From Pseudomonadota bacterium (lineage in GTDB: Bacteria; Desulfobacterota; Binatia; Binatales; Binataceae): a DNA stretch of 64,000 bases. A program made the translations under genes and the position numbers. The stretch spans positions 1-64,000 of the forward strand of contig JAJPIG010000026.1 in NCBI GenBank assembly GCA_021324855.1, read 5' to 3'. The notes below the pieces were generated by a model that saw only the letters and a program-made list of their open reading frames with translations, was not told where the DNA came from and searched no databases. This document shows positions 1-64,000 of the stretch, in pieces. How positions within the stretch are numbered: position 1 is the first letter of the stretch; every line of letters starts with the position of its first letter.

Positions 1-2
1 AC

Positions 3-101
3 CTCATCGAAACCTGGCTCGACTACAAAATGTCCCGCGAGGTCAGCCAGATCCGCCTCCGCCCACATCCCTACGAGTTCGCCCTCTACTACGACGCCTG
101 A
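3..101 (+). CDS. glnA: Glutamine synthetase, C-terminal end (partial)
   Basis: The window opens inside a gene whose last 32 codons end in [15 protein letters not shown] and a TGA at 99-101. This is the highly conserved C-terminus of type I glutamine synthetase (usual ending [13 protein letters not shown]). The enzyme makes glutamine from glutamate, ammonia and ATP in the cytoplasm. Only the tail is present, so the active site cannot be checked. The assignment is supported by the ntrB and ntrC genes that follow on the same strand, the classical glnA-ntrBC arrangement, and by glnE further along. Confidence 0.88.
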
Positions 102-112
102 ACGGGAAAAAT

Positions 113-146
113 CGGGTCGCCCCGCTCGAACGAGCGGGGCGACCCG
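113..146. terminator. Strong inverted repeat after glnA
   Basis: Two perfect 16-base arms (113-128 and 131-146) separated by two bases form a GC-rich hairpin 12 bases after the glnA stop. The T-rich side (ATTTTTC) lies on the minus strand and the plus-strand side is only AATTC. It may therefore be a partial terminator or mRNA-stabilising hairpin that lowers ntrBC expression relative to glnA, as known for glnA-ntrBC operons. The function is inferred. Confidence 0.6.
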
Positions 147-193
147 AATTCAATCGAGCATCCGCTAATCGAGGGACCTCGCACAGTACCAGA

Positions 194-1423
194 ATGGCAA
201 ATAGAATCCATCTGGCGCGCAATTGGCGCGCTGAGAACTTAATGGACCGTTCGGCGAGATTTTCCGCGTCGGTCCCGGTTCCGGGGCGGCCCGCAAAGGC
301 CACGCTCGCCCTTTGGCGCAACATCCTCGACAGCCTCGGCGCCGCGGTCATCGTGCTTTCGCCGCGGCTCGAGCCGATTGCGATCAATTCCGCAGCCGAG
401 AGCCTGATCGGCGGCGCCCATCCGAACGCAGCCCAGATCCATGAACTGATGGCGGCCAATCCGTGGCTCGCCGAGATGGTTAGCGAATGTCTCGCAACGC
501 GGGCCGAGATGAGCGTAGCGGAAGCCAGGCTGATCGCCGGTCCGCAGCAGACCGCGGTCGCTGCTCATCTTTCGCCGCTGCTCGACGATTGCGCCGGGCT
601 CGCCGGCACCGTCATCATGCTGCTCGATCTCTCATATCGTTACGCGGCCGCGCAGTCCGCCGGCGTCGGCAACCCCGAAGGCGCGCTCGGGCTTTCGCCC
701 GCAGGCCTCGCGCACGAAGTCAAAAATCCATTGACGGGAATCAAAGGTGCCGCCGAATTGCTTCTCGGGATGCTCCCTGAGGGTAATCGCGGACGCCAGT
801 ACTGCGAGTTGATCCTCGATGGCGCCAATCGGATCGCCAACCTAGTCGAGGAAGTGCTGTCGGTCAGCGGACCCCAGAAACTCCGGCTCGAGCCGATCAA
901 TATTCACGAGGTGCTCCATCAGGCGCTCCGGACAGCCGGAGTTTTTCCGCCCGAGCCCAATGGGATTGTGATTGAACAAAGCTTCGATCCGAGCCTGCCA
1001 GAAATTGCCGGCGACCGCGCCGCTCTCGAACGCGTCTTCCTCAACCTGGTCCGCAACGCGGTCGAGGCGATTACGCCGCCCGGGCGCATCCGGCTCGTGA
1101 CCCGGATGGAGAGCGAGTTCCATCTGAACGCCAATGGACGCAAGCAGCATTTCCTGCGTGTCGAGGTGAGCGACAGCGGCAAAGGCATGTCCGACGATGA
1201 AATCGCGCAGTTGTTCACGCCGTTCTTCACGACCAAGCCGCACGGTACCGGACTGGGGCTCGTGCTGAGCCAGCAGGTAATCGGATTTCACGGCGGCAAG
1301 CTCAGGGCCGGCCGATCCAACGAACTGGGCGGGATGACATTCAAAGTAACTTTACCGCTGATCCGCAGCGAGGCTGCGCGCCCGGACCACCAGCCGTCGC
1401 GCGCGCCCGATTCATCTTCATAA
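194..1423 (+). CDS. ntrB: Nitrogen regulation sensor histidine kinase NtrB
   Basis: A 409-residue soluble two-component kinase without membrane segments. The N-terminal part (about 40-150) looks like a PAS sensor (LDSLGAAVIVLSPRLEPIAINSAAE). The H-box GLAHEVKNPLTGIKGAAELL places the phosphorylated histidine at H174. It is followed by the N-box LVRNAVEAI, the G1 box DSGKGM, the F-box TPFFTTK and the G2 box GTGLGLVLS of the ATPase domain. NtrB phosphorylates or dephosphorylates NtrC according to PII status, tuning nitrogen-assimilation genes. It lies between glnA and ntrC. An alternative start exists at Met17 (base 242), preceded by GAGAAC; the exact start is uncertain. Confidence 0.9.
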   Translation: MANRIHLARNWRAENLMDRSARFSASVPVPGRPAKATLALWRNILDSLGAAVIVLSPRLEPIAINSAAESLIGGAHPNAAQIHELMAANPWLAEMVSECLATRAEMSVAEARLIAGPQQTAVAAHLSPLLDDCAGLAGTVIMLLDLSYRYAAAQSAGVGNPEGALGLSPAGLAHEVKNPLTGIKGAAELLLGMLPEGNRGRQYCELILDGANRIANLVEEVLSVSGPQKLRLEPINIHEVLHQALRTAGVFPPEPNGIVIEQSFDPSLPEIAGDRAALERVFLNLVRNAVEAITPPGRIRLVTRMESEFHLNANGRKQHFLRVEVSDSGKGMSDDEIAQLFTPFFTTKPHGTGLGLVLSQQVIGFHGGKLRAGRSNELGGMTFKVTLPLIRSEAARPDHQPSRAPDSSS

Positions 1424-1433
1424 GAGAGTATCC

Positions 1434-2909
<1,476 letters not shown>

Positions 2910-3457
2910 GCAGGATTCGATCTAGCAAATCGCTCCGCTCTTCGGCTTCGTTCGGGGTCAACGTACCTTGCAACGCGAATGTCGTTCGATGTCCTCAGAT
3001 GTCCGTAGACAACTAAGCTGATAGTACGAAACCGGGTCAAGTCCACCCACCACGTCATCTGGGCAGAGGATGGCGGAGGAAGCGAATGCCGGCCTGTAAC
3101 GGGGCGGATAGGGGTTGAGGCGATGAGCCAACATCATCCCATGCGAAAGCGGGCAGACTTCCGCCGGGTCCTTCATCACGAGAATGGCTGCAATACCTCG
3201 ACGGAGAGCCGCGCAGAGGAGCGCCCTCGTACGCGCCGCGCAGGAGAAGCTGCGCCGCGAATACCACGCGGCCTATCAGAGAAATTGAAACCGTGCACGG
3301 CGCGGAACGATATCGCGGTTGACTTGGCGCGCGAGTGCGTGGATGCTGGCGACTGATGCATTGCTGCACTATCGGCGCGGGATGGACGAGCTGGCGTTGG
3401 CACGCCGTCGCATCCGCCTGCGCGCCGGTTTCGTAGCGGACGAGAAAAACCGGATCC
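2910..3457. other. Non-coding or unassigned stretch between ntrC and trpE
   Basis: About 550 bases without a convincing gene. Small open frames exist on both strands, for example a 34-codon frame starting at 3184 and a 77-codon frame at 3123-3356. Their composition is arginine-rich, they lack clear ribosome-binding sites and they resemble no family I recognise. No tandem Trp codons that would mark a trp leader peptide are visible. It could hold promoter sequence for trpE or degenerate remnants of a lost gene. Confidence 0.4.
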
Positions 3458-3494
3458 AAAAAGGCCGCGGGCGAAACACCCGGCGGCCTTTTTT
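3458..3494. terminator. Rho-independent-type hairpin upstream of trpE
   Basis: An AAAAAGGCCGC arm and its complement GCGGCCTTTTT flank an inner GGG/CCC pair and a 7-base loop, then a short T-run. The structure is a bidirectional terminator-like hairpin 65 bases before the trpE start. It may end a transcript from upstream. A role as a trp attenuator is possible by position only; I see no leader peptide with Trp runs and no clear alternative antiterminator. Confidence 0.7.
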
Positions 3495-3558
3495 ATTTGT
3501 GTCTCGCGCGGCGGGACATGAGCGGACGCATAAGGCATCAGCGCAGGAGGGATCGGCG

Positions 3559-5064
3559 ATGCTGCAACCGACCGAGCGCGAATTCGAAGAGCTGACGCGC
3601 CAGGCCTACAACCTGATCCCGGTGGCCCGCGAGATCGCCGCCGACCTTGAAACGCCGGTCTCGGCGTATCTCAAAATCGCGCGCGGCGACTACTCGTTCC
3701 TGCTCGAGAGCGTGCGCGGCGGCGAAAAGTGGGGACGTTACACCTTCCTCGGCACCGAGCCCGCGATGGTGATTCGCGCGCGCGGGGGGCGGATGGATAT
3801 CCTGCGTCCCGACCACGGCGTCCAGGTGCGATCGATCACCAACGCGTTCGAGGAGCTGCGCCGCGAGATCAAGCAATTTCGCGCGCCCGAGCTGCCGGGA
3901 AATCCGCGTTTCTTCGGCGGCGCGGTGGGATTTCTCGCCTACGATATCGTGCGATGCTTTGAAAAAATCCCGGAGACGGTTCGCGACGATCTCGGGACGC
4001 CCGATCTGTGCATGATGTTCGCCGACACGATCCTGGTGTTCGACAACGTCCGACAGACGCTGCGTATTATCGCCAACGTCCCTGTCGCCGAATTCGCCTC
4101 GATCAGTTCGGCCTATCGAAGTGCGCAGGTCAAAATCGACGAGATCATCGAGCGCCTCAAGGCGCCCGCGATCGCACCGCGCCTGGAGGGGCCCGCGCCC
4201 GCTGCCAACGACGCGACAATCTCCTCCAATCTGACCTGCGAGGGTTACATGGCGATGGTGTCGGCGGCCAAGGAATATATCGCCGCCGGCGATATCATCC
4301 AGGTGGTACCCTCGCAGCGCTTCGAGGCGCCGCTCATCGCCCATCCGTTCAACATCTACCGCAGCCTTCGCACGATCAATCCTTCTCCCTACATGTTCTA
4401 CCTGCGGCTCGGCGATCTTACGCTGGCTGGCGCATCGCCCGAAGTGATGGTCCGCGTCGAGGGCCGCGATATCACGCTGCGCCCGATCGCGGGCACGCGG
4501 CGGCGCGGGGTTTCCGAGGCCGAGGACCGCGCCATGGAGGCGGAGCTGCTCGCCGATCCGAAGGAGCGCGCCGAGCACGTGATGCTGGTCGATCTCGGGC
4601 GCAACGACGTGGGGCGCGTCTCCGAAATCGGATCGGTCAAAGTGACCGAGTACATGATCGTCGAGCGCTACTCCCACGTGATGCATATGGTCTCGAACGT
4701 GGTGGGAAAACTCAGGGCCGAGTGCGACGCGTTTGACGCGTTTCGCGCGACCTTCCCGCAGGGCACGGTTTCCGGAGCGCCGAAGATTCGCGCGATGCAG
4801 ATAATCGACGAGCTCGAAAACTCCCGGCGCGGCGTCTACGCCGGCGCCGTCGGCTATTTCAGCTACACTGGCAATACCGACACCGCGATCGCCCTGCGCA
4901 CGCTGCTCATCAAGGGCAACCGGGTCTATATCCAGGCCGGCGGCGGCGTGGTCGCCGATTCCGATCCGGCATCCGAGTTCGAAGAATCGGTCAACAAGGC
5001 GCGTGCGATGGTCCGCGCGCTGCAGGCGGCGCGCGAATTCGAAACCGCTTCCGCCGCGAGGTAA
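3559..5064 (+). CDS. trpE: Anthranilate synthase component I
   Basis: A 501-residue protein of the chorismate-binding family, the larger subunit that converts chorismate and ammonia (supplied by TrpG) into anthranilate, the first step of tryptophan synthesis. The N-terminal region has the ESVRGGEKWGRYTFLG feedback-site segment. The C-terminal catalytic half shows SPEVMVRVEGRDITLRPIAGTRRRG, DPKERAEHVMLVDLGRNDVGRV, FPQGTVSGAPKIRAMQIIDELE and the final IQAGGGVVADSDPASEFEE. I chose the ATG at 3559 because GCAGGAGGG sits at ideal spacing; a longer frame reading back to 3319 crosses the hairpin at 3458-3494. trpG follows after 6 bases. Confidence 0.95.
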   Translation: MLQPTEREFEELTRQAYNLIPVAREIAADLETPVSAYLKIARGDYSFLLESVRGGEKWGRYTFLGTEPAMVIRARGGRMDILRPDHGVQVRSITNAFEELRREIKQFRAPELPGNPRFFGGAVGFLAYDIVRCFEKIPETVRDDLGTPDLCMMFADTILVFDNVRQTLRIIANVPVAEFASISSAYRSAQVKIDEIIERLKAPAIAPRLEGPAPAANDATISSNLTCEGYMAMVSAAKEYIAAGDIIQVVPSQRFEAPLIAHPFNIYRSLRTINPSPYMFYLRLGDLTLAGASPEVMVRVEGRDITLRPIAGTRRRGVSEAEDRAMEAELLADPKERAEHVMLVDLGRNDVGRVSEIGSVKVTEYMIVERYSHVMHMVSNVVGKLRAECDAFDAFRATFPQGTVSGAPKIRAMQIIDELENSRRGVYAGAVGYFSYTGNTDTAIALRTLLIKGNRVYIQAGGGVVADSDPASEFEESVNKARAMVRALQAAREFETASAAR

Positions 5065-5070
5065 ACTGTC

Positions 5071-5661
5071 ATGTCCGAGCGCAGGATCAAGCTTCTGATG
5101 ATCGACAACTATGACTCGTTCACCTACAACCTGGTTCAGTACCTGGGCGAACTTGGCGCGGAAGTCAGCGTCAGGCGCAACGATGCGATCGACATAGCCG
5201 GCGCGCGCGCGATGCGTCCCGACGCGATCGTGATCTCGCCCGGCCCGTGCACGCCCCGCGAGGCGGGCGTCTCGCTGGCGACTGTGCGCGAACTCGGCGG
5301 CGAAATTCCGATCCTCGGTGTGTGCCTCGGCATGCAATGTATCGGCGACGCCTACGGCGGCAAGGTGGTGCGCGCAGCGCAGCTCATGCACGGGAAGACT
5401 TCGCCGATCATTCATGACGGCCGCACGATCTTCGCCGGACTGCCGCAGGGCTTCGAAGCGATGCGGTATCATTCGCTGGTGGTTGACGGCGCGTCGCTGC
5501 CTGACTGCCTCGAGCTGAGCGCGCGCACGGCGGAGAACGAGGTGATGGGCCTGCGCCATCGGCAGCTCAGGGTCGAAGGCGTCCAGTTCCATCCCGAGTC
5601 GATCGGCACTCCTGAGGGCAAGCATCTGCTCGAAAACTTCCTCGGCGGGCTTATGCGATGA
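5071..5661 (+). CDS. trpG: Anthranilate synthase component II (glutamine amidotransferase)
   Basis: A 196-residue class I glutamine amidotransferase that hydrolyses glutamine and passes ammonia to TrpE. The N-terminal [16 protein letters not shown] and the oxyanion-hole motif SPGPCTP are present. The catalytic triad is visible as C85 in GVCLGMQ plus the His and Glu in [14 protein letters not shown] near residue 176. Length is standard. The stop overlaps the trpD start (ATGA at 5658-5661), showing that trpE-trpG-trpD was once an intact translationally coupled operon. The PabA/TrpG distinction rests on the neighbours. Confidence 0.94.
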
Positions 5662-6161
5662 GCGAATTGCACGCCGCCTTCGCCAGCGTTCTTGCGCGCC
5701 GATCGCTCGATGAACCCGCGGCCGGGAGCGCCTTCGGCGAGATTCTCGACGGCGGCGCCGCCGCGCGCGATGCGCACGCGCGAGCGCTCGAAGTAGGCGA
5801 CGGCGTGATCGACGTGGTCGGAACCGGCGGTGACGGCGCCAGCAGCTTCAACGTCTCGACCGCGGCGGCGATCGTTGCAGCGGTGGCCGGCGCGCGCGTC
5901 GCCAAGCATGGCCGATGTCCAGTCTGCCGCCAGAAGCTGCATCCTGAGATGCCGTGGCACATCCATCACGTCATCTGGAAAGTAGCGGGCGGTTCTGACC
6001 GGCTCGACAATCTCGTTCCGCTCCATCCCAACTGCCATCGGCAAGTTCACAGCCGAGAAAACCCGTCGCCATTTCGGGTGCTCCAACGCGCCTTTGAGGG
6101 GTTTGAGCTGGATGAGGCGAAAGTCTCACGTCCAGTTCTTAGGGGGCGGGAGGCGCCGTAA
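5658..6161 (+). pseudogene. trpD: Truncated trpD fused to the HNH tail of a group II intron protein
   Basis: The first 85 codons are the N-terminus of anthranilate phosphoribosyltransferase, including the signature [20 protein letters not shown] and GARVAKHG. At base 5913 the reading frame passes without a stop into RCPVCRQKL and [31 protein letters not shown]. That is an HNH endonuclease zinc-finger domain, followed by [18 protein letters not shown], the usual C-terminal end of group II intron reverse transcriptase/maturases. About 250 residues of TrpD, including the phosphoribosyl-anthranilate active site, are missing here. The 167-residue chimera cannot be a functional transferase. No trpC, trpF, trpB or trpA follows, so the rest of the pathway must lie elsewhere or be lost. 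Confidence 0.85.
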
Positions 6162-6180
6162 GGCCCTCCTGCTACCCGAC
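5913..6180 (+). mobile_element. 3' remnant of a bacterial group II intron
   Basis: Only the last part of the intron is left: the HNH-domain coding end and the 3' ribozyme domains. Bases 6105-6138 form a 34-nucleotide domain V, with arms GAGCTGGA and TCCAGTTC closing a GCGAAAGT-capped inner helix. Bases 6139-6180 fold as a domain VI hairpin ending near CTACCCGAC. The domain V sequence overlaps the coding frame, as is usual for this class. The 5' ribozyme domains and reverse transcriptase region are absent, so it cannot splice or move by itself. Whether this arose by deletion after insertion or by recombination with another copy cannot be told here. Confidence 0.8.
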
Positions 6181-6229
6181 GATCAGCCTGCGGTCGTCGC
6201 GCAGCTTCTTAAGTAATCAGCAGTAACAC

Positions 6230-6296
6230 ATAATGTGAAGGAGCCCACCATTCCCGTTGCGGTGCTGCGACAGGTGGGCGGTCTCCTTCACATTAT
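6230..6296. repeat. Inverted repeat, probable element end
   Basis: Perfect 14-base arms ATAATGTGAAGGAG (6230-6243) and CTCCTTCACATTAT (6283-6296) enclose a second pair, CCCACC and GGTGGG. The repeat lies 11 bases from the end of a tyrosine recombinase fragment on the minus strand. The arrangement recalls the terminal repeats beside the last gene of recombinase-in-trio (RIT) elements, but this link is from memory of the family and not proven. A terminator function is also possible. Confidence 0.5.
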
Positions 6297-6307
6297 TTCT
6301 CCCGTCC

Positions 6308-6616
6308 CTAAAGCGTATCGAGCCACACAAGCACGCTCTTGTCATGCTTCCAAGGCGGCGGCCTGCTTCGTCGAGATGCGTCAGCTAGGCGCTCGAGGGC
6401 TTTTCGTTTAGTCTCCAGATTGGCCTGCGCATAGTGGTTGGTGGTGTCGAGGCTGACGTGCCCGAGCCAGCTTCTGATCACCGTGATGTCCGCTCCCGCT
6501 GCGACCAGGTAAACCGCCGTCGCGTGACGGAAGCTGTGGGGCGTGACGTGCTTCGACGCCAAGCTGGGCGCGATCTTAGCTGCCGCCTCGACATATTGCG
6601 CCGGCCATGATGTCAA
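6308..6616 (-). pseudogene. Tyrosine recombinase C-terminal fragment (RIT-like)
   Basis: A 102-residue fragment carrying the C-terminal catalytic part of a tyrosine recombinase: HSFRHATAVYL (His-x-x-Arg), then WLGHVSLDTTNHYAQ with the second conserved His and the nucleophilic Tyr. The tail PPWKHDKSVLVWLDTL resembles the last recombinase of RIT elements. The N-terminal DNA-binding part and the first catalytic Arg are missing; upstream sequence changes abruptly to IS-like repeats around 6617. It is therefore a broken remnant rather than an active integrase. Confidence 0.75.
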
Positions 6617-7110
6617 TGATCACCGGAAAGTCACCCCCGATTCATCATCTGAAATTCCCCCCTTCGGGTTTGTGCATGACAAGGGGGAGCGCGAGGGGGA
6701 TAGTTTTCCCCCTCGCCACTCCGTAGAGAACTTTCACTGTCATGCGGCCGATTGATCCTCGAGTTTGGACTTGAGTAGGCCGGCCTTGAGCTTTTCCTTG
6801 AGTCTGAAACTTTCGCCTTTGATATTGATGGTGATCGAATGGTGGAGCAGGCGGTCGAGAATGGCACTGGCGATCACGGCCGCTACATCCAGAGCGGCGA
6901 CAACTTGTTATTGCTCGGTCCGCCCAGGGAAAGCGCGCCATCGCGATGCGCATCTGATGGTGTTTGCAGCAGCGTCACCAGGCGCTCGTTGCGGTACCCG
7001 ACCCGTTCCTTCTTCCATCGCTCCTTCCCTCGATGTCGTTGGGAGGGGGAGCTTCAGATGATCATTGAGGGGGGAAGATTCACATTATCGCTGACATTTC
7101 TGACCCCCGT
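6617..7110. mobile_element. Degenerate IS21-like remnants
   Basis: No intact gene. On the minus strand 6740-6904 reads ASAILDRLLHHSITINIKGESFRL and ends in a TGA, which matches the C-terminus of IS21 helper ATPase IstB. On the plus strand from about 6893 a short piece reads DNLLLLGPP, matching the IstB Walker A region, then loses the frame. The two pieces point in opposite directions and meet near 6900. Near 6605-6660 and 7053-7090 there are related end-like repeats containing TGATCATTGA or its complement next to C- or G-runs. Together they look like decayed copies of IS21-family ends. Confidence 0.5.
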
Positions 7111-7115
7111 CGGCA

Positions 7116-8969
7116 TCAATGACGTCGGGAACGATCGTGGCCCGGCGACACGCACACGAAATTGGCCGCATCGTTGGTCGCGCCCGATCCCGAATAGCGC
7201 GTCTGCTCCGGATACGGACAGAGCGGCCGCGTGCCGTTGGTCGGAAAGTTAGCGGCGACGCGCGGGTCGAAAGGCGCTCCGCTCGGGAATGGCGAGCTGG
7301 TGTTGGTGTTGGCCGCGATAATCTGCTGCGGCGCCTGCCGCTGCTCGACCCATCCGGTGATCGCGGCCAGTAGATTGGCGCTGAAACTGGTGGTGGCGGG
7401 CCCGCCGCCGCAGTGTGCCATGTTGGGGATTAGGTACAATCGTACGAAGCTTTGCGGATCGTCGGCATGCGCTCCGTGGATCGAGTTGTACCAGTTAACG
7501 AGATCGACGGCCGAGAAAATTCCGTCGTTGAGCGAATCATAGATGATCATCTTGCCGCCGTGGTTCGCGAACGGACTCAGGTCGACGCGTTTGCCATCCA
7601 TGAAATCGATCGCTGTCATGAAATCCATCGCGCTTTCCGGGTACTCGGATGTTGTCGCGAAAATCTTCGGCGCGTCGGTGTCGAAGTTGTAGTGAAACAT
7701 GAACGCCTCCTGTCCGTTTGGCCCGGAAACCGGCGTCACGACCGGGGGCGTAGTGAAGATCATCGGGAGCGCGCCCGCGCCAAGCGTCAGATTGATCGCG
7801 GTGTTGACGTTTGGAGGTCCGAAAAACGACACGTTCCAGGCGCCGAAGCCAGCGCCGAACGCGGTCGGCGGATCCCAGATGCCGGCATCCCAATACCAGC
7901 TTGAGTAGAGCGGGCGGCCGTGCGAATTGACTGGACCTGCGTAGATCCGTTTAAGCGCGCTAACCTGCGCAGCGGTAAGACAGGTTCCGCCATGCGGCGT
8001 ATTGCCATGAGCGCCGGTCGGGCTGCATGTATACGCGTCGAGCGCTGGGTACACAACGTCATCCGTGCAGGCGGTGTAGTTATCGATAATCCCGTCGACC
8101 AGGCCGTCCAGTCCATCGCAGGCGCTCAAAATCGCGGCCGAAGCGACTTCAAGATCCTGCGGCGGAAAAGTATCAGGCAGAAAGGGCTGCCCGTTGATGT
8201 CGGTGCTGGTGGCGAGCGGCGCCAGTTGTTGCTCGTTCCACGCTTCGGTGACGGCGGCGCGCGGCAGATCGAAGCCGGGATTACCTGCAACGACGCCGTC
8301 GAAGTAGTCGGGAAAACGTTGCGATGCGACCATTCCGTCGCGCCCGCCGTTCGAGCATCCCCACAAATATGAATACTGCGGTCCGTTCCCGTAGTAATCT
8401 TCGATGATTTGTTTGGAGACCTGCGTGGTCTGCCCGATGCCGTTGTAGCCGTAATCGATGCGGGCTTGCTCGTCGACGCCGAAATGGGCGGCGCCGCCGG
8501 CGTTGTTGTCGTCATCGATCCAGCCGAGGGTCGGATTGCCCGGCGCGTCTTCGTGACCGCCGTCATCGCTGGCGACCGCCCATCCTTGGCTCAGCTCCGT
8601 TCCGGCGCTTCCCAGCGGATTGCGCAGCGAGCCATCGGTGCCGCCGCCTCCCATCATCTCAAAACGGCCATTCCACGAATCGGGCAGGTTGAGCTCGAAC
8701 CCGATGCCGTAGGTGAAGTGATCAGGGTCCTGAGCGCTGGTCCGCTTGTCAATCACGCCCACCACGTTGCAATGCGGGACCGGCGTCGTGACCTCAGTCG
8801 CGCTCAGAATTTGCGTGTTCGGCAACGAAAGATTCATCACGTCCCCGCAGGTCATCGAGGCCGCCGCCGGCGCAGGGACGAACGCCAGCGCAGCAACGGC
8901 AAGGAGCAGGACGCTTGCGGTGGACAAAAACATCGTCTGGCAAATCGATTTGTTGGTCGCTCTGCTCAT
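7116..8969 (-). CDS. Secreted tannase/feruloyl esterase family hydrolase
   Basis: A 617-residue protein beginning with a signal peptide (MFLSTASVLLLAVAALAFVPAPAAA; an alternative start is Met13 at 8933). It belongs to the tannase/feruloyl esterase family of alpha/beta hydrolases that cleave esters of phenolic acids outside the cytoplasm. The nucleophile S206 lies in WGCSNGGRDG followed by FPDYFDGVVAGNP. The acid Asp is probably in IIYDSLNDGIFS and the His in NMAHCGGGP. Cysteines expected for the family's disulfide next to the active site are present (C205). Its last residues run into the IS-remnant area, so the C-terminus may have been altered. It follows an araC-type regulator by 21 bases on the same strand. 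Substrate unknown. Confidence 0.88.
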   Translation of the reverse strand: MSRATNKSICQTMFLSTASVLLLAVAALAFVPAPAAASMTCGDVMNLSLPNTQILSATEVTTPVPHCNVVGVIDKRTSAQDPDHFTYGIGFELNLPDSWNGRFEMMGGGGTDGSLRNPLGSAGTELSQGWAVASDDGGHEDAPGNPTLGWIDDDNNAGGAAHFGVDEQARIDYGYNGIGQTTQVSKQIIEDYYGNGPQYSYLWGCSNGGRDGMVASQRFPDYFDGVVAGNPGFDLPRAAVTEAWNEQQLAPLATSTDINGQPFLPDTFPPQDLEVASAAILSACDGLDGLVDGIIDNYTACTDDVVYPALDAYTCSPTGAHGNTPHGGTCLTAAQVSALKRIYAGPVNSHGRPLYSSWYWDAGIWDPPTAFGAGFGAWNVSFFGPPNVNTAINLTLGAGALPMIFTTPPVVTPVSGPNGQEAFMFHYNFDTDAPKIFATTSEYPESAMDFMTAIDFMDGKRVDLSPFANHGGKMIIYDSLNDGIFSAVDLVNWYNSIHGAHADDPQSFVRLYLIPNMAHCGGGPATTSFSANLLAAITGWVEQRQAPQQIIAANTNTSSPFPSGAPFDPRVAANFPTNGTRPLCPYPEQTRYSGSGATNDAANFVCVSPGHDRSRRH

Positions 8970-8990
8970 ATCAAACCCCCGAATTTTCAG

Positions 8991-9872
8991 TCACAGGCAG
9001 TTGCGATATTCCCGCGGAGTCGTACCGACCCAGCGGGTAAACACTTCCGTGAAGCGGCTGTGAGTGGCAAAGCCAAGCGCCGACGCGATGGCCCCGAGCT
9101 TGAGCTGGCGGTCGGCAAGCATCTGTTTGGCGCGTTCAATCCGTCGATGAATCACGTAGCGATGCGGCGAGTAGCCGGTCGCATTGTGAAACAGCTCGGA
9201 AAAGTAGTGCGGGCTCATCCTCAGCTCCCCGGCGAGATCGCTCAGCGTGAAAGCCGCGTTGAGATGATCTTCGATATAATCGAGCGCCTTGCGCAGCCAG
9301 TAGGGACTGAGCGTGGCGTTGAGATCGCGCGGACTTGCGGCCGCGCCCGTGTAGTTTCGGACCAGATGAACGGCCAGCACGGTGGCGATCGATTCCGCAT
9401 AGAGTAGATTGGGTGTGCCGACGCGGAATTCCTCGCGCAGCGATGCCCCCAGCATCTCGATAAAGCGGTCGCGTACGAAATAACGCCCGGGGATGTTCAC
9501 AACGCGCCCGCGAACGCTGTCGGCGGCTGCCCGCACCACGAAGCTCGGCTCGAGATAGATGTTCACCAGGTCGGCATAGCGGAGCCATTGCGCGGTATAC
9601 GGCTGGCCGGACGGAATGACCGAGACATTGTTGCCGCGTCCGTCATGGTTTTGTGCGTTGGGATTACCACGCTCGGTCACATCGCGCAGTCGCAGCTTAA
9701 CCGCGGAAGGGTTGAAGCTGATCGAGACCTGGATGCGCCGGTCGTCGCGCCGGACGCAAAGTCGCCGCGGCTGGCTGGCATAAAAGAAAGCAAAGCCGTT
9801 GAATTCTTTATATCGGTGAGGGAATGGCAGCGGCTCATCTCGATCGCCGAGCAGGATCGATGGCTTGGCCAT
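8991..9872 (-). CDS. AraC family transcriptional regulator
   Basis: A 293-residue regulator with a C-terminal double helix-turn-helix (about 190-290). The first helix pair is in FTLSDLAGELRMSPHYFSELFHNATGYSP, and the second in GAIASALGFATHSRFTEVFTRWVGTTPREYR, the typical AraC/XylS signature. The N-terminal 170 residues should hold the effector or dimerisation domain but show no motif I can name. It sits directly upstream of the tannase gene in the same direction (21-base gap), so it is likely co-transcribed with and controls it. The start codon at 9872 gives a family-typical length. Confidence 0.88.
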   Translation of the reverse strand: MAKPSILLGDRDEPLPFPHRYKEFNGFAFFYASQPRRLCVRRDDRRIQVSISFNPSAVKLRLRDVTERGNPNAQNHDGRGNNVSVIPSGQPYTAQWLRYADLVNIYLEPSFVVRAAADSVRGRVVNIPGRYFVRDRFIEMLGASLREEFRVGTPNLLYAESIATVLAVHLVRNYTGAAASPRDLNATLSPYWLRKALDYIEDHLNAAFTLSDLAGELRMSPHYFSELFHNATGYSPHRYVIHRRIERAKQMLADRQLKLGAIASALGFATHSRFTEVFTRWVGTTPREYRNCL

Positions 9873-10046
9873 GGGGCTAGCTACTCAAAATCGCATTGAT
9901 TGCGCCAGTCCCGCGCTAATCGGATCAAAAAAAATCGGAAGATTTGGACAATATTATGAAAAAAGCGGAAGCTCACCCGTCCGCCGATTTTCAGAACCGA
10001 CAATCACCAGTCGATACTTGACAATACTTTCATCGTTGCGGGGCGG

Positions 10047-11330
10047 TTATCGGAGCGCCGCCAGATCCTCGAAAAAATTCGGATAGGTCTTGGCTACGCA
10101 GCCCGGGTTCCTGATCCTCAGGCCCCGAAGTTTGAGCCCGGCGATCGCGAATGCCATCGCGATGCGATGATCGTCGTAGGTGTCGATCGCTGCCGGATGA
10201 AGCGCGCGTGCGGGCTCGATCATAAGCCCGTCGTCGAATTCATGCACCATTACGCCAAGTCTCGCGAGTTCCGTTGCAAGCGCGCGCAGGCGGTCGCTTT
10301 CGTGATGACGGATGAAGGCGACACCGCGAATCCTCGTGGGTGACGATGCGAACGGCGCGATCGCGGCAAGCGTCGGAACCAGGTCCGGCATCGCGTTCAT
10401 CGCAACGTCGACGCCGGTCAGTTGTCCGCGGCCGGTGACGGCAATCTCGCCGCGCCCGAAGCGAACCTGCGCGCCCATCTTCGCTAGCAGATGCATGAAT
10501 CCGATGTCGCCCTGGACCGAGTCAGCATCGAGACCATGAATTCGGACTGTGCCGCCAATCAGCGCCGCTGCCGCGACAAAATAGCTCGCCGCTGACGCAT
10601 CGGGTTCGATCACGAACGAGCCGGACGCGTAACTCTGCCCGCCCGGTACGACGATCGTTTCGCCGTCGGTCCGCGTCGCTATGCCGCGACGCTTCATCAG
10701 GCGGAGCGTCATCTCGATAAACGGGCGAGCGGTCTCGCCTTTGACGGAGAGCGTCAGTCCGTTGCGCCAGAGCGGGGCGGGCATCAGCAGCGCGGAGACG
10801 AATTGCGATGAGGTGCTCGCATCGATCGATGCGCTGCCGCCGGCGAACGCTTCCGGGCCGCGATCGATAACCACGGGTGGACATCGATTGCCGCGCTCGC
10901 TCGCCGCATGCGCGCCCAGAGCATTCAGCGTATCGAGCAGCTCGCCGATCGGACGCTCGCGCATCCGGTCGTTGCCGTCGATTCGGAAGCGGCCGTGGCC
11001 GAGGGTCACGAAAGCGGCCAGAAAGCGCATGGCTGTGCCTGCGCCGCCGATCGAGAGATTCGCACCCGCAGCCGGAATCGTCCCACCCGTGCCGACGATC
11101 GTGATTTCGCCACGGGCTTGGTCGTCGGCGATCTGGAAGCCCAGTTGCCGAAGCGCGGCGACCATTTGATGAGTATCGTCGCTGAAGAGCGCCCCCTCGA
11201 TCGTCGAGCGACCCGCAGCCATCGCGGCGAGCAGCAGTGCGCGATTGGTGATGCTCTTCGATCCGGGAGGCGTGACCGTGGCGTCGAGCGGATGCGTGAT
11301 CGGCGCTATTTCGATTTCGTCGACGGTCAC
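10047..11330 (-). CDS. aroA: 3-phosphoshikimate 1-carboxyvinyltransferase (EPSP synthase)
   Basis: A 427-residue enzyme of the shikimate pathway, adding phosphoenolpyruvate to shikimate-3-phosphate in the cytoplasm. PGSKSITNRALLLAAMA near the N-terminus, GNDRMRERPIGELLDTLNALGA, SSQFVSALLMPAPL and EPDASAASYFVAAAAL are diagnostic, as is the late HHESDRLRALATELARLG. The chosen GTG start at 11330 gives the usual family N-terminus (VTVDEIEIAPITHPLDATVT). A GTG at 11417 would add 29 unusual residues and overlap the upstream gene by 29 bases. No strong ribosome-binding site is seen at either. Family class I versus II (glyphosate sensitivity) is not judged here. Confidence 0.93.
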   Translation of the reverse strand: MTVDEIEIAPITHPLDATVTPPGSKSITNRALLLAAMAAGRSTIEGALFSDDTHQMVAALRQLGFQIADDQARGEITIVGTGGTIPAAGANLSIGGAGTAMRFLAAFVTLGHGRFRIDGNDRMRERPIGELLDTLNALGAHAASERGNRCPPVVIDRGPEAFAGGSASIDASTSSQFVSALLMPAPLWRNGLTLSVKGETARPFIEMTLRLMKRRGIATRTDGETIVVPGGQSYASGSFVIEPDASAASYFVAAAALIGGTVRIHGLDADSVQGDIGFMHLLAKMGAQVRFGRGEIAVTGRGQLTGVDVAMNAMPDLVPTLAAIAPFASSPTRIRGVAFIRHHESDRLRALATELARLGVMVHEFDDGLMIEPARALHPAAIDTYDDHRIAMAFAIAGLKLRGLRIRNPGCVAKTYPNFFEDLAALR

Positions 11331-11388
11331 AGGAACTGAGCTTATCGGTGATATGGAAGCGGGCCAAGCCGCTCCACGATGGGCGAGT

Positions 11389-12411
11389 TTACTGAGAAAC
11401 GTGCGGGGCGCCGTCACTCCCGATCACGAGGCGCCCTGTCATGATCGCGCGCTCGGCTTCGTTCGCGCGCGCGATCGCAGCGGGCGTAATCCGATTGCTT
11501 AGCCGCGGATTGTAAACCAGGTGCACCATCCCATCGCGCATCCCATACTCGATCATCCGCGGACGGAAGCGGCCGGCACGAATCTGCCGCGCGATGACGA
11601 GAAACGCCTTCGGGATGTCGGCGACGGCGCTCGCGACGATCCAGTCCGGCGCCACCGCGCTTTGATCGCGATTGATTCCGAAAGCCATCACCCCGGCCTG
11701 CTGCGCCGCTTCGAAGACGCCGAGGCCCGCGGCGTCAGTGTTATGAAAGAGGAGGTCGGCTTTGCGGCTGATTTCGGCGAGCGCCGCCTCCTTTGCCGCG
11801 CCGACATCGTCGAAGCTGCCGGTATAAGTCAGCAGCACCCGGCCATCAGGCCGCACTTCGAGGAAGCCGCGCCGGAACGATTCGAAGGTGACCTTGATTT
11901 GCGGAATCTCGATGCCTCCGATCTCGCCGACTACGCCGGTTTTTGTCAGACCGCCGGCAAGCACACCCTCGACATAAGTCGCGTCCTCAATTTTGAACGA
12001 CAGCGAAGCGACGTTGCTTGAAGTGCCGCTTCCGGAGGTCACGACAAAACTGGTGCGTGGAAAATCGCGGCCGACGGCTAGCGCCGCATCGGTGTATTCG
12101 AAACCGTGCGCGAAAACCAAATCGAAATTGCGCGACCCGAAATCGCGGAATGCGTCCTCGAAATCAGCCGGTGAGCCGGTCTGGACCTGCGCGACCTTCG
12201 CCCCGAGCTGCCGCTCGATTAGCTTCAACCCCTCATATGCCGATGCGTTCCACCCGGCATCGCTGACCGGACCGGGAGTCAGCAACGCCACCTTGAATCG
12301 ATGTGGCGCAGGCGGAGCGTCGCGATGCTCCCGCGCTCGGGTGCATCCGCAGGCGAGGAGGATGACGACAACAATGCCCGCGGTGGCGAATTTTCTAATC
12401 GATCGAACGAT
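11389..12411 (-). CDS. BMP-family (PnrA-like) substrate-binding lipoprotein
   Basis: From the GTG at 12291 the gene encodes 300 residues of the basic membrane protein family: KVALLTPGPVSDAGWNASAYEGL, VFAHGFEYTDAALAVGRDFP and FGINRDQSAVAPDWIVASAV. These proteins bind nucleosides or similar ligands for ABC transporters. In the same frame upstream, without a stop, lie 40 more codons encoding IVRSIRKFATAGIVVVILLACGCT, a clear lipoprotein signal with Cys after LLA. That stretch contains no ATG, GTG or TTG. The best candidate start is ATC at 12411, with GGAG nine bases before it (ATT at 12399 is another). A sequencing error or frameshift is the alternative. No permease or ATPase genes lie nearby. 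Confidence 0.75.
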   Translation of the reverse strand: MVRSIRKFATAGIVVVILLACGCTRAREHRDAPPAPHRFKVALLTPGPVSDAGWNASAYEGLKLIERQLGAKVAQVQTGSPADFEDAFRDFGSRNFDLVFAHGFEYTDAALAVGRDFPRTSFVVTSGSGTSSNVASLSFKIEDATYVEGVLAGGLTKTGVVGEIGGIEIPQIKVTFESFRRGFLEVRPDGRVLLTYTGSFDDVGAAKEAALAEISRKADLLFHNTDAAGLGVFEAAQQAGVMAFGINRDQSAVAPDWIVASAVADIPKAFLVIARQIRAGRFRPRMIEYGMRDGMVHLVYNPRLSNRITPAAIARANEAERAIMTGRLVIGSDGAPHVSQ

Positions 12412-12560
12412 GGGCTTTTTCTCCGTAGTTCATGATTTATTGACTAACTCGGACTCGGCGGGTAATCGATTATATCCAGCGGAGCGGGCGGCGATGACTT
12501 CAGCTCCGTTGCGGGGATGACTTCAGTTCCGTTAACGATCAGGCGCTCTGGGAGGCGGAG

Positions 12561-13658
12561 ATGGCAGAGGGAGAAGCGGCGGCCTGGCGATTCGTCAGTG
12601 CCGTTGCTTTGCCATTCATAATTGCCTCGTTGCTGGTGACCGCGCGGGTGACCGCATGGGCCGGCAATGAGGTTGTCTTTCCGCGTCCCAAGGTTGTTGA
12701 ACCCAACGTTGAGTTCTGGGTGAAAGTTTTCACCCGGTACACCAGTCGCGACTTTATCATCTTCGATCGTGATGATGTCAGCCGGGTTTACCAAGTGATG
12801 CATCTCCCGGGTGACGGCGATCCGACTAGTAACGACGTCAACTGGACCAACGCTTATCTCAAGACCAAGTACGGCAACATTTTGAACCGGCTGGCGGCGG
12901 GCGCCAAACCGATGAGCTTCGAGGAGCAGCAGGTCGCCGCGCTGTTCCACAACCCGTCGCCGTCGGTCTACGCGCAAGCCGCACAGAATCTCCGTGTTCA
13001 GCAGGGACTCCGCGATCGATTTCGCGAAGGGCTGCTGCGCAGCCGCTATTATCGCCCGACGATGGAGCGGATCTTTCGCGCCGCCGGCCTCCCAGTCGAG
13101 TTGGTGACGCTGGCGGAAGTCGAATCGGGCTTCTATCCCGGGGCGCGTTCGGGTGCCGGCGCGGTCGGCATCTGGCAGTTCACGCGCTCGACAGGCAAGC
13201 AGTTCTTGCGCATCAACCGCCGCTACGATGAACGGCTGAATCCGATTCGCGAGACCCAGGCCGCGGCGCAGCTACTGCGCTACAACTACGACGTACTCGG
13301 CAACTGGCCGCTCGCCATCACAGCGTACAACTACGGCACGTACGGCACGGCGCAGGCGGCCGAGATGTACGACAACGATTACGCGCAGGTCTTCAAGAAC
13401 TTTGACGGGCCGCATTTCGGCTTTGCCGCAAAGAATTACTACTCGGAGTTTCTCGCCGCCCTCGAGGTTTCTCGTCACGAGGCTGAATACTTCCCCGGCA
13501 TCGAATATGACTCGATCGCTCCACCGCCCCAACCCAGTACAGTTCTGTGGCATAGCAGCCGCGCGCGGATACGCCGCGTGGCCGCGCATCGCCGCAGTCA
13601 TAGCTGCACTGGCCGTTGCACGGTGAGCCGGCATTCGCGGCGCATCGCCGAGAGCTGA
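12561..13658 (+). CDS. MltD-like lytic transglycosylase
   Basis: A 365-residue exported protein: an N-terminal hydrophobic segment (about 12-35) is followed by a soluble domain and an SLT (goose-lysozyme-like) domain. The catalytic glutamate is E188 in LAEVESGFYPGARSGAGAVGIWQF, and AITAYNYGTYG is the conserved downstream motif. Such enzymes cleave the glycan strand of peptidoglycan in the periplasm, leaving 1,6-anhydro ends. The start has GGGAGG five bases upstream. The C-terminal LysM repeats common in MltD are absent. The last 45 residues after IEYDSIAPPP are Arg/Ser/His-rich and could be a frameshifted tail. Confidence 0.85.
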   Translation: MAEGEAAAWRFVSAVALPFIIASLLVTARVTAWAGNEVVFPRPKVVEPNVEFWVKVFTRYTSRDFIIFDRDDVSRVYQVMHLPGDGDPTSNDVNWTNAYLKTKYGNILNRLAAGAKPMSFEEQQVAALFHNPSPSVYAQAAQNLRVQQGLRDRFREGLLRSRYYRPTMERIFRAAGLPVELVTLAEVESGFYPGARSGAGAVGIWQFTRSTGKQFLRINRRYDERLNPIRETQAAAQLLRYNYDVLGNWPLAITAYNYGTYGTAQAAEMYDNDYAQVFKNFDGPHFGFAAKNYYSEFLAALEVSRHEAEYFPGIEYDSIAPPPQPSTVLWHSSRARIRRVAAHRRSHSCTGRCTVSRHSRRIAES

Positions 13659-13716
13659 TTCAAGCCGCTCCCGTTCGTGTCTCAAGCCCGCGTGGGCGCT
13701 CTGATATTCTGATTGG

Positions 13717-16662
13717 ATGACCGACGGCGCCGGATTCGCTCCGGATCTTGTCCCGCTTGCCGAGCGCACTGCGGCGCGAGTGGGCGACTCCGCGCTTGCT
13801 GCCGAGGCGCTCAAGCTCGTCCGGGAGCATGCGCCCGATGAACGCCTTGCGCTCGCGTTCATTCTGAAGCTCGCCGAAGAATCGCCGTCGGAGCTGCGCG
13901 ATGCGCTCGGGGACCAGTTGCTCGCGAAGGCGCTGGTTTTCTGCCTTGGCGGCTCGGAGCTGATCGCCACCGGCCTCGCCGGGATGGGTTCAGCGTGGCT
14001 GCATTTTTTTCGCGACGCGGCGGACCCGACCGGCGGCGCATCGATGGCCGACATGCGATGCACGATCGACGATCCAGGCGATCGCAAGGCTGCCGAAGTG
14101 GGACTGGCGACGTTTAAGCGCGAGGCGTTCCTCCGCATTGCGATCGCTGACCTGCTCGGGCATTCGAGCGTTGCCGAGACGATGACCGCGATGTCGCAGT
14201 TGGCGGACGAGTGCATTAAGGCGGCGCTCGGGGCGGCGAACGCAATTATGGGCGAGCGCGCCGGTCGCGTCGGCGATTTCTGCGTGCTCGCGATGGGCAA
14301 GCTCGGCGCATCCGAGCTCAACCTGAGCTCGGACATCGATCTAATCTATCTATTCGATGGCATCGACCCGCGCGCCGCCACCCGGCTGGGGGAAATTCTC
14401 ACCGAGCTGTTGTCGAATAACTGCTTCAGGATCGACTTGCGGCTGCGTCCCGGCGGACGCAATTCGCCGCTGGTCGCGTCGTTTGAGAGCGCGCTCGGCT
14501 TTTATCAGGCCTTCGGTCAGACCTGGGAGCGGGCCGCGCTGCTGCGGGCGCGGCCGATCGCGGGCGCAATCGCGCTCGGCGATCGATTGCTGATGGAACT
14601 CGATCGGTTCGTCTATCGCCGCTATCTCGATTTCGAGACCCTTCGTCAGTTGCGCGCGATGAAGCGGCAGATTGAGGCCGAGCTGGGCCCAGCAGGAATG
14701 GTCGAGCGGAACATCAAACTCGGCTACGGCGGCATCCGCGAGCTCGAGTTCATCGTGCAGGCACTGACGCTCATCTATGGCGGCCGCGATCCGCGCCTGC
14801 GGACCCGCCGCACGTTGGAAGCCCTCGAGCGGCTCGAGATGCTCGGTTATCTGGCCCCGCGTCACGCGCAGCGGCTGGCCTCCGCCTATCTCTTTCTGCG
14901 CGATGTCGAGCACAAGCTGCAGGTCGCGGCCGGCTTGCAGACGCACAGCCTGCCGCCGGACGGCCCGCAGATGGCCGCGGTCGCCGCGCGGCTCCATCTT
15001 GGCAAGGGTCCGCTTGCGGCCGAGCGTTTGCAGATTGCGCTTCGGCAGCATCGCGAGTTCGTCGCCAATCAATTCCGCGAAACGCTCGCCGGCGGTGAGG
15101 GCGAGTCGCTGGGAGCTTCCGATGAGGCGCACGCCGCCTGGCGCGCGGCGCTGGAACCCGAGGCGTCGATGCCGCTCCTGGAGCGGCTCGGCTTTGCCAA
15201 TCCCGGCGAGAGCGCGGGCCATCTGACGATGCTCGCGCGCGGTCCGGCTCATTTGCCGGCGAGTCCGCGGCGACATGAGCTGGTCGATCAGCTTGGACCG
15301 CGGCTGCTGGACGAGATCGCGCAGCTTCCCGATCCTGACCTCGCACTGATGAATCTCGCCGACTTCACCGCCGCAGTCGGCGCGCGCACCTCGTTCCTGT
15401 CGCTGCTTGAGCAGCATCCGGAAACCCGGCGGGTGCTGCTGCGTCTGTTCGCGTCGAGCCGTTATCTTTCGACGCTGTTCATCCGTCATCCGGAGTTGCT
15501 CGACACGCTGGTGCGTTCCGATCTTGCACGCGTGCGGCGCAATCCCGATGATCTGCGGCGCGATCTCAGCGGATTGGTGGGCGCGAACCGCGGCTTTGAG
15601 GCGCAACTCGACGCGGTTCGAAGCTTCCGGCATCAGGAATTCCTGCGCATCGCGATCGCGGACCTGGCCGGCATGCTCGAACTCGCCGAAGTGCAGACCG
15701 AACTCACTGCTCTGGCGGAGGCCGTTCTCGACGAAGCGCTCGCGATTGCCACCGCCGAGGTCGCATCGCGCCGACCGATTCCGCCGGGGCTCAAACTCTT
15801 GGTTGTCGGAATGGGCCGGCTCGGCGCGGGCGAGATGTCGTACAACTCGGACCTCGACCTGATTTTCATCTATCGCGATCCCGACGAGAGTGTGGGCGCG
15901 AGCCGGGAAGTGGCGGCGCGCATCACGCAGAAGATCGTGGCGGTTCTCGAGACACGCACGCGCGAAGGTTACGCCTACAAGCTCGATCTGCGGTTACGGC
16001 CGTCAGGCAATGCAGGTCCGATCGTCACTTCGATGGCGGGCTTTCGCGACTATCATCGGAGCAGCTCGGCGGTATGGGAGCGGCAGACGCTGGTCCGCGC
16101 GCGAGCAGTCGTCGGCGACGCGCAGCTCGCAGCCGAGTTCGAGCAGGCGCGCCGCGAGATTGCCTTCGAGCGGGGACTGAAGGCCGCGGAGGTCGGCGAG
16201 ATCGCTGCGATGCGTACGCGGATGGAGCGCGAACTCGGCGCGGAGGATGGGCGACGGCTCAATCTCAAGCAGGGGCCGGGCGGGCTGGTGGACGTGGAGT
16301 TTGTGACGCAGATGATGGCGATGCGCTACGGGAGACGCTTTCCCGAGCTGACCGCGCGCGGGATCACCCGTCTGATTCGCGCACTGGGCGCGCGCGGCCT
16401 GATGACCGTCGAAGACGCGACGCAACTCGAGGCCGGTTACGATTTTCTCGCCCGGCTCGAGAATCGGCTCCGAATCGAAACCGATCAAGCGGCGTGGGCC
16501 TTGCCCGCGTCGGCTGCGGAACTGACGCCGCTCGCGCGGCGGATGGGCTATGAAGGCGGGGCCGGGGCGCGGCGGATGCTCGATGAACTCGCGGCGCATC
16601 GGCGGCGAATCCGAGTTATCTTCGAACGCTACTTCGCGGCCGAGCAGCAGTTGCAGGAATGA
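13717..16662 (+). CDS. glnE: Bifunctional glutamine synthetase adenylyltransferase/deadenylase
   Basis: A 981-residue protein of the expected length, with the two nucleotidyltransferase domains in tandem. The N-terminal (deadenylating) one shows GKLGASELNLSSDIDLIYLF, the C-terminal (adenylating) one GMGRLGAGEMSYNSDLDLIFIY; the Asp pairs bind metal. The repeated RLRPGGRNSPLV/RLRPSGNAGPIV and the GGIRELEFIVQ/GGLVDVEFVTQ motifs confirm the family. It attaches or removes AMP on GlnA in response to PII and glutamine, and so belongs with glnA-ntrBC at the window start. It begins 58 bases after the transglycosylase gene. Confidence 0.95.
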   Translation: MTDGAGFAPDLVPLAERTAARVGDSALAAEALKLVREHAPDERLALAFILKLAEESPSELRDALGDQLLAKALVFCLGGSELIATGLAGMGSAWLHFFRDAADPTGGASMADMRCTIDDPGDRKAAEVGLATFKREAFLRIAIADLLGHSSVAETMTAMSQLADECIKAALGAANAIMGERAGRVGDFCVLAMGKLGASELNLSSDIDLIYLFDGIDPRAATRLGEILTELLSNNCFRIDLRLRPGGRNSPLVASFESALGFYQAFGQTWERAALLRARPIAGAIALGDRLLMELDRFVYRRYLDFETLRQLRAMKRQIEAELGPAGMVERNIKLGYGGIRELEFIVQALTLIYGGRDPRLRTRRTLEALERLEMLGYLAPRHAQRLASAYLFLRDVEHKLQVAAGLQTHSLPPDGPQMAAVAARLHLGKGPLAAERLQIALRQHREFVANQFRETLAGGEGESLGASDEAHAAWRAALEPEASMPLLERLGFANPGESAGHLTMLARGPAHLPASPRRHELVDQLGPRLLDEIAQLPDPDLALMNLADFTAAVGARTSFLSLLEQHPETRRVLLRLFASSRYLSTLFIRHPELLDTLVRSDLARVRRNPDDLRRDLSGLVGANRGFEAQLDAVRSFRHQEFLRIAIADLAGMLELAEVQTELTALAEAVLDEALAIATAEVASRRPIPPGLKLLVVGMGRLGAGEMSYNSDLDLIFIYRDPDESVGASREVAARITQKIVAVLETRTREGYAYKLDLRLRPSGNAGPIVTSMAGFRDYHRSSSAVWERQTLVRARAVVGDAQLAAEFEQARREIAFERGLKAAEVGEIAAMRTRMERELGAEDGRRLNLKQGPGGLVDVEFVTQMMAMRYGRRFPELTARGITRLIRALGARGLMTVEDATQLEAGYDFLARLENRLRIETDQAAWALPASAAELTPLARRMGYEGGAGARRMLDELAAHRRRIRVIFERYFAAEQQLQE

Positions 16663-16777
16663 TCGAGGTCAGCCCTTTCACACAGAAACTGCCAATTCAG
16701 CAAACTGGTTTGCATAGGTGATCGCGCACCGGAGCGATCCGGTGGAAGTCGCCGCCGAACTCATCGTCCCGACAATA

Positions 16778-16808
16778 CAGGTGCGGGAGTGTCCGGCTCC
16801 CGCACCTG
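16778..16808 (-). terminator. Terminator-like hairpin after tpx
   Basis: Perfect 12-base arms CAGGTGCGGGAG and CTCCCGCACCTG enclose a 7-base loop, 8 bases beyond the tpx stop. The minus-strand continuation is TATTGT, a weak U-tract. It lies between two converging genes (glnE and tpx). Confidence 0.65.
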
Positions 16809-16815
16809 TCGCCGG

Positions 16816-17337
16816 CTACGCGGCCGCTTTGCGGGCCGCCGCCAGTGCCGCCTCGTAATCCGGATGATTGGCAACTTCCTTCACATACTCGGAATAGACA
16901 ACATTGTCGTTGCGATCGATCACGAAGACCGCGCGTGTCAGCAGGTGCAGTTCCTTGATCAACGCGCCGTACTTCTGTCCAAACTCGGCGCTGCGCCAGT
17001 CGCTGAGCGTCGTGACCTTGTCCACGCCCGCCGCGCCGCACCATCGCGCCTGAGCAAATGGCAGATCCATCGAGATGGTCAGGATCTGCACGTCGCCGGG
17101 CAGTTTCGCCGCTTCCTCGTTGAAGCGTCGCGTCTCCGCATCGCAGACCGGCGTATCAATTGACGGGATGCTCGCGATGATTTTTACCTTGCCTTTGAAC
17201 TGATCGAGGTTAACCGGCGCCAGGCCCTTGCCGACCGCGTTGAATGCCGGCGCCTTCTGTCCGGGCTTCAGCTCCGGACCGACCAGGGTCATCGGATTGC
17301 CGCGCATCGTGACTGCCGCCTTACGCTCTTCAGCCAT
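16816..17337 (-). CDS. tpx: Thiol peroxidase (Tpx-type peroxiredoxin)
   Basis: A 173-residue atypical 2-Cys peroxiredoxin that reduces hydroperoxides using thioredoxin. The peroxidatic cysteine is C65 in SIDTPVCDAETRRFN and the resolving cysteine is C100 in ARWCGAAG, the spacing typical of Tpx. The N-terminal MRGNPMTLVGPELKPGQKAPAF is also characteristic. AGAGGAG precedes the start codon. It is transcribed alone, converging with glnE. No OxyR- or PerR-type operator was recognised in its short upstream region. Confidence 0.94.
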   Translation of the reverse strand: MAEERKAAVTMRGNPMTLVGPELKPGQKAPAFNAVGKGLAPVNLDQFKGKVKIIASIPSIDTPVCDAETRRFNEEAAKLPGDVQILTISMDLPFAQARWCGAAGVDKVTTLSDWRSAEFGQKYGALIKELHLLTRAVFVIDRNDNVVYSEYVKEVANHPDYEAALAAARKAAA

Positions 17338-17505
17338 AAAAATATTCTCCTCTGGGATGCTTCTAGATGATGTGGAATCGTCTCGACTCTAGCCGCAAGT
17401 AGGGACGCGGTAAACATTCGGTGCGGCTGACTAGAACCGCCATGACAGCTAGAATTGTAGGCCTGCGACAGGATGAATAACCCGGTACGTCAGTGAATTT
17501 CTTCA

Positions 17506-18162
17506 ATGAGTGAAACAGACAGCCGATTCGGGCCGACCGGCAACGAGAACGGCCGTGGCGGGGGGCATCAGCGAGAGGTTCGCAACTCAAGGCCCAAATT
17601 GCCCGCCGACAAACCGGTCATCGCCGTGTTCGGCGCCTCCAGGGCGCAGCCCGGTGACGGACTGTACGAGCAGGGCTATCGCATTGGCGAACTGCTCGGC
17701 CGCGCGGGCTTCAACGTCATGACCGGCGGGTATACCGGCCTGATGGAAGCGGCGAGCCGGGGCGCTCACTCAGCGGGCGCCTACGTGATCGGAATCACGC
17801 TTAAACGTTTCGAAGAGAAGGCGAATCCCTTCGTCACCGATGAAATTTCGACCGCGAGCTTCGGCGCTCGTTTCCGATGGCTCATCGGGCGCGCCGATGG
17901 ATATATCGCGATGCCCGGCGGGATGGGCACGCTCGCCGAGGTCAGCTTCGCGTGGCAGGAGCTGGCGATTGGCATGATCAAACCGCGTCCGCTGGTGCTG
18001 GTGGGTCCGCGATGGCGAACGATCGTGGAGAGCTGGCGCGAAAATCTCACCACTGAGTCCGAGAAATACGCACGGATAACGCTGGTCGAATCGCCCGAAG
18101 ACGCGTGTCAAGCGATGATCGCATACTTTGGGCGAAATCGAACCGCGCACCACAGGGGCTAA
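17506..18162 (+). CDS. LOG-family Rossmann-fold protein (TIGR00730-like)
   Basis: A 218-residue protein with the lysine-decarboxylase-like Rossmann fold. VFGASRAQPGDGLYEQGYRIGELLGRAGFNVMTGGYTGLMEAASRGA is the nucleotide-binding N-terminal part, and MPGGMGTLAEV is the PGGxGTxxE motif of cytokinin-activating phosphoribohydrolases (LOG) and nucleotide 5'-monophosphate nucleosidases. The residues expected for catalysis (R and E of the motif region) appear present. In bacteria such proteins usually release bases from nucleoside monophosphates; the exact substrate is not deducible. The first 35 residues are low-complexity, so a later start is possible. Confidence 0.82.
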   Translation: MSETDSRFGPTGNENGRGGGHQREVRNSRPKLPADKPVIAVFGASRAQPGDGLYEQGYRIGELLGRAGFNVMTGGYTGLMEAASRGAHSAGAYVIGITLKRFEEKANPFVTDEISTASFGARFRWLIGRADGYIAMPGGMGTLAEVSFAWQELAIGMIKPRPLVLVGPRWRTIVESWRENLTTESEKYARITLVESPEDACQAMIAYFGRNRTAHHRG

Positions 18163-18165
18163 GTT

Positions 18166-19014
18166 TCAGACGCGCGCGAAACGGGCGCGGCGCTCCGCTT
18201 CAATCCGATCGGCCTCCTCGCGGCCAGGCCGGCGCGGCATGAAGCCCGGCCGATAGTCGCGCTCCTCCCAACTGTTATCGGCCTGATCCCAGACGTAAGG
18301 CAGCTCGACAATCGTGCCCGGCGCCTCGATCGATTCGAACGCAGCGAGCGCATCGCGCAGGATCGACCGTTGCAGCGCGGGGTCGTCAGGCTTACCGGTC
18401 TGATGACCGAGCGGAAAATTTACGAACACCGCACGCGGCGGTTTGACCGCCTGCGTAATGTCGAGCGCCGATGTCATCGTGAGCGTCGGAATTCCCGCCT
18501 CTTCGACTACCCGCGCGATCAGTCCGACGGACTGATGACAGACGGGTCAGGCGGGGACGAGCAGGAACGCATCGGCGTGTGCGGCTTTCAGCTCAGCGAC
18601 GATTTTCGGCGCCAGTTCATCGCGCACTTTGCGCGCCGAGTAGATGCCGCCCATGAAGGTGAATGCGGGGTCGCTGAGCTCGCCGATCACCCCCTCAGCC
18701 TCGAATTCGCGCAACCGTTCGAGCGGGAAGACGCAATTCGGATCACGCTCGGCGTCGGCGGTCGGATAGCCGAAATGCCAGATGCTTAGTTCATCGCGCC
18801 GCGCGTTTTTTGGGACGGGTCTGTATGATGCGTCCTCGCGATGGAAACGCGGCTGGTCGCGGTAGAGGATCCCGCCCGAACTCATCAGCGCGAGTTTGGA
18901 TCTTGTAAGCGGGCGGCGCAGCGGGGTCCACGGCGCCGTTTCATTCACCACCCATCGATACGGCTCATAGCTGCTGTAGAGCTCACGAGTCCGCGGTATG
19001 TAGGCGATCGGCAT
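18166..19014 (-). CDS. Selenoprotein of the GrdB-like (glycine/sarcosine/betaine/proline reductase B) family, UxxC
   Basis: Two minus-strand frames (19014-18547 and 18477-18166) are one gene: they share a reading frame and the only interruption is a TGA at 18549-18547, codon 156. Reading it as selenocysteine gives FLLVPA-U-PVCHQSVGLIARVVEEAGIPT, a UxxC redox motif (Cys159) in a conserved segment, and a 282-residue protein. Upstream, LALMSSGGILYRDQPRFH, SYRPVP and DPNCVFPLERLREF match GrdB-like proteins of the glycine/sarcosine/betaine/D-proline reductase selenoprotein B family. A stem-loop suited to a bacterial SECIS lies immediately after the TGA. The tRNA-Sec gene is in the same window. GrdA, GrdC/D and thioredoxin partners are not adjacent, so the substrate and reaction are unknown; a thiol-dependent reductase role is inferred. 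It converges with the LOG gene. Confidence 0.87.
18510..18546 (-). promoter_or_regulatory. SECIS-like hairpin downstream of the UGA codon
   Basis: On the minus strand, 10 bases after the TGA, ATCAGTCC and GGACTGAT form a perfect 8-base-pair stem with a GTC loop. An outer CCCG/CGGG pair closes a longer, internally looped helix. The apical G-U lies 19-20 bases after the UGA, within the range that SelB requires in bacteria. The RNA is coding, and the hairpin sequence coincides with HQSVGLI. Confidence 0.75.
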
Positions 19015-19219
19015 CCGAAACTTCTCCAGTACCGCTCAATTCTATCAAGCCGCAACGATTGAGTCTCGATTACCCGCGATCTTCGAATTAACGGATAGCG
19101 TCCGAGGTTCACAAAACATACGATCGTCGGCAACATATAGATTCGGGTCGCGCCGCACCAAAGGATGCTTGTTGGTTAACCATGGCGCGAATCCGCCGGC
19201 GATCATTGCAGAGCATCGT

Positions 19220-21016
19220 ATGGCATTGAGAATCGAGGATTACGCGCTCATCGGTAATACACTTACCGCAGCATTGGTCGGACGCGATGGTTCGATCGAC
19301 TGGCTCTGCCTTCCGCGCTTCGATTCGGGCGCCTGTTTTGCGGCTCTGCTGGGCGAGCCCGGCAACGGCCGCTGGCTCATCGCCCCCGATGAGGAAGTCC
19401 GCGCAATCCGACGGCATTACCGCGGCGACACACTGATCCTCGAGACCGAGTTTCGCACTGCCGGCGGCGAGGTTGCGCTGATCGATTTTATGCCGCTGAA
19501 CGATCGCGGGGAGTTCGTCGATCTGATTCGGATCGTCGAAGGGCGGCGCGGCACCGTGCCGATGAAGATGGAAATCGTGATGCGACTCGACTACGGCCAC
19601 GTGGTGCCGTGGGTCGTGGGGCGCGACTACGGACTGCGCGCGATTGCCGGTCCCGACGGTCTGATGCTGCGGACTTCGGCGCGAATTCACGGCCGGGATT
19701 TCATGAGTGTCGCGAATTTCAACGTGAGCGAAGGACAAACGGTGCCGTTTACGCTCACCTGGTTTCCGTCGCATCGCCCCGAGCCCGCCGGACGCCATCC
19801 GCATCGAATGCTGGAGGACACGGAGCGCCGATGGACCGATTGGTCGGCGCGCTGCAGTTACCACGGGCCGTGGCGCGACCTGGTCGTTCGTTCGCTGATA
19901 ACCTTGAAGGCGCTGACCTATGCGCCCACCGGCGGGATCGTCGCCGCGCCGACCACCTCGCTGCCCGAGCAAATCGGCGGCGTCCGCAACTGGGACTACC
20001 GCTTCTGCTGGTTGCGGGACGCGACCTTCACGCTCTACGCATTGCTCTCATCCGGCTACACCGAGGAGGCGCGCGCATGGCGTGAATGGCTGCTGCGCGC
20101 GATCGCTGGCCATCCGCAGGAAGTCCAGGTGGTCTATGGGATTTCCGGCGAGCGACGGCTCACCGAATTCGACGTCGATTGGCTTGCCGGATACGAAGGC
20201 AGCCGGCCGGTGCGGATCGGAAACCAGGCCCACAGCCAGTTTCAGCTCGATATCTGGGGCGAGGTGATGGATACGATGCATCTCGAGCGCAAGCATCAGA
20301 TTCAGCACGACAGTGATGCGTGGAATCTGCAGCTTGCGCTGATGGATTTTCTTGAAAGCGCCTGGGACCGGCCCGACAACGGCATCTGGGAGGTGCGCGG
20401 ACCGCGTCGCCATTTCACGCACTCCAAGGTGATGGCGTGGGTGGCATTCGATCGCGCCGTAAAGGCAGTCGAGTCGTTTCATCTCGAGGGTCCGGTCGAT
20501 CGATGGCGCGCGCTGCGCGACCGGGTGCATTCCGACGTGATGCAGCATGGGTTTAATCGCCAGCGCAACGCGTTCATCCAGTATTACGGCAGCGATCAAC
20601 TCGACGCGTCACTGCTGATGATGCCGTTGGTGGGATTCATTAACGCGTCCGATCCGCGGATGCTCTCCACGGTTGCAGCGATCGAACGCGAGCTCATGCA
20701 GGAGGGGTTCGTAAAGCGGTACCTGCCGCGTCACGAGGTCGAGCATCTGCCGGGCGGCGAAGGCGCATTTCTGCCGTGCAGTTTCTGGCTCGCCGACAAT
20801 TATGCGCTGGCGGGACGCGCGGCAAAGGCGCGCGCGATGTTCGAGCGGCTGGTTTCGCTATGTAATGATGTTGGCCTCATTTCCGAGGAATACGACCCGG
20901 TGGAGAAACGTCAGCTCGGAAATTTTCCGCAGGCGTTTACGCACGTCTCACTGATCAACTCGGCCTGCAACGTAACGCTCGCGCGCGGCCCGGCCCATAA
21001 CCGCGCCACGAACTAA
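19220..21016 (+). CDS. Glycoside hydrolase family 15 protein (glucoamylase/trehalase-like)
   Basis: A 598-residue protein. The N-terminal beta-rich domain begins IEDYALIGNTLTAALVGRDGSIDWLCLPRFDSGACFAALLG, the standard start of bacterial GH15 proteins. The (alpha/alpha)6 catalytic domain contains EQIGGVRNWDYRFCWLRDATF, then NGIWEVRGPRRHFTHSKVMAW with the probable general acid Glu, and FLPCSFWLADNYALAGR late in the chain. It has no signal peptide, so it probably acts on intracellular alpha-glucosides such as trehalose or maltodextrin. An upstream ATG at 19169 would add 17 unconserved residues. It partly overlaps (4 bases) the converging racemase gene at its end. Confidence 0.9.
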   Translation: MALRIEDYALIGNTLTAALVGRDGSIDWLCLPRFDSGACFAALLGEPGNGRWLIAPDEEVRAIRRHYRGDTLILETEFRTAGGEVALIDFMPLNDRGEFVDLIRIVEGRRGTVPMKMEIVMRLDYGHVVPWVVGRDYGLRAIAGPDGLMLRTSARIHGRDFMSVANFNVSEGQTVPFTLTWFPSHRPEPAGRHPHRMLEDTERRWTDWSARCSYHGPWRDLVVRSLITLKALTYAPTGGIVAAPTTSLPEQIGGVRNWDYRFCWLRDATFTLYALLSSGYTEEARAWREWLLRAIAGHPQEVQVVYGISGERRLTEFDVDWLAGYEGSRPVRIGNQAHSQFQLDIWGEVMDTMHLERKHQIQHDSDAWNLQLALMDFLESAWDRPDNGIWEVRGPRRHFTHSKVMAWVAFDRAVKAVESFHLEGPVDRWRALRDRVHSDVMQHGFNRQRNAFIQYYGSDQLDASLLMMPLVGFINASDPRMLSTVAAIERELMQEGFVKRYLPRHEVEHLPGGEGAFLPCSFWLADNYALAGRAAKARAMFERLVSLCNDVGLISEEYDPVEKRQLGNFPQAFTHVSLINSACNVTLARGPAHNRATN

Positions 21017-21801
21017 TCGCGGCGTAGACCGCGCGCGACGAAGTCGCGAAAATCCGAAATCGCGCGGCTCGGGGCGAGGGCAAAACTGGGACCGCGACTC
21101 GCCTCGATGCCATTGAGCCTGTAGAGCTGAATCCACATCTCGGTACTTTTCAGCGCCACTGCGGCGCAGTTGACGACGGGCGCACGATCGACGGTCATCG
21201 CGCGCTCACGCGACAACAGAAGTCCTGGCAGCACGCCGGCCGGGATGATCACGTCAGCGCCCCTCTCGACCAGCGGCCGTGCGCATTCAATGAATGCCGC
21301 GCGCATCCGTGCGAAGGCCGCCTGGTCTCCCGCAAACGCGGCGCTGAAATCTTCGGGCACCGCCCTGAGCCCGGTAACGGCGACCACCCGTCCGTCGAGC
21401 CCATAGCGCTCCGCCTGCTCGTAATGCCACACCTCGAAAATCGGATCGATTGAGACCAGACCGATTCGCCGTCCGATCTGCGCGGCAAAGTGCAGCGTCG
21501 CCTCTCCGGTGCCGATTACCGGAATGCGCACGGCTGAACGAGCTTCGTAAAGTCCGGGATCCTGGAAGTGGCCCATCGCAAAGCCGTCGTAGCCCTGCTC
21601 CTCGGCAGCAATTGCGCTATTCACCGCCTGGATCGCGCATCGAAATTCCGTGAGCCGGCCGAAATCCCGATCGGGCGGCGTGGTTCCTTTCACGTCGACG
21701 TGCGTGCCCGGTTGCGCGATTTCGTTGAGATAGGCCGAGAGTTGTTCGAGATAGGCGGCGTTCTGCGTCCCATCGACAAAACTTTGCCACCAGATGCGCA
21801 T
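21013..21801 (-). CDS. Asp/Glu/hydantoin racemase family protein
   Basis: A 262-residue protein with the two-domain Asp/Glu racemase fold: GYDGFAMGHFQDPGLYEARSAVRIPVIGTGEATLHFAAQIGRRIGLVS, and later GADVIIPAGVLPGLLLSRE and APVVNCAAVALKSTEMW. In the hydantoin-racemase subgroup two cysteines act as acid and base. Here the second site has Cys in VVNCAAV, while the first site reads GHFQDPG without a Cys, so it may be a related isomerase or decarboxylase such as the maleate isomerase/AMDase group rather than a racemase. It stands alone between a GH15 gene and a divergently oriented thiolase-like gene. Confidence 0.7.
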   Translation of the reverse strand: MRIWWQSFVDGTQNAAYLEQLSAYLNEIAQPGTHVDVKGTTPPDRDFGRLTEFRCAIQAVNSAIAAEEQGYDGFAMGHFQDPGLYEARSAVRIPVIGTGEATLHFAAQIGRRIGLVSIDPIFEVWHYEQAERYGLDGRVVAVTGLRAVPEDFSAAFAGDQAAFARMRAAFIECARPLVERGADVIIPAGVLPGLLLSRERAMTVDRAPVVNCAAVALKSTEMWIQLYRLNGIEASRGPSFALAPSRAISDFRDFVARGLRRD

Positions 21802-21932
21802 TAGACGACCCTCCTCATGCGGAGTAGTAGAGAAGCAGTGCGAAAATCACGGGCACAGATGATGTTGTTAAGCTACGCGAGAAGCGCCGGTCAAGTTCCG
21901 GCACCCGATATCCGGCGCGGAGGTTATCAACG

Positions 21933-23120
21933 GTGAGCGAGATCGACAGCGCGTACGCTCCGGCGCGCGGCTACGACGACGTGGTGGTGACCGCGCCGGT
22001 AACCGTGCCGTACGTGAGACGCTCGGAGCATGGCGCGGCGTGGTTCCTGGGGCGCGCGCTGGCCGGGTTGATCGAGACCTCGGGCGTTGCCATGGATTCT
22101 ATCGATGGCCTCACGGTTTCGAGCTTCACGCTTCATCCCGACAGCGCGGTTTCCTTCACGCAGTACGTCGGCTCGAGCCCGCGGTTCCTCGAATCGATTC
22201 CTACGGGCGGTGCGTGCGGGGTGATCGCGATGCGCCGCGCGGCGCGCGCGGTGCAGGCCGGCGATGCGAACATCGTGGCCTGCATTGCGGGCGACACTGC
22301 GAATGCGTCGAGCTTCCGCGAGCTGATCGCGAATTTTTCGACTTTCGCGCGCGATTACGTCTATCCATACGGCGCCGGCGGTCCGAACCAGAGCTTCGCT
22401 TTTCTGACCGACCATTACATGCGCACGCGCGGCGCCACGCGCGCCGACTTTGGCAAGCTATGCGTCGCGCAGCGCGAGAACGCGCGTCCGAATCCGCTCG
22501 CGCTGTTTCGCGAGCCGATGACCCTCGAAGCCTATCTCGCCTCGCGCCCGATCGCCGAGCCGATCCATCTGTTCGACTGCGTGATGCCGTGCGCCGGCGC
22601 CGATGCGTTCCTGGTGATGCATCGGCGGCGCGCGGAAAAGCTGGGTCTGCCGTTCGTCCGCATCCTCTCGACCATCGAGCGGCATAACGCCTACTCCAAC
22701 GATCCGATTCAGATGCGCGGCGGATGGTTGATGGATCGAGATCGGTTATATGCCGAGGCGGCGATCGAGCCGGGCGACATCGATTTTGTCGAAACCTACG
22801 ATGACTACCCGGTCATCTCGATGCTGCAGTTCGAGGGCCTGGGCTTTTGCCCCGAAGGCGGCGCGCCAGAGTTCGTCCGGCGCAACACCTTCACGATCGA
22901 CGGCAGCTTCCCGCACAATACTTCGGGGGGTCAGCTTTCGATGGGTCAGGCGGGCGCGGCGGGCGGCTTTCTCGGGCTGGTCGAGGCTATTCGGCAACTC
23001 ATCGACAAGCCGCTCGGAGCCGCGGTCCCGAACGCGAAAGTCGGGCTGGTCAGCGGCTTCGGAATGATCAACTATGACCGCGGACTGTGCAGCGCTGCCG
23101 CAATCCTCGCTCGGCCATGA
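21933..23120 (+). CDS. Thiolase-like (SCP2-type lipid-transfer/acetyl-CoA acetyltransferase family) protein
   Basis: A 395-residue protein of the thiolase superfamily, GTG start with GGAGG nine bases upstream. The N-terminal half has PTGGACGVIAMRRAARAVQAGDANIVACIAGD, equivalent to the nucleophile-containing segment; GGQLSMGQAGAAGGFLGLVEA near the C-terminus is the family's glycine loop. It resembles the nonspecific lipid-transfer/acetyl-CoA C-acyltransferase branch, which usually works with an adjacent DUF35 OB-fold partner. That partner gene overlaps its stop (ATGA). The classical C-terminal Cys-x-Gly is replaced, so the chemistry (thiolysis or aldolysis) is uncertain. Confidence 0.82.
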   Translation: MSEIDSAYAPARGYDDVVVTAPVTVPYVRRSEHGAAWFLGRALAGLIETSGVAMDSIDGLTVSSFTLHPDSAVSFTQYVGSSPRFLESIPTGGACGVIAMRRAARAVQAGDANIVACIAGDTANASSFRELIANFSTFARDYVYPYGAGGPNQSFAFLTDHYMRTRGATRADFGKLCVAQRENARPNPLALFREPMTLEAYLASRPIAEPIHLFDCVMPCAGADAFLVMHRRRAEKLGLPFVRILSTIERHNAYSNDPIQMRGGWLMDRDRLYAEAAIEPGDIDFVETYDDYPVISMLQFEGLGFCPEGGAPEFVRRNTFTIDGSFPHNTSGGQLSMGQAGAAGGFLGLVEAIRQLIDKPLGAAVPNAKVGLVSGFGMINYDRGLCSAAAILARP

Positions 23121-23527
23121 GCAGCCAAACATCGAACAAGACCGCCGGGAACGACGGCTGGCTGAAGCCCGCTGTCGACGCCGCCGCGCGCGGCATGATC
23201 GCAATCCGGCGATGCGCCCGATGCGGCCGCAATCATTATCCGCCGCGCGAGATTTGCCCGTTCTGTCTCGACGATCGCCTCGATTGGGAGATCAGTGATC
23301 GCGCCAACGGTGTCATGTTGGCGCAAACCGTGCTGCATCATTCGAACGAGGAAAAATTCCGTGCGCGTCTCCCGCTGCGGGTTGGGTTGGTGCATCTGCA
23401 ATGTGGGCCAACGGTGGTCGCGTTCGTCGATGATCGATGCATCCCGGGAAGCGGGGTGATGGTAAGTGCGCGGCTGGATGAAGAAGGTCGGCCGGTGCTG
23501 GCAGCGGTTCCACAGCAGCGCGACTAA
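23117..23527 (+). CDS. Zn-ribbon/OB-fold (DUF35) partner protein
   Basis: A 136-residue protein whose start overlaps the thiolase stop by four bases, indicating translational coupling. RRCARCGRNHYPPREICPFC is the rubredoxin-like zinc ribbon with two CxxC pairs; the rest is the OB-fold (VHLQCGPTVVAFVDD). DUF35 proteins form complexes with thiolase-like enzymes such as acetoacetyl-CoA thiolase/HMG-CoA synthase and steroid side-chain aldolases, and may bind CoA. The pairing here supports a joint acyl-CoA or retro-aldol function. Confidence 0.85.
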   Translation: MSSQTSNKTAGNDGWLKPAVDAAARGMIAIRRCARCGRNHYPPREICPFCLDDRLDWEISDRANGVMLAQTVLHHSNEEKFRARLPLRVGLVHLQCGPTVVAFVDDRCIPGSGVMVSARLDEEGRPVLAAVPQQRD

Positions 23528-23569
23528 TTGATCGATTTCAGAGCTCGGCATCGAAAGGCAGGTAGAATC

Positions 23570-24952
23570 ATGGCTATTCAAGCAATTAATCCTGCGAACG
23601 GCGAACTGATCAAAAGCTACCAGGAGATGACGCCGGCAGCGGTAAGTGAGATTGTGAGCAAGACGCACGCGGCGTTTCTCCAATGGCGCACAACCAGCTT
23701 TGCGCATCGCGCGGCCCTGATGCGTAAGGCGGCTGAAATTTTGCGCAGCAACGCAGCCGGGTTCGCGCGGCTGATGGCGCAGGAGATGGGCAAACCGGTG
23801 CGCGACGGGATAGCCGAGGTGCAGAAGTGCGCGCTTGGATGCGACTTCTATGCCGAACATGCGGAGCGCTTTTTGGCGCATGAGCCGGTCGCGACCGAGG
23901 CGCACAAGAGTTTCGTTGCGTTCAATCCGCTCGGCGTGGTTCTCGCCGTGATGCCCTGGAACTTTCCGTTCTGGCAGGTCTTTCGGTTCGCCGCGCCGGC
24001 GCTGATGGCGGGCAACGCGGCGGTGCTCAAACATTCATCGAACGTGCCGGGATGCGCCCTGGAAATCGAGCAGATTTTTCAGCGCGCCGGTTTCCCGGAA
24101 CATTTGTTCCGGACGCTGATGATCGGCAGCAGGCAGGTCGATGCGGTGATCGAAAATCCGCATATCAGCGCTGTGACTTTAACCGGTAGCGGCCCCGCCG
24201 GACGCGCGGTTGCCCGTAAAGCCGGCGAGATGCTCAAGAAGACCGTGCTCGAACTCGGCGGCAGCGATCCCTATCTCGTGCTCGAGGATGCCGATCTCGA
24301 ATTGGCCGCGACGGTCAGCACTCGCGGCCGTTTGGTGAACTCCGGCCAAAGCTGTATAGCGGCCAAGCGGTTCATCGTCGTCGAAAAAGTGCGCGAGGAG
24401 TTCGAAAAATTGTTCGTCCAGCGGATGAGCGCGGCGAAAATGGGCGATCCCATGCGCGAGGAGACCGAGGTCGGGCCGCAGGCATCACATGCGCTGCGCG
24501 ATGCGCTTCATCAACAGGTAGAGGCGAGTATCGCCAAGGGCGCGCGATGCCTGCTGGGCGGAAGGATTCCCTCGGATGCGGGCGCCTATTATCCGCCGAC
24601 TATTCTGACCGATGTCCGCAAGGGAATGCCGGCGTACGAGGAGGAATTGTTCGGCCCGGTAGCCGCGATCATCCCGGTGCGTGACGAGACCGAGGCGATC
24701 GCGGTCGCTAACGATTCAGTGTTCGGACTGGGCGGCGCGGTGATCACGCGCGACCTGGCGCGCGGCGAGAGGATCGCGGCAGATTTGATCGAAAGCGGCT
24801 GCGTCTTCGTGAACGAACCGGTGCGATCAGATCCGCGGCTGCCATTTGGCGGGGTGAAGGAGAGCGGTTATGGCCGCGAGCTTTCGTCCTATGGCATCAG
24901 AGAATTCGTGAATATCAAAACGGTTTACATTGCAAGGCCCGGCCAAGCTTAG
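23570..24952 (+). CDS. NAD(P)-dependent aldehyde dehydrogenase (succinate-semialdehyde dehydrogenase-like)
   Basis: A 460-residue aldehyde dehydrogenase. NAD-binding part: PWNFPFWQVFRFAAPALMAGNAAVLKHS and TGSGPAGRAVARKAGEMLKKTVLELGGSDPYLVLEDADLE, containing the general-base Glu. The catalytic cysteine is in NSGQSCIAAKRF. The fingerprint is closest to the GabD/Sad succinate-semialdehyde dehydrogenase group (NPANGELIKSY start, PFGGVKESGYGRELSSYGIREFVN end). AAAGGCAGG precedes the ATG at 23570. It is the third gene of a same-strand run with thiolase-like and DUF35 genes, so it may oxidise an aldehyde made in that pathway. Confidence 0.92.
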   Translation: MAIQAINPANGELIKSYQEMTPAAVSEIVSKTHAAFLQWRTTSFAHRAALMRKAAEILRSNAAGFARLMAQEMGKPVRDGIAEVQKCALGCDFYAEHAERFLAHEPVATEAHKSFVAFNPLGVVLAVMPWNFPFWQVFRFAAPALMAGNAAVLKHSSNVPGCALEIEQIFQRAGFPEHLFRTLMIGSRQVDAVIENPHISAVTLTGSGPAGRAVARKAGEMLKKTVLELGGSDPYLVLEDADLELAATVSTRGRLVNSGQSCIAAKRFIVVEKVREEFEKLFVQRMSAAKMGDPMREETEVGPQASHALRDALHQQVEASIAKGARCLLGGRIPSDAGAYYPPTILTDVRKGMPAYEEELFGPVAAIIPVRDETEAIAVANDSVFGLGGAVITRDLARGERIAADLIESGCVFVNEPVRSDPRLPFGGVKESGYGRELSSYGIREFVNIKTVYIARPGQA

Positions 24953-24995
24953 GCGCGGGCCCCGGTTCACGAATCCGAGTAGGCACGGGATAGCG

Positions 24996-26105
24996 ATGGA
25001 CAAAATCTACAGAGCCGAGGTGATCGGATCACTCCAAAGGCCGCCATATTTGATCGAAGCGCGGGCGGCGGCACGCGAAGGCAAGCTCGATCCCGCTGAG
25101 TTCCGCAAGATCGAGGATCGCGCAATCGACGAGGCGCTGGCGTTTCAGGAACGTCTCGGACTCGACGTGGTGACGGATGGCGAGATGCGCCGCATCATCT
25201 TTACCGAACCGCTCACCGGAATTCTCGACGGCGTCGCTCCCGCAGGAACGATGCGTCTCCATTGGCGGCGCAAGGAGGGCGACACGCGCAAGGAGCGCGA
25301 GATGCGTCCGCCGTTTTTCGCGGCGGTCGAGAAAATTCGTCGCAAACGGTTCCTGGCGCGCGATGAATTTGCCTACGCGAAGACTCGCACCAAAAAACCG
25401 CTCAAAGTGACTATTCCATCGCCAACCATCGCTCTGCCGATCTGGTCGCCTGAGCATTCGCGGGCCGCTTATCCCGATCCGCTCGCGCTGCTGCCCGATC
25501 TGACCGATATCCTCCGCGAAGAAATTCGCGAACTCGCCGCGCTGGGGTGCAAATACATCCAATTTGACGCTCCTGAGCTCACCTGGCTTGCTGACGATGA
25601 GCGTCTTGCCGAACTTGCAACGATCCATCCGAAATTATCCGAATGGATGCGCAATGAGGGTATCGAGGCGCTAAATTCACTGGCCACGGTGCCCGGCGTC
25701 ACCTTCGGACTGCATATGTGCCGCGGAAATTCGCAGGGCTATTGGCTGAGCGAAGCGCCGTGGGACGCGCTCTCCAAGCAGATTTTTCGCCGTGCGACGA
25801 ATATCGATGTATTCCTGCTTGAGTACGACGACTGGCGCTCCGGGTCGTTCGAGCCTTTGCGCGATCTGCCCGATGGCAAAGTCGCGGTGCTCGGGTTGAT
25901 CTCAACCAAGCGCGAGGAAGTCGAGCCGGCCGACGCGATAATCGGGCGCATCGATGAGGCAAGCCGCTACTATCCGCGCCAGCAACTCGCGCTTTCGCCG
26001 CAATGCGGATTCGCGCCGCAGCCCGACGACAACGTGATCAGCGCAGCAAGCCAGGAAGCCAAGCTGCGTCTGGTCGCGGAGATCGCCCATCGAATCTGGA
26101 GCTGA
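24996..26105 (+). CDS. Cobalamin-independent methionine synthase (MetE C-terminal domain) family protein
   Basis: A 369-residue single-domain relative of the C-terminal half of MetE (about 750 residues in the full enzyme). The zinc ligands are visible as His-x-Cys in FGLHMCRGN and the late Cys in LSPQCGFAP. Single-domain members of this family include archaeal-type methionine synthases, epoxyalkane:coenzyme M transferase and uncharacterised alkyl-thiol enzymes, so the methyl or alkyl donor cannot be named. The first 23 codons of a longer frame overlap the aldehyde dehydrogenase gene; ATG 24996 fits the conserved start (YRAEVIGSLQRPPYL). Confidence 0.82.
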   Translation: MDKIYRAEVIGSLQRPPYLIEARAAAREGKLDPAEFRKIEDRAIDEALAFQERLGLDVVTDGEMRRIIFTEPLTGILDGVAPAGTMRLHWRRKEGDTRKEREMRPPFFAAVEKIRRKRFLARDEFAYAKTRTKKPLKVTIPSPTIALPIWSPEHSRAAYPDPLALLPDLTDILREEIRELAALGCKYIQFDAPELTWLADDERLAELATIHPKLSEWMRNEGIEALNSLATVPGVTFGLHMCRGNSQGYWLSEAPWDALSKQIFRRATNIDVFLLEYDDWRSGSFEPLRDLPDGKVAVLGLISTKREEVEPADAIIGRIDEASRYYPRQQLALSPQCGFAPQPDDNVISAASQEAKLRLVAEIAHRIWS

Positions 26106-26221
26106 TCCGATCTGACGCTTGATAAGCAGCGCTTTCGAATTGCGAAGTCCTGTTTCATGATTAAGGTAAGGAAGCGAAATCCGTTTTCAGCTTTAGGTGA
26201 GGCTGTAGAGGAGCAAACGAA

Positions 26222-27077
26222 ATGGCACGGGGCGACCATATATACGTTCATAGACACGGGTATACGCACCACGGTATCGATTGCGGGAACGGCACCGTTG
26301 TTCACTACACCGGTGAGGTCGGCCAGAAAGCAAATGCTTCTGTTCGAAGGACTCCAATTGACCAGTTTGCGAAAGGTTCGGTGATAAAAGTCCGCGAGTA
26401 TGGAACCTGTGATCCGCCGGACATTGTGATCCAGCGCGCAGAGAGCCGCCTAAACGAGACCAAATACTCGCTCATTTTTAATAACTGCGAACATTTCGCT
26501 ACCTGGATGTAAGACCGGAAGGAGCGAGAGCGAGCAGGTCAGAGATGCCGCATCGACCGGCGCAGGAGCCATCGGAAGCGGCGCTGCCGTCGCCGGAGGT
26601 CTGGGTGTTGTTGCCGTTGCTGGGCTGAGCGGAGCCGGAATCATGTCCGGCCTCGCATGGGTGGGTGCGACGGTTGGAGGAGGAGCTGTGGCGGGCGTCG
26701 CCGTTCTAGGAGCGGCGCCGGCATTGGTAACGACTGTCGCTATGAAGTTTGTCCTGAAGGACGACCCCATCCTGCACGATACCGAACGGACGGCGCGCAA
26801 TGTTGGTCGAAAGGCCACGCCGGTCGGAGCTGTAGGAGGTGGCGTGTTTGCGGTGGGCGCCGTCTATGCGTCTGGTACGGTGGCTGGACTGAGTGCAGCC
26901 GGTATAACTTCAGGACTTGCGGGTATCGGAAGTTTGGTCGGGGGCGGAATGGCCGCCGGGGTCATGTTAACCACGGCGGCACCTGCCGTGGCCGCTGCGG
27001 CTATTGGTTATAGCTCGTACCGGCTATGGAAATGGATATCTAAACGGAAACCTGAGGTTCTGCCTGTGCAGAGCTAG
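26222..27077 (+). pseudogene. LRAT-domain (NlpC/P60-like) protein with a frameshift
   Basis: The first 96 codons (26222-26512) encode an LRAT-type papain-fold domain: GDHIYVHRHGYTHHGIDCGNGTVVHY with the catalytic His, and IFNNCEHFATWM with the catalytic Cys in NCEHF. The frame then stops. Shifting by one base at the TGGATGTAAG stretch (26504-26513) restores the expected FATWCKTGRSESEQV. It then continues without a stop to 27077 through a Gly/Ala/Val-rich region with several hydrophobic, probably membrane-spanning, segments and a basic end. One extra A near 26507 explains this. The intact protein would be about 285 residues. AGAGGAG precedes the start. It could be a sequencing error or a recent mutation. 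Confidence 0.72.
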
Positions 27078-27454
27078 GCCCCCGGCAATCGCACCTATTA
27101 TGAGGAAAGCCGCGGTTCCCGGCGCCAAGGCATCAAGCAGTGGAGCATCAAGCGCTTCATGAGAGATCTTTCCTCTATGCAAAGGATCTGAAGAATGGCC
27201 GGCGATTTTGCTTCACATGGAAGATCGCCCGTCGAATCTGGGGCTGAGCGTTGATCCGTCCTGCCGGTTCCGGAAGCGATGCCTCTCCGGGCCGCCGTCA
27301 CCCTTGAAGATCATTTAACTTTCGAGAGATGGTCGTCGGGCCAGAGCGCCTTCCCGGACTCCGAGATCGTCGTGCCCATCACGATCTAACAGTGACTTCT
27401 GAGATCAGTCGAACTGTCGCGATTCGAATTTGAATACGGCGTAAGTATCGAGTC
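27078..27454. other. Unassigned stretch
   Basis: No gene supported. A short segment at 27218-27243 (GATCGCCCGTCGAATCTGG) resembles the last codons of the MetE-like gene at 26083-26104 and may be a scrap of a second copy. The remainder shows nothing recognisable. Confidence 0.4.
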
Positions 27455-27664
27455 TCAGTGTTTCGACTTCATGATGAACGGCTTCGGAGCCGCGCCTTTC
27501 CCCGCCGCGATTGCCGCCATCGTGCGCGACGAAGCAACTGACCAATCTTCGCTCATTAATGCGTCAGCATCGCCCTCGCGCGCGAATTCGTCGCGATGCT
27601 TGATCAATAGCCAGTCGCTCGCAGGGTAGAGCTTTATTCTGCGGCACGGTGTGATACCAAACAC
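27455..27664 (-). pseudogene. Remnant of LigD 3'-phosphoesterase domain
   Basis: A 69-codon frame whose core, SDWLLIKHRDEFAREGDAD followed by ASSRTMAAIAAGKG, matches the end of the phosphoesterase domain of the non-homologous-end-joining protein LigD (typically NWLLIKHRDEYA and a GRTMEEIA segment). The catalytic His and other upstream parts of the domain, and any polymerase or ligase domains, are missing. The preceding bases belong to the promoter region of the divergent monooxygenase gene. No ku gene is nearby. It is a fragment left after rearrangement. Confidence 0.55.
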
Positions 27665-27690
27665 CCATCGAGTCGCGATAATAAGAAGCG

Positions 27691-28911
27691 ATGCGTGTAA
27701 TCATCGTGGGAGCCGGGATTGGCGGACTGACGGCGGCAATCGCCCTGCGCCGCGCGGGCATCGATGTCCGCGTATTCGAGCAGGCGCCGGAACTGGGCGA
27801 GGTCGGCGCCGGCATCCAGATGAGCCCGAACGGCACGCGTATTCTGCATCGCCTGGGACTGGCCGAACCGCTTGGCCCCGTCGCCGTGCGGCCAATCGCG
27901 TCTGTTTTCCGGCGTTATGCAGACGGCCGCGAACTGGCGCGGCATCCGCTGGGTGACGATTGCGAGCGAACCTTCGGCGCGCCGTACTACAATCTTCACC
28001 GCGCCGATCTTCTGAACGTGCTTGCCGGCGCAGTGCCGAGCAATCTTGTTTACCTCAACCATCGATGCATCGGGCTCGCCCAACACGCCGACTTTGTCGA
28101 AGTAAGATTCCAGAACGGTTCCACGGCGGAGGCTGAGGTTGTCATCGGCGCCGACGGCATCCATTCCGAGGTGCGAACCGCCATCTTTGGTCCCGAATCG
28201 CCGCGTTTCTCGGGCGACATGGCATACCGCGGTCTCGTGCCGTCCGAGCGCCTAGCGCATCTGAATCTGGAGCTTACCGCCAACCTATGGTGGGGGCCGC
28301 ATCGTCATTTCGTTCACTATTTCGTCGGACCAGGGGCGCGCTACCTTAATTTCGTCGGCATCGTGCCGGCTGGCGAATGGCGGCTCGAATCCTGGACGGC
28401 GAAGGGCGAAGTTTCCGAGGCGCTCGCCGAGTTTGCGGGATTTCATCGGCAGGTCCGCGAAATGATCGCATCCGTCGACAGCATCAACCGCTGGGCGGTG
28501 TACGATCGCGATGCGCTGCCGCGATGGACCGATCGCCGCGTCACGCTGATGGGCGATGCGGCGCATGCGATGCTGCCGTACATGGCGCAAGGCGCGGTCC
28601 AGGCGATTGAGGACGCGGTGATTCTCGCGCGATGCCTCGAACACGCCGATCGGATCAGCGTCAATCTTGCCTTGCTAAAATACGAACAGATACGGAAGCC
28701 GCGCGCGACGCGCTGTCAGGAAGGTTCGCGTGCGAATCGAGTCACGTTTCACATGCCGGATGGCGAGAGTCAGCGGCGCCGCGATGCCGATCTCGGCGCG
28801 GTTTCGACCTTACCCTCGGCGCAATCGGCGTGGCTCTACGCGCACGACGTCGAAGCTGAGTTCGAGCGCGCAAACCCGGATGCCAATCAATCAGGTCCGA
28901 CGAGCAGATAA
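27691..28911 (+). CDS. FAD-dependent aromatic monooxygenase (salicylate hydroxylase-like)
   Basis: A 406-residue group A flavoprotein monooxygenase. The N-terminal dinucleotide fold is VIIVGAGIGGLTAAIALRRAGIDVRVFEQ, the DG motif that binds FAD/NAD(P)H is VIGADGIHSEVR, and the GD motif is VTLMGDAAHAMLPYMAQGA. Proteins of this group (salicylate 1-hydroxylase, 3- and 6-hydroxybenzoate or nicotinate hydroxylases) insert one oxygen atom next to a phenolic group. The substrate cannot be predicted. The region between 28700 and 28911 is less conserved but in frame. No regulator is adjacent. Confidence 0.88.
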   Translation: MRVIIVGAGIGGLTAAIALRRAGIDVRVFEQAPELGEVGAGIQMSPNGTRILHRLGLAEPLGPVAVRPIASVFRRYADGRELARHPLGDDCERTFGAPYYNLHRADLLNVLAGAVPSNLVYLNHRCIGLAQHADFVEVRFQNGSTAEAEVVIGADGIHSEVRTAIFGPESPRFSGDMAYRGLVPSERLAHLNLELTANLWWGPHRHFVHYFVGPGARYLNFVGIVPAGEWRLESWTAKGEVSEALAEFAGFHRQVREMIASVDSINRWAVYDRDALPRWTDRRVTLMGDAAHAMLPYMAQGAVQAIEDAVILARCLEHADRISVNLALLKYEQIRKPRATRCQEGSRANRVTFHMPDGESQRRRDADLGAVSTLPSAQSAWLYAHDVEAEFERANPDANQSGPTSR

Positions 28912-29129
28912 CGCGTAGCGGAATCCGCTCCTGCTCCATTGCGCAGAGCGCCGGATCGACGAACACGCGCGGACTCACCGCGCATCGCTCGAGATCGACC
29001 AAATTGTTCCAATCAACCGGTTGTGAACCACGCATCGTGTCCAATTCCGCAAGCGCGCAAAAGTCTCGCCCTTACCAGGTCCGCGACCGGCAAATTGTCA
29101 AACGGTGGCTGTTGAAGCGTTCCGTGTCC

Positions 29130-29540
29130 TCAAATTTTTGCTTTCGGGTATCGTCGGCGCATCCAGGCGACAAACTTTTCCGGCACGCTCATCGTCGACA
29201 GCCGCCCCTGCCGGACGAGCGCCCAATCTTCGAACTGTTTCGACTGCTTGATCTCGGCAAGGGTGGTCGGCGGCGTGAGACGTTCGGCGAATTCCAGCTC
29301 GACCACTGCGGATTTCGGATTTTTCGGATCTTCACGCGGCTCGGATTTCACGATCGCGAGGCCGACCACGCTGGAGACGCCGCCGCTGTGATAGATGAAG
29401 ACGCGATCGCCCGGCCGCATCGCGCGAATCGCGCGCACCGCCTGCGGGTTGGTAACGCCGTCCCAGGTAGTACGCCGCTCGCGTTCGAGATCATCGATCG
29501 AGTAGGCGCCAGGCTCGGTCTTGGCGAGAAAATAGTTCAT
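29130..29540 (-). CDS. EVE domain protein
   Basis: A 136-residue protein matching the EVE domain of the PUA-like superfamily (thymocyte nuclear protein 1 type): MNYFLAKTEPGAYSIDDL, TTWDGVTNPQAVRAIRAMRPGDRVFIYHSG and VVGLAIVKSEPREDPKNP, ending FVAWMRRRYPKAK. Such proteins bind modified bases such as 5-methylcytosine in DNA or modified RNA. The frame continues upstream antisense to the next gene, but the ATG at 29540 has a GAGGAT ribosome-binding site and begins exactly at the domain. It stands alone. Confidence 0.9.
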   Translation of the reverse strand: MNYFLAKTEPGAYSIDDLERERRTTWDGVTNPQAVRAIRAMRPGDRVFIYHSGGVSSVVGLAIVKSEPREDPKNPKSAVVELEFAERLTPPTTLAEIKQSKQFEDWALVRQGRLSTMSVPEKFVAWMRRRYPKAKI

Positions 29541-29798
29541 CGGTGCATCCTCTTTCGCCGCAGATTCGCGATACCGGTAATAACACATCGAAAGCGATAG
29601 CGGGGTGTCGGCCGTCTGCTCGCGGATCGCGCGACATCCCACCGACGCACGAGGATTGGCCGCGGACGCTCGACGAACTGGAGGCGCGGCAAGAATCGAC
29701 GAGACTCCGACAGCGTAGAACCTTCGCTGCTCTCGCGGAAATACATTTTGAAGTGTAGGTTCGATTGAGATGGAACGATTTTCGGCAGAGAGGGTTTT

Positions 29799-30767
29799 GT
29801 GAAGGCGATCGTATTCGAAAAGACCGGCGACGCCGGCGTGATGCATCCGGCAGAAATGCCCATTCCAGAGCTTCGTCCGGGGATGGTCCTGATACGCGTT
29901 TACGCCGCGGGCATCAACTTCGCCGATACGTTCTTCATCCGCGGCGAATACATGATTAAGCCGACCCTGCCGGATATCCCAGGGCTCGAGGCGGCGGGAA
30001 TCATCGAGGCGGCAGCGCCGGACGTGAAGGCCCTGAAACCCGGGATGCGGGTGACGGCGTTCGCCCGCAAAAGCTACGCCGAATACTGCGTCGCGCCGGC
30101 CGCCGGCGTCATCCCGATCCCGGATTTCATGAGTTTCGAACAGGCCGCGGCATTTCCGATCCAGGTGCTTACCGCGTGGCATTTGCTGCACACCGCGTAT
30201 CGGACCGAACCCGGCAACACCGTGGTGATCCATTCGGCGGCCGGCGGCGTTGGCCTGACAGCTATTCAGATTGCGAAAGCGGCCGGCGCGCGGGTCATCG
30301 GCACGGTCTCGAACGATGCGAAAGCCGCGATCGCAAAGCAATACGGCGCAGACGAGGTGATCAACTACACGACGCACGACTTTGCGGCCGAAACGATGCG
30401 ACTGACCGACGGGCGCGGCGCCGACTTGGTCCTCGATGCAATCGGGAAGCCGACTTTCGAAAAGGGCCTGGGATGCCTCGCGGCGTTGGGGCAGATCGTG
30501 CTTTACGGGCGCGCCGGCGGTTCGCCGGAGCCCGTGAATCCGCTTGCGCTGTTCGGAAAATCGCTGCGGATGTCGGCGTTCGCGCTGCCGACCGTGCTTC
30601 CGATCCCGCATCTGATGCGCGCCGGAGTCGAGGGGTCGTTCGCTCTGATACGCGATGGGAAACTCAAGATTCATATCGGCAGGACGTTCCCACTGGCGCA
30701 GGCCGTCGAGGCGCATCGCTTTCTCGAATCGCGCGACTCGACCGGAAAACTCCTGCTGATACCCTAG
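29799..30767 (+). CDS. NADPH:quinone oxidoreductase-type zinc-less alcohol dehydrogenase
   Basis: A 322-residue medium-chain dehydrogenase/reductase of the quinone oxidoreductase group. GTG start. The N-terminal GroES-like fold has GINFADTFFIRGEYMIKPTLPDIPGLEAAGII, and the cofactor site is VVIHSAAGGVGLTAIQIAKAAGARVIGTVS; the end is LESRDSTGKLLLIP. The Cys/His zinc ligands of alcohol dehydrogenases are lacking, as usual for this subfamily. It reduces quinones or enoyl compounds with NADPH. Its start region is divergent to the EVE gene. Confidence 0.9.
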   Translation: MKAIVFEKTGDAGVMHPAEMPIPELRPGMVLIRVYAAGINFADTFFIRGEYMIKPTLPDIPGLEAAGIIEAAAPDVKALKPGMRVTAFARKSYAEYCVAPAAGVIPIPDFMSFEQAAAFPIQVLTAWHLLHTAYRTEPGNTVVIHSAAGGVGLTAIQIAKAAGARVIGTVSNDAKAAIAKQYGADEVINYTTHDFAAETMRLTDGRGADLVLDAIGKPTFEKGLGCLAALGQIVLYGRAGGSPEPVNPLALFGKSLRMSAFALPTVLPIPHLMRAGVEGSFALIRDGKLKIHIGRTFPLAQAVEAHRFLESRDSTGKLLLIP

Positions 30768-30817
30768 CGAGCGTCATGGCTGGCATCTGAGGGCGTTTGA
30801 TCGCGGCGAGTTAGCCG

Positions 30818-32164
30818 ATGGCGGGTCGTTTACGCTGTGTGATTCTCGGGGCCGCGGGACGTGATTTCCACGATTTTCAGATGTTTTTCCGCGACCGCGC
30901 CGAGTTCCAGGTGATGGCTTTTACCGCCGCGCAGATCCCGTTTATCGAGAGCCGTGTGTTCCCCAAAGAGTTGGCGGGGCCGCTCTACAACGACGATATC
31001 CCGATTTACTCCGAGGATGAGTTGCCGGTACTCATAGGAAATCTCGGCATTGATTTCGTGTTCCTCGCGTACAGCGATCTTGCGCACGAAGAGGTGATGC
31101 ATAAGGCAAGTCTGGTGCAGGCTTGCGGAGCCGGCTTTGCGCTGCTTGGTCCTCATCTGACACAGCTTCAGAGCCGTTTGCCGGTCGTAACCGTGACCGG
31201 CGTTCGCACGGGCGTGGGCAAGAGCCCGTTATCCCAGGCGATCGCGCGCGACCAGACAGCGCGGGGTCGGCGAATTGCGGTGCTAAGACATCCGATGCCA
31301 TACGGCGATCTGCGAAAGCAGAGGGTGCTGCGTTACGCGAGCAAGGCCGACCTCGAGTTGCACGGGTGCACGATCGAAGAGCGCGAGGAGTACACACCCT
31401 ACCTTGAAAAGGGAATCGCTGTCTTCGCCGGCATCGACTATAGGGCCATCCTTGCCGAAGCTGAAAAAGAGGCGGAAGTTATACTGTGGGATGGCGGTAA
31501 TAATGACTACCCCTTCATCCGGCCCGATCTCTCCATCGTTGTGCTTGATGCACTTCGTCCCGGTCACGAGACGCAATATTTCCCGGGTGAGACGAATTTG
31601 CGCTCCGCTGACGTGCTGGTCTTGAACAAGACATCGAGCGCGACCTCACAAGCGCTTGGCCTCATCCGTAAACACGCTGCTCAACTGAACCCTAAAGCGA
31701 AGATTCTTCTGGCCGATCTTGTCGTAAGCCTTGAATCTCAGTCTTCATTATCCGGAAAACGCGTTGTTGTAATCGAGGATGGACCAACTCTGACCCACGG
31801 CGGGATGGCGTTCGGAGCCGGCGCCGTGGCAGCGCGCGCCGCGGGTGCAGAAATCATCGATCCACATCGATTCGCGGTCGGCAGCATTGCTGAAGCTTAC
31901 AGAAAATACTCGCAGATAGGGCCAGTGGTGCCGGCGCTCGGCTACTCTGATGTGCAGCGTAACGAACTCGAGGAAACGATCCGCCGCACCAAAGCTGACT
32001 TGGTGATCGATGCGAGTCCTGCGCGCCTCGATTGGGCGCTCCGAATCGAGATACCCGTGGTTCGCGTCCGGTATCGATTCGAACAGACGTTTGGTCCATC
32101 AATCTTCGATCTGGTTGAGGACATGATTCAAACGCACATTAGGTCGATGAGCGAATTTTCGTAA
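30818..32164 (+). CDS. COG2403 GTPase-like protein (cyclic 2,3-diphosphoglycerate synthetase family)
   Basis: A 448-residue protein with an N-terminal Rossmann-like part (CVILGAAGRDFHDFQMFFRD, then PIYSEDELPVLI) and a P-loop NTPase domain starting at VVTVTGVRTGVGKSPLSQAI, followed by ILWDGGNNDYPFIRPDLSIVVLDALRPGHE. The overall pattern matches proteins named after cyclic 2,3-diphosphoglycerate synthetase of hyperthermophilic methanogens. Most bacterial members have not been tested and the thermolithoprotectant role is unlikely here. It is separated by 50 bases from the quinone oxidoreductase gene and has a Gly-rich end of unknown role. Confidence 0.8.
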   Translation: MAGRLRCVILGAAGRDFHDFQMFFRDRAEFQVMAFTAAQIPFIESRVFPKELAGPLYNDDIPIYSEDELPVLIGNLGIDFVFLAYSDLAHEEVMHKASLVQACGAGFALLGPHLTQLQSRLPVVTVTGVRTGVGKSPLSQAIARDQTARGRRIAVLRHPMPYGDLRKQRVLRYASKADLELHGCTIEEREEYTPYLEKGIAVFAGIDYRAILAEAEKEAEVILWDGGNNDYPFIRPDLSIVVLDALRPGHETQYFPGETNLRSADVLVLNKTSSATSQALGLIRKHAAQLNPKAKILLADLVVSLESQSSLSGKRVVVIEDGPTLTHGGMAFGAGAVAARAAGAEIIDPHRFAVGSIAEAYRKYSQIGPVVPALGYSDVQRNELEETIRRTKADLVIDASPARLDWALRIEIPVVRVRYRFEQTFGPSIFDLVEDMIQTHIRSMSEFS

Positions 32165-32193
32165 CTCAGGCGCGAGAGCCGTCAGGCACCCGA

Positions 32194-33252
32194 TCAGCGG
32201 CCGGCCGCGGCGGGCTGCCTGATAAACTCCGGCATAATCCTGGTTGCGAAAAGATCGAATGATTGGCGCGCCTGGGCGGCGGTCAGGTTGCCCCACGCGA
32301 AGGTTAACACCATGTAATCGACGCCGGTCTCTTCGATACACTGCGCAATTTCGTCCCGCACGCGCGCAGCGCTTCCGACAAAAATTGCCCTGCCCTCGCG
32401 ATATGCTTCGTACTCCGGCGGGAAGGCGAGCACCGTAGTATTAAACTGACGCCACAAATGCTCGATGTTATCGTAAAAGACCTGGTAGGCACTGCGGGCA
32501 ATCTGCTCAGCTTCCTTGTCGTTCGGCGCGATATAGACGTGTCGGGTTGTGCCGACACGCGGCGTGAGGATATTCGGATTCAGATCAAGCTCGGTATGTG
32601 CGCTATCCTTTAGATTTTCCCGATAAACCTCATTGGCGCGCTTCACCAGACTCAGCGAACCGAGTGTCACTACATGCATGCGATGGGATGCGGCGTGGCG
32701 CGCGCTCTGCTCGGTAATCGCACCATACCAGAAGCCGGGATGCGGCCGCTGCACCGGATGGAGCGCGACAGGAACATCATCATATCGGTAGACCGGCCCG
32801 CGATGCGTCAGCCGTTCGCCGGCGAGGCCCTTGACGATCACTCTCAAGGCATCATCGTAGATGTCGCGCCGGTCGTAAAAGGGGGTTCGAAAAATCGCGA
32901 GTTCGAAGGGCGAAACGCCTGCGCCAACGCCTATCTCAGCACGCCCGTTGCTAAGGTTGTCGAGCATCGCAATTTCTTCGACCAGACGAAGCGGATTGTA
33001 GAACGGCAGGAGATAGACCAGCGTGCCGAGCCGAAGCTTTCGGGTGTGTTGAGCAGCCGCGGTTAGAAACAGATTCGGCGATGGCGCCATCCCCAGCGGG
33101 GTCGCGTGATGCTGCGCCAGGTGATAGCCCCATATGCCTGCGCGGTCGTATTCCTCGAGCAGACGCAGGCGCTCGTTGTAAAGTTCCGGCAGACTGGAGT
33201 TCCCGCTGGTACGCTCGATATGGTCGAAAACTCCGAAAGCTAACTCGTTCAT
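32194..33252 (-). CDS. LLM-class flavin-dependent oxidoreductase (bacterial luciferase-like)
   Basis: A 352-residue luciferase-like monooxygenase TIM barrel: FGVFDHIERTSGNSSLPELYNERLRLLEEYDRAGIWGYHLAQHHATPLGMAPSPNLFL, LRLGTLVYLLPFYNPLRLVEEIAMLDNLSNGRAEIGVGAGVSP and the late VGSAARVRDEIAQCIEETGVDYM. These enzymes use reduced FMN from a separate reductase to oxygenate a substrate. It is the last gene of the minus-strand operon led by the sigma-54 promoter at 35186-35201 (81-base gap to the Rieske gene). A second LLM gene sits in the divergent operon (42879-44117). Confidence 0.9.
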   Translation of the reverse strand: MNELAFGVFDHIERTSGNSSLPELYNERLRLLEEYDRAGIWGYHLAQHHATPLGMAPSPNLFLTAAAQHTRKLRLGTLVYLLPFYNPLRLVEEIAMLDNLSNGRAEIGVGAGVSPFELAIFRTPFYDRRDIYDDALRVIVKGLAGERLTHRGPVYRYDDVPVALHPVQRPHPGFWYGAITEQSARHAASHRMHVVTLGSLSLVKRANEVYRENLKDSAHTELDLNPNILTPRVGTTRHVYIAPNDKEAEQIARSAYQVFYDNIEHLWRQFNTTVLAFPPEYEAYREGRAIFVGSAARVRDEIAQCIEETGVDYMVLTFAWGNLTAAQARQSFDLFATRIMPEFIRQPAAAGR

Positions 33253-33333
33253 CGCTTCACTCCCGAAGCTTCGCTACTGAGGACTCTCGGCTTCGAGACC
33301 CCGTTTTTGAGTGGTAGGCACGCACAAAGGCGA

Positions 33334-34524
33334 CTAAGGTTCCTCGCAAATACGCGGCGCTTCCTGGATACCGCGGTTGAAGCGCGACACCGCCTTGCGC
33401 CATGCGACTAGCGCATTATCGAACATGCAGAGCACTTCCTCGTCCCAGCCGGCGTTGTCTTCATAGAATTTCTGCATGCTCTCGCGCGCGAACAGGTCTG
33501 CGTCATTGAACCCACGCAAGCCGATTGGTTCGAAGAAGCCGTTGTAAAGCGATTCGGCCGCGCTCCGTTCATCTTCGTTGCGGCACGGACCGACCACGAC
33601 CTCCCAGTATTCGTGATGCTTGTCGTCCGTCGGGATGTACCATTCGAGCTGCGACCAACCGGGAATCGGCCAGTGTTCGACCTGCAGCAGACCCGGCAGC
33701 ACGGTCGAGACTCGGAAGTAGTAGGGCTTCTTCCCCTTCGCCTTCATCTTGACGAGCGGATTTTCGAGGATCGGTTTCCAGGCACCCTCGCGGTTGTACA
33801 TGCACATGATGCCCTTGGGGCCATCGGGCTCATCAATGAACCGCACGGCATCCTCTCGCACCGGTTCTACTCCGATTGGTATCAGCCGGTCCTGGCTGTT
33901 CACCATCATACTGTCCCAGTGAATCAGCAGATGGCCCGGATCGTAGCCGTTCTCGACTGCGAGCCGCCAATTGGCTTTGCCGGTGCGATGGATGCCGCGA
34001 ACGAATACGTCAGGGTCGAGCAGATGCTTGACCGGGTTGGGATCGTCGGTAATGCGAAGCGGCAGGTCGGAACTCAACGGCGGAACCGGCTTATAGTTTT
34101 CGTCGCCGACAAAGACGAAGATAATTCCGGCCACCTCCTGGACCGGATAAGTCCGGATTCGAACCCGCCCGATGTTCTGATCATCCGGACATCCGGCGAT
34201 GGTCTTCAGTACGCCATCGTCGAGTCCGAAGCTGAAGCCGTGATACCAACAGGTCATCAAATCATCGGTCAGAACCATCGGTTTGCCTGAGAGCTTGACG
34301 CCGCGGTGGGGGCAGCGGTTCTGCATCGCGTAGGTCTTGCCCTTCGCGCGCCGCAGCGCAATTTCGTGCCCGGCGATCAGGACACCTTTAACCTGATTCT
34401 CACCCAGTTCGTTGCTGAACAGCGCCGGATACCAGTGGTTTTTGAGACCCCACACCGCTTCGATATAAGGCGCATACTGCCTGCTCGGCGAGACTCGGGC
34501 ACTCGTCCTCTGCGCAAGGGCCAT
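33334..34524 (-). CDS. Rieske ring-hydroxylating oxygenase, alpha subunit type
   Basis: A 396-residue oxygenase. The Rieske [2Fe-2S] ligands are C71, H73, C92 and H95 (RCPHRGVKL and CWYHGFSFG). The catalytic domain has the mononuclear-iron segment ENGYDPGHLLIHWDSM with two His, and the conserved bridge Asp. Such enzymes add oxygen to aromatic rings or demethylate O/N-methyl groups; this one groups with the three-subunit-independent (alpha-only) type since no beta subunit follows. It lies downstream of a VOC gene and upstream of an LLM gene. An electron-transfer ferredoxin/reductase is not encoded in the window. Confidence 0.9.
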   Translation of the reverse strand: MALAQRTSARVSPSRQYAPYIEAVWGLKNHWYPALFSNELGENQVKGVLIAGHEIALRRAKGKTYAMQNRCPHRGVKLSGKPMVLTDDLMTCWYHGFSFGLDDGVLKTIAGCPDDQNIGRVRIRTYPVQEVAGIIFVFVGDENYKPVPPLSSDLPLRITDDPNPVKHLLDPDVFVRGIHRTGKANWRLAVENGYDPGHLLIHWDSMMVNSQDRLIPIGVEPVREDAVRFIDEPDGPKGIMCMYNREGAWKPILENPLVKMKAKGKKPYYFRVSTVLPGLLQVEHWPIPGWSQLEWYIPTDDKHHEYWEVVVGPCRNEDERSAAESLYNGFFEPIGLRGFNDADLFARESMQKFYEDNAGWDEEVLCMFDNALVAWRKAVSRFNRGIQEAPRICEEP

Positions 34525-34596
34525 TTAGTTCCTCCTCGGATAAATCCGATTTGCTTGGAGTTGCTTCAAATTCGCGATGTTCAGCCCGACCACTGG

Positions 34597-35142
34597 CTAC
34601 CTCTCAGCGGGTATATCGATGTTTTGGGCCGCCAAGTCCTCTTTGCGCATAATTCCCGTGTCACCGTACAGCCGGACCTGCGATCGGATTTCAGCCATCA
34701 GTTCAGCCGGGGACTGCTCAAGGTTGACCTTTATTCCGAAGGGCTGGCGCGCTTTGAGGCCGGTGGCGCAATAAATCTCGCAACGATTTCCCTCGGGATC
34801 GTAGAAATAGATGCCGACCGCGTTACCGTGCGAGAGAACGACGTCGAACCTGACCCCCTGTTCCTTGAACCGCCGGTAGTATCCGATAACATCTTCGAGC
34901 GTTTCGCAGCGAAATGAGACCTGCTGCACGACCCGAGCCTCCGGCCCGACGTTGCGGCCGCCGCATAGCAGGAGCTCGTGATGCTCTGCCTCGGGCCTTG
35001 CGCTCATGAAGACCATGCCCATTTCCGGGTCTTCATCGGTCACCTTCAGCCCCAGGGTATCGCGGTAAAACGCCTTCTCCTTTTGAAGGTCTTGTACATG
35101 CAGACCTACGTGGCCGAGCTTCGATATCGAGGGTGTCACCAT
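34597..35142 (-). CDS. VOC-family dioxygenase/glyoxalase-like protein
   Basis: A 181-residue single-to-double vicinal oxygen chelate protein: KLGHVGLHVQDLQKEKAFYRDTLGLKV contains the first metal-ligand His, and VGIYFYDPEGNRCEIYCATGL carries the Glu of the second motif. Members are extradiol dioxygenases, glyoxalases, epimerases and resistance proteins; the small size and context suggest an extradiol-type or accessory ring-cleavage protein. The ATG at 35142 has GGGAG at good spacing; an upstream Met at 35172 would put ten unconserved residues in front. It is the first gene of the minus operon, below the candidate sigma-54 promoter. Confidence 0.85.
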   Translation of the reverse strand: MVTPSISKLGHVGLHVQDLQKEKAFYRDTLGLKVTDEDPEMGMVFMSARPEAEHHELLLCGGRNVGPEARVVQQVSFRCETLEDVIGYYRRFKEQGVRFDVVLSHGNAVGIYFYDPEGNRCEIYCATGLKARQPFGIKVNLEQSPAELMAEIRSQVRLYGDTGIMRKEDLAAQNIDIPAER

Positions 35143-35185
35143 CGTGGTTGTTCTCCCTGCTTGGCGGAGCATCGAGTGTTCATGA

Positions 35186-35201
35186 CGCGAAAGTTATGCC
35201 A
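35186..35201 (-). promoter_or_regulatory. Candidate sigma-54 promoter for the minus operon
   Basis: TGGCATAACTTTCGCG on the minus strand matches the -24/-12 consensus TGGCACG-N4-TTGCW at most positions, with the GG and GC dinucleotides exactly ten bases apart. It lies 44 bases upstream of the VOC start codon and next to a sigma-54 activator gene. It is a sequence prediction only. Confidence 0.6.
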
Positions 35202-35227
35202 TTCACCTTCGACATCAATGCGCTAAG

Positions 35228-36733
35228 ATGGGTTCCATTGTGGAACCGGTCTATTTCGGCCTCGTCTGGAAACATGAACTGGAACTGCTCAAACCGCTGC
35301 TTGAGGCGGTAAGCGGTAATCGTGACGCGGTCCTCGCCGAATGGTGGGAGCTCTACAGCCTCCACTTCGGTGATCGTCGAGCGCTCTCGCGCGCCGAATT
35401 CTTCCGGATCCACGGAGCTGATCTGGACGCCACGGTCTCCACGCTCAAGCGCGAAGCTTTCGCGGAATTCGTTACCGCCATCCGTACCATAGGCGAACAA
35501 CTGGCAGAGAAACAGGTGCCGTTCGGTGAGATCGTCGCGTCAATGCATTTGTTGGAAGAGGCGGCAATCCGCACGTTTCCTAAAACCGCGGAGCTCTCGG
35601 CCTACAGACTTTTCGATAAAGTCAGCCACTGCCGCACTGCAGTCCTTGCCGAGAGCTACTTCAAGTCGAGCTCCGCGTTAAACGTCGCCCGGGTCGAGGA
35701 CCTGGAGCGTGAAGCTGCCCAGCTACCCGTTCAGGCGCGAACTTCCTTCCACGGACTGGTCGGCGTCACGCCTGCAATGCGCGCTTTATACGAGCGGATC
35801 GAGGCAGTTGCCGGGGTACGCAGCACCGTCCTGATTGTCGGGGAAAGCGGCACGGGCAAGGAGCTGATTGCGCGGGCGATCCACGAACGGTCGCGGACGC
35901 GACACGCTCCCTTCATCGCGCTCAATTGCGCGGCGCTACCGCGGGAACTCATCGAGAGCGAGCTTTTCGGCTATAGCCGCGGCGCGTTTAGCGGTGCGAC
36001 CGGCGAATATCTTGGTCTCTTCCGGGCCGCGGATCGCGGGACGCTTTTCCTCGACGAGATCACCGAAATGAGCGCTGCAACCCAGAGCAAACTCCTGCGC
36101 GCACTCCAGGAGCATACGGTACGCCCGATCGGCTCGACGCGCGAGATTCGCGTGGATACGCGAGTTATCGCCTCGACCAACCGCGATCCGGCCGAGGCCG
36201 TGCGGGAAGGCCATCTCCGGGAGGATCTCTATTATCGTCTGGGCGTGAACATCCTGAGGGCCCCACCGTTGCGCGAGCGCCTGGCAGACATCCCGCTGCT
36301 GGTGGACCACTTCGTGTCGTTGTTCAACGAGAAATTGAGCCGCATGCCTCCGATTAGCGGCGTCGAAGCACCGGCCCTCGAAGCGATGAGCAACTACGGC
36401 TGGCCAGGAAACGTGCGCGAGCTCTCCAATGCCGTTGAACAGGCGTTTACATTCTGCCAATCGGACACGATTGCGCTAAACGATTTGCCGGCGGCGCTCT
36501 CTGAACGCAGGGCAGCCATTCCGAAGAGCCATGAACCGGAGTCCACACTTGACATGGGCGAATATCAGCGCGGCCTGATCGAACGGGCGCTGCTGCGGAC
36601 CGGCGGCAACAAGCTCAAAGCCGCCCAATTGCTGGGTATCTCCCGAAAAGGGCTTTACGACAAGCTCAAGCGGTACGGATTTGGTTCCGAACGGAAATCA
36701 GGAAGCGGGCGATCTCGCTCCACTGTAAAATAA
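35228..36733 (+). CDS. Sigma-54-dependent transcriptional activator of the aromatic cluster
   Basis: A 501-residue enhancer-binding protein. The N-terminal 165 residues (KPLLEAVSGNRDAVLAEWWELY and beyond) form a helical domain that recalls the RsbR-type N-terminal domain rather than the V4R/XylR sensor, so the signal is unknown. The AAA+ module has Walker A GESGTGKE, Walker B TLFLDEITE and the sigma-54 contact loop written GAFSGA instead of GAFTGA. The C-terminal Fis-type helix-turn-helix is GGNKLKAAQLLGISRKGLYDKLK. It stands between the two divergent operons, each having a -24/-12 promoter match, so it very probably controls both. GGTTCCattgtGGAACC at 35231-35247 overlaps its first codons and could be a binding site. 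Confidence 0.9.
   Translation: MGSIVEPVYFGLVWKHELELLKPLLEAVSGNRDAVLAEWWELYSLHFGDRRALSRAEFFRIHGADLDATVSTLKREAFAEFVTAIRTIGEQLAEKQVPFGEIVASMHLLEEAAIRTFPKTAELSAYRLFDKVSHCRTAVLAESYFKSSSALNVARVEDLEREAAQLPVQARTSFHGLVGVTPAMRALYERIEAVAGVRSTVLIVGESGTGKELIARAIHERSRTRHAPFIALNCAALPRELIESELFGYSRGAFSGATGEYLGLFRAADRGTLFLDEITEMSAATQSKLLRALQEHTVRPIGSTREIRVDTRVIASTNRDPAEAVREGHLREDLYYRLGVNILRAPPLRERLADIPLLVDHFVSLFNEKLSRMPPISGVEAPALEAMSNYGWPGNVRELSNAVEQAFTFCQSDTIALNDLPAALSERRAAIPKSHEPESTLDMGEYQRGLIERALLRTGGNKLKAAQLLGISRKGLYDKLKRYGFGSERKSGSGRSRSTVK
35231..35247. promoter_or_regulatory. Palindrome in the activator gene start
   Basis: Perfect 6-base arms GGTTCC and GGAACC spaced by five bases, lying 30 bases upstream of the -24 element of the minus operon. 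Such a dyad could be a binding site of the enhancer-binding protein acting on the minus operon and itself. Inferred from symmetry and position only. Confidence 0.35.
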
Positions 36734-36747
36734 AGTAACAGTACTTT

Positions 36748-36762
36748 TGTAACCGATTTACA
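36748..36762. promoter_or_regulatory. Inverted repeat upstream of the plus operon
   Basis: TGTAA and TTACA arms flank CCGAT, about 75 bases upstream of the -24 element at 36835. Another dyad (ACTGT...ACAGT, 36722-36742) and GCTGCGG...CCGCAGC (36804-36825) lie nearby. They are candidate upstream activator sites; no shared motif with the minus operon side was found by eye. Confidence 0.3.
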
Positions 36763-36834
36763 CAGTCCTCTTCCACGTCACGCCATTAACTGTCCATTGC
36801 CACGCTGCGGAAGCTGAACCGCAGCTTGCGTAGA

Positions 36835-36850
36835 CGGCACGAAACTCGCT
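36835..36850 (+). promoter_or_regulatory. Candidate sigma-54 promoter for the plus operon
   Basis: CGGCACGAAACTCGCT differs from the TGGCACG-N4-TTGCW consensus at two positions and keeps GG and GC exactly ten bases apart. It lies 69 bases upstream of the catechol dioxygenase ATG. Together with the opposite match at 35186-35201 it places the activator gene between two sigma-54 promoters. Prediction only. Confidence 0.6.
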
Positions 36851-36918
36851 GGTACCGGCAGGGACCAGGAGATGATGCCTACCCAATCAATCGCGTTCGC
36901 CGACGAAGGAGACCCAAA

Positions 36919-37869
36919 ATGGGCATTATACGGATCGGTCATATCTCGTTGCGTGTTACGAACCTGGACGCGGCGCGGGCCCATTATAAGGACGTGGTCG
37001 GGCTCTATGAGACACATCGCGATCGCGACGGAACCACCTACTATAAATGCTGGGACGAGTGGGACAAGTACAGTCTGATATTGACACCGGGCCGCACCCC
37101 GGGCGCCAACTATGTTGCCTTCAAGGTCGAGAACGAATCCGACCTCGATGAACTGAGCAGGCGAATTCGCGATTACGGTGTGGCGGTTGAACAGCTCCCA
37201 CCGGCCACGATTCCATTCACGGGCAGGGCGCTGTCATTCAGGCTGCCCAACACCACTCGGATGGTGCTCTTCGCAGAGAAAGAGCGGGTTGGAAAAAACG
37301 TAAGTGCAGTTAATCCCGATCCGTGGCCCGATGACATTCACGGTTGCGGCGTGATGCATCTCGATCATTGTCTGTTGGTGGCGGAGCTCGATCCGGTCCG
37401 CGGGATCAACAAGGTCGCCGAATCGGCTGATTTCATGACCCAGGTGCTCGATTTCCAGTTGACCGAGCGCTTCCTTGGAGGACCGCGTCATGAACTCGGT
37501 ATGGCGTTCCTGACCCGCTCGAGCAAACCACACGATCTCGCGCTCGTCGGCGGCCCTCGCCCCGGGCTTCATCACGTCGGCTTCTACCTGGATAGCTGGG
37601 ATCATGTGCTCCGGGCGGCCGACGTGATGGCGAAGCATCGGACGCGCATCGACTTCGGTCCGACGCGCCATGGGATTACGCGCGGAGCGACGATCTACTT
37701 TTTCGACCCGTCGGGAAATCGCAATGAGACCTTTGCAGGCCTGGGTTATTGGGTGACGCGCGACATGCCGGTCGTCGATTGGACCGAGGAACAGGTGGGG
37801 CGCGGCATCTTCTATCACTCCGGAGTGATCACTGAGACCTTCCGCAGCGAGTACACCGCCGCATCATAG
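36919..37869 (+). CDS. Catechol 2,3-dioxygenase (XylE-type extradiol dioxygenase)
   Basis: A 316-residue two-domain extradiol dioxygenase very similar in pattern to Pseudomonas XylE along its whole length. DYGVAVEQLPPATIPFTGRALSF corresponds to the YGCAVEQLPAGE region and FGPTRHGITRGATIYFFDPSGNRNE to the signature. Metal ligands are H150, the second His of LHHVGFY (H219) and E270. It would open a catechol ring next to the diol (meta cleavage) with Fe(II) and O2 in the cytoplasm. AAGGAG lies upstream of the ATG at 36919; it is the first gene of the plus operon, below the candidate sigma-54 promoter. Confidence 0.93.
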   Translation: MGIIRIGHISLRVTNLDAARAHYKDVVGLYETHRDRDGTTYYKCWDEWDKYSLILTPGRTPGANYVAFKVENESDLDELSRRIRDYGVAVEQLPPATIPFTGRALSFRLPNTTRMVLFAEKERVGKNVSAVNPDPWPDDIHGCGVMHLDHCLLVAELDPVRGINKVAESADFMTQVLDFQLTERFLGGPRHELGMAFLTRSSKPHDLALVGGPRPGLHHVGFYLDSWDHVLRAADVMAKHRTRIDFGPTRHGITRGATIYFFDPSGNRNETFAGLGYWVTRDMPVVDWTEEQVGRGIFYHSGVITETFRSEYTAAS

Positions 37870-37896
37870 GCGTTCCACGGGGTAAAGGAACGAGAG

Positions 37897-39285
37897 ATGA
37901 AAGCTGGGAAAGACCACGACTACGCCGCGTTGATCAAGAGCGATCGAGTCCACTCGCGCCTTTACGTCGATCCACAGATATTCGCCGATGAAATTCAGAC
38001 TATATTCGGACGCGGATGGGTCTACGTCGGGCATGAGGGCGAGGTGCCGAAGGCCGGGGACTACGTCCTTAAGCGAATCGGCCGGCAGCCGGTCATCATG
38101 GTCCGCGATCACGACGGTCGCGTGCGGTTGCTGCTCAACCGATGCCGCCATCGGGCCGCGACCGTGTGCGCAGAGGAGCGGGGCAACGCGCGAGCATTTC
38201 GCTGCGCATATCACGGCTGGACCTTTCGGCTTAACGGCGAGTTGTCCGGCATCCCATTTCCAGATGCCTACGGCCGGAACTTCCACAAGCGTGATTTCGG
38301 ACTTACCAGCGTACCCCGGGTTGCGAGCTATCGGGGCTTCGTCTTCGGCAGTCTCAGCCCCGCGGGCGTAACGCTCGAGGAGCATCTGGGCCGTGCGGCC
38401 CGGGAGCTGGATCTGTTCGTCGGCTTGTCGCGACCCGAAGACGTTGAGGTTCGGGCCGGAATCAACAAGTACGATTACCGCGGCAACTGGAAGCTCGCCG
38501 TCGAAAACTCGATGGATGGGTACCATCCCAACTTCACCCATCAATCGTTCGTCGCCGAGCTGCTGCACAAAATCCGCTCCAATCCCAGTCCTGAGCATCG
38601 CAGCGCCTTCAATCCCAAGTCATTCAGTCCCGGCGGCGGGATCAGTCGGGATCTGGGAAATGGGCACGTGATGCTCGATTACGGGTTTCGCATGTACGAC
38701 CCGCTGAATCGTGATGCGCTTCCGGCGGTTCGTGCCACCACTCCGGCCGGCGCGCAAAATCTGGCCGAACTTGCACGCCGCTTTGGCAGCGAACGGGCCG
38801 CTGACATGTTGCGCGAGGGCTGCACGCATACGCTGATTTTTCCGAACCTGATTCTGATCGGTGTGCAGATCCGCGTGGTGCAGCCAATTTCCATAAATCA
38901 AACCCAGGTATGCCTCTATCCAACCACGCTCAAATGGCTGCCCGAAGAGGTTAACGCGATCCGTCTGCGATGCCATGAGGCCTTTTTCGGCTCCGCAAGC
39001 TTCGGCGGCACGGACGATGTGGAAATTTTCGAACGTGTTCAGGCCGGACTGATGGCAGATGTCGATCCATGGCTGCTCTTGTCGCGCGGAATGCATCGCG
39101 AGCGCCGCGACGAAGAAGGGCTCACCGTCGGCGACATCAGTGACGAACTGACGCAGCGCGCGATCTGGCGCCAGTGGAAGCGAGTGATGGTGCAGGAGCA
39201 TCCGGCCGGATCCCGACGCGCGCGATCGACGCGGAGCCGACTTGCTCGAGACGAGGTGGAGCATGAGCGTGCAACGGCTAAATGA
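37897..39285 (+). CDS. Rieske aromatic ring-hydroxylating oxygenase alpha subunit
   Basis: A 462-residue large terminal oxygenase subunit. Rieske ligands are C83, H85, C103 and H106 (NRCRHRAATV and CAYHGWTF). The catalytic iron motif is ENSMDGYHPNFTHQSF. It begins 27 bases after the dioxygenase gene and its end overlaps the next Rieske gene by 23 bases, so the three are translationally linked. Typical small (beta) subunits are absent. The close pairing with a second alpha-type protein suggests either a hetero-oligomer or two consecutive reactions. Substrate unknown. Confidence 0.9.
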   Translation: MKAGKDHDYAALIKSDRVHSRLYVDPQIFADEIQTIFGRGWVYVGHEGEVPKAGDYVLKRIGRQPVIMVRDHDGRVRLLLNRCRHRAATVCAEERGNARAFRCAYHGWTFRLNGELSGIPFPDAYGRNFHKRDFGLTSVPRVASYRGFVFGSLSPAGVTLEEHLGRAARELDLFVGLSRPEDVEVRAGINKYDYRGNWKLAVENSMDGYHPNFTHQSFVAELLHKIRSNPSPEHRSAFNPKSFSPGGGISRDLGNGHVMLDYGFRMYDPLNRDALPAVRATTPAGAQNLAELARRFGSERAADMLREGCTHTLIFPNLILIGVQIRVVQPISINQTQVCLYPTTLKWLPEEVNAIRLRCHEAFFGSASFGGTDDVEIFERVQAGLMADVDPWLLLSRGMHRERRDEEGLTVGDISDELTQRAIWRQWKRVMVQEHPAGSRRARSTRSRLARDEVEHERATAK

Positions 39286-40540
39286 CGACCTGATCGTTGA
39301 CGACCGCGAACGCGGCCTTTTTTCGGTAAACCGCAAGGTGTTTGTGTCCCCCGAGATCCTCGAACTCGAGCGCGAGCGCGTTTTCGATCGCACCTGGCTC
39401 TTCGTCGGACACGATTCGGAAGTTCCCGCCTCAGGGGATTTCCGAACGCGGACTGTCGCGGGCCGACCGCTCATCATGTGCCGCGGGAGGGACGGCGAGG
39501 TGCGAGTGCTGATCAATAGCTGCACGCACCGCGGCGCTGAGGTTTGCCGTGCTGAGGAAGGCAATGCCCAGACCTTCCGCTGTTTTTACCACGCCTGGAC
39601 CTTCGACAACCGCGGCGCGTTGGTCGGCGTTCCGGGCTCCGACGGTTATGCCCCCGGCTTTCGCCGCGAAGATTTCGCGTTGCGCAGCGTGCCGCGAATC
39701 GCAAACTACCGTGGCATGGTCTTCATCAGCTTCGACCGCGAAGTCGAGGATTTCGTGACCTACCTTGGCGATGCCAAAGAGATTCTCGACGTCATCCTCG
39801 ATCAGGGGGAGGACGGGATGGAGATCGTTGGCGGAACGCAGAAGTACTCGATGCGCGCCAACTGGAAGTTGCTCGTCGAGAACAGCATGGACGGGTATCA
39901 TTTGGCGGCCACCCATCAGACTTATGTCGAGTATCTGCGCTCGGTCGGAGTCAAGTTGAAGGGTTTGCCGGGAGTTGGACGGGCGTTGAACAAGGGCCAC
40001 GCGGTAATCGAGTATGAGGCCGCGTTCGGCCGTCCCATCGCCCGATGGGAACCGCGCTGGGGCGAGGGGACCCGGGCTGAAATTCAACAGAGAAAAGATC
40101 GTTTGGTGGAGCGCTTTGGGTCGCACCACGCACGCCGGATTGCCGACTACAGTCGCAATTTTTTCATCTATCCGAATCTGATCATCAACGACATCATGTC
40201 GCTCACCTTGCGCACCTTCCATCCCGTCGAGCCCGATTATATGGAAGTCACGGCCTGGGCGCTCGCTCCAAAAGGCGAGTCGCCCAAGTGGCGCAGCTTG
40301 CGGCTCGACAATTTTTTGACCTTCCTCGGGCCCGGCGGCTTCGCAACGCCAGACGATGTGGAAGCCCTGGAGAGCTGTCAAATCGGATTCCGCTCGCTCA
40401 AGGAACTCGAATGGTCTGACATCTCGCGCGGGATGATGCGCGATCCCCGACCGGATGACGAAGAACAGATGCGTTCATTCTGGCGGCGCTGGCACGAACA
40501 AATGCGGGGTCGGAACGCGCGCCGTCGCGCGGCCGCATAA
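39263..40540 (+). CDS. Second Rieske aromatic ring-hydroxylating oxygenase alpha subunit
   Basis: A 425-residue Rieske oxygenase with ligands C87, H89, C107 and H110 (SCTHRGAEVC and CFYHAWTF). The catalytic segment is ENSMDGYHLAATHQTY. It is a paralogue of the preceding gene (the same ENSMDGYH and THQ motifs), probably a tandem duplication that has diverged. The ATG at 39263 is preceded by GAGGTGGA and lies inside the end of the previous gene. As with the other Rieske genes here, a ferredoxin or reductase must come from elsewhere. Confidence 0.9.
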   Translation: MSVQRLNDDLIVDDRERGLFSVNRKVFVSPEILELERERVFDRTWLFVGHDSEVPASGDFRTRTVAGRPLIMCRGRDGEVRVLINSCTHRGAEVCRAEEGNAQTFRCFYHAWTFDNRGALVGVPGSDGYAPGFRREDFALRSVPRIANYRGMVFISFDREVEDFVTYLGDAKEILDVILDQGEDGMEIVGGTQKYSMRANWKLLVENSMDGYHLAATHQTYVEYLRSVGVKLKGLPGVGRALNKGHAVIEYEAAFGRPIARWEPRWGEGTRAEIQQRKDRLVERFGSHHARRIADYSRNFFIYPNLIINDIMSLTLRTFHPVEPDYMEVTAWALAPKGESPKWRSLRLDNFLTFLGPGGFATPDDVEALESCQIGFRSLKELEWSDISRGMMRDPRPDDEEQMRSFWRRWHEQMRGRNARRRAAA

Positions 40541-40591
40541 GGGTTGGTCGTCGAAATCGAATCAGACTCCAAGCTTCGACGAGGATTCCAC

Positions 40592-41536
40592 GTGCAGGTC
40601 AAACGTCTCGGATACATCGCAATGGACGTTGCCGATCTTGACTCGTCCGTAAGATTTTATCAGGACGTGGCGCATCTGAATGTAAGCGAGCGTCGCGACA
40701 AGCTCGTCTTCCTGACCGGCGGTCGGGAACATCACTGGCTGATTTTACGCCAAAGCAATCATTCTCGTTTTCAGCGAGTCGCCTTCGAGATGAACAGCGA
40801 GGCCGAACTCGACGCTATGGCCGAGCGACTGGAGCAGGCAGGGACTAAAGTAACTGCCGGCGACGATCTGGCAAATGAGCGCGTGGCGCGCTACGTGCGC
40901 TTCACCGATCCCGATGGGCTGATGGTGGAACTCTTCACGGGAATGGTGGAGCTGCCGGGGGAGCCGCTTTACGTTCATAACATCCGGCTCGAAAAGATGT
41001 TGCACGCCGTATTTCGCGTTACCGACATCAGCCGCTCTTATAAGTTTTATCACGACCTGCTGGGCTTCAAGGCGTCCGACTGGGTCGAACACCACGCGGT
41101 CTTCCTGCGTTGCGCCGATCTCTATCATCATTCACTGGCGCTGTTTGGCGGCGCGCGCGAGGCTGCGTTCGACCACTTATGCATCCTCGTGCCGACGCTC
41201 GATGATCTAATGCGGGCGCGCGCCAACGTAATCGCGCTGGGTGTTCCGCTGCGGAACGATCTTCTGCGCCACGGCCCGTCCGGTTCGATCGCCTTTTATC
41301 TTCAGGATGAGCCGAACCGGATGACGACAGAGTTCTGCATCGAGCATGGCCGGATTCTCGACCACGCTCATCGTCCCCGCATTTTGCCCGCAATACCCGA
41401 GACGCTCGACGTCTGGACCCCTCTGGGCACAGGCATCCGGGGAGCCTTCAAGGCACCGACGAGGATTAGTCCACAATCAGTACCCAGTTATCAGGAGGTG
41501 CTCGGAATCGAATCGCTCTCGGAGCGAGAGGTTTGA
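40592..41536 (+). CDS. Two-domain VOC / extradiol dioxygenase-like protein
   Basis: A 314-residue protein with two VOC modules. RLGYIAMDVADLDSSVRFYQDVAHLNV begins the first; LHAVFRVTDISRSYKFYHDLLGFKASDW begins the second. Metal-ligand His in the second half is in FDHLCILVPTLDD, and the late Glu in TTEFCIEHGR. It resembles type I extradiol dioxygenases of the 2,3-dihydroxybiphenyl kind rather than the XylE kind. The GTG at 40592 with GAGG upstream is preferred over TTG at 40544. It may act on a second ring or intermediate. It follows the Rieske gene by about 50 bases. Confidence 0.82.
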   Translation: MQVKRLGYIAMDVADLDSSVRFYQDVAHLNVSERRDKLVFLTGGREHHWLILRQSNHSRFQRVAFEMNSEAELDAMAERLEQAGTKVTAGDDLANERVARYVRFTDPDGLMVELFTGMVELPGEPLYVHNIRLEKMLHAVFRVTDISRSYKFYHDLLGFKASDWVEHHAVFLRCADLYHHSLALFGGAREAAFDHLCILVPTLDDLMRARANVIALGVPLRNDLLRHGPSGSIAFYLQDEPNRMTTEFCIEHGRILDHAHRPRILPAIPETLDVWTPLGTGIRGAFKAPTRISPQSVPSYQEVLGIESLSEREV

Positions 41537-41677
41537 GCGAGGGTAGCGCAACCACCGCTGTTGTGCGAAGTTGCAGACAAAATTTTCATCTTTTTTAGGT
41601 AGTGCAGGATCCGGAGGCATAAAGGTTCAACTCCGGCGGAGTGTCGGTTCGAAGGTTCGCAAAGAAGTGGAGAAAAA

Positions 41678-42817
41678 ATGATGCCTGGTTCAATTTTTTC
41701 TGCAGACTCGCACGTGCTCGAACCGCCCGACTGCTATTTGAGGGCGATTGATCGACGGTATCGGGATCGGGCGCCTCACGTAATTCATGATCAGCGTTTG
41801 GGCGATATCTTTGTCATCTGGGGGATCGACAAGCCAGTCCCGCTCGCACTCTTTTCGGCAGCCGGAGTCGAACCGTCCAAAGTCAGCGAGAAACCACCTC
41901 GATTCGAGGAATTGCCGCGCGCCGGCTGGGACCCGGAGGCGCGCCTTGCTGCGCAGGACCGCGACGGTGTCGCCGCCGAGGTTCTTTACCCAAGCGCAGG
42001 CATGCTGCTCTGCAAGCATCCCGACGCGGACTATCGCCAAGCCTGTTTTAAAGCTTACAACCGTTGGATTGCTGAGTACTGTGCGCGCCACCCGGGCCGA
42101 CTGATCGGCGTCGGCAACGTCTCGATGCGCTCAGCCGAGGATTCCATTGCCGAGGCCCGGGAAATCAAACAGCTCGGCCTCAAGGGAATAATGTTGCCGG
42201 GCTATCCGGTACAAGAGGATTACGACAGCCGGCAATACGATTCGTTTTGGGAGGCCTGCGTGGAGTTGGAACTGCCGGTCACCTTTCATCATTTGCCCGG
42301 CTCCCGCAATCCCAACGAGAAAACCGACACGATCTATGGCAATAGCAACCGGGGCGTCAACTCGAAACTCAATTCATGGATGAATCTGGTTCGTGGGAAC
42401 CAAGATCTCATCGCGATGTTTATTTTTGGCGGAGTCTTCGAGCGCCATCCGAAACTCAAGTTGATCTGCGCGGAGGCGGACGCCGGTTGGGCGCCGCATT
42501 TCATGTATCGCATGGATTACGCGTACAAACATCATCGACACCATATCCAGACGGAGGTTCTGTCAAAGGCGCCGAGCGACTACTTCCGTGAGAATGTCTA
42601 CGTGACCTTCCAGGATGACCTGGTAGCTTTGCAGTTGGCGCGAATGTGCAACATCGAACACTTGATGTGGGCCAATGACTATCCGCATTTCGATTCAACT
42701 TGGCCTCGTTCGCAAGATGTAATCCGCGAACAAATGGCCCATCTGTCCGAAAAGGAGAAATCCTTAATCCTGCACGACAATTTGATCGAGTGCTATGGTC
42801 TGTCGAAAAGCCTTTGA
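41678..42817 (+). CDS. Amidohydrolase family 2 (ACMSD-like metal-dependent hydrolase/decarboxylase)
   Basis: A 379-residue TIM-barrel metalloenzyme: SADSHVLEPPDCYL at the N-terminus gives one metal-ligand His (the first of the usual pair is Asp/His), TFHHLPGSRN a middle His, and LMWANDYPHFDSTWPRS the catalytic Asp. Relatives decarboxylate 2-amino-3-carboxymuconate semialdehyde or resorcylates, or hydrolyse C-C or C-N bonds. In this cluster it may act on a ring-cleavage or ring-carboxyl intermediate; that is inference. A 142-base gap separates it from the VOC gene, and GTGGAG precedes the start (Met1 or Met2). Confidence 0.87.
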   Translation: MMPGSIFSADSHVLEPPDCYLRAIDRRYRDRAPHVIHDQRLGDIFVIWGIDKPVPLALFSAAGVEPSKVSEKPPRFEELPRAGWDPEARLAAQDRDGVAAEVLYPSAGMLLCKHPDADYRQACFKAYNRWIAEYCARHPGRLIGVGNVSMRSAEDSIAEAREIKQLGLKGIMLPGYPVQEDYDSRQYDSFWEACVELELPVTFHHLPGSRNPNEKTDTIYGNSNRGVNSKLNSWMNLVRGNQDLIAMFIFGGVFERHPKLKLICAEADAGWAPHFMYRMDYAYKHHRHHIQTEVLSKAPSDYFRENVYVTFQDDLVALQLARMCNIEHLMWANDYPHFDSTWPRSQDVIREQMAHLSEKEKSLILHDNLIECYGLSKSL

Positions 42818-42878
42818 CCATCTGCGGAGGCAAAGAATCGACCACCTGGTCAGACTCAGCATTAACAGGGAGTAGCCC

Positions 42879-44117
42879 ATGCGATTCATCGCCTTCCATC
42901 TCATGCCGTATCGGAACCTTCCAGCCGATTTCGAAGCACGTTATCCGAGCGTCTGGGTGAACGTACCGAAATCGCTCTACGATCCGGCTGAGGGGCATCG
43001 CCTGTATCATCAGTACCTCGATGAGTTGGAGTTTGCGGTTGACCTCGGTTACGACGGGATCGGTGTCAACGAGCATCACAGCAACGCCTATGGCCTGATG
43101 CCGTCGCCGAATCTGATGGGGTCCATCCTGGCGCGAAAAGTGCGTCATTCATCCAAGACCGCGCTGCTGGTGCTGGGCAACAGCATTGCACTGTACAATC
43201 CGCCGATCCGCGTGGCGGAAGAGATGGCAATGCTCGATGTGCTGTCAGGCGGAAAATTCATCGGAGGATTTCCAGTCGGCACCTCGATGGACACCAACTA
43301 TTGTTATGGCGTCAATCCTGCCGAGATGCGTGATCGCTATTACGAGGCCCACGATCTGATCATCAAAGGCTGGAAGACCGAGGCGCCATTTGCCTTTAAC
43401 GGCAAATACACGCAACTCCGATATGTCAATCCATGGCCGCGCCCGATGCAGACTCCGCATCCACCGGTCTGGATCCCGGGTGGCGGCAGTGTCGAAACCT
43501 ATGACTTCGCGATTAAGCATAATTACTCATTCTCGTATTTGAGCTTCTTTGGATATCGATACGCGAAAAAGGTGATGGGGCCCTTCTGGGAGCGGGCGCA
43601 GGCGCTTGGCGCCGATATGAATCCATACCGCGCCGGCTACGCACAGCTTCTATGCGTGTCGGAAACTGATGCGCGTGCCCAGACGGATTACGAGCAGCAC
43701 GTCCGTTATTTCTTCGCCAAATGTCTGCACATCGACCCGCGTCATTACGAGGCGCCGGGCTATCGGACTGCCGCCACTCTTCGCGCCGGTCTCCGCAGCC
43801 AGTTCGAGGCTGCGGAAAGCGCAACCCAGCTCCTGAAGGAGGGCAAACTCGACTGGAATGGCCTGCTTGACAGAGGCTTCGTGATTGCCGGATCTCCTGC
43901 CACGGTGCGAGATCGTCTGATTGAGGCGGCGCGTGAGCTGAATACCGGCAATATTCTTTTGCTTAATCACATCGGTTCGATGCCGCATCACTTAACCACG
44001 AAGAATCTGCAGATCTTCGCCGAAGAGGTGATGCCGCAGATCAGGCGCGCTGATCCCTTCGAAAAATGGAATCCCTCAGCCTACTGGCCTCAGAAGGTTC
44101 TTTCCGAGCGGCTCTAG
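42879..44117 (+). CDS. LLM-class flavin-dependent oxidoreductase
   Basis: A 412-residue luciferase-like monooxygenase. The N-terminal FVVxEHHSNAYGLMPSPNLM-type region reads IGVNEHHSNAYGLMPSPNLM, followed by GNSIALYNPPIRVAEEMAMLDVLSGGKFIGGFPVGTS and VWIPGGGSVETYDFAI. GGGAGTAG precedes the ATG. It is a counterpart of the LLM gene in the divergent operon. Such enzymes need a flavin reductase, not found here. It may carry out a Baeyer-Villiger, desulfonylation or ring-oxygenation step; the substrate is unknown. Confidence 0.9.
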   Translation: MRFIAFHLMPYRNLPADFEARYPSVWVNVPKSLYDPAEGHRLYHQYLDELEFAVDLGYDGIGVNEHHSNAYGLMPSPNLMGSILARKVRHSSKTALLVLGNSIALYNPPIRVAEEMAMLDVLSGGKFIGGFPVGTSMDTNYCYGVNPAEMRDRYYEAHDLIIKGWKTEAPFAFNGKYTQLRYVNPWPRPMQTPHPPVWIPGGGSVETYDFAIKHNYSFSYLSFFGYRYAKKVMGPFWERAQALGADMNPYRAGYAQLLCVSETDARAQTDYEQHVRYFFAKCLHIDPRHYEAPGYRTAATLRAGLRSQFEAAESATQLLKEGKLDWNGLLDRGFVIAGSPATVRDRLIEAARELNTGNILLLNHIGSMPHHLTTKNLQIFAEEVMPQIRRADPFEKWNPSAYWPQKVLSERL

Positions 44118-44127
44118 AGGAGGAGAA

Positions 44128-44934
44128 ATGCCTCAGCCAACCGTCAGAGAATACGTTCTTCCCCGTGACATCACGATCACAACCTTGGAAGCGGGTCGCG
44201 GCGAGCCGCTGATGTTTCTGCATGGAGCGGGCGGGTTAACTTGGGACCCGTTCCTCGACACGCTTGCAACAAACTACAGGGTTTATGCCCCCCATCTGCC
44301 CGGCAGCGGGCCGTCGCGCGGCCTTGAGAATATTCGCGACCTGTGGGACCTGGTGATCACTTACTACGATCTGCTTGACGCACTGGGAGTGGATTCAATC
44401 AATCTGGTTGGCCATTCGTTGGGCGGCATGATCGCGTGCGAAATGGCGGCGGCCGATCCGAGCCGCGTCCAGCGTCTGGTTGCTCTCTGTCCGGCGGGAG
44501 TCTTTCACGAAAACCGCCCGGCGCCGGATCTGTTCGCTTTGCTGCCCAGGGAGCGGGTGGAGTATATCACTTACGATCCGCAATCTGAGCTCGCGAGCTC
44601 GCTGCTGGCGCTTCCTGAGGAGGTCGATGAAAAGGTCGAGGTGCTTATCGACCGTCTGACGACCTTGCAGGCGGCCGCGAAGTTTCTATGGCCGATCCCC
44701 GATAAAGGCCTGCGTCGCCGCATGCATCGGATTAAAGCGCCGACGCTGCTCATTTGGGGCCGGCAGGATCGAATGATACCTCCCGCTTACGCCGATGACT
44801 TCAAAGCCGGGATTCCGCAGGCGGAGCTGGTGATGCTCGACAAGGCATCGCATCTGGTTCACCTGGAGCAGTGCGCTCAATGCGTCGAGCTTATCGGCAA
44901 GTTCATGTCAGGCACGGCGCCAAAGTCGCCCTGA
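44128..44934 (+). CDS. Alpha/beta hydrolase, probable meta-cleavage product hydrolase
   Basis: A 268-residue alpha/beta hydrolase. The oxyanion motif HGAGGLTWD is followed by the nucleophile elbow GHSLGGM with S97; the acid Asp is in LLIWGRQDRMIPPAY and the His in ASHLVHLEQ. In aromatic pathways similar C-C hydrolases split the ring-opened product of catechol 2,3-dioxygenase, which fits its place as the last gene of the plus operon. GAGGAGGAG sits just before the ATG. The specific substrate cannot be read from sequence. Confidence 0.88.
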   Translation: MPQPTVREYVLPRDITITTLEAGRGEPLMFLHGAGGLTWDPFLDTLATNYRVYAPHLPGSGPSRGLENIRDLWDLVITYYDLLDALGVDSINLVGHSLGGMIACEMAAADPSRVQRLVALCPAGVFHENRPAPDLFALLPRERVEYITYDPQSELASSLLALPEEVDEKVEVLIDRLTTLQAAAKFLWPIPDKGLRRRMHRIKAPTLLIWGRQDRMIPPAYADDFKAGIPQAELVMLDKASHLVHLEQCAQCVELIGKFMSGTAPKSP

Positions 44935-45174
44935 TTGTTAGTACTGCACTATTATAATAGGTGTTATCTAGGCTCCGACACACGCCCCGATAGTAGTGTT
45001 TTAGCGATCTGTACCGGCTTGCCTGCTCCGTTTTTGCAGGGAGACTTGTTGGGCGTATCCGGCCCGCCATCGCGAAGAGAGCCCGAGGCAGCAATCAGGA
45101 CCCTGATTCAGCCCTTCCGCGAGTTTATATAGAGCGTTGCGGAACCGCCGAAACGGGGCCGGCCCCGGTGCCCT

Positions 45175-45570
45175 TCAGATACGAAGTTGCTCAAGTTTCG
45201 AAGCGCTAACCGGAACTATGAACCCAGCGGGAGCTCGGATCCGAGAGGCTTGCAAAACGATAGCCGGCCACCACTTCAAGAGGCGCCACGAATGGTCCCA
45301 AAGTTGAAGATTTGCCCAGCCCGGGGCGAGAAAGAATGCGACCAGTCCCGATTCGAGCCAAGCCTTTCGTTGTCCCGGATTGCGGGTGATTCTGAGATCA
45401 CCTGAAATTACGATCCAGTCTCCCTGTTCGGCGAGTTTCGAGATCCATTCCTCGTCGGGCGTGTCGACGCGGAAGAGCTCGCTCAGGTGACGCGTCTCAT
45501 GGTCGCGTTCGAGCTGCCTCAAGGCGGCAACGAACCGCGAGGAGGTAGTGTTATCGAAGAAGAATCTCAC
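45175..45570 (-). CDS. PIN-like toxin (VapC45-like)
   Basis: A 131-residue PIN-like protein. FFFDNTTSSRFVAALRQLE supplies an early Asp, DTPDEEWISKLAEQGDWIVISGDLRITRNPGQRKAWLESGL the central acidic residues and the ISGD motif, as in the VapC45/PIN-like toxins of the Mut7-C-like group. PIN toxins cut RNA. The start overlaps the stop of the upstream antitoxin gene by four bases (ATGA), the usual antitoxin-toxin order. The neighbourhood contains an integrase remnant and selC, consistent with island material. Confidence 0.75.
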   Translation of the reverse strand: MRFFFDNTTSSRFVAALRQLERDHETRHLSELFRVDTPDEEWISKLAEQGDWIVISGDLRITRNPGQRKAWLESGLVAFFLAPGWANLQLWDHSWRLLKWWPAIVLQASRIRAPAGFIVPVSASKLEQLRI

Positions 45571-46343
45571 GCCGCGAGGCGCATTTCATAATCGATAGCC
45601 GCTCGTACCGATCGCGGCGGGATGAGATACCAGTCCGCGACATATCGGATGACCTGATCGCTCGGGCGCGCCACCGCAGAACCAGCGAGCTCCAACTCGA
45701 CGTCCTTAGCCCGATGCGTCTGTTCCGCCCGGGCGGCTCGATACAGCACAATCGTTGGAATTCCTTCCTTGACAATCGGCTGGCCGAAGTTTCGACGAGC
45801 GTCGAGCATGACCGGCGCCCTCTTCCCCATCGGCCACCAACGCCCAACGAAGGGGCCAACGAAATCGAGGCCGTCCGTCTTCAGAAATGGCTTGAGAATA
45901 TTTGTAAGGGCGTACTGGTCACTGACTAAGTCCAAGAGCGCTTTCTCGCCGACCTGCAGGAGCACGTTTCGACCATCCGTCAAGAACTTACGGGTGGCAA
46001 AAGGATGACCTACCTGCAAAAGTTCCGCGGCTCGACGATGTGCCTTTCGGAGCAGAGGCCAGCGCACACCGGCCGTTAAAAAGCCGTGGACGCACATCAC
46101 CTCGATCAGATCTTTGAACGTTAATTCGATGGATCCGTCGCCGCCGATATCGGCCATCTCCCGGGCGAAGACCGGCGGAGACACTCTGGTCTCACCGTGC
46201 CGACTGAACGAATATCCTTGCATCCAGCGCCGAATTCTGCCCGCGGAGATAGATGTCAATCGCGATGCCTCTGCCGCTGTATAAACACCACGACCGATCC
46301 AGCGATATTCGCGTTGACCGACGCTTTTCGGTTCTGCTGACAT
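45567..46343 (-). CDS. DUF433/HTH antitoxin (VapB45-like)
   Basis: A 258-residue protein starting at the ATG at 46343 (alternatives 46367 and further up). An N-terminal MerR/DUF433-like helix-turn-helix is seen in GVYTAAEASRLTSISAGRIRRWMQGYSF, then a long domain with FKDLIEVMCVHGFLTAGV and a later DARRNFGQPIVKEGIPTIVLY segment typical of DUF433 antitoxins. These bind the operator of their own operon and neutralise the PIN toxin encoded next. The weak AGGG ribosome-binding site leaves the start uncertain. Confidence 0.72.
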   Translation of the reverse strand: MSAEPKSVGQREYRWIGRGVYTAAEASRLTSISAGRIRRWMQGYSFSRHGETRVSPPVFAREMADIGGDGSIELTFKDLIEVMCVHGFLTAGVRWPLLRKAHRRAAELLQVGHPFATRKFLTDGRNVLLQVGEKALLDLVSDQYALTNILKPFLKTDGLDFVGPFVGRWWPMGKRAPVMLDARRNFGQPIVKEGIPTIVLYRAARAEQTHRAKDVELELAGSAVARPSDQVIRYVADWYLIPPRSVRAAIDYEMRLAA

Positions 46344-46419
46344 GTCCCTTGTGGTCCATTTAGGCATAGCCGACCTGCCTTCGATTGGGAAGCAGGCGCC
46401 AAGGGCATTCTCAGACGCT

Positions 46420-46693
46420 TTATTTCCGAATCGCAGCACGCAGCGCTGCGTCGACTTTCGCGGCGGCGGCTTCCTGCATCCTTGGCAGGATATGCGAGTA
46501 CACGTCGAGCGTGATGCTGACGGTCGAATGGTCGAGGCGCTCGCTGACGACCTTCGGATAAATACGTTTGCCGCAGCAGCATCGTCGCGTGCGTATGCCG
46601 GAGATCGTGGAATCCCGGTCCCGTAAACGCCTGAAGGGAACAATGATGATCCGCGCGGAATCTTCTGAATCGGGCGGCTTCTATTGTTTGCAA
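46420..46693 (-). pseudogene. Tyrosine recombinase (phage-type integrase) remnant with a frameshift
   Basis: In the first frame the fragment reads TGPGFHDLRHTHATMLLRQ, which contains the His-x-x-Arg of tyrosine recombinases. One base later, in another frame, it continues PKVVSERLDHSTVSITLDVYSHILPRMQEAAAAKVD and ends at a TAA (46420-46422). The two parts together are the last third of an XerC/phage integrase; the nucleophilic Tyr is in DVYSH. The N-terminal half is missing. The piece abuts the 5' end of selC, so it may mark an old island insertion at this tRNA gene. Confidence 0.78.
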
Positions 46694-46757
46694 ACCGTTT
46701 GCAAACGGCTAGGATTCGCCGCGCGCTGCGTGTGAAAATCCTTTAGAATCAAAGCTC

Positions 46758-46853
46758 GGAGGAGGAAGGGGCCCGGTGGCCCCACCGGTCTTCAAAACCG
46801 GCTTGGCGGGCATTGCGCTCGCCGGAAGGTTCGACTCCTTCCCCCCTCCGCCA
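46758..46853 (+). tRNA. selC: tRNA-Sec (anticodon TCA)
   Basis: A 96-nucleotide gene with the special fold of selenocysteine tRNA. It has an 8-base-pair acceptor stem (GGAGGAGG with CCCCCTCC, one A-C mismatch), a 6-base-pair D stem GGGGCC/GGCCCC with CGGT loop and an anticodon stem CGGTC/CCGGC-type with loop TTCAAAA giving the UCA anticodon. A very long variable arm follows, then T stem GAAGG/CCTTC with TTCGACT loop. Discriminator G and encoded CCA end at 46853. It recognises UGA and supports reading of the selenoprotein at 18166-19014. Confidence 0.92.
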
Positions 46854-47034
46854 TCTTGGTTCCATGGGTATGAGGCCTGTGTGGGATGCGGGTAGAAGCC
46901 GAAAAGAGACTCTCGACCGGGACGAACTCTCCGCAAAAAAGCGACAGAATTTTTTGTGCTCTTGAATTGTTGTCGATTCCGTTGCGCCGTGTCGGAACCG
47001 AAAATCCCGAAAAGTGAAGTTTAGACCGCGATCT

Positions 47035-47919
47035 TCAACCCGGCGTCTTTCGTGATTCGCAATCAGCAATGAAGGATCGGACGCGCTTGCATAGATCGCT
47101 GCTCTGATCGAGAAATCCGTCAATCGCAGTGAAATGATTTTTGCCCGGTTGCTCATAATAGTCGGCCGAAAGCCCGGCGCCTTTCAGCGCCGCGACATAA
47201 TCCGATGACTGCCGCTTGAATTCGCTGGTCTCGTCTCCGCCGACCGTCGCGATCATCGGCGCCGACTTGCGCGGCAATTTGAACTGCGGACTCTCGTTTC
47301 TGACGATTTCCTCGCTCAACTGGAGCATCGGTTGCAGCCAGGAGTAGCGTAGCGGCCGCAAATCGAACAGCCCGCTGATTGCAAACCCACCCTTAATGAC
47401 ATCTGCCGGCAGACCGTAATCGGTTTCCCAATCGGTCGCCAGCAGCCGCGCGACTTGATGTCCGCCAGCGGAATGACCGGCGACAAAAATCCGATTGCAA
47501 TTGCCGATGATGGGATGTTCCGAGCGGTAGAGCCATGCAACCGCGGCGCGGCTCTGTCGGGTTATCTCGGGCAGAGTTACTTTCGGACAGAGCGCGTAAT
47601 TTGTCACCACAGTCGTAATGCCGAGCGCCACCGGTCCGCGCGCGACCAGGCTAAATTCCTTGGAGCTGAGTCGTCGCCAGTATCCGCCGTGGATGAAAAC
47701 TAGAATCGGCGCATCCGGATCCGCGGCGGGAAAAACATCCATCGTCTCTTCGACCGTCGGACCGAAGCGCACGTCAAGCGTGCACTTGAGATCATGCCGC
47801 GCACTCGCGCTTTCCTTTACGAAGAATCGGGCGTAGACCCCGAAATCCGGAACCCCGCGCTCGGGATCGTACTGAGTATCTATTTCTTCCTGCTTCGAAA
47901 ATTCGCGATATAGAATCAA
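47035..47919 (-). CDS. Alpha/beta hydrolase, kynurenine formamidase-like
   Basis: A 294-residue hydrolase with the HGGYW motif (residues 77-81, IHGGYWRRL) typical of arylformamidases and related esterases. The nucleophile is S150 in FVAGHSAGGHQVARLL, and the late EQPGKNHFTAID carries the probable His. Kynurenine formamidases hydrolyse N-formylkynurenine in tryptophan breakdown, but the same motif occurs in other esterases, and no kynurenine pathway genes are near. It stands upstream of selC on the opposite strand. Confidence 0.82.
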   Translation of the reverse strand: MILYREFSKQEEIDTQYDPERGVPDFGVYARFFVKESASARHDLKCTLDVRFGPTVEETMDVFPAADPDAPILVFIHGGYWRRLSSKEFSLVARGPVALGITTVVTNYALCPKVTLPEITRQSRAAVAWLYRSEHPIIGNCNRIFVAGHSAGGHQVARLLATDWETDYGLPADVIKGGFAISGLFDLRPLRYSWLQPMLQLSEEIVRNESPQFKLPRKSAPMIATVGGDETSEFKRQSSDYVAALKGAGLSADYYEQPGKNHFTAIDGFLDQSSDLCKRVRSFIADCESRKTPG

Positions 47920-47953
47920 GACAGCTTCTCCACAGCCAGTTAAGCCCGAATAA

Positions 47954-48322
47954 CTATTTTGGTTCTGGTTCGCGCGGCCAGAGCCGCTCGATCAATTTCG
48001 TAATCTCACCCGATGGTGGTTCGCGATGATCCGGATCATTGAACAGCAGTTCGAGATCGTGCCCGGCCGCGCGCGCCTCTTTAAGTATTTCCATTTCGAT
48101 GGCCAGCGAGAGTGCGAACTCGTCCGGCTGACGCCGCGCCCTGACGGATTCGAGTGCCGGTTCGAGGTTATGAATCGCCTTGCGGACCAGCTTCCGTCTG
48201 AACAGCTCCTGGACCTCTTCGCGTCCGCGAAACCCGAACACCACGCGCACGGTTTCCAGGAGCGCATCCAGCTCTGAGAGAATCGGTTTTTCCGACGAAG
48301 GACGGATCTCCTCGAATGACAT
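47954..48322 (-). CDS. Hypothetical protein
   Basis: A 122-residue acidic/basic mixed, mostly helical soluble protein (SELDALLETVRVVFGFRGREEVQELFRRKL). No recognised family, no signal peptide or membrane segment. It is followed at 9 bases' distance by nothing of note on the same strand; the FAD monooxygenase gene ends 8 bases upstream of its start (48331), so the two are probably in one transcription unit. Confidence 0.55.
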   Translation of the reverse strand: MSFEEIRPSSEKPILSELDALLETVRVVFGFRGREEVQELFRRKLVRKAIHNLEPALESVRARRQPDEFALSLAIEMEILKEARAAGHDLELLFNDPDHREPPSGEITKLIERLWPREPEPK

Positions 48323-48330
48323 AAATGTTC

Positions 48331-49629
48331 CTACACTGGCGCGCTTTCGAGTATGCGCAGATCGCGCGAGGTCGGATTATTCAGTCCGGCTATACTGATC
48401 GAAATCTCGCGCTTGGTATCTTCATCTTCAATCCATCTATACATGCGCACGCCCCAGATGTCGTGCCAGACGCCGGAGGCCGTGTGATGCAGCGTCTGAT
48501 GATGGCTGGTTTCCATCACTTCCTCTGCGACCGGGCGCCGGGCGTCCTCGTATGCCACGAGCGTTTCGTCTGAGACGTTGTCTTTCAGGAAGCAGCGCTT
48601 GATGACCGCGGCCAGAACCTCTGCATCGAGGATCGCCATGTTCATCCCTTGCGCGGTAGTTGGATGAATCGTGCGTGCGGCCTCACCGATGAGGCAGACG
48701 TTGCGCTTCACATAGCGATTGCTGTGCGTCCACGAGACCGGATAGGAATGCGACAGATGATCCATCGCGCCGCTGGTGTCGATATGCTCCAGCACCGGCG
48801 CGCGCACCAGCAAACGATGGCGTAGCTGTGCTGCCGAGAGCTTGCCCCATTCCGGCTGCGCGCCGCGCGGAATCTGCACCGGGATGCGCACCTCTTCGCC
48901 GCCGTCCAGCGGAATCAGGACCGTGAGCCCGTGCCGCCCGACATACTGCATACCCTTGCGATCCATCTCGGGAACTTTCGGACGCGGCGTCGTGAGCATC
49001 AGATACTCGTGATCGTACCGATACCGCTCCTCCTGCTCGATGCCGAGAAATCTGCGCAGCCGCGAGCGGGGTCCGTCGGCAGCGACCACCACACGCGCGC
49101 GGGCCTCGAATGTGCGTCCGTCCTGCTCCCCGTAGACGCCGGCTACAACGTCTCGCTGCTCGTCGAGCAGGATGCCCGTCACTTCGGCGCCGCGCTGGAC
49201 ATCGATGAAGCGCCGCTTCGATTCCATCGCCGAATAGAGCGCCTGGTGGATGCGCGAATGGCGCAGGATCGTCTGATGATTGAACCTTCCGGGCAATGAC
49301 GAAAAATTCCAAGAGCCGAGGTGGCCGATCCGCGGATTAAAGAAGTTCCACTCGTAGATCGGGAACCCGCCCATCTCGGTGACGATAGGGTAAATCCCCC
49401 AGCGATCGAGCAGCGTGAGCGTCAGCGGCTGAAGCACGTCGCCGCGATTCACTTCGGGTATCTGCGGCAGCCGTTCGAAGATGATCGACGATAGCTCGTA
49501 TTCCGCTAGCGCATGCGCCATCGATGCGCCGCCGACCGCGCCGCCCACGATTGCGACATCGGTTTCAAATTGATGATCGGCGGGCGCATCCGAAAGCGCA
49601 CGAGGTCCAAGGGGCAGACGTTTAAGCAC
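48331..49629 (-). CDS. FAD-dependent monooxygenase (PHBH-like)
   Basis: A group A flavoprotein monooxygenase of about 432 residues. The FAD fold is DVAIVGGAVGGASMAHALAEYELSSIIFER, the DG motif is VVAADGPRSRLRRFLG and the GD-like motif is NVCLIGEAARTIHPTTAQGMNMAI, with Glu in place of the usual Asp. It resembles ubiquinone-biosynthesis and geranylgeranyl-type hydroxylases as much as aromatic hydroxylases. The GTG at 49629 is chosen because the longer frame to 49776 overlaps the divergent gene; no strong ribosome-binding site decides. The substrate is unknown. Confidence 0.8.
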   Translation of the reverse strand: MLKRLPLGPRALSDAPADHQFETDVAIVGGAVGGASMAHALAEYELSSIIFERLPQIPEVNRGDVLQPLTLTLLDRWGIYPIVTEMGGFPIYEWNFFNPRIGHLGSWNFSSLPGRFNHQTILRHSRIHQALYSAMESKRRFIDVQRGAEVTGILLDEQRDVVAGVYGEQDGRTFEARARVVVAADGPRSRLRRFLGIEQEERYRYDHEYLMLTTPRPKVPEMDRKGMQYVGRHGLTVLIPLDGGEEVRIPVQIPRGAQPEWGKLSAAQLRHRLLVRAPVLEHIDTSGAMDHLSHSYPVSWTHSNRYVKRNVCLIGEAARTIHPTTAQGMNMAILDAEVLAAVIKRCFLKDNVSDETLVAYEDARRPVAEEVMETSHHQTLHHTASGVWHDIWGVRMYRWIEDEDTKREISISIAGLNNPTSRDLRILESAPV

Positions 49630-49769
49630 AATCCGTAAACCTTCGTGCGAGGCATCCCAAAGATCGACGTTTTTTGCAAGGGTTGTCGGTCGAGAGTTTC
49701 GCGCGTAGATGTTCTCAGAGATACCTCGAGCGACCGATGGCGGTCGCGCGGCCAGGAGAAGACGCCAGC

Positions 49770-50450
49770 ATGGCATCCGGCGAAGAGCTCAAGCCCAGCG
49801 AACGCACTCGACTGAAAAGGTTTTCGGCGCGTGGACGGTTCGATCGCGCGACCATCAATGCGATCCTTGATGCGGCTCCGATGGCGCATATCGGTTTCGA
49901 TTACAAAGGTCCGGCGGTTCTGCCGATGATCTTCTGGCGCAAGGAGAACCATGTCTATTTTCACGGCTCATCGAAAAACCGGATGTTCGAAGCGCTCAGC
50001 CGCTCGCCGCAATGCTGTTTCGTCGCGTCATTAATCGACGCCTTCGTGCTGGCGCGCGCAGCGATCCATCATTCGGTCAACTACCGATCGGTGGTGATTT
50101 ACGGCGCGGCCGAAGAGCTAAAGGAGCCGGCCGCGAAGCTCGAGGGACTCAGGGGATTGATAGAACGGTTCTATCCGGGGCGCTGGGATCAGATCAGGCC
50201 ACCGTCGCCGCAGGAGTTCGTGTCGGTTCGGGTGTTTCGTCTGCCGATCGAAGAAGCATCCGCGAAAATCCGCACCGGCTTTCCAACTCCATACGCCGAG
50301 GATTTCGGCATCCCGGTATGGGCCGGAATCGTGCCGCTCAGCACCAGTATCGGACCGCTGCAACTCGATCCGAACAGCGCGCCCGACACGCCGCCGCAGG
50401 ACATCAGTCATCTGGCGAGTCTGTTGGGTGCCTCGATAAAGACCGCATAG
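49770..50450 (+). CDS. Pyridoxamine 5'-phosphate oxidase-like FMN-binding protein
   Basis: A 226-residue split-barrel flavoprotein: ATINAILDAAPMAHIGFDYKGPAVLPMIFWRKENHVYFHGSSKNRMFEALSRSPQCCFVASLIDAFVLARAAIHHSVNYRSVVIYG. Members include nitroimidazole-resistance NimA, heme-degrading and F420/FMN reductases. It has no close tie to its neighbours except divergent orientation to the FAD monooxygenase gene, 140 bases away. AGGAGA precedes the ATG at 49770; an earlier Met at 49737 is possible. Confidence 0.82.
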   Translation: MASGEELKPSERTRLKRFSARGRFDRATINAILDAAPMAHIGFDYKGPAVLPMIFWRKENHVYFHGSSKNRMFEALSRSPQCCFVASLIDAFVLARAAIHHSVNYRSVVIYGAAEELKEPAAKLEGLRGLIERFYPGRWDQIRPPSPQEFVSVRVFRLPIEEASAKIRTGFPTPYAEDFGIPVWAGIVPLSTSIGPLQLDPNSAPDTPPQDISHLASLLGASIKTA

Positions 50451-50869
50451 CCGGAAATTGATGCGCACGCGCCCTCATCTGATCAACGACAATTAAGAGT
50501 CCTTAACGCTTTCCGGCTCGCTCTCAAATCTGGATCAAGAGCGAGCCGAAAAGGCTCGGACCGAGCGTCCGGCGAGGTTAAATCTGTGACTCGAAACCAA
50601 GCCTCAAACCCTCAACCGAAACGGGGCAGGTCCACGCGAACTCGATTCCCGACAGCACCACCGCGTCCCACAGCGATTCTTCGGCCATCCCGCCCAGCGG
50701 CCGATGTCACTGCTTCGCTCCGGTTTGCTCCTCAGCCCTGCTCCTGCCAGTCTTCCTCATAGCGGCGACCTCCTTTTAAATCCACCCGATCTTGCGATCG
50801 CGCGAGGATTGCCACCACTTCAATTTCAACCCGTTCATCAAGGCATCGCCTTCCTCTGAATGTTTGGGC
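50451..50869. other. Non-coding stretch
   Basis: About 420 bases without a gene. It holds a perfect 11-base inverted repeat, CGGCTCGCTCT (50514-50524) and AGAGCGAGCCG (50538-50548), able to form a hairpin between the end of the FMN protein gene and the converging lipoprotein gene. No T-run follows on either strand. I see nothing else. Confidence 0.45.
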
Positions 50870-51463
50870 TCAGGAGGCGAATTCTTCGCCTTTTTCCTCG
50901 CGCATCCGGATGTCATCGGTGAGGATCTTGCCGCCGGGCCCGACTATCACCAGCCGACCGATGGTGCTGTTCAGACTTACGCTGGTGCCGTCCGGAAGCC
51001 GCCACTGCGCCTCGGTCATCGGCCGGGCGCCAGCGGTCGGCGTGAGCGAGGGTGCGCCGATACGCTCGGATAGATTGCTGAAAATCGCCTTTCCGTAGAT
51101 TGGATCGAACTTCGCCATCACGAGTTGCATCCCACCGCCGTGCCATACGAACTCGAAAATTACCGTGCGATAGGTAACACCTTCGGATTTGACATCGTTC
51201 AGGCGCAAACTTTCCGCTCCGAACGGGCTCGTTTCAGCCGCCGCTTGTGGATAGCGCGCAGCCACATCAGAAAGTTCGTCGCCGAAATGTACGCCCATGA
51301 ACGAACCGAGATGCGGTCCGCGCGATAGCGGATCGAAGCTCCTGGGAATCGAGCATCCCGAAGCGGTGAGCATCACGACGAAGAGTATCGTCGCTCCGAA
51401 GCGCGCAGAGACCCGCCTACGGCCCGTGATTCGAGCCGAAACTCGATTCATAATTGCTGGCAA
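50870..51463 (-). CDS. Putative lipoprotein of unknown function
   Basis: A 197-residue protein with an N-terminal signal ending in the lipobox LTASGC (Cys37), so it is probably anchored in the outer or inner membrane. The mature part has a beta-rich pattern (FGDELSDVAARYPQAA, VIFEFVWHGGGMQLVMAKFDPIYGKAIF). I recognise no family. It starts 1 base after the stop of the NusG paralogue (51465), so the two form an operon; a start at Met5 (51451) is equally possible. Confidence 0.7.
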   Translation of the reverse strand: MPAIMNRVSARITGRRRVSARFGATILFVVMLTASGCSIPRSFDPLSRGPHLGSFMGVHFGDELSDVAARYPQAAAETSPFGAESLRLNDVKSEGVTYRTVIFEFVWHGGGMQLVMAKFDPIYGKAIFSNLSERIGAPSLTPTAGARPMTEAQWRLPDGTSVSLNSTIGRLVIVGPGGKILTDDIRMREEKGEEFAS

Positions 51464-51464
51464 A

Positions 51465-51980
51465 TCAGGCGTCCCGACCGACCGAATCGCCGGGCAAGAT
51501 CATGCGAATCGAGCTCGATTCGGCGACATTTAGCAGGATCGCAACGCGCTCCTCGCCGGAGAGGTAGCGCTCGAAGACCGCCTCGATTCCGCGGAACGGC
51601 CCTGCGGTGACTATTACGCGCTCCCCCCAACCGAAGGGTCGCTCGACGATCTCAACCACGCCATCGACCGCCCGCTCCCGGATGCTCCTGACGATTTCAG
51701 GAGCAACGGTCAGCGGCTCGCTCCCGGCTGAAACGAGGTCGGCCACGCCAAGACTGTACTTGATATCGAAGTAGTTGCCGCGCAGGTCGCATCGCGCGAA
51801 CAGGTACGAAGGAAAGAGCGGCGCCACCGACCATCCGGGCCTGCCTTTGCGCGGCATCCGCGCCCGCAAAAACGGAAGAAAAACTTCGGGCAGATGACCC
51901 GAAAGTTGATCGCGCACCCATCGCTCCTTTCCCGGCTTGGTGCGTATCAGGTACCACTCCATGTTCGCGACCTGGGACAT
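51465..51980 (-). CDS. NusG/RfaH-like transcription antiterminator paralogue
   Basis: A 171-residue protein with a NusG N-terminal domain (MEWYLIRTKPGKERWVRDQL, then FPSYLFARCDLRGNYFDIKYSLGVADLV) and a C-terminal KOW-type domain (ERVIVTAGPFRGIEAVFERYLSGEERVAILL). The absence of ribosomal or secE neighbours marks it as a specialised paralogue like RfaH/UpxY/LoaP, which load on RNA polymerase at particular long operons. Its partner gene is the lipoprotein. Two starts (Met1 at 51980 or Met7 at 51962) are possible. Confidence 0.82.
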   Translation of the reverse strand: MSQVANMEWYLIRTKPGKERWVRDQLSGHLPEVFLPFLRARMPRKGRPGWSVAPLFPSYLFARCDLRGNYFDIKYSLGVADLVSAGSEPLTVAPEIVRSIRERAVDGVVEIVERPFGWGERVIVTAGPFRGIEAVFERYLSGEERVAILLNVAESSSIRMILPGDSVGRDA

Positions 51981-52180
51981 CCTAACCCACCGGCCCGCTA
52001 TTGCCGCATGTGCCCTCGCTTCGAAACACCACCGAAAGGCGAAGGCTTAAGACAGCAGCGGTACTCAGAACTCTAGTCACCGATCCTTTGACCGCAAAAA
52101 AACAAGATAAATCAGCAAGATTTAAACCAGAATGAAGGATTGCCTATTAACAAAAACTTGGTTGATAACCTATGAAAACA

Positions 52181-52759
52181 TCAACTCAAATCCGCCGCCA
52201 GATACTCCGCAGTTGCGATATCAACGGCATGATGTCCCGTGATCTTAGGATGATCAACCTCGATGGCGATCCGATTATGCCGCGCGCACTCAACGAAGCG
52301 CTCTTGAGTCATCCCGATCGGAAACCGAACGAATTGGACCGCGCTCACCCGATCGTCGGACATCTGACGGATATCGAAGCGCGCCGGAATCCGCCGCGTA
52401 TCGATGATCATCCAGAGATGGCGATCGATTCCGAGCAGTTCGCGCAACTTCGCCGACCGCTCGGCGGCATCCTCGTACTCGATCATCAGCGTCGCCGACA
52501 ACTCACCCCCACCGGGCATCAGTTCATTGTAGGTGTCGATCTCGTGCTGAATCGCGGCAGGCTCCGTGATGCGCTCCGTAAGCAGCATCTCCTCGATCTG
52601 GTACCAGAGCGTGCGGTCGTTCTCGAAAGTCAATGTCAGATGCTCGGCGACCGTCACGCGCCGCCGGTTTCGCTCGCCGATAAACAGCGGACGCAACCGC
52701 TCGCGTATTCGTTGATAATCCGGATAGGCGAGAATGTCGCGAGGTTCGATCGGTTTCAT
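52181..52759 (-). CDS. DUF3501 family protein
   Basis: A 192-residue protein matching DUF3501 (MKPIEPRDILAYPDYQRIRERLRP, RVTVAEHLTLTFENDRTLWYQIEEML, then GIDRHLW). Its function is unknown, but the family is regularly encoded with rubrerythrin and an Fe-S oxidoreductase, as here. Its start overlaps the stop of the Fe-S gene (four-base ATGA), showing translational coupling. It is the last gene of the stress operon. Confidence 0.85.
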   Translation of the reverse strand: MKPIEPRDILAYPDYQRIRERLRPLFIGERNRRRVTVAEHLTLTFENDRTLWYQIEEMLLTERITEPAAIQHEIDTYNELMPGGGELSATLMIEYEDAAERSAKLRELLGIDRHLWMIIDTRRIPARFDIRQMSDDRVSAVQFVRFPIGMTQERFVECARHNRIAIEVDHPKITGHHAVDIATAEYLAADLS

Positions 52760-54114
52760 GTTGCTGGTGTTTCGTCTTCAGGTTTCGGCTCAGGTGGAGG
52801 CACCGGATCCGGGAAGCCATCGGGTTCGTAGGCTCGGGCCAGCACTTCGAGCGGATGGAGCGGACGGAGTCCCGTCGCCTGCTCGATCTGCAGCGCCGCA
52901 AGCTGACAATCGCTGGCGAGCACCCGCGCTCCCGCATCGCGCATCTCTTCAAAGGCCTTCCCGCCCACCTTCATCGAAAGCTCGAAATATTCGCTTTTCA
53001 TGGCCCAGGTGCCATCGTGCGCCGTGCAGGCGTCGACCGTGGTCACCTCGGTCCCCGGAATCGAGCGGATGAGGTCGCGCGAGCGCATCCCGATATTCTG
53101 TGCCTTCAGATGACACGGCAGATGATAGGCGACCGACTTCGGCGTAGAACAGAACCCGCGATCCATTAGACCCTTGCGCCGCAAGTCATAGATCACCTCA
53201 TGTGTATCGACGACCGCAGCGGCCAGTTCGCGGGCTTCTGCCGTGCCCAGCAGCTCGGGATACTCCTGACGCATCGTAAGCGAGCAGGTCGGATTGATGG
53301 CAGCGATCTTGTAGCCCTCGCGGACCAGCGGCAGCATCGAGGCGACATTTGCGCGCGCCTGCTTCTGGGCGAAGGCAATATCGCCTCCGTCGAGCGCGGG
53401 CATCCCGCAACACTTCTGTGACGGGCAGGCAATCGCGCATCGATTACGCGCAAGGACGTTCACCGCCGCCTTCGGGGCCTCGGGCCCGTAGTAATTTCCG
53501 TAGCAGGTGTAGAACAGAATCACCTTCGCGGCCGGCTCGATCGGAGCCGGTGGGAGCGAGACTCGCGCCAGCCATTTCTCGAAGGTCTCGGTTGCGAAGT
53601 CAGGCAACTTCTTGCCGCGCGCAATGCCGAGCAACTTATCCATCAGCATTCGCTGCAACGGCTGACGGCATCCCCAGTTCGCCAGCCCCGGAGCGATCGA
53701 GCCAAGCCGTCCGAGCAGATTCGGATTGCCGAGCAGCCGCTCACGCAGGGCAAGGCCTTTTTCCTTTGCCCTGACCGCTCGCGCCCGAAACATAAGGCGC
53801 GGAAAATCGAGCTGGAATTCATGGCCGTCACGCGGCGTATAGGGGCATCGCAGATAGCAGCGCTTGCAATCGAAGCAGAGATCGACCACGCGCTCTTTTT
53901 CGGCGGCGGTTAGATTGCGGACATCCTGCTCTTTGGCGTCGGCGGCCTCGAACAGCGCGGGAAACGAGGGGCAGAGGTTGAAGCAGAGCCGGCAACCGAC
54001 GCAGATATCGTAAATCCGATCGATCTCCTCGGCGACTCCGGCCTTATCCCAATATTTCGGTTCGACCGGGCTGTAGGACAATGCTGCTCCCGGCCTGGCT
54101 TCGATGCGCTTCAT
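52756..54114 (-). CDS. Fe-S oxidoreductase (GlpC/HdrD-like, CCG domains)
   Basis: A 452-residue protein. The N-terminal ferredoxin-like part has two [4Fe-4S] motifs: CVGCRLCFNLCP and CFDCKRCYLRCP. Two CCG (cysteine-rich) domains follow, FYTCYGNYYG/CPSQKCCGMPALDGG and YHLPCHLKAQNIG/DACTAHDG, as in the heterodisulfide-reductase D / glycerol-3-phosphate dehydrogenase C family. It probably passes electrons to rubrerythrin for peroxide reduction; inferred from the conserved operon. It overlaps DUF3501 by four bases and is separated by 141 bases from rubrerythrin. Confidence 0.87.
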   Translation of the reverse strand: MKRIEARPGAALSYSPVEPKYWDKAGVAEEIDRIYDICVGCRLCFNLCPSFPALFEAADAKEQDVRNLTAAEKERVVDLCFDCKRCYLRCPYTPRDGHEFQLDFPRLMFRARAVRAKEKGLALRERLLGNPNLLGRLGSIAPGLANWGCRQPLQRMLMDKLLGIARGKKLPDFATETFEKWLARVSLPPAPIEPAAKVILFYTCYGNYYGPEAPKAAVNVLARNRCAIACPSQKCCGMPALDGGDIAFAQKQARANVASMLPLVREGYKIAAINPTCSLTMRQEYPELLGTAEARELAAAVVDTHEVIYDLRRKGLMDRGFCSTPKSVAYHLPCHLKAQNIGMRSRDLIRSIPGTEVTTVDACTAHDGTWAMKSEYFELSMKVGGKAFEEMRDAGARVLASDCQLAALQIEQATGLRPLHPLEVLARAYEPDGFPDPVPPPEPKPEDETPAT

Positions 54115-54255
54115 GCGGCGGGTTTCCTCAATTCGGCGCAGCTATCGCGGCGCGGCCGGGAAGTAATGGTTGCGCGACCCGACAATTTTCGATGCGCGGC
54201 AGGCGAGCGCGGAGCCGCAGACTCCGCGCCCACCAAGCTTTAGGATCTTTCCGGT

Positions 54256-54678
54256 CTAGAGCGAACCGGCCGCCTTGCTGAAGCGGCCCGCGTGTGACTT
54301 CTCGGCCTTGGCGAGAGTCTCGAACCAGTCGGCGATTTCCGCAAATCCTTCATCGCGCGCTGTCTTGGCCATCCCCGGGTACATCTCGGTGTACTCGTAT
54401 GTCTCACCGTGCACGGCCGACTTGAGATTCAGCAGCGTGTCGCCGATGGGCTGGTCGGTGACCGGGTCGCCAACGGTCTTGAGATAATCAAGATGGCCGT
54501 GCGCGTGGCCGGTTTCGCCTTCGGCGGTGTCACGGAACAGGCCCGCGATTTCGGGTTGGCCTTCAACATCCGCCACCTTGGCGAAATAAAGGTAACGGCG
54601 ATTCGCCTGGCTCTCACCCGCGAATGCATCCTTCAGATTCTGATGGGTTTTGGTTCCCTTGAGCGACTTCATCCTCAT
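54256..54678 (-). CDS. Rubrerythrin
   Basis: A 140-residue ferritin-like diiron protein. [22 protein letters not shown] and [16 protein letters not shown] hold the E-x-x-H iron ligands of the first half, and [19 protein letters not shown] with [12 protein letters not shown] those of the second half. The C-terminal rubredoxin domain of classical rubrerythrin is missing, so it needs an external electron donor, perhaps the adjacent Fe-S protein. It reduces H2O2 in the cytoplasm. It follows the PerR-like gene by 12 bases. Start Met1 or Met3. Confidence 0.92.
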
Positions 54679-54690
54679 TGCCTCCCTGGC

Positions 54691-55194
54691 TTAATTGTTT
54701 CCTTTGATTTTCTGTCTGCGGTGGTTCCGGCGGCGTTGGCATTGCGCGCACAAGGCATGAACCTCCAGCGCGCAGCCAATTAACCGAAACTCGCCCAGTT
54801 CATTGCGGCCGTCGAGCAACCGCTCGACTCCCGGAATCTCGATATCGCGGATGCGCCGACAGCCGATGCATACCACATGATGATGCGGCGCGGTATTGCC
54901 ATCGTAGCGGGCGCTGTCGTGCAACGCGGTGACCTTGCGCGCCTCGCCGATGCGGCACAAAGTTTCGAGCGTGCGATGCACAGTGGCAAGCGAAATATGC
55001 GGATGCTCCCGGCGCACCGCGTTATAGACCGCCTCGGCGCGGGGATGGTCCGCGGAGGCAAGCAACGCGCGGATGATCGCGAGGCGCTGAGGTGTAACCG
55101 CGAGACCGTCGCGATGACAGCGTTCGGCGAATTCGGCGAGCCGCGCGGCGTTGTAATCCGCGCGGCAGGCATCGGTGACCATCTGCATTTTCAT
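54691..55194 (-). CDS. PerR/Fur-family metalloregulator
   Basis: A 167-residue Fur-family repressor. The winged helix is LAVTPQRLAIIRALLASADHPRAEAVYNAVRREHPHISLATVHRTLETLCRIG. The metal-binding HHHVVCIGCRRIRDIE carries the first CxxC and CAQCQRRRN the second, i.e. the structural zinc site of PerR-type proteins. It sits at the head of the rubrerythrin/Fe-S/DUF3501 operon, so peroxide-sensing is likely. A near-perfect Fur-type operator overlaps its own ribosome-binding region. Confidence 0.88.
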   Translation of the reverse strand: MKMQMVTDACRADYNAARLAEFAERCHRDGLAVTPQRLAIIRALLASADHPRAEAVYNAVRREHPHISLATVHRTLETLCRIGEARKVTALHDSARYDGNTAPHHHVVCIGCRRIRDIEIPGVERLLDGRNELGEFRLIGCALEVHALCAQCQRRRNHRRQKIKGNN

Positions 55195-55200
55195 GCTACC

Positions 55201-55215
55201 TGAGAATTATTATCA
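55201..55215. promoter_or_regulatory. Fur/PerR-type operator
   Basis: TGAGAATTATTATCA matches the 7-1-7 Fur box TGATAATNATTATCA at every position but one. It is only six bases upstream of the PerR-like start codon, overlapping the Shine-Dalgarno area. Binding there would repress the regulator and the operon behind it. Confidence 0.75.
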
Positions 55216-55361
55216 TTCATAAAAACGGACCGTCAAGTCCAACGCGGATCGCAGAATCAGCGTACCGCCCCTTTCATGCTCCCACTGGCGGGAGCTGCCG
55301 ACAGCGTCACTGCCGGAAAAATCATCGCGCTTATGTTAGCCTGCCCACCACGAGTGGACCT

Positions 55362-56894
55362 GTGACCGACGTATCTCTTTCAGCCATTACACAACCGGAC
55401 AGCACCGACCGGAGTCATCACGAGTTCGTGATGCCGGGCGGATTGGCGCCCAGGGCGCTGATGTGGATCCTGATGACGTGTGCGATCGTGACGGCGATCG
55501 CATGGCTTTCCGAAATATACCAGCCACGGTCGCTCGACGACGGGCCGATACAGCTCGCGTTGCTCACCTCCCGCGTCGCGGCGGGGCTTCCTTTTTATCG
55601 CGATTTTCGCGTTGCGCCCTGGCTGCCGGTCACCTACGGACCGATCGCGCCGTGGCTTGCGAGCCATCTGGTCCATGCGTTCGGCGGCGGCGTGATGGGA
55701 GCGCTCGCGGCCGGCCGCGCGATCATGATCGGGGCGCTGTTGATCGTCAGCATCCTGATTTTCGGGTTGGCGAAAACCACCGGCGCGAGCACCATCTCTG
55801 CGGCGATCGCGGCGCTGGCCTTCATTATGGCTCCGCTGGCGCGCCTGCGGACGGATTACCGCGTCGACATGCTGGCGCTCGCTTTCAATTTCACGGGTCT
55901 GATGCTGTTCGAGCTTGATTTCGAGTTGCTCGCCGTACTTCCGTTCGCCGCCGCCTTCTTCACCAAGCAGAACCAGCTCTATGGCATCGCCGCGGTCTTC
56001 CTGATGCTCTGCGCAACGCATCGGTTTCGCCGCGCGACGATGGTGGGCGCGGCGTGGCTCGCAATCGTCGGCGGCGGACTCGCAGCGCTGCAACTTGCGT
56101 TTCCATGGTTTTGGCTGAACACTTTCGGCGCGCTGGCGCCGACACTCGACGTTGCCGCGCCGTTCAGTTTCCTCGCGCATCAAATCCCGCGCCATCTGGC
56201 GATTTTGGCGCTTGCGGTTTACGCGCTGTGGCGATGGCCGTGGAATCTCGCTGCCTGGCTGTTTATCGTCGCGCTCGGCGAGAATTTCGTCAGTTGCTTC
56301 AGATGGGGCAGCGGACCGTATTATTTTCTTCCAACGATCGCGGCTGCCGCAATTCTAAGCGCGAAATCTCTCGATGCAATCTTCGAACGAATCGAATCGA
56401 TGTCGCCCTCGCGGGCTGCACAGGCGGCGATTGCGATTATCGCGGCGCTGATCTTCTGCTCCGGATCGCTGTTCGTGGCGATCAATGGCAACTGGAAACT
56501 CGATTTCGCGCTGATGCCGGTGCAATACGCGTCGCGGACTGGGGTGGGTAAGTCCACGGTTAATGAGCTGCGCGCGATCAGCGGCCCGATCGTGGTCACC
56601 GACACAAATTACTTGATCCGCGATCAGCGCCCGAACGTGGAGTGGATGGAAGCTTTGATACTTTCGGGAATGAAGGCGCACGGCGCCTTCGATGATCGTG
56701 CAATGCTCGATTCGATCAGGCGTCGCGAGATTGCGGCATTCGTGCTGGGTCCGTCAGGCCTCGACCGCGATTACCGCGGCCGTCTGGTTTTTTGGCCGGA
56801 ACTCCGCGAGGCGATCCGCGACAATTATCGGCCGCTCCCGGGCGGAGGCGACGTGCTGGTGATGGTCCCGAAGGCGCGCCCCGTGACGCCGTAG
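55362..56894 (+). CDS. Polytopic membrane protein, GT-C glycosyltransferase-like
   Basis: A 510-residue integral membrane protein with about ten hydrophobic segments between 30 and 370 and a soluble C-terminal tail. The first extracytoplasmic loop after segment one has DDGPIQLALLTSRVAAGLPFYRDFRVAPWLPVTYGP, reminiscent of the acidic loop of lipid-phosphosugar-dependent GT-C (ArnT/RgtA-like) enzymes. The family cannot be fixed without searching. GTG start. It stands between the perR operator, on the opposite strand, and the nuo operon, with about 100 bases before nuoB. Confidence 0.6.
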   Translation: MTDVSLSAITQPDSTDRSHHEFVMPGGLAPRALMWILMTCAIVTAIAWLSEIYQPRSLDDGPIQLALLTSRVAAGLPFYRDFRVAPWLPVTYGPIAPWLASHLVHAFGGGVMGALAAGRAIMIGALLIVSILIFGLAKTTGASTISAAIAALAFIMAPLARLRTDYRVDMLALAFNFTGLMLFELDFELLAVLPFAAAFFTKQNQLYGIAAVFLMLCATHRFRRATMVGAAWLAIVGGGLAALQLAFPWFWLNTFGALAPTLDVAAPFSFLAHQIPRHLAILALAVYALWRWPWNLAAWLFIVALGENFVSCFRWGSGPYYFLPTIAAAAILSAKSLDAIFERIESMSPSRAAQAAIAIIAALIFCSGSLFVAINGNWKLDFALMPVQYASRTGVGKSTVNELRAISGPIVVTDTNYLIRDQRPNVEWMEALILSGMKAHGAFDDRAMLDSIRRREIAAFVLGPSGLDRDYRGRLVFWPELREAIRDNYRPLPGGGDVLVMVPKARPVTP

Positions 56895-56994
56895 CGGGCC
56901 GTCGACTTGCCCTTGCTTTCGATCCGGAAAACAATAGACATAAGTGGACATCGATCGCGTACCCGAACCCAATTGAGCCGATGGAACCTTGAGC

Positions 56995-57570
56995 ATGGAA
57001 AAGCGCAGAACCGTATCCGCCTACCTGGTTGGAGGCTCGACCACGCACGGCGCGCCGGTCGACCCCTCGATGGCGTTTCCGGAGAGTTTTGCGACGACGC
57101 GCCTCCAGGACGCGATCCAGTGGGCGCGCAAATATTCCTTCTTTCCGTATCCTTTCGTCACCGCCTGCTGCGGAATGGAGTACTTCTCCACCGCCGGGCC
57201 GCGCTACGACATCGATCGCTTCGGCGCAGCGCTTCCGCGCTTCACGCCCCGCCAGGCCGATCTATTGTTCGTCGTCGGTACGATCACTCAGCGGATGGCC
57301 CCCATCCTGCGGCGCGTCTACGAGCAGATGGCCGAGCCGAAATGGGTGGTCTCCTTCGGCGCCTGCACCAGTTCCGGCGGCCCTTACGATAACTACGCCG
57401 TCCTCCAGGGCATTGATCGCGTGGTCCCGGTTGCGCTCTACATCCCGGGATGCCCGCCGCGGCCGGAGGCCGTGCTCGATGGTCTGCTGAAGCTCCAGTA
57501 TCGCGTGCAGCACGAGCGCGCGGGCCATCCGTGGCCCGAGATCCACGGCAGCGGACGCCGGATCGAATAA
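56995..57570 (+). CDS. nuoB: NADH-quinone oxidoreductase subunit B
   Basis: A 191-residue complex I subunit that carries the terminal [4Fe-4S] cluster N2. The tandem cysteines are C58 and C59 (FVTACCGMEYF); the other two are in FGACTSSGGPY and YIPGCPPRPEAVLDGL. These are the canonical NuoB ligands. It feeds electrons to quinone at the junction with the membrane arm. The ATG at 56995 is preferred over the TTG at 56989. It is the first of a tight run of complex I genes (BGICD-EF), each adjacent within a few bases or overlapping. Confidence 0.94.
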   Translation: MEKRRTVSAYLVGGSTTHGAPVDPSMAFPESFATTRLQDAIQWARKYSFFPYPFVTACCGMEYFSTAGPRYDIDRFGAALPRFTPRQADLLFVVGTITQRMAPILRRVYEQMAEPKWVVSFGACTSSGGPYDNYAVLQGIDRVVPVALYIPGCPPRPEAVLDGLLKLQYRVQHERAGHPWPEIHGSGRRIE

Positions 57571-59151
57571 ATGGCCAAGACCGTTCACGTCACCGTCGAT
57601 GGGCGCACGATCGAGGCTGCCGAGGGCGCGCCTTTACTGCAGGCGATGCTCGATGCGGGGATTCACATCCCGCATTATTGCTACCATCCGAAGCTCACCA
57701 TCGATGGCAGTTGCCGCTTCTGTCAGGTGCGCATCGAGGGCATCCCGAAGCTCCAGATCTCCTGCAACACGCCGGTGCGTGATGGGATGGTCGTGAAGAC
57801 TGACGACCCCGAGGTTCATACCGTCCGCCGCGGCGTCATCGAGTTGCTGCTGCTCAACCATCCGCTCGACTGTCCGATCTGCGACAAGGCCGGCGAATGC
57901 TGGTTGCAGAACTATTCGATGGAATTCGGCGCGCGCGAGGGCCGCACGATCGATCCGCGGCGCAAGCGCGGCAAGCGGCTCGATATCGGCGAGCGGATGC
58001 TGCTCGACCAGGAGCGATGTATCCTGTGCCGCCGTTGCGTGCGCTTTTGCAACGAGATCACCAAGACCGGCGAACTGCATATCTTCACGCTCGGCGACCA
58101 CTCCAAGCTCGACATCTATGACGACGCGCGGCTCGATAATCCGTACTCGATGAACACCGCGGACATTTGTCCGGTCGGCGCGCTCGAGACCAAGGATTTT
58201 CATCACAAAATCCGCGTCTGGTTCCTGGAGGAGACTGCGAGCGTCTGCCCGAGCTGCGCCAACGGCTGCAACATCATGATCTCTGCCTATCGCAACCGTA
58301 TCTGGCGGCTCGTTCCGCGGCGCAACGACGAGGTCAACGATACCTGGATGTGCGATGCGGGGCGGCTGAACTATCGCTTCGTTGCCGATCCCGAACGCCT
58401 ACGCGCTCCGCTCGTCGACGGCGCGCCCGCGACCTGGAACGAAGCGCTCGATCGGGCGGCCGGCGCGCTCGGCGATTTTCGGAAACGCCAGGGCGGCTCG
58501 GCGCTGGGCGCGATCGTCTCGCCACATCTCACCAACGAAGAGAACTTCCGTTTCGGCGAGCTGATTCATGCGCTCGGCGTACAGCAGGTCGCGATGGCGG
58601 TGAAGCGCGGTCCAGCCGACGATTTTCTGATCAAGGCCGAAAAGGCCGCCAACGCGCGCGGCGTGCGTGAGCTCAGAATCGTGCAGGGTGACGACGACGG
58701 CATCGAAGCGCTGCTCGGCGCGATCGAGTCGGGCATGGTCAAGGGACTTTATCTCTGCGGCGACGATCTGCTCGAAACCGTTCCGGCCGATCGCCTGGAG
58801 CGGATCTTGGCGCAGCTCGAGCTGCTGATCGTGCAGACTCTGAGACCCAATCCGCGCTTCGCGCGCGCGGCGGTTATTTTTCCGACCACCACCTTCGCCG
58901 AGAAGGACGGCACCTTCACGAATCACGCCGGGCGCGTGCAACGAATCCGCAAGGCGCTCGAGACACCCGCCGGATGGCTCAACGACGGCGAAATCTTTAC
59001 CGCGCTGCTTAATGCGATCGATGCCCGCGGAGCGAGCTTCGCGCTCGATCGGGTATGGGGCGAGATGGCGCGCGATGGCAATGTCTTCAGTGCACTTGAC
59101 TTCAATGAAATCGGACCGCGCGGGATGCAGCTCGCGGCGGCGGGCAAGTGA
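57571..59151 (+). CDS. nuoG: NADH-quinone oxidoreductase subunit G (short form)
   Basis: A 526-residue protein of the N module. The [2Fe-2S] ligands are C37, C48, C51 and C65. The His-Cys3 [4Fe-4S] motif is HPLDCPICDKAGECWLQ, followed by CILCRRCVRFCNE with ICPVGALE. A molybdopterin-type segment begins at CPSCANGCN, and FPTTTFAEKDGTFTNHAGRVQRI is the late conserved segment. It is shorter than E. coli NuoG (about 900), lacking much of the C-terminal region, but no stop interrupts it. The start is directly at the nuoB stop (57570/57571). Confidence 0.93.
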   Translation: MAKTVHVTVDGRTIEAAEGAPLLQAMLDAGIHIPHYCYHPKLTIDGSCRFCQVRIEGIPKLQISCNTPVRDGMVVKTDDPEVHTVRRGVIELLLLNHPLDCPICDKAGECWLQNYSMEFGAREGRTIDPRRKRGKRLDIGERMLLDQERCILCRRCVRFCNEITKTGELHIFTLGDHSKLDIYDDARLDNPYSMNTADICPVGALETKDFHHKIRVWFLEETASVCPSCANGCNIMISAYRNRIWRLVPRRNDEVNDTWMCDAGRLNYRFVADPERLRAPLVDGAPATWNEALDRAAGALGDFRKRQGGSALGAIVSPHLTNEENFRFGELIHALGVQQVAMAVKRGPADDFLIKAEKAANARGVRELRIVQGDDDGIEALLGAIESGMVKGLYLCGDDLLETVPADRLERILAQLELLIVQTLRPNPRFARAAVIFPTTTFAEKDGTFTNHAGRVQRIRKALETPAGWLNDGEIFTALLNAIDARGASFALDRVWGEMARDGNVFSALDFNEIGPRGMQLAAAGK

Positions 59152-59158
59152 GTGGGCG

Positions 59159-59689
59159 ATGGCGGCGCGGGTAGTCAAAGTTGCACGGCCGCAGCCGATG
59201 ACGCGGCGATGGACGCCGCTGCTGGTCGGCCTCGGCGTCGCGATCGCGCATTTCTTCCGCAATCTCCTGGGCTTCGCGCGCGGCCGCCAGGATTTCACCG
59301 TCTACTTTCCGGAGCAGCGCTTTGTGCAGCCGCCCGCGATGCGCGGGATGCCGGTGCTGGTGCAGATGCCCAACGGGAAGGAGCGATGCGTTGCGTGCGG
59401 GCTGTGCGAATTTGCCTGCCCCACCAACTGCATCACGATCTTCCCGGCCGAGACCGCCTCTGAAGTCGAGCGCTATCCGGAAGTGTTCGACATCGACATG
59501 TCGCGATGCATGTTCTGCGGCCTGTGCGAGGAGGCCTGCCCCGAAGAAGCGATCGTGATGAGCCGACAGGTGGAGATTGCGTGCTATTCGCGCCGCGGCT
59601 CGCTCTGGCATAAGCAGGACCTGCTGGTTCCTGAGGCCGAGCTCAAGCCCCGACTGGATTACCTGAGGCCGCAGTATGCCCGAAAATAA
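59159..59689 (+). CDS. nuoI: NADH-quinone oxidoreductase subunit I
   Basis: A 176-residue subunit with two [4Fe-4S] motifs, CVACGLCEFACP and CMFCGLCEEACP, for clusters N6a and N6b. The N-terminal segment FFRNLLGFARGRQDFTVYFPEQR matches the family. The start at 59159 follows the nuoG stop by 7 bases; a longer frame from 59012 would overlap nuoG. It lies between nuoG and nuoC, an unusual order. Confidence 0.94.
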   Translation: MAARVVKVARPQPMTRRWTPLLVGLGVAIAHFFRNLLGFARGRQDFTVYFPEQRFVQPPAMRGMPVLVQMPNGKERCVACGLCEFACPTNCITIFPAETASEVERYPEVFDIDMSRCMFCGLCEEACPEEAIVMSRQVEIACYSRRGSLWHKQDLLVPEAELKPRLDYLRPQYARK

Positions 59690-60344
59690 TCCGCAACCGC
59701 CCACTGTTTCTGCCGCCGAACCGCCCGCGCCGTCGCCGCTGATGGCCGCGGTGCTGGCTCGCCTGGGGACGCTGGTCGTCGAGCACCACGCGGACTACGG
59801 CGACGATCGGATTCACGTCGCGCGAGAAAATATCGCCGAGGTCTGCCGCGCCCTGCGCGACACGCCCGAGCTCGCCTTCGATATGTGTCTGGACGTTACC
59901 GCAGTCGATTATTTCGGCAATCCCGACGGCTTCCGCGCGCCCGAACGCATCTGGGACGAGAATCGCGGCGAATGGCGTATTCGGCCGGTCTCGCGCCATT
60001 ACGTGATACCGCCGCCGCGCGGACCCGAGCCGCGCTTCGCAGTCGTCTATCATCTGCTCTCGACGCGCCATCTCCATCGCCTCCGAATCAAGACGCGCGT
60101 GCCGGAAGACGATCCGACTATCGCGACTGTTAGCGACATCTGGCCCGCCGCGAACTGGCTCGAGCGCGAGACCTGGGACCTTTACGGCATACGCTTTACA
60201 GGTCATCCCGATCTGCGGCGGATCTATCTCAATGACGAATTCGTCGGCCATCCGCTGCGCAAGGATTACGCCAAGGAGCACGAACAACCGCTCGAGGAAT
60301 ACATGGGACCGGGCGCAAAGGAACCGCGCCGGCCGCTTTCGTAA
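59676..60344 (+). CDS. nuoC: NADH-quinone oxidoreductase subunit C
   Basis: A 222-residue subunit of the Q module. The signature ERETWDLYGIRFTGHPDLRRIYL is present, as is the C-terminal GHPLRKDYAKEHE. The N-terminal 25 residues are Pro/Ala-rich and unusual. It overlaps nuoI by 14 bases, indicating translational coupling, and is followed one base later by nuoD. It is separate from nuoD, not fused as in E. coli. Confidence 0.93.
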   Translation: MPENNPQPPTVSAAEPPAPSPLMAAVLARLGTLVVEHHADYGDDRIHVARENIAEVCRALRDTPELAFDMCLDVTAVDYFGNPDGFRAPERIWDENRGEWRIRPVSRHYVIPPPRGPEPRFAVVYHLLSTRHLHRLRIKTRVPEDDPTIATVSDIWPAANWLERETWDLYGIRFTGHPDLRRIYLNDEFVGHPLRKDYAKEHEQPLEEYMGPGAKEPRRPLS

Positions 60345-60345
60345 T

Positions 60346-61602
60346 ATGGCAAACGAAGCAGCTAAACCACCAGCCGCGCCCATTTCACGCCGCCGCGATG
60401 AGCTGATGCTCGGCGGCGGGCTCGATCCGGCGCTAAATGCGCCGCCGATGCGGCTGCAGTTCGGCCCGTCGCATCCCGCTACCCACGGCACGGTGCGAAT
60501 CGTGCTTGATCTCGACGGCGAGCAGATTATCAACGCCGATGTGCAGGTCGGTTACCTTCATCGCGGATTCGAAAAGGAATGTGAATCCGGCTTCTATTAT
60601 CAGAACATCCCGTACACCGACCGGCTCAACTACAGCTCGCCGATCCTCTGCAACACCGCCTATTGCATGGCGGTCGAGAAGCTTTTGGGGATCAAGACGC
60701 CCGAGCGATGCGACTACATCCGGGTGATCGGATGCGAGTTGTCGCGGATGGCCGATCATATGCTCTGCCTGGGCTCGTCGGCGATGGAACTCGCGGCCTT
60801 TACGCCGTTCCTCTACCTGCTCGAGGCGCGCGAACTGGTGCTCGATCACATCGACGCAATGTGCGGGGCGCGGGTGACGACCAACGCGGTTCGGATCGGC
60901 GGTGTCTACTCGGATTTGCCCGAAGGTTTCCGCGAGTTCTCACGCGTCAAGCTCGACCGCGCGCTCGAGCTCGTCGAGGATGCGCACAAGATCCTGACCG
61001 ACAACATAGTGTTCCGCCGCCGGATGGAGGGAACTGGCTACCTTTCACCGGAGGACCTGATCGCGTATGGCGTGACCGGGCCGATGCTGCGTGCGGGCGG
61101 TATCGCGCTCGATTTGCGCCGCACACAGCCCTACCTCGTCTACCCGCAGCTCGACTTCGATGTCCCGGTCGGAGAGCATAGCGATAATTTCGACCGCTAC
61201 CTGGTACGGATGGAGGAGATTCGGCAGAGCCGCCGGATCATCGCGCAATGCCTAGAGCGCATCCCGACCGGCCCGGTAAACGTCGATGACCCGCGCTGCC
61301 GGTGGCCCGGAAAGAACCAGGTCTTCGGTCGGATGGAAGAACTGATCGATCAATTCAAGCTGGTGACCGAGGGCGGCCTGTTTCCGCCGGGCGAAGTCTA
61401 CTTTGCACTCGAATCGGCCAACGGCGAAATCGGCTTCTACCTCGTGAGCGACGGTACCGGGAAGCCCTACAAATGCCGGGTACGGTCGCCGAGCTTCTCC
61501 AATATGAGCCCGCTCGGACACGCGCTCAAAGGCCGCCAGCTTGCGGACGTGGTTCCGACCTTCGGCATGACCAACATGATCGGCGGCGAATGCGACCGGT
61601 GA
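60346..61602 (+). CDS. nuoD: NADH-quinone oxidoreductase subunit D
   Basis: A 418-residue subunit that forms the quinone-binding site with NuoB. FGPSHPATHGTVRIVLDLDGEQI holds the quinone-site His, then GYLHRGFEKECE, RLNYSSPILCNTAYCMAVEKLLGI and SFSNMSPLGHALKGRQLADVVPTFG; the end is MIGGECDR. It has the normal length. It begins one base after nuoC and ends four bases before nuoEF. Confidence 0.95.
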   Translation: MANEAAKPPAAPISRRRDELMLGGGLDPALNAPPMRLQFGPSHPATHGTVRIVLDLDGEQIINADVQVGYLHRGFEKECESGFYYQNIPYTDRLNYSSPILCNTAYCMAVEKLLGIKTPERCDYIRVIGCELSRMADHMLCLGSSAMELAAFTPFLYLLEARELVLDHIDAMCGARVTTNAVRIGGVYSDLPEGFREFSRVKLDRALELVEDAHKILTDNIVFRRRMEGTGYLSPEDLIAYGVTGPMLRAGGIALDLRRTQPYLVYPQLDFDVPVGEHSDNFDRYLVRMEEIRQSRRIIAQCLERIPTGPVNVDDPRCRWPGKNQVFGRMEELIDQFKLVTEGGLFPPGEVYFALESANGEIGFYLVSDGTGKPYKCRVRSPSFSNMSPLGHALKGRQLADVVPTFGMTNMIGGECDR

Positions 61603-61606
61603 CCTA

Positions 61607-63397
61607 ATGCTCCTTTCGTCGGCCACTCACGATCGGATCCGCGCCGAGATCGCGCATTATCCCAACCCTCGCGGCGCGCTGCTCTTCGCCCTCCATCAGG
61701 CGCGCGATGAACTCGGGCGGCTGGGTCGCGATGCGTACGCCGAGGTCGGCGCGATTTTCGGAATGCGCGCGGGCGAGGTCGCCGAGGTCGCATCATTTTA
61801 CTCATTATTCACGCAGCCGTCAGCGAAGGCCGTTATCCAGGTCTGCACCAACCTGCCCTGCTGCCTCCGCGGCGCGCGCGGGCTGGTCGAGCTGTTGGAG
61901 CATCAGATCGGCGCGAAGGCTGGCGCCTCGTCACCCGACGGCCGCTTCGCGATCAGCGAGGTCGAATGCCTCGGATCGTGTGGCACCGCGCCGGTCGTGC
62001 AGGTCAACCGGAATCCGTACCTTGAGAACGTCACGCCCGATTTGATTGCGGAGCTAACGGCGTCGCCCGAGGCGGCAATCGCAGCGCGGCATCCCGCGCC
62101 GATCATTTCAATCATTCCCGACGGGGTTGACGGTTACCTGTTGCCGCCGAACGGCGCGAAATGGCTGACCCTCGACGATTACCGCAACCACGGCGGCTAC
62201 CAGGCCGTCGTGAAGGCAGGTCAGATGACCCCCAAGGACATCGCGAACCTGGTGAAAGATGCCGGGCTTCGCGGGCGTGGCGGCGCAGGCTTTGTCACCG
62301 GCCTCAAATGGACCTTCATGCCACCCAAGGACGACCGGCCGCGTTACCTTGCCGTCAACGCCGACGAGAGCGAGCCGGGTACCTTCAAAGACCGGCAGAT
62401 CATGGAGCGCAACCCGCATCTGATGCTCGAGGGCATCATGATCGCCTCGATGGCTATCGAGGCCAATGCGGCGTTCATCTATATCCGCGGCGAATATGTA
62501 GACGCCTACCAAATTCTGCGCAACGCGATTGGAGAGGCGTACCGGGCCGGGATTCTCGGCGACAACGCGCTCGGCTTCGGACGCCGCTTCGACATCCATA
62601 TCCAGCCCGGCGCAGGCGCCTACATCTGCGGCGAAGAAAGCGGGATGCTCGAATCGATGGAGGGGCGCAAGGGTCAGCCGCGCAAACGCCCGCCGTTCCC
62701 TGCACAGAAGGGCCTGTGGGGCCAGCCGACCACGGTCGACAACGCGGAGACCGTCTCGCACGTGCCGTCAATCATCATGCGTGGCGCGGACTGGTTCAAA
62801 GCTGAAGGCGCGGAGAAAGCCGCTGGCCATACGCTGTTCGGCATCAGCGGTCACGTGCAGCGTCCGGGCGTTTACGAGCTGAAGCTCGGGGTCAAGCTGC
62901 GTGATTTGATCTTCCAGTACGCCGGCGGGCTCGCGGACGGCCGCACGGTCAAGGCGGTAATTCCGGGCGGGGTCTCGATGCCGGTGTTGCGCGGCGATCA
63001 GATTGATATCGCGATGGACCACGAATCGGTGCGCAAGGTCAACACACTGCTCGGCACGGCTGGCGTAATCGTGATGGACGACCGCACCTGCATGGTGCGC
63101 GCGGCGCTGGTGATCGCACGGTTTTTCGAGCACGAGTCCTGCGGCCAGTGCACGCAATGCCGTGAAGGCACCGGATGGCTCTATCGCGTTCTGACGCGGA
63201 TTGAGCGCGGCGACGGCCGAATGGAAGATCTCGCGACCATCGTCGATACCGCCAGCTACCTTGAGGGCAAATGTATCTGCGCGCTCTCCGACGCCGCCGC
63301 GTGGGCCGCATCGAATTTCCTGCGCCAGTTCCGCCCCGAATTCGAAGCGCACATCGAACAGCATCGATGCCCGCTACCGGAGAGCTTCAGCATATGA
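61607..63397 (+). CDS. nuoEF: Fused NADH-quinone oxidoreductase subunits E and F
   Basis: A 596-residue fusion. Residues 1-160 are NuoE with [2Fe-2S] ligands C80, C85 and those in ECLGSCGTAPV. Residues 175-590 are NuoF, with FMN site GLRGRGGAGFVTGLKWTFMP, NADH-binding ADESEPGTFKDRQIME, ICGEESGMLESMEGRKGQPRKRPPFPA and the [4Fe-4S] cluster ESCGQCTQCREGTGW...GKCICAL. No stop or start separates them. The fusion joins the NADH dehydrogenase flavoprotein to its partner, probably stabilising the N module. Its stop overlaps the next gene by four bases. Confidence 0.95.
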   Translation: MLLSSATHDRIRAEIAHYPNPRGALLFALHQARDELGRLGRDAYAEVGAIFGMRAGEVAEVASFYSLFTQPSAKAVIQVCTNLPCCLRGARGLVELLEHQIGAKAGASSPDGRFAISEVECLGSCGTAPVVQVNRNPYLENVTPDLIAELTASPEAAIAARHPAPIISIIPDGVDGYLLPPNGAKWLTLDDYRNHGGYQAVVKAGQMTPKDIANLVKDAGLRGRGGAGFVTGLKWTFMPPKDDRPRYLAVNADESEPGTFKDRQIMERNPHLMLEGIMIASMAIEANAAFIYIRGEYVDAYQILRNAIGEAYRAGILGDNALGFGRRFDIHIQPGAGAYICGEESGMLESMEGRKGQPRKRPPFPAQKGLWGQPTTVDNAETVSHVPSIIMRGADWFKAEGAEKAAGHTLFGISGHVQRPGVYELKLGVKLRDLIFQYAGGLADGRTVKAVIPGGVSMPVLRGDQIDIAMDHESVRKVNTLLGTAGVIVMDDRTCMVRAALVIARFFEHESCGQCTQCREGTGWLYRVLTRIERGDGRMEDLATIVDTASYLEGKCICALSDAAAWAASNFLRQFRPEFEAHIEQHRCPLPESFSI

Positions 63398-63801
63398 GCC
63401 AAGCGATTCGCCGCAATGCCGTGGTTGCGCTGCTCGGCACTCCAGACCTCACGGAGGGCAGCCTGAATGATCCGCGGCTTTACGACGAGAACGGCTTCCG
63501 CTTCAACGAGAAGTGGACCTACCGGCATCTGACGAGCGACCCGGCGGGCGTGGCGATGCGGATCATCTACTGGTGGCGCTACGATTTTATCGGCACGATG
63601 GTCCGTTCGAGCGGCGATGAGAACTGGCGGCCTGACACCCGGCTCGTGGAAGCGCTGACTAATGCTGACTCGCGCCTTCCGCCGCTCGACTTGAGCCGAA
63701 ATCCGCCGGTCGAGCCGAGCAACGAGCACCGCCCCGTTTCGCGACTGACTGGACCAACCGACCTCGGGGGCCATCGCGAAGGCGACGACTCGCTCACCTA
63801 G
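63394..63801 (+). CDS. Small hypothetical protein coupled to nuoEF
   Basis: A 135-residue protein whose ATG overlaps the nuoEF stop (ATGA), so it is translated from the complex I mRNA. It has no signal peptide or membrane segment. The middle has EKWTYRHLTSDPAGVAMRIIYWWRYDFIGTMVRS, and the C-terminal third is Pro/Asp/Arg-rich and probably disordered. I recognise no family. Its position suggests an accessory or assembly role, by inference only. Confidence 0.65.
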   Translation: MSQAIRRNAVVALLGTPDLTEGSLNDPRLYDENGFRFNEKWTYRHLTSDPAGVAMRIIYWWRYDFIGTMVRSSGDENWRPDTRLVEALTNADSRLPPLDLSRNPPVEPSNEHRPVSRLTGPTDLGGHREGDDSLT

Positions 63802-64000
63802 TTAGCAAACTCGTAATCTGCAAAGCGCCAAGCATTCGCGAAATAGATATCGTCTATATCGCGATTTGCGAAACTTTTTCGAAGCCGACGGAGTCGAGCA
63901 ACCTCCGTCAATAGGCAAAAAGTCGGCTAAAATACGTGCTTTTTCCTAGAAATTGCAAGCTGCCAAAGAAGTCTTAGATTGTAAGTGAAGTTGGCATGCA
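63802..64000. other. AT-rich intergenic end of window
   Basis: About 200 bases with markedly lower GC. It contains a dyad ATAGA-TATCG-TCTAT at 63843-63857, possibly a regulator site. No gene is seen; the next gene lies beyond the window. Confidence 0.5.

Follow-up and report, generated by a model that had tools for sequence, protein, structure and literature searches.

A PrdB-like gene with a predicted selenocysteine codon in a Binatota genome, its probable independence from reductase partners and a possible link to glutathione and peroxide metabolism

The best described relatives of the protein analyzed here are PrdB and the protein B subunits of the glycine, sarcosine and betaine reductases. 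PrdB (TIGR04483), found in Clostridia and Enterococcus, has a UxxC site, and the clostridial gene contains a UGA codon. A Sec-containing "proline reductase PrdB" with UxxC and the Pfam GRDB domain was also reported from surface-ocean bacteria, with 42 Sargasso Sea and 235 GOS genes (PMC1088965, PMC2398784). The broad kind is therefore already known, as an oceanic Sec-containing "PrdB", since 2005. It is among the commonest selenoproteins of the ocean surveys and has been filed for twenty years under D-proline reductase, an enzyme of anaerobic amino acid fermentation. The oceanic proteins resemble the present one by description (UxxC, Pfam GRDB) rather than by sequence comparison, and the available portions of those reports describe neither Binatota members nor the surrounding genes. 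One member of the clade to which the present protein belongs comes from L040, a single-cell genome of the K189A clade. GrdB, GrdF and GrdH, the protein B subunits, share a homologous C-terminal half with UxxC but are ~ 430 residues long and work with GrdE, GrdA and GrdC. In the FarB/FarE fluoroacetate reductase of Synergistota, a GrdB-like Sec protein has been recruited for a substrate that is not an amino acid, and unlike the present locus its operon holds the FarE partner and a transporter (PMC10838667). Finally, a "glycine/sarcosine/betaine reductase selenoprotein B family protein" of Roseomonas and Haematobacter is 36% identical to the present protein and likewise has no adjoining PrdA or GrdE; its Sec site reads CPVC or CPIC, Cys replacing Sec, and its neighbors are SelO or cobalamin genes. 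Against this background, the partner-less state of the branch described below, its glutathione/peroxide neighborhood and its place in Binatota seem to be new.

The gene lies at positions 18166-19014 on the minus strand of the window, the 64,000-nucleotide stretch of DNA that was analyzed. It comprises 282 codons (19014-18169) followed by a TGA stop at 18168-18166. Re-translation reproduced exactly the frame of the preliminary description, which had reported a single interruption, the TGA at 18547-18549 (-), within FLLVPA-U-PVCHQSVGL. This TGA is codon 156. Cys159 (18538-18540, (-)), which completes the UxxC redox motif, is invariant in an alignment of 35 rows. A Shine-Dalgarno-like GGAG, recognized from the sequence, is located at 19024-19027 (-), 9 nucleotides 5' of the ATG, and orthologues share the ATG position, with the N-terminus MP[IV]xYIPRTREL. 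Third codon positions have a GC content of 0.74 both before and after the UGA.

Codon 156 is TGA in 53 of 54 homologous loci and TGC in the remaining one, from a member of the Desulfobacteraceae (L034); the 54 loci include some organisms twice, via two collections, and represent 42 distinct sequences. A stop codon occupies the Sec site in all 20 further loci. The comparison with Cys homologues that the preliminary description had proposed places Cys at this codon in L034 and in two alphaproteobacterial proteins (CPVC and CPIC), and clostridial PrdB reads UGTC. Thus, no residue other than Sec or Cys was read at this site in any homologue. The ratio dN/dS is well below 1 and similar 5' and 3' of the UGA; comparison of the window gene with L063 yields a dN of 0.152 and a dS of 1.012 before the UGA, and 0.212 and 0.993, respectively, after it. 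More distant Sec-containing PrdB-like subfamilies occur within the class (L045-L048 and L069/L073). L069 and L073 keep the UGA, with a motif one residue longer (UPQVC) and a differently placed hairpin.

The hairpin AUCAGUCC-GUC-GGACUGAU, with an 8-bp stem and the 3-nucleotide loop GUC, was confirmed at 18518-18536 (-), starting 10 nucleotides after the UGA as first described, with its loop 18 nucleotides after the UGA. The bacterial bSECIS model specifies a loop of 3-9 nucleotides, a stem of 4-16 bp, a G at loop position 1 or 2, a UGA-to-loop distance of 16-37 nucleotides and a minimum free energy of at most -7.5 kcal/mol (PMC13188914). These published constraints were applied by hand, and the window hairpin falls within all of them, with G first in the loop and a minimum free energy of -12.3 kcal/mol over 33 nucleotides or -16.0 kcal/mol over 36. 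The 64-kb window has just five perfect hairpins with an 8-bp stem and a 3-nucleotide loop, including that at the Sec site. When the same peptide was recoded synonymously, 0.6-3.7% of trials attained a folding energy as low, depending on the length of sequence folded, so the folding energy of the single sequence is modest evidence and the weight is carried by conservation across homologues. Among 31 distinct sequences the hairpin pairs are intact in 96.4% of pair cells, whereas slid controls pair in at most 47%. Double-sided changes at two stem pairs occur in six cells (six sequences), compared with 0.9 in shuffles. For example, the stem of L031 and L036 is ACCAGACC/GGUCUGGU, in which a Ser to Thr change places A-U for U-A and a synonymous Gly codon saves the pairing. 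The hairpin is lost in the Cys homologue L034.

The genome (3.75 Mb, 96% complete) contains the whole set of selenocysteine genes that the preliminary description had suggested looking for. The selA gene on contig C32 scores 579 bits (cut-off 268), selB at C35:94196-96088 scores 370 bits (cut-off 242) and selD, also on C35, 392 bits (cut-off 125). In addition, a tRNA-Sec with a UCA anticodon lies inside the window at 46758-46853 (+), identified by Rfam RF01852 (71.7 bits) and by ARAGORN. The tRNA gene encodes its GCCA end and lies between an alpha/beta hydrolase gene and one that weakly matches an HTH domain; selB and selD adjoin one another (C35:94196-97106). The selD gene has an in-frame TGA of its own near the start (KAAG-U-AGKLG), which makes SelD another probable selenoprotein. 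The genome thereby probably holds at least four Sec genes, namely the PrdB-like gene, selD, grdA and grdB, giving this member of the Binatota a selenoproteome; no selenoprotein study on Binatota was found in the literature searched. With Cys homologues at the codon, a hairpin within the SECIS constraints and the complete machinery, the PrdB-like gene is almost certainly a functional selenoprotein gene in which, as judged from sequence, UGA codon 156 is decoded as selenocysteine. The circumstances that the preliminary description had named against this reading (homologues lacking Cys or Sec at codon 156, absence of selA/selB, proof of a sequencing error) were not encountered.

The description of the protein as GrdB-like stood at the level of the superfamily, with a Pfam GRDB (PF07355) score of 45.1 bits against a cut-off of 22, but not at the level of the family, the nearest of which is PrdB. 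The protein scores 171.2 bits on the PrdB model TIGR04483, below its equivalog cut-off of 300 bits, whereas true PrdBs from Enterococcus, Terrisporobacter and Peptoclostridium score 310-425 bits. TIGR01918, a broad Grd/Prd subfamily model, gives 65.8 bits, marginally above its cut-off of 65.45, and the GrdB-type NCBIfam models give 61-63 bits. The PrdB model also matches each of the 35 aligned homologues, whose E-values with the Grd models are far poorer. The protein lacks the full-length GrdB architecture of ~ 430 residues; its 282 residues cover only the C-terminal half of the Grd models. Alignment with PrdB extends over ~ 215 residues at ~ 37% identity. The window protein differs from PrdB in its motif (PVCHQ in place of GTCHR), in N- and C-terminal extensions and in having no prdA, prdC or prdD neighbors. 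In the tree it groups with its Binataceae orthologues (support 100/99) inside a clade (98/94) separate from clostridial PrdB; the placement of long branches in this tree is unsure. Together the model scores and the tree make this a PrdB-like protein that is neither a GrdB nor, by the curated test, a PrdB orthologue. Several sister groups (among them L021, L028, L029, L032, L037 and L040) have an extra C-terminal CxxC, in the forms CEVC, CGSC, CRAC or CPTC, that is missing from the group of the window protein.

The preliminary description had stated that the GrdA and GrdC/D partners are absent, which is correct for the window and incorrect for the genome. A GrdB(U)-GrdE-GrdC-GrdA(U) locus is present on contig C33 at 64.9-69.4 kb (L075:6892-11394). 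Its GrdB has an in-frame UGA and scores 408 bits on PF07355. The GrdE-like protein, with 304 bits, is the sole match to PF09338 in the genome. GrdC reaches 558 bits on the NCBIfam component C beta model (cut-off 450), and GrdA, with the UGA in CFVU, 195 bits (cut-off 130). No GrdD-like gene was noticed on reading 20 kb at this locus. A HpaB-like flavin hydroxylase gene lies directly downstream of the locus and a luciferase-like monooxygenase gene directly upstream; the genome that holds it also has COX1-type oxidases. A locus of the glycine reductase type was found in only four of 41 family genomes. Genes of the Asp/Glu/hydantoin racemase family occur near both the PrdB-like gene (window 21013-21801 (-)) and the Grd locus (L075:4596-5375 (-)).

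Neither PrdA nor GrdE is encoded beside the PrdB-like gene in the window. The PrdA model TIGR04480, which finds Enterococcus PrdA with 970 bits, has no match in the 96% complete genome, nor in a control genome. The PF09338 protein on C33 also scores 192 bits on the model for a FarE-type partner (NF053623), compared with a cut-off of 675 bits. Among the 41 family genomes, PF09338 occurs in four, and GrdA in the same four plus one marginal, partial match. A PrdB-like match at ~ 1e-42 or better was obtained in 31 of the 41, and only the genome analyzed here combines the gene with PF09338; the other 30 lack both PF09338 and GrdA. As a control, PF09338 does match real PrdA. Unless all 30 of those drafts miss both genes, the PrdB-like protein works without a pyruvoyl subunit and GrdA, and independence from PrdA/GrdE is very probable. 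That relatives keep the gene without Grd partners also favors the earlier proposal of a reaction other than glycine reduction.

The gene neighborhood was compared with that of Binataceae orthologues from 22 genomes (70-77% identity), which gave ~ 21 informative loci; these genomes are related, and the counts do not represent independent events. A same-strand gene for GST is located directly upstream, with a gap of ~ 25-125 bp, in 12 of the ~ 21 loci, and a same-strand MAPEG gene downstream in nine. Thiol peroxidase (tpx) follows on the same strand in 17 of 21, and a same-strand nitroreductase gene follows tpx in 12 of ~ 21. The window retains tpx alone of this cluster, downstream on the same strand at 16816-17337 (-) (NCBIfam thiol peroxidase, 215.7 bits, cut-off 123), with a LOG/lysine-decarboxylase-like gene (Pfam PF18306/PF03641) intervening on the opposite strand at 17506-18162 (+). 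A similar gene occupies this place in L091 and L100 only. In five loci from Myxococcota the gene follows GST, TauE and MAPEG genes, in an order unlike that of Binataceae. The fact that such neighbors recur in two phyla carries more weight than the Binataceae counts. No study linking PrdB and GST was found in the literature. In a Binatia subgroup of 53% identity none of the GST, MAPEG, Tpx and nitroreductase neighbors is present. The neighbors of that subgroup (NADH-dehydrogenase-type, SDR, glyoxalase and GltD-like genes) were considered as a clue and set aside, as they look like chromosome order common to close relatives. The PrdB-like kind thus persists without proline or glycine reductase partners and, in two phyla, recurs beside genes of glutathione and peroxide metabolism. 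Its real function can thereby be tested, and the "proline reductase" annotation is disfavored.

The AlphaFold model is confident (pLDDT 93.4) and shows an alpha/beta structure in which a strand (149-153) leads to a helix (157-172), with the Sec at the helix start. Reactive chalcogens are commonly found at such a position, where a helix begins behind a strand. Residues invariant in the 35-row alignment are the UxxC motif, G48, F57, D61, R65, H80, P97, F120-M121-G122, P136, R168, E171, T177, P193, R194, G203, G207 and Q215. A PDB sequence search with the protein and its profile returned nothing convincing, and Foldseek with the AlphaFold model gave no match with an E-value of 0.001 or better. 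The VIA-align matches had Z scores of at most 8.3 and were scattered over unrelated alpha/beta folds.

The explanation that best accounts for the data as a whole, and that is considered moderately probable, is a stand-alone PrdB-like selenol oxidoreductase, its Sec decoded, that would act through the UxxC couple and the conserved His, Arg and Asp within a glutathione-linked detoxification module. The tRNA-Sec and SelB would read UGA codon 156 as Sec, using the hairpin immediately 3'. The helix N-terminus would lower the selenol pKa of Sec156, whose selenolate would attack or reduce an electrophilic small substrate, sulfur or a glutathione-derived intermediate. Cys159 would then resolve the product, giving a selenenylsulfide, and thioredoxin or glutathione would re-reduce the enzyme. 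The pyruvoyl-bearing partner (PrdA/GrdE), which activates the amine substrate in the D-proline and glycine reductases, would play no part. The proposed setting is a detoxification module that in relatives would also include GST, a MAPEG protein, thiol peroxidase and a nitroreductase, and the C-terminal CxxC of several sister groups could relay electrons. The company of GST, MAPEG and Tpx suggests glutathione conjugates or peroxides, and a role linked to them is put forward tentatively, on gene neighborhood, as a possibility somewhat short of even. Aerobic potential is assigned on the basis of two COX1-type oxidases in the genome, which make a strictly anaerobic Stickland role less likely. More doubtful is the proposal that bacteria with aerobic potential possess here a separate enzyme system, a glutathione-linked selenol reductase that would cleave an electrophilic or glutathionylated substrate with no pyruvoyl subunit. 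If true, the reaction would be unlike that of every characterized Grd/Prd family member.

The protein may instead serve mainly as an antioxidant at the protein level, its UxxC reducing Tpx or glutathionylated and oxidized proteins as a helper resembling thioredoxin or Gpx. No other neighbor is as constant as Tpx (17/21), GST and MAPEG suggest glutathione, and the extra CxxC of the sister clades could pass electrons. Nonetheless, many invariant residues are distant from the motif and suggest a small-molecule pocket, and the lack of a thioredoxin fold among the structure matches listed counts weakly against this role, which appears unlikely, if worth keeping in view. Somewhat less likely again is that the protein works like FarB/FarE, as a reductive dehalogenase or C-X lyase that depends on Sec and cleaves a small haloacid or a similar electrophile. 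For the GrdB-like FarB, an attack of the selenolate on the fluoroacetate C-F bond has been proposed (PMC10838667), and GST neighbors fit the handling of electrophiles. However, FarB works with a PF09338-type FarE, which is absent here outside the Grd locus, and neither a transporter nor a haloacid gene was seen adjoining the gene.

It is improbable that the protein belongs to D-proline reductase as a subunit, or that it is a substrate-specific protein B feeding the genome's own GrdA and GrdC. Homology to PrdB/GrdB across most of the protein and the GrdB-GrdE-GrdC-GrdA locus of the same genome, with UGAs in grdB and grdA, would allow it, but the PrdB score of 171 bits against 300 (310-425 for true PrdBs), the clade (98/94) apart from clostridial PrdB and the lack of any PrdA match in the genome do not fit, and the absence of PF09338 and GrdA from 30 of the 31 gene-bearing family genomes is decisive. 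A reading of the UGA as a genuine stop, as a sequencing error or as the decayed remnant of a Cys codon, leaving two fragments or a pseudogene, has next to no probability and was rejected: a second ATG reading frame after the UGA (18477-18166) is what automatic annotation would call, but the UGA recurs in dozens of assemblies from several phyla, the SECIS is conserved with compensatory changes, the Sec machinery is present, and dN/dS points to purifying selection 3' of the UGA.

Elsewhere in the window, positions 6103-6180 (+) match an Rfam group II intron domain with 60.8 bits.
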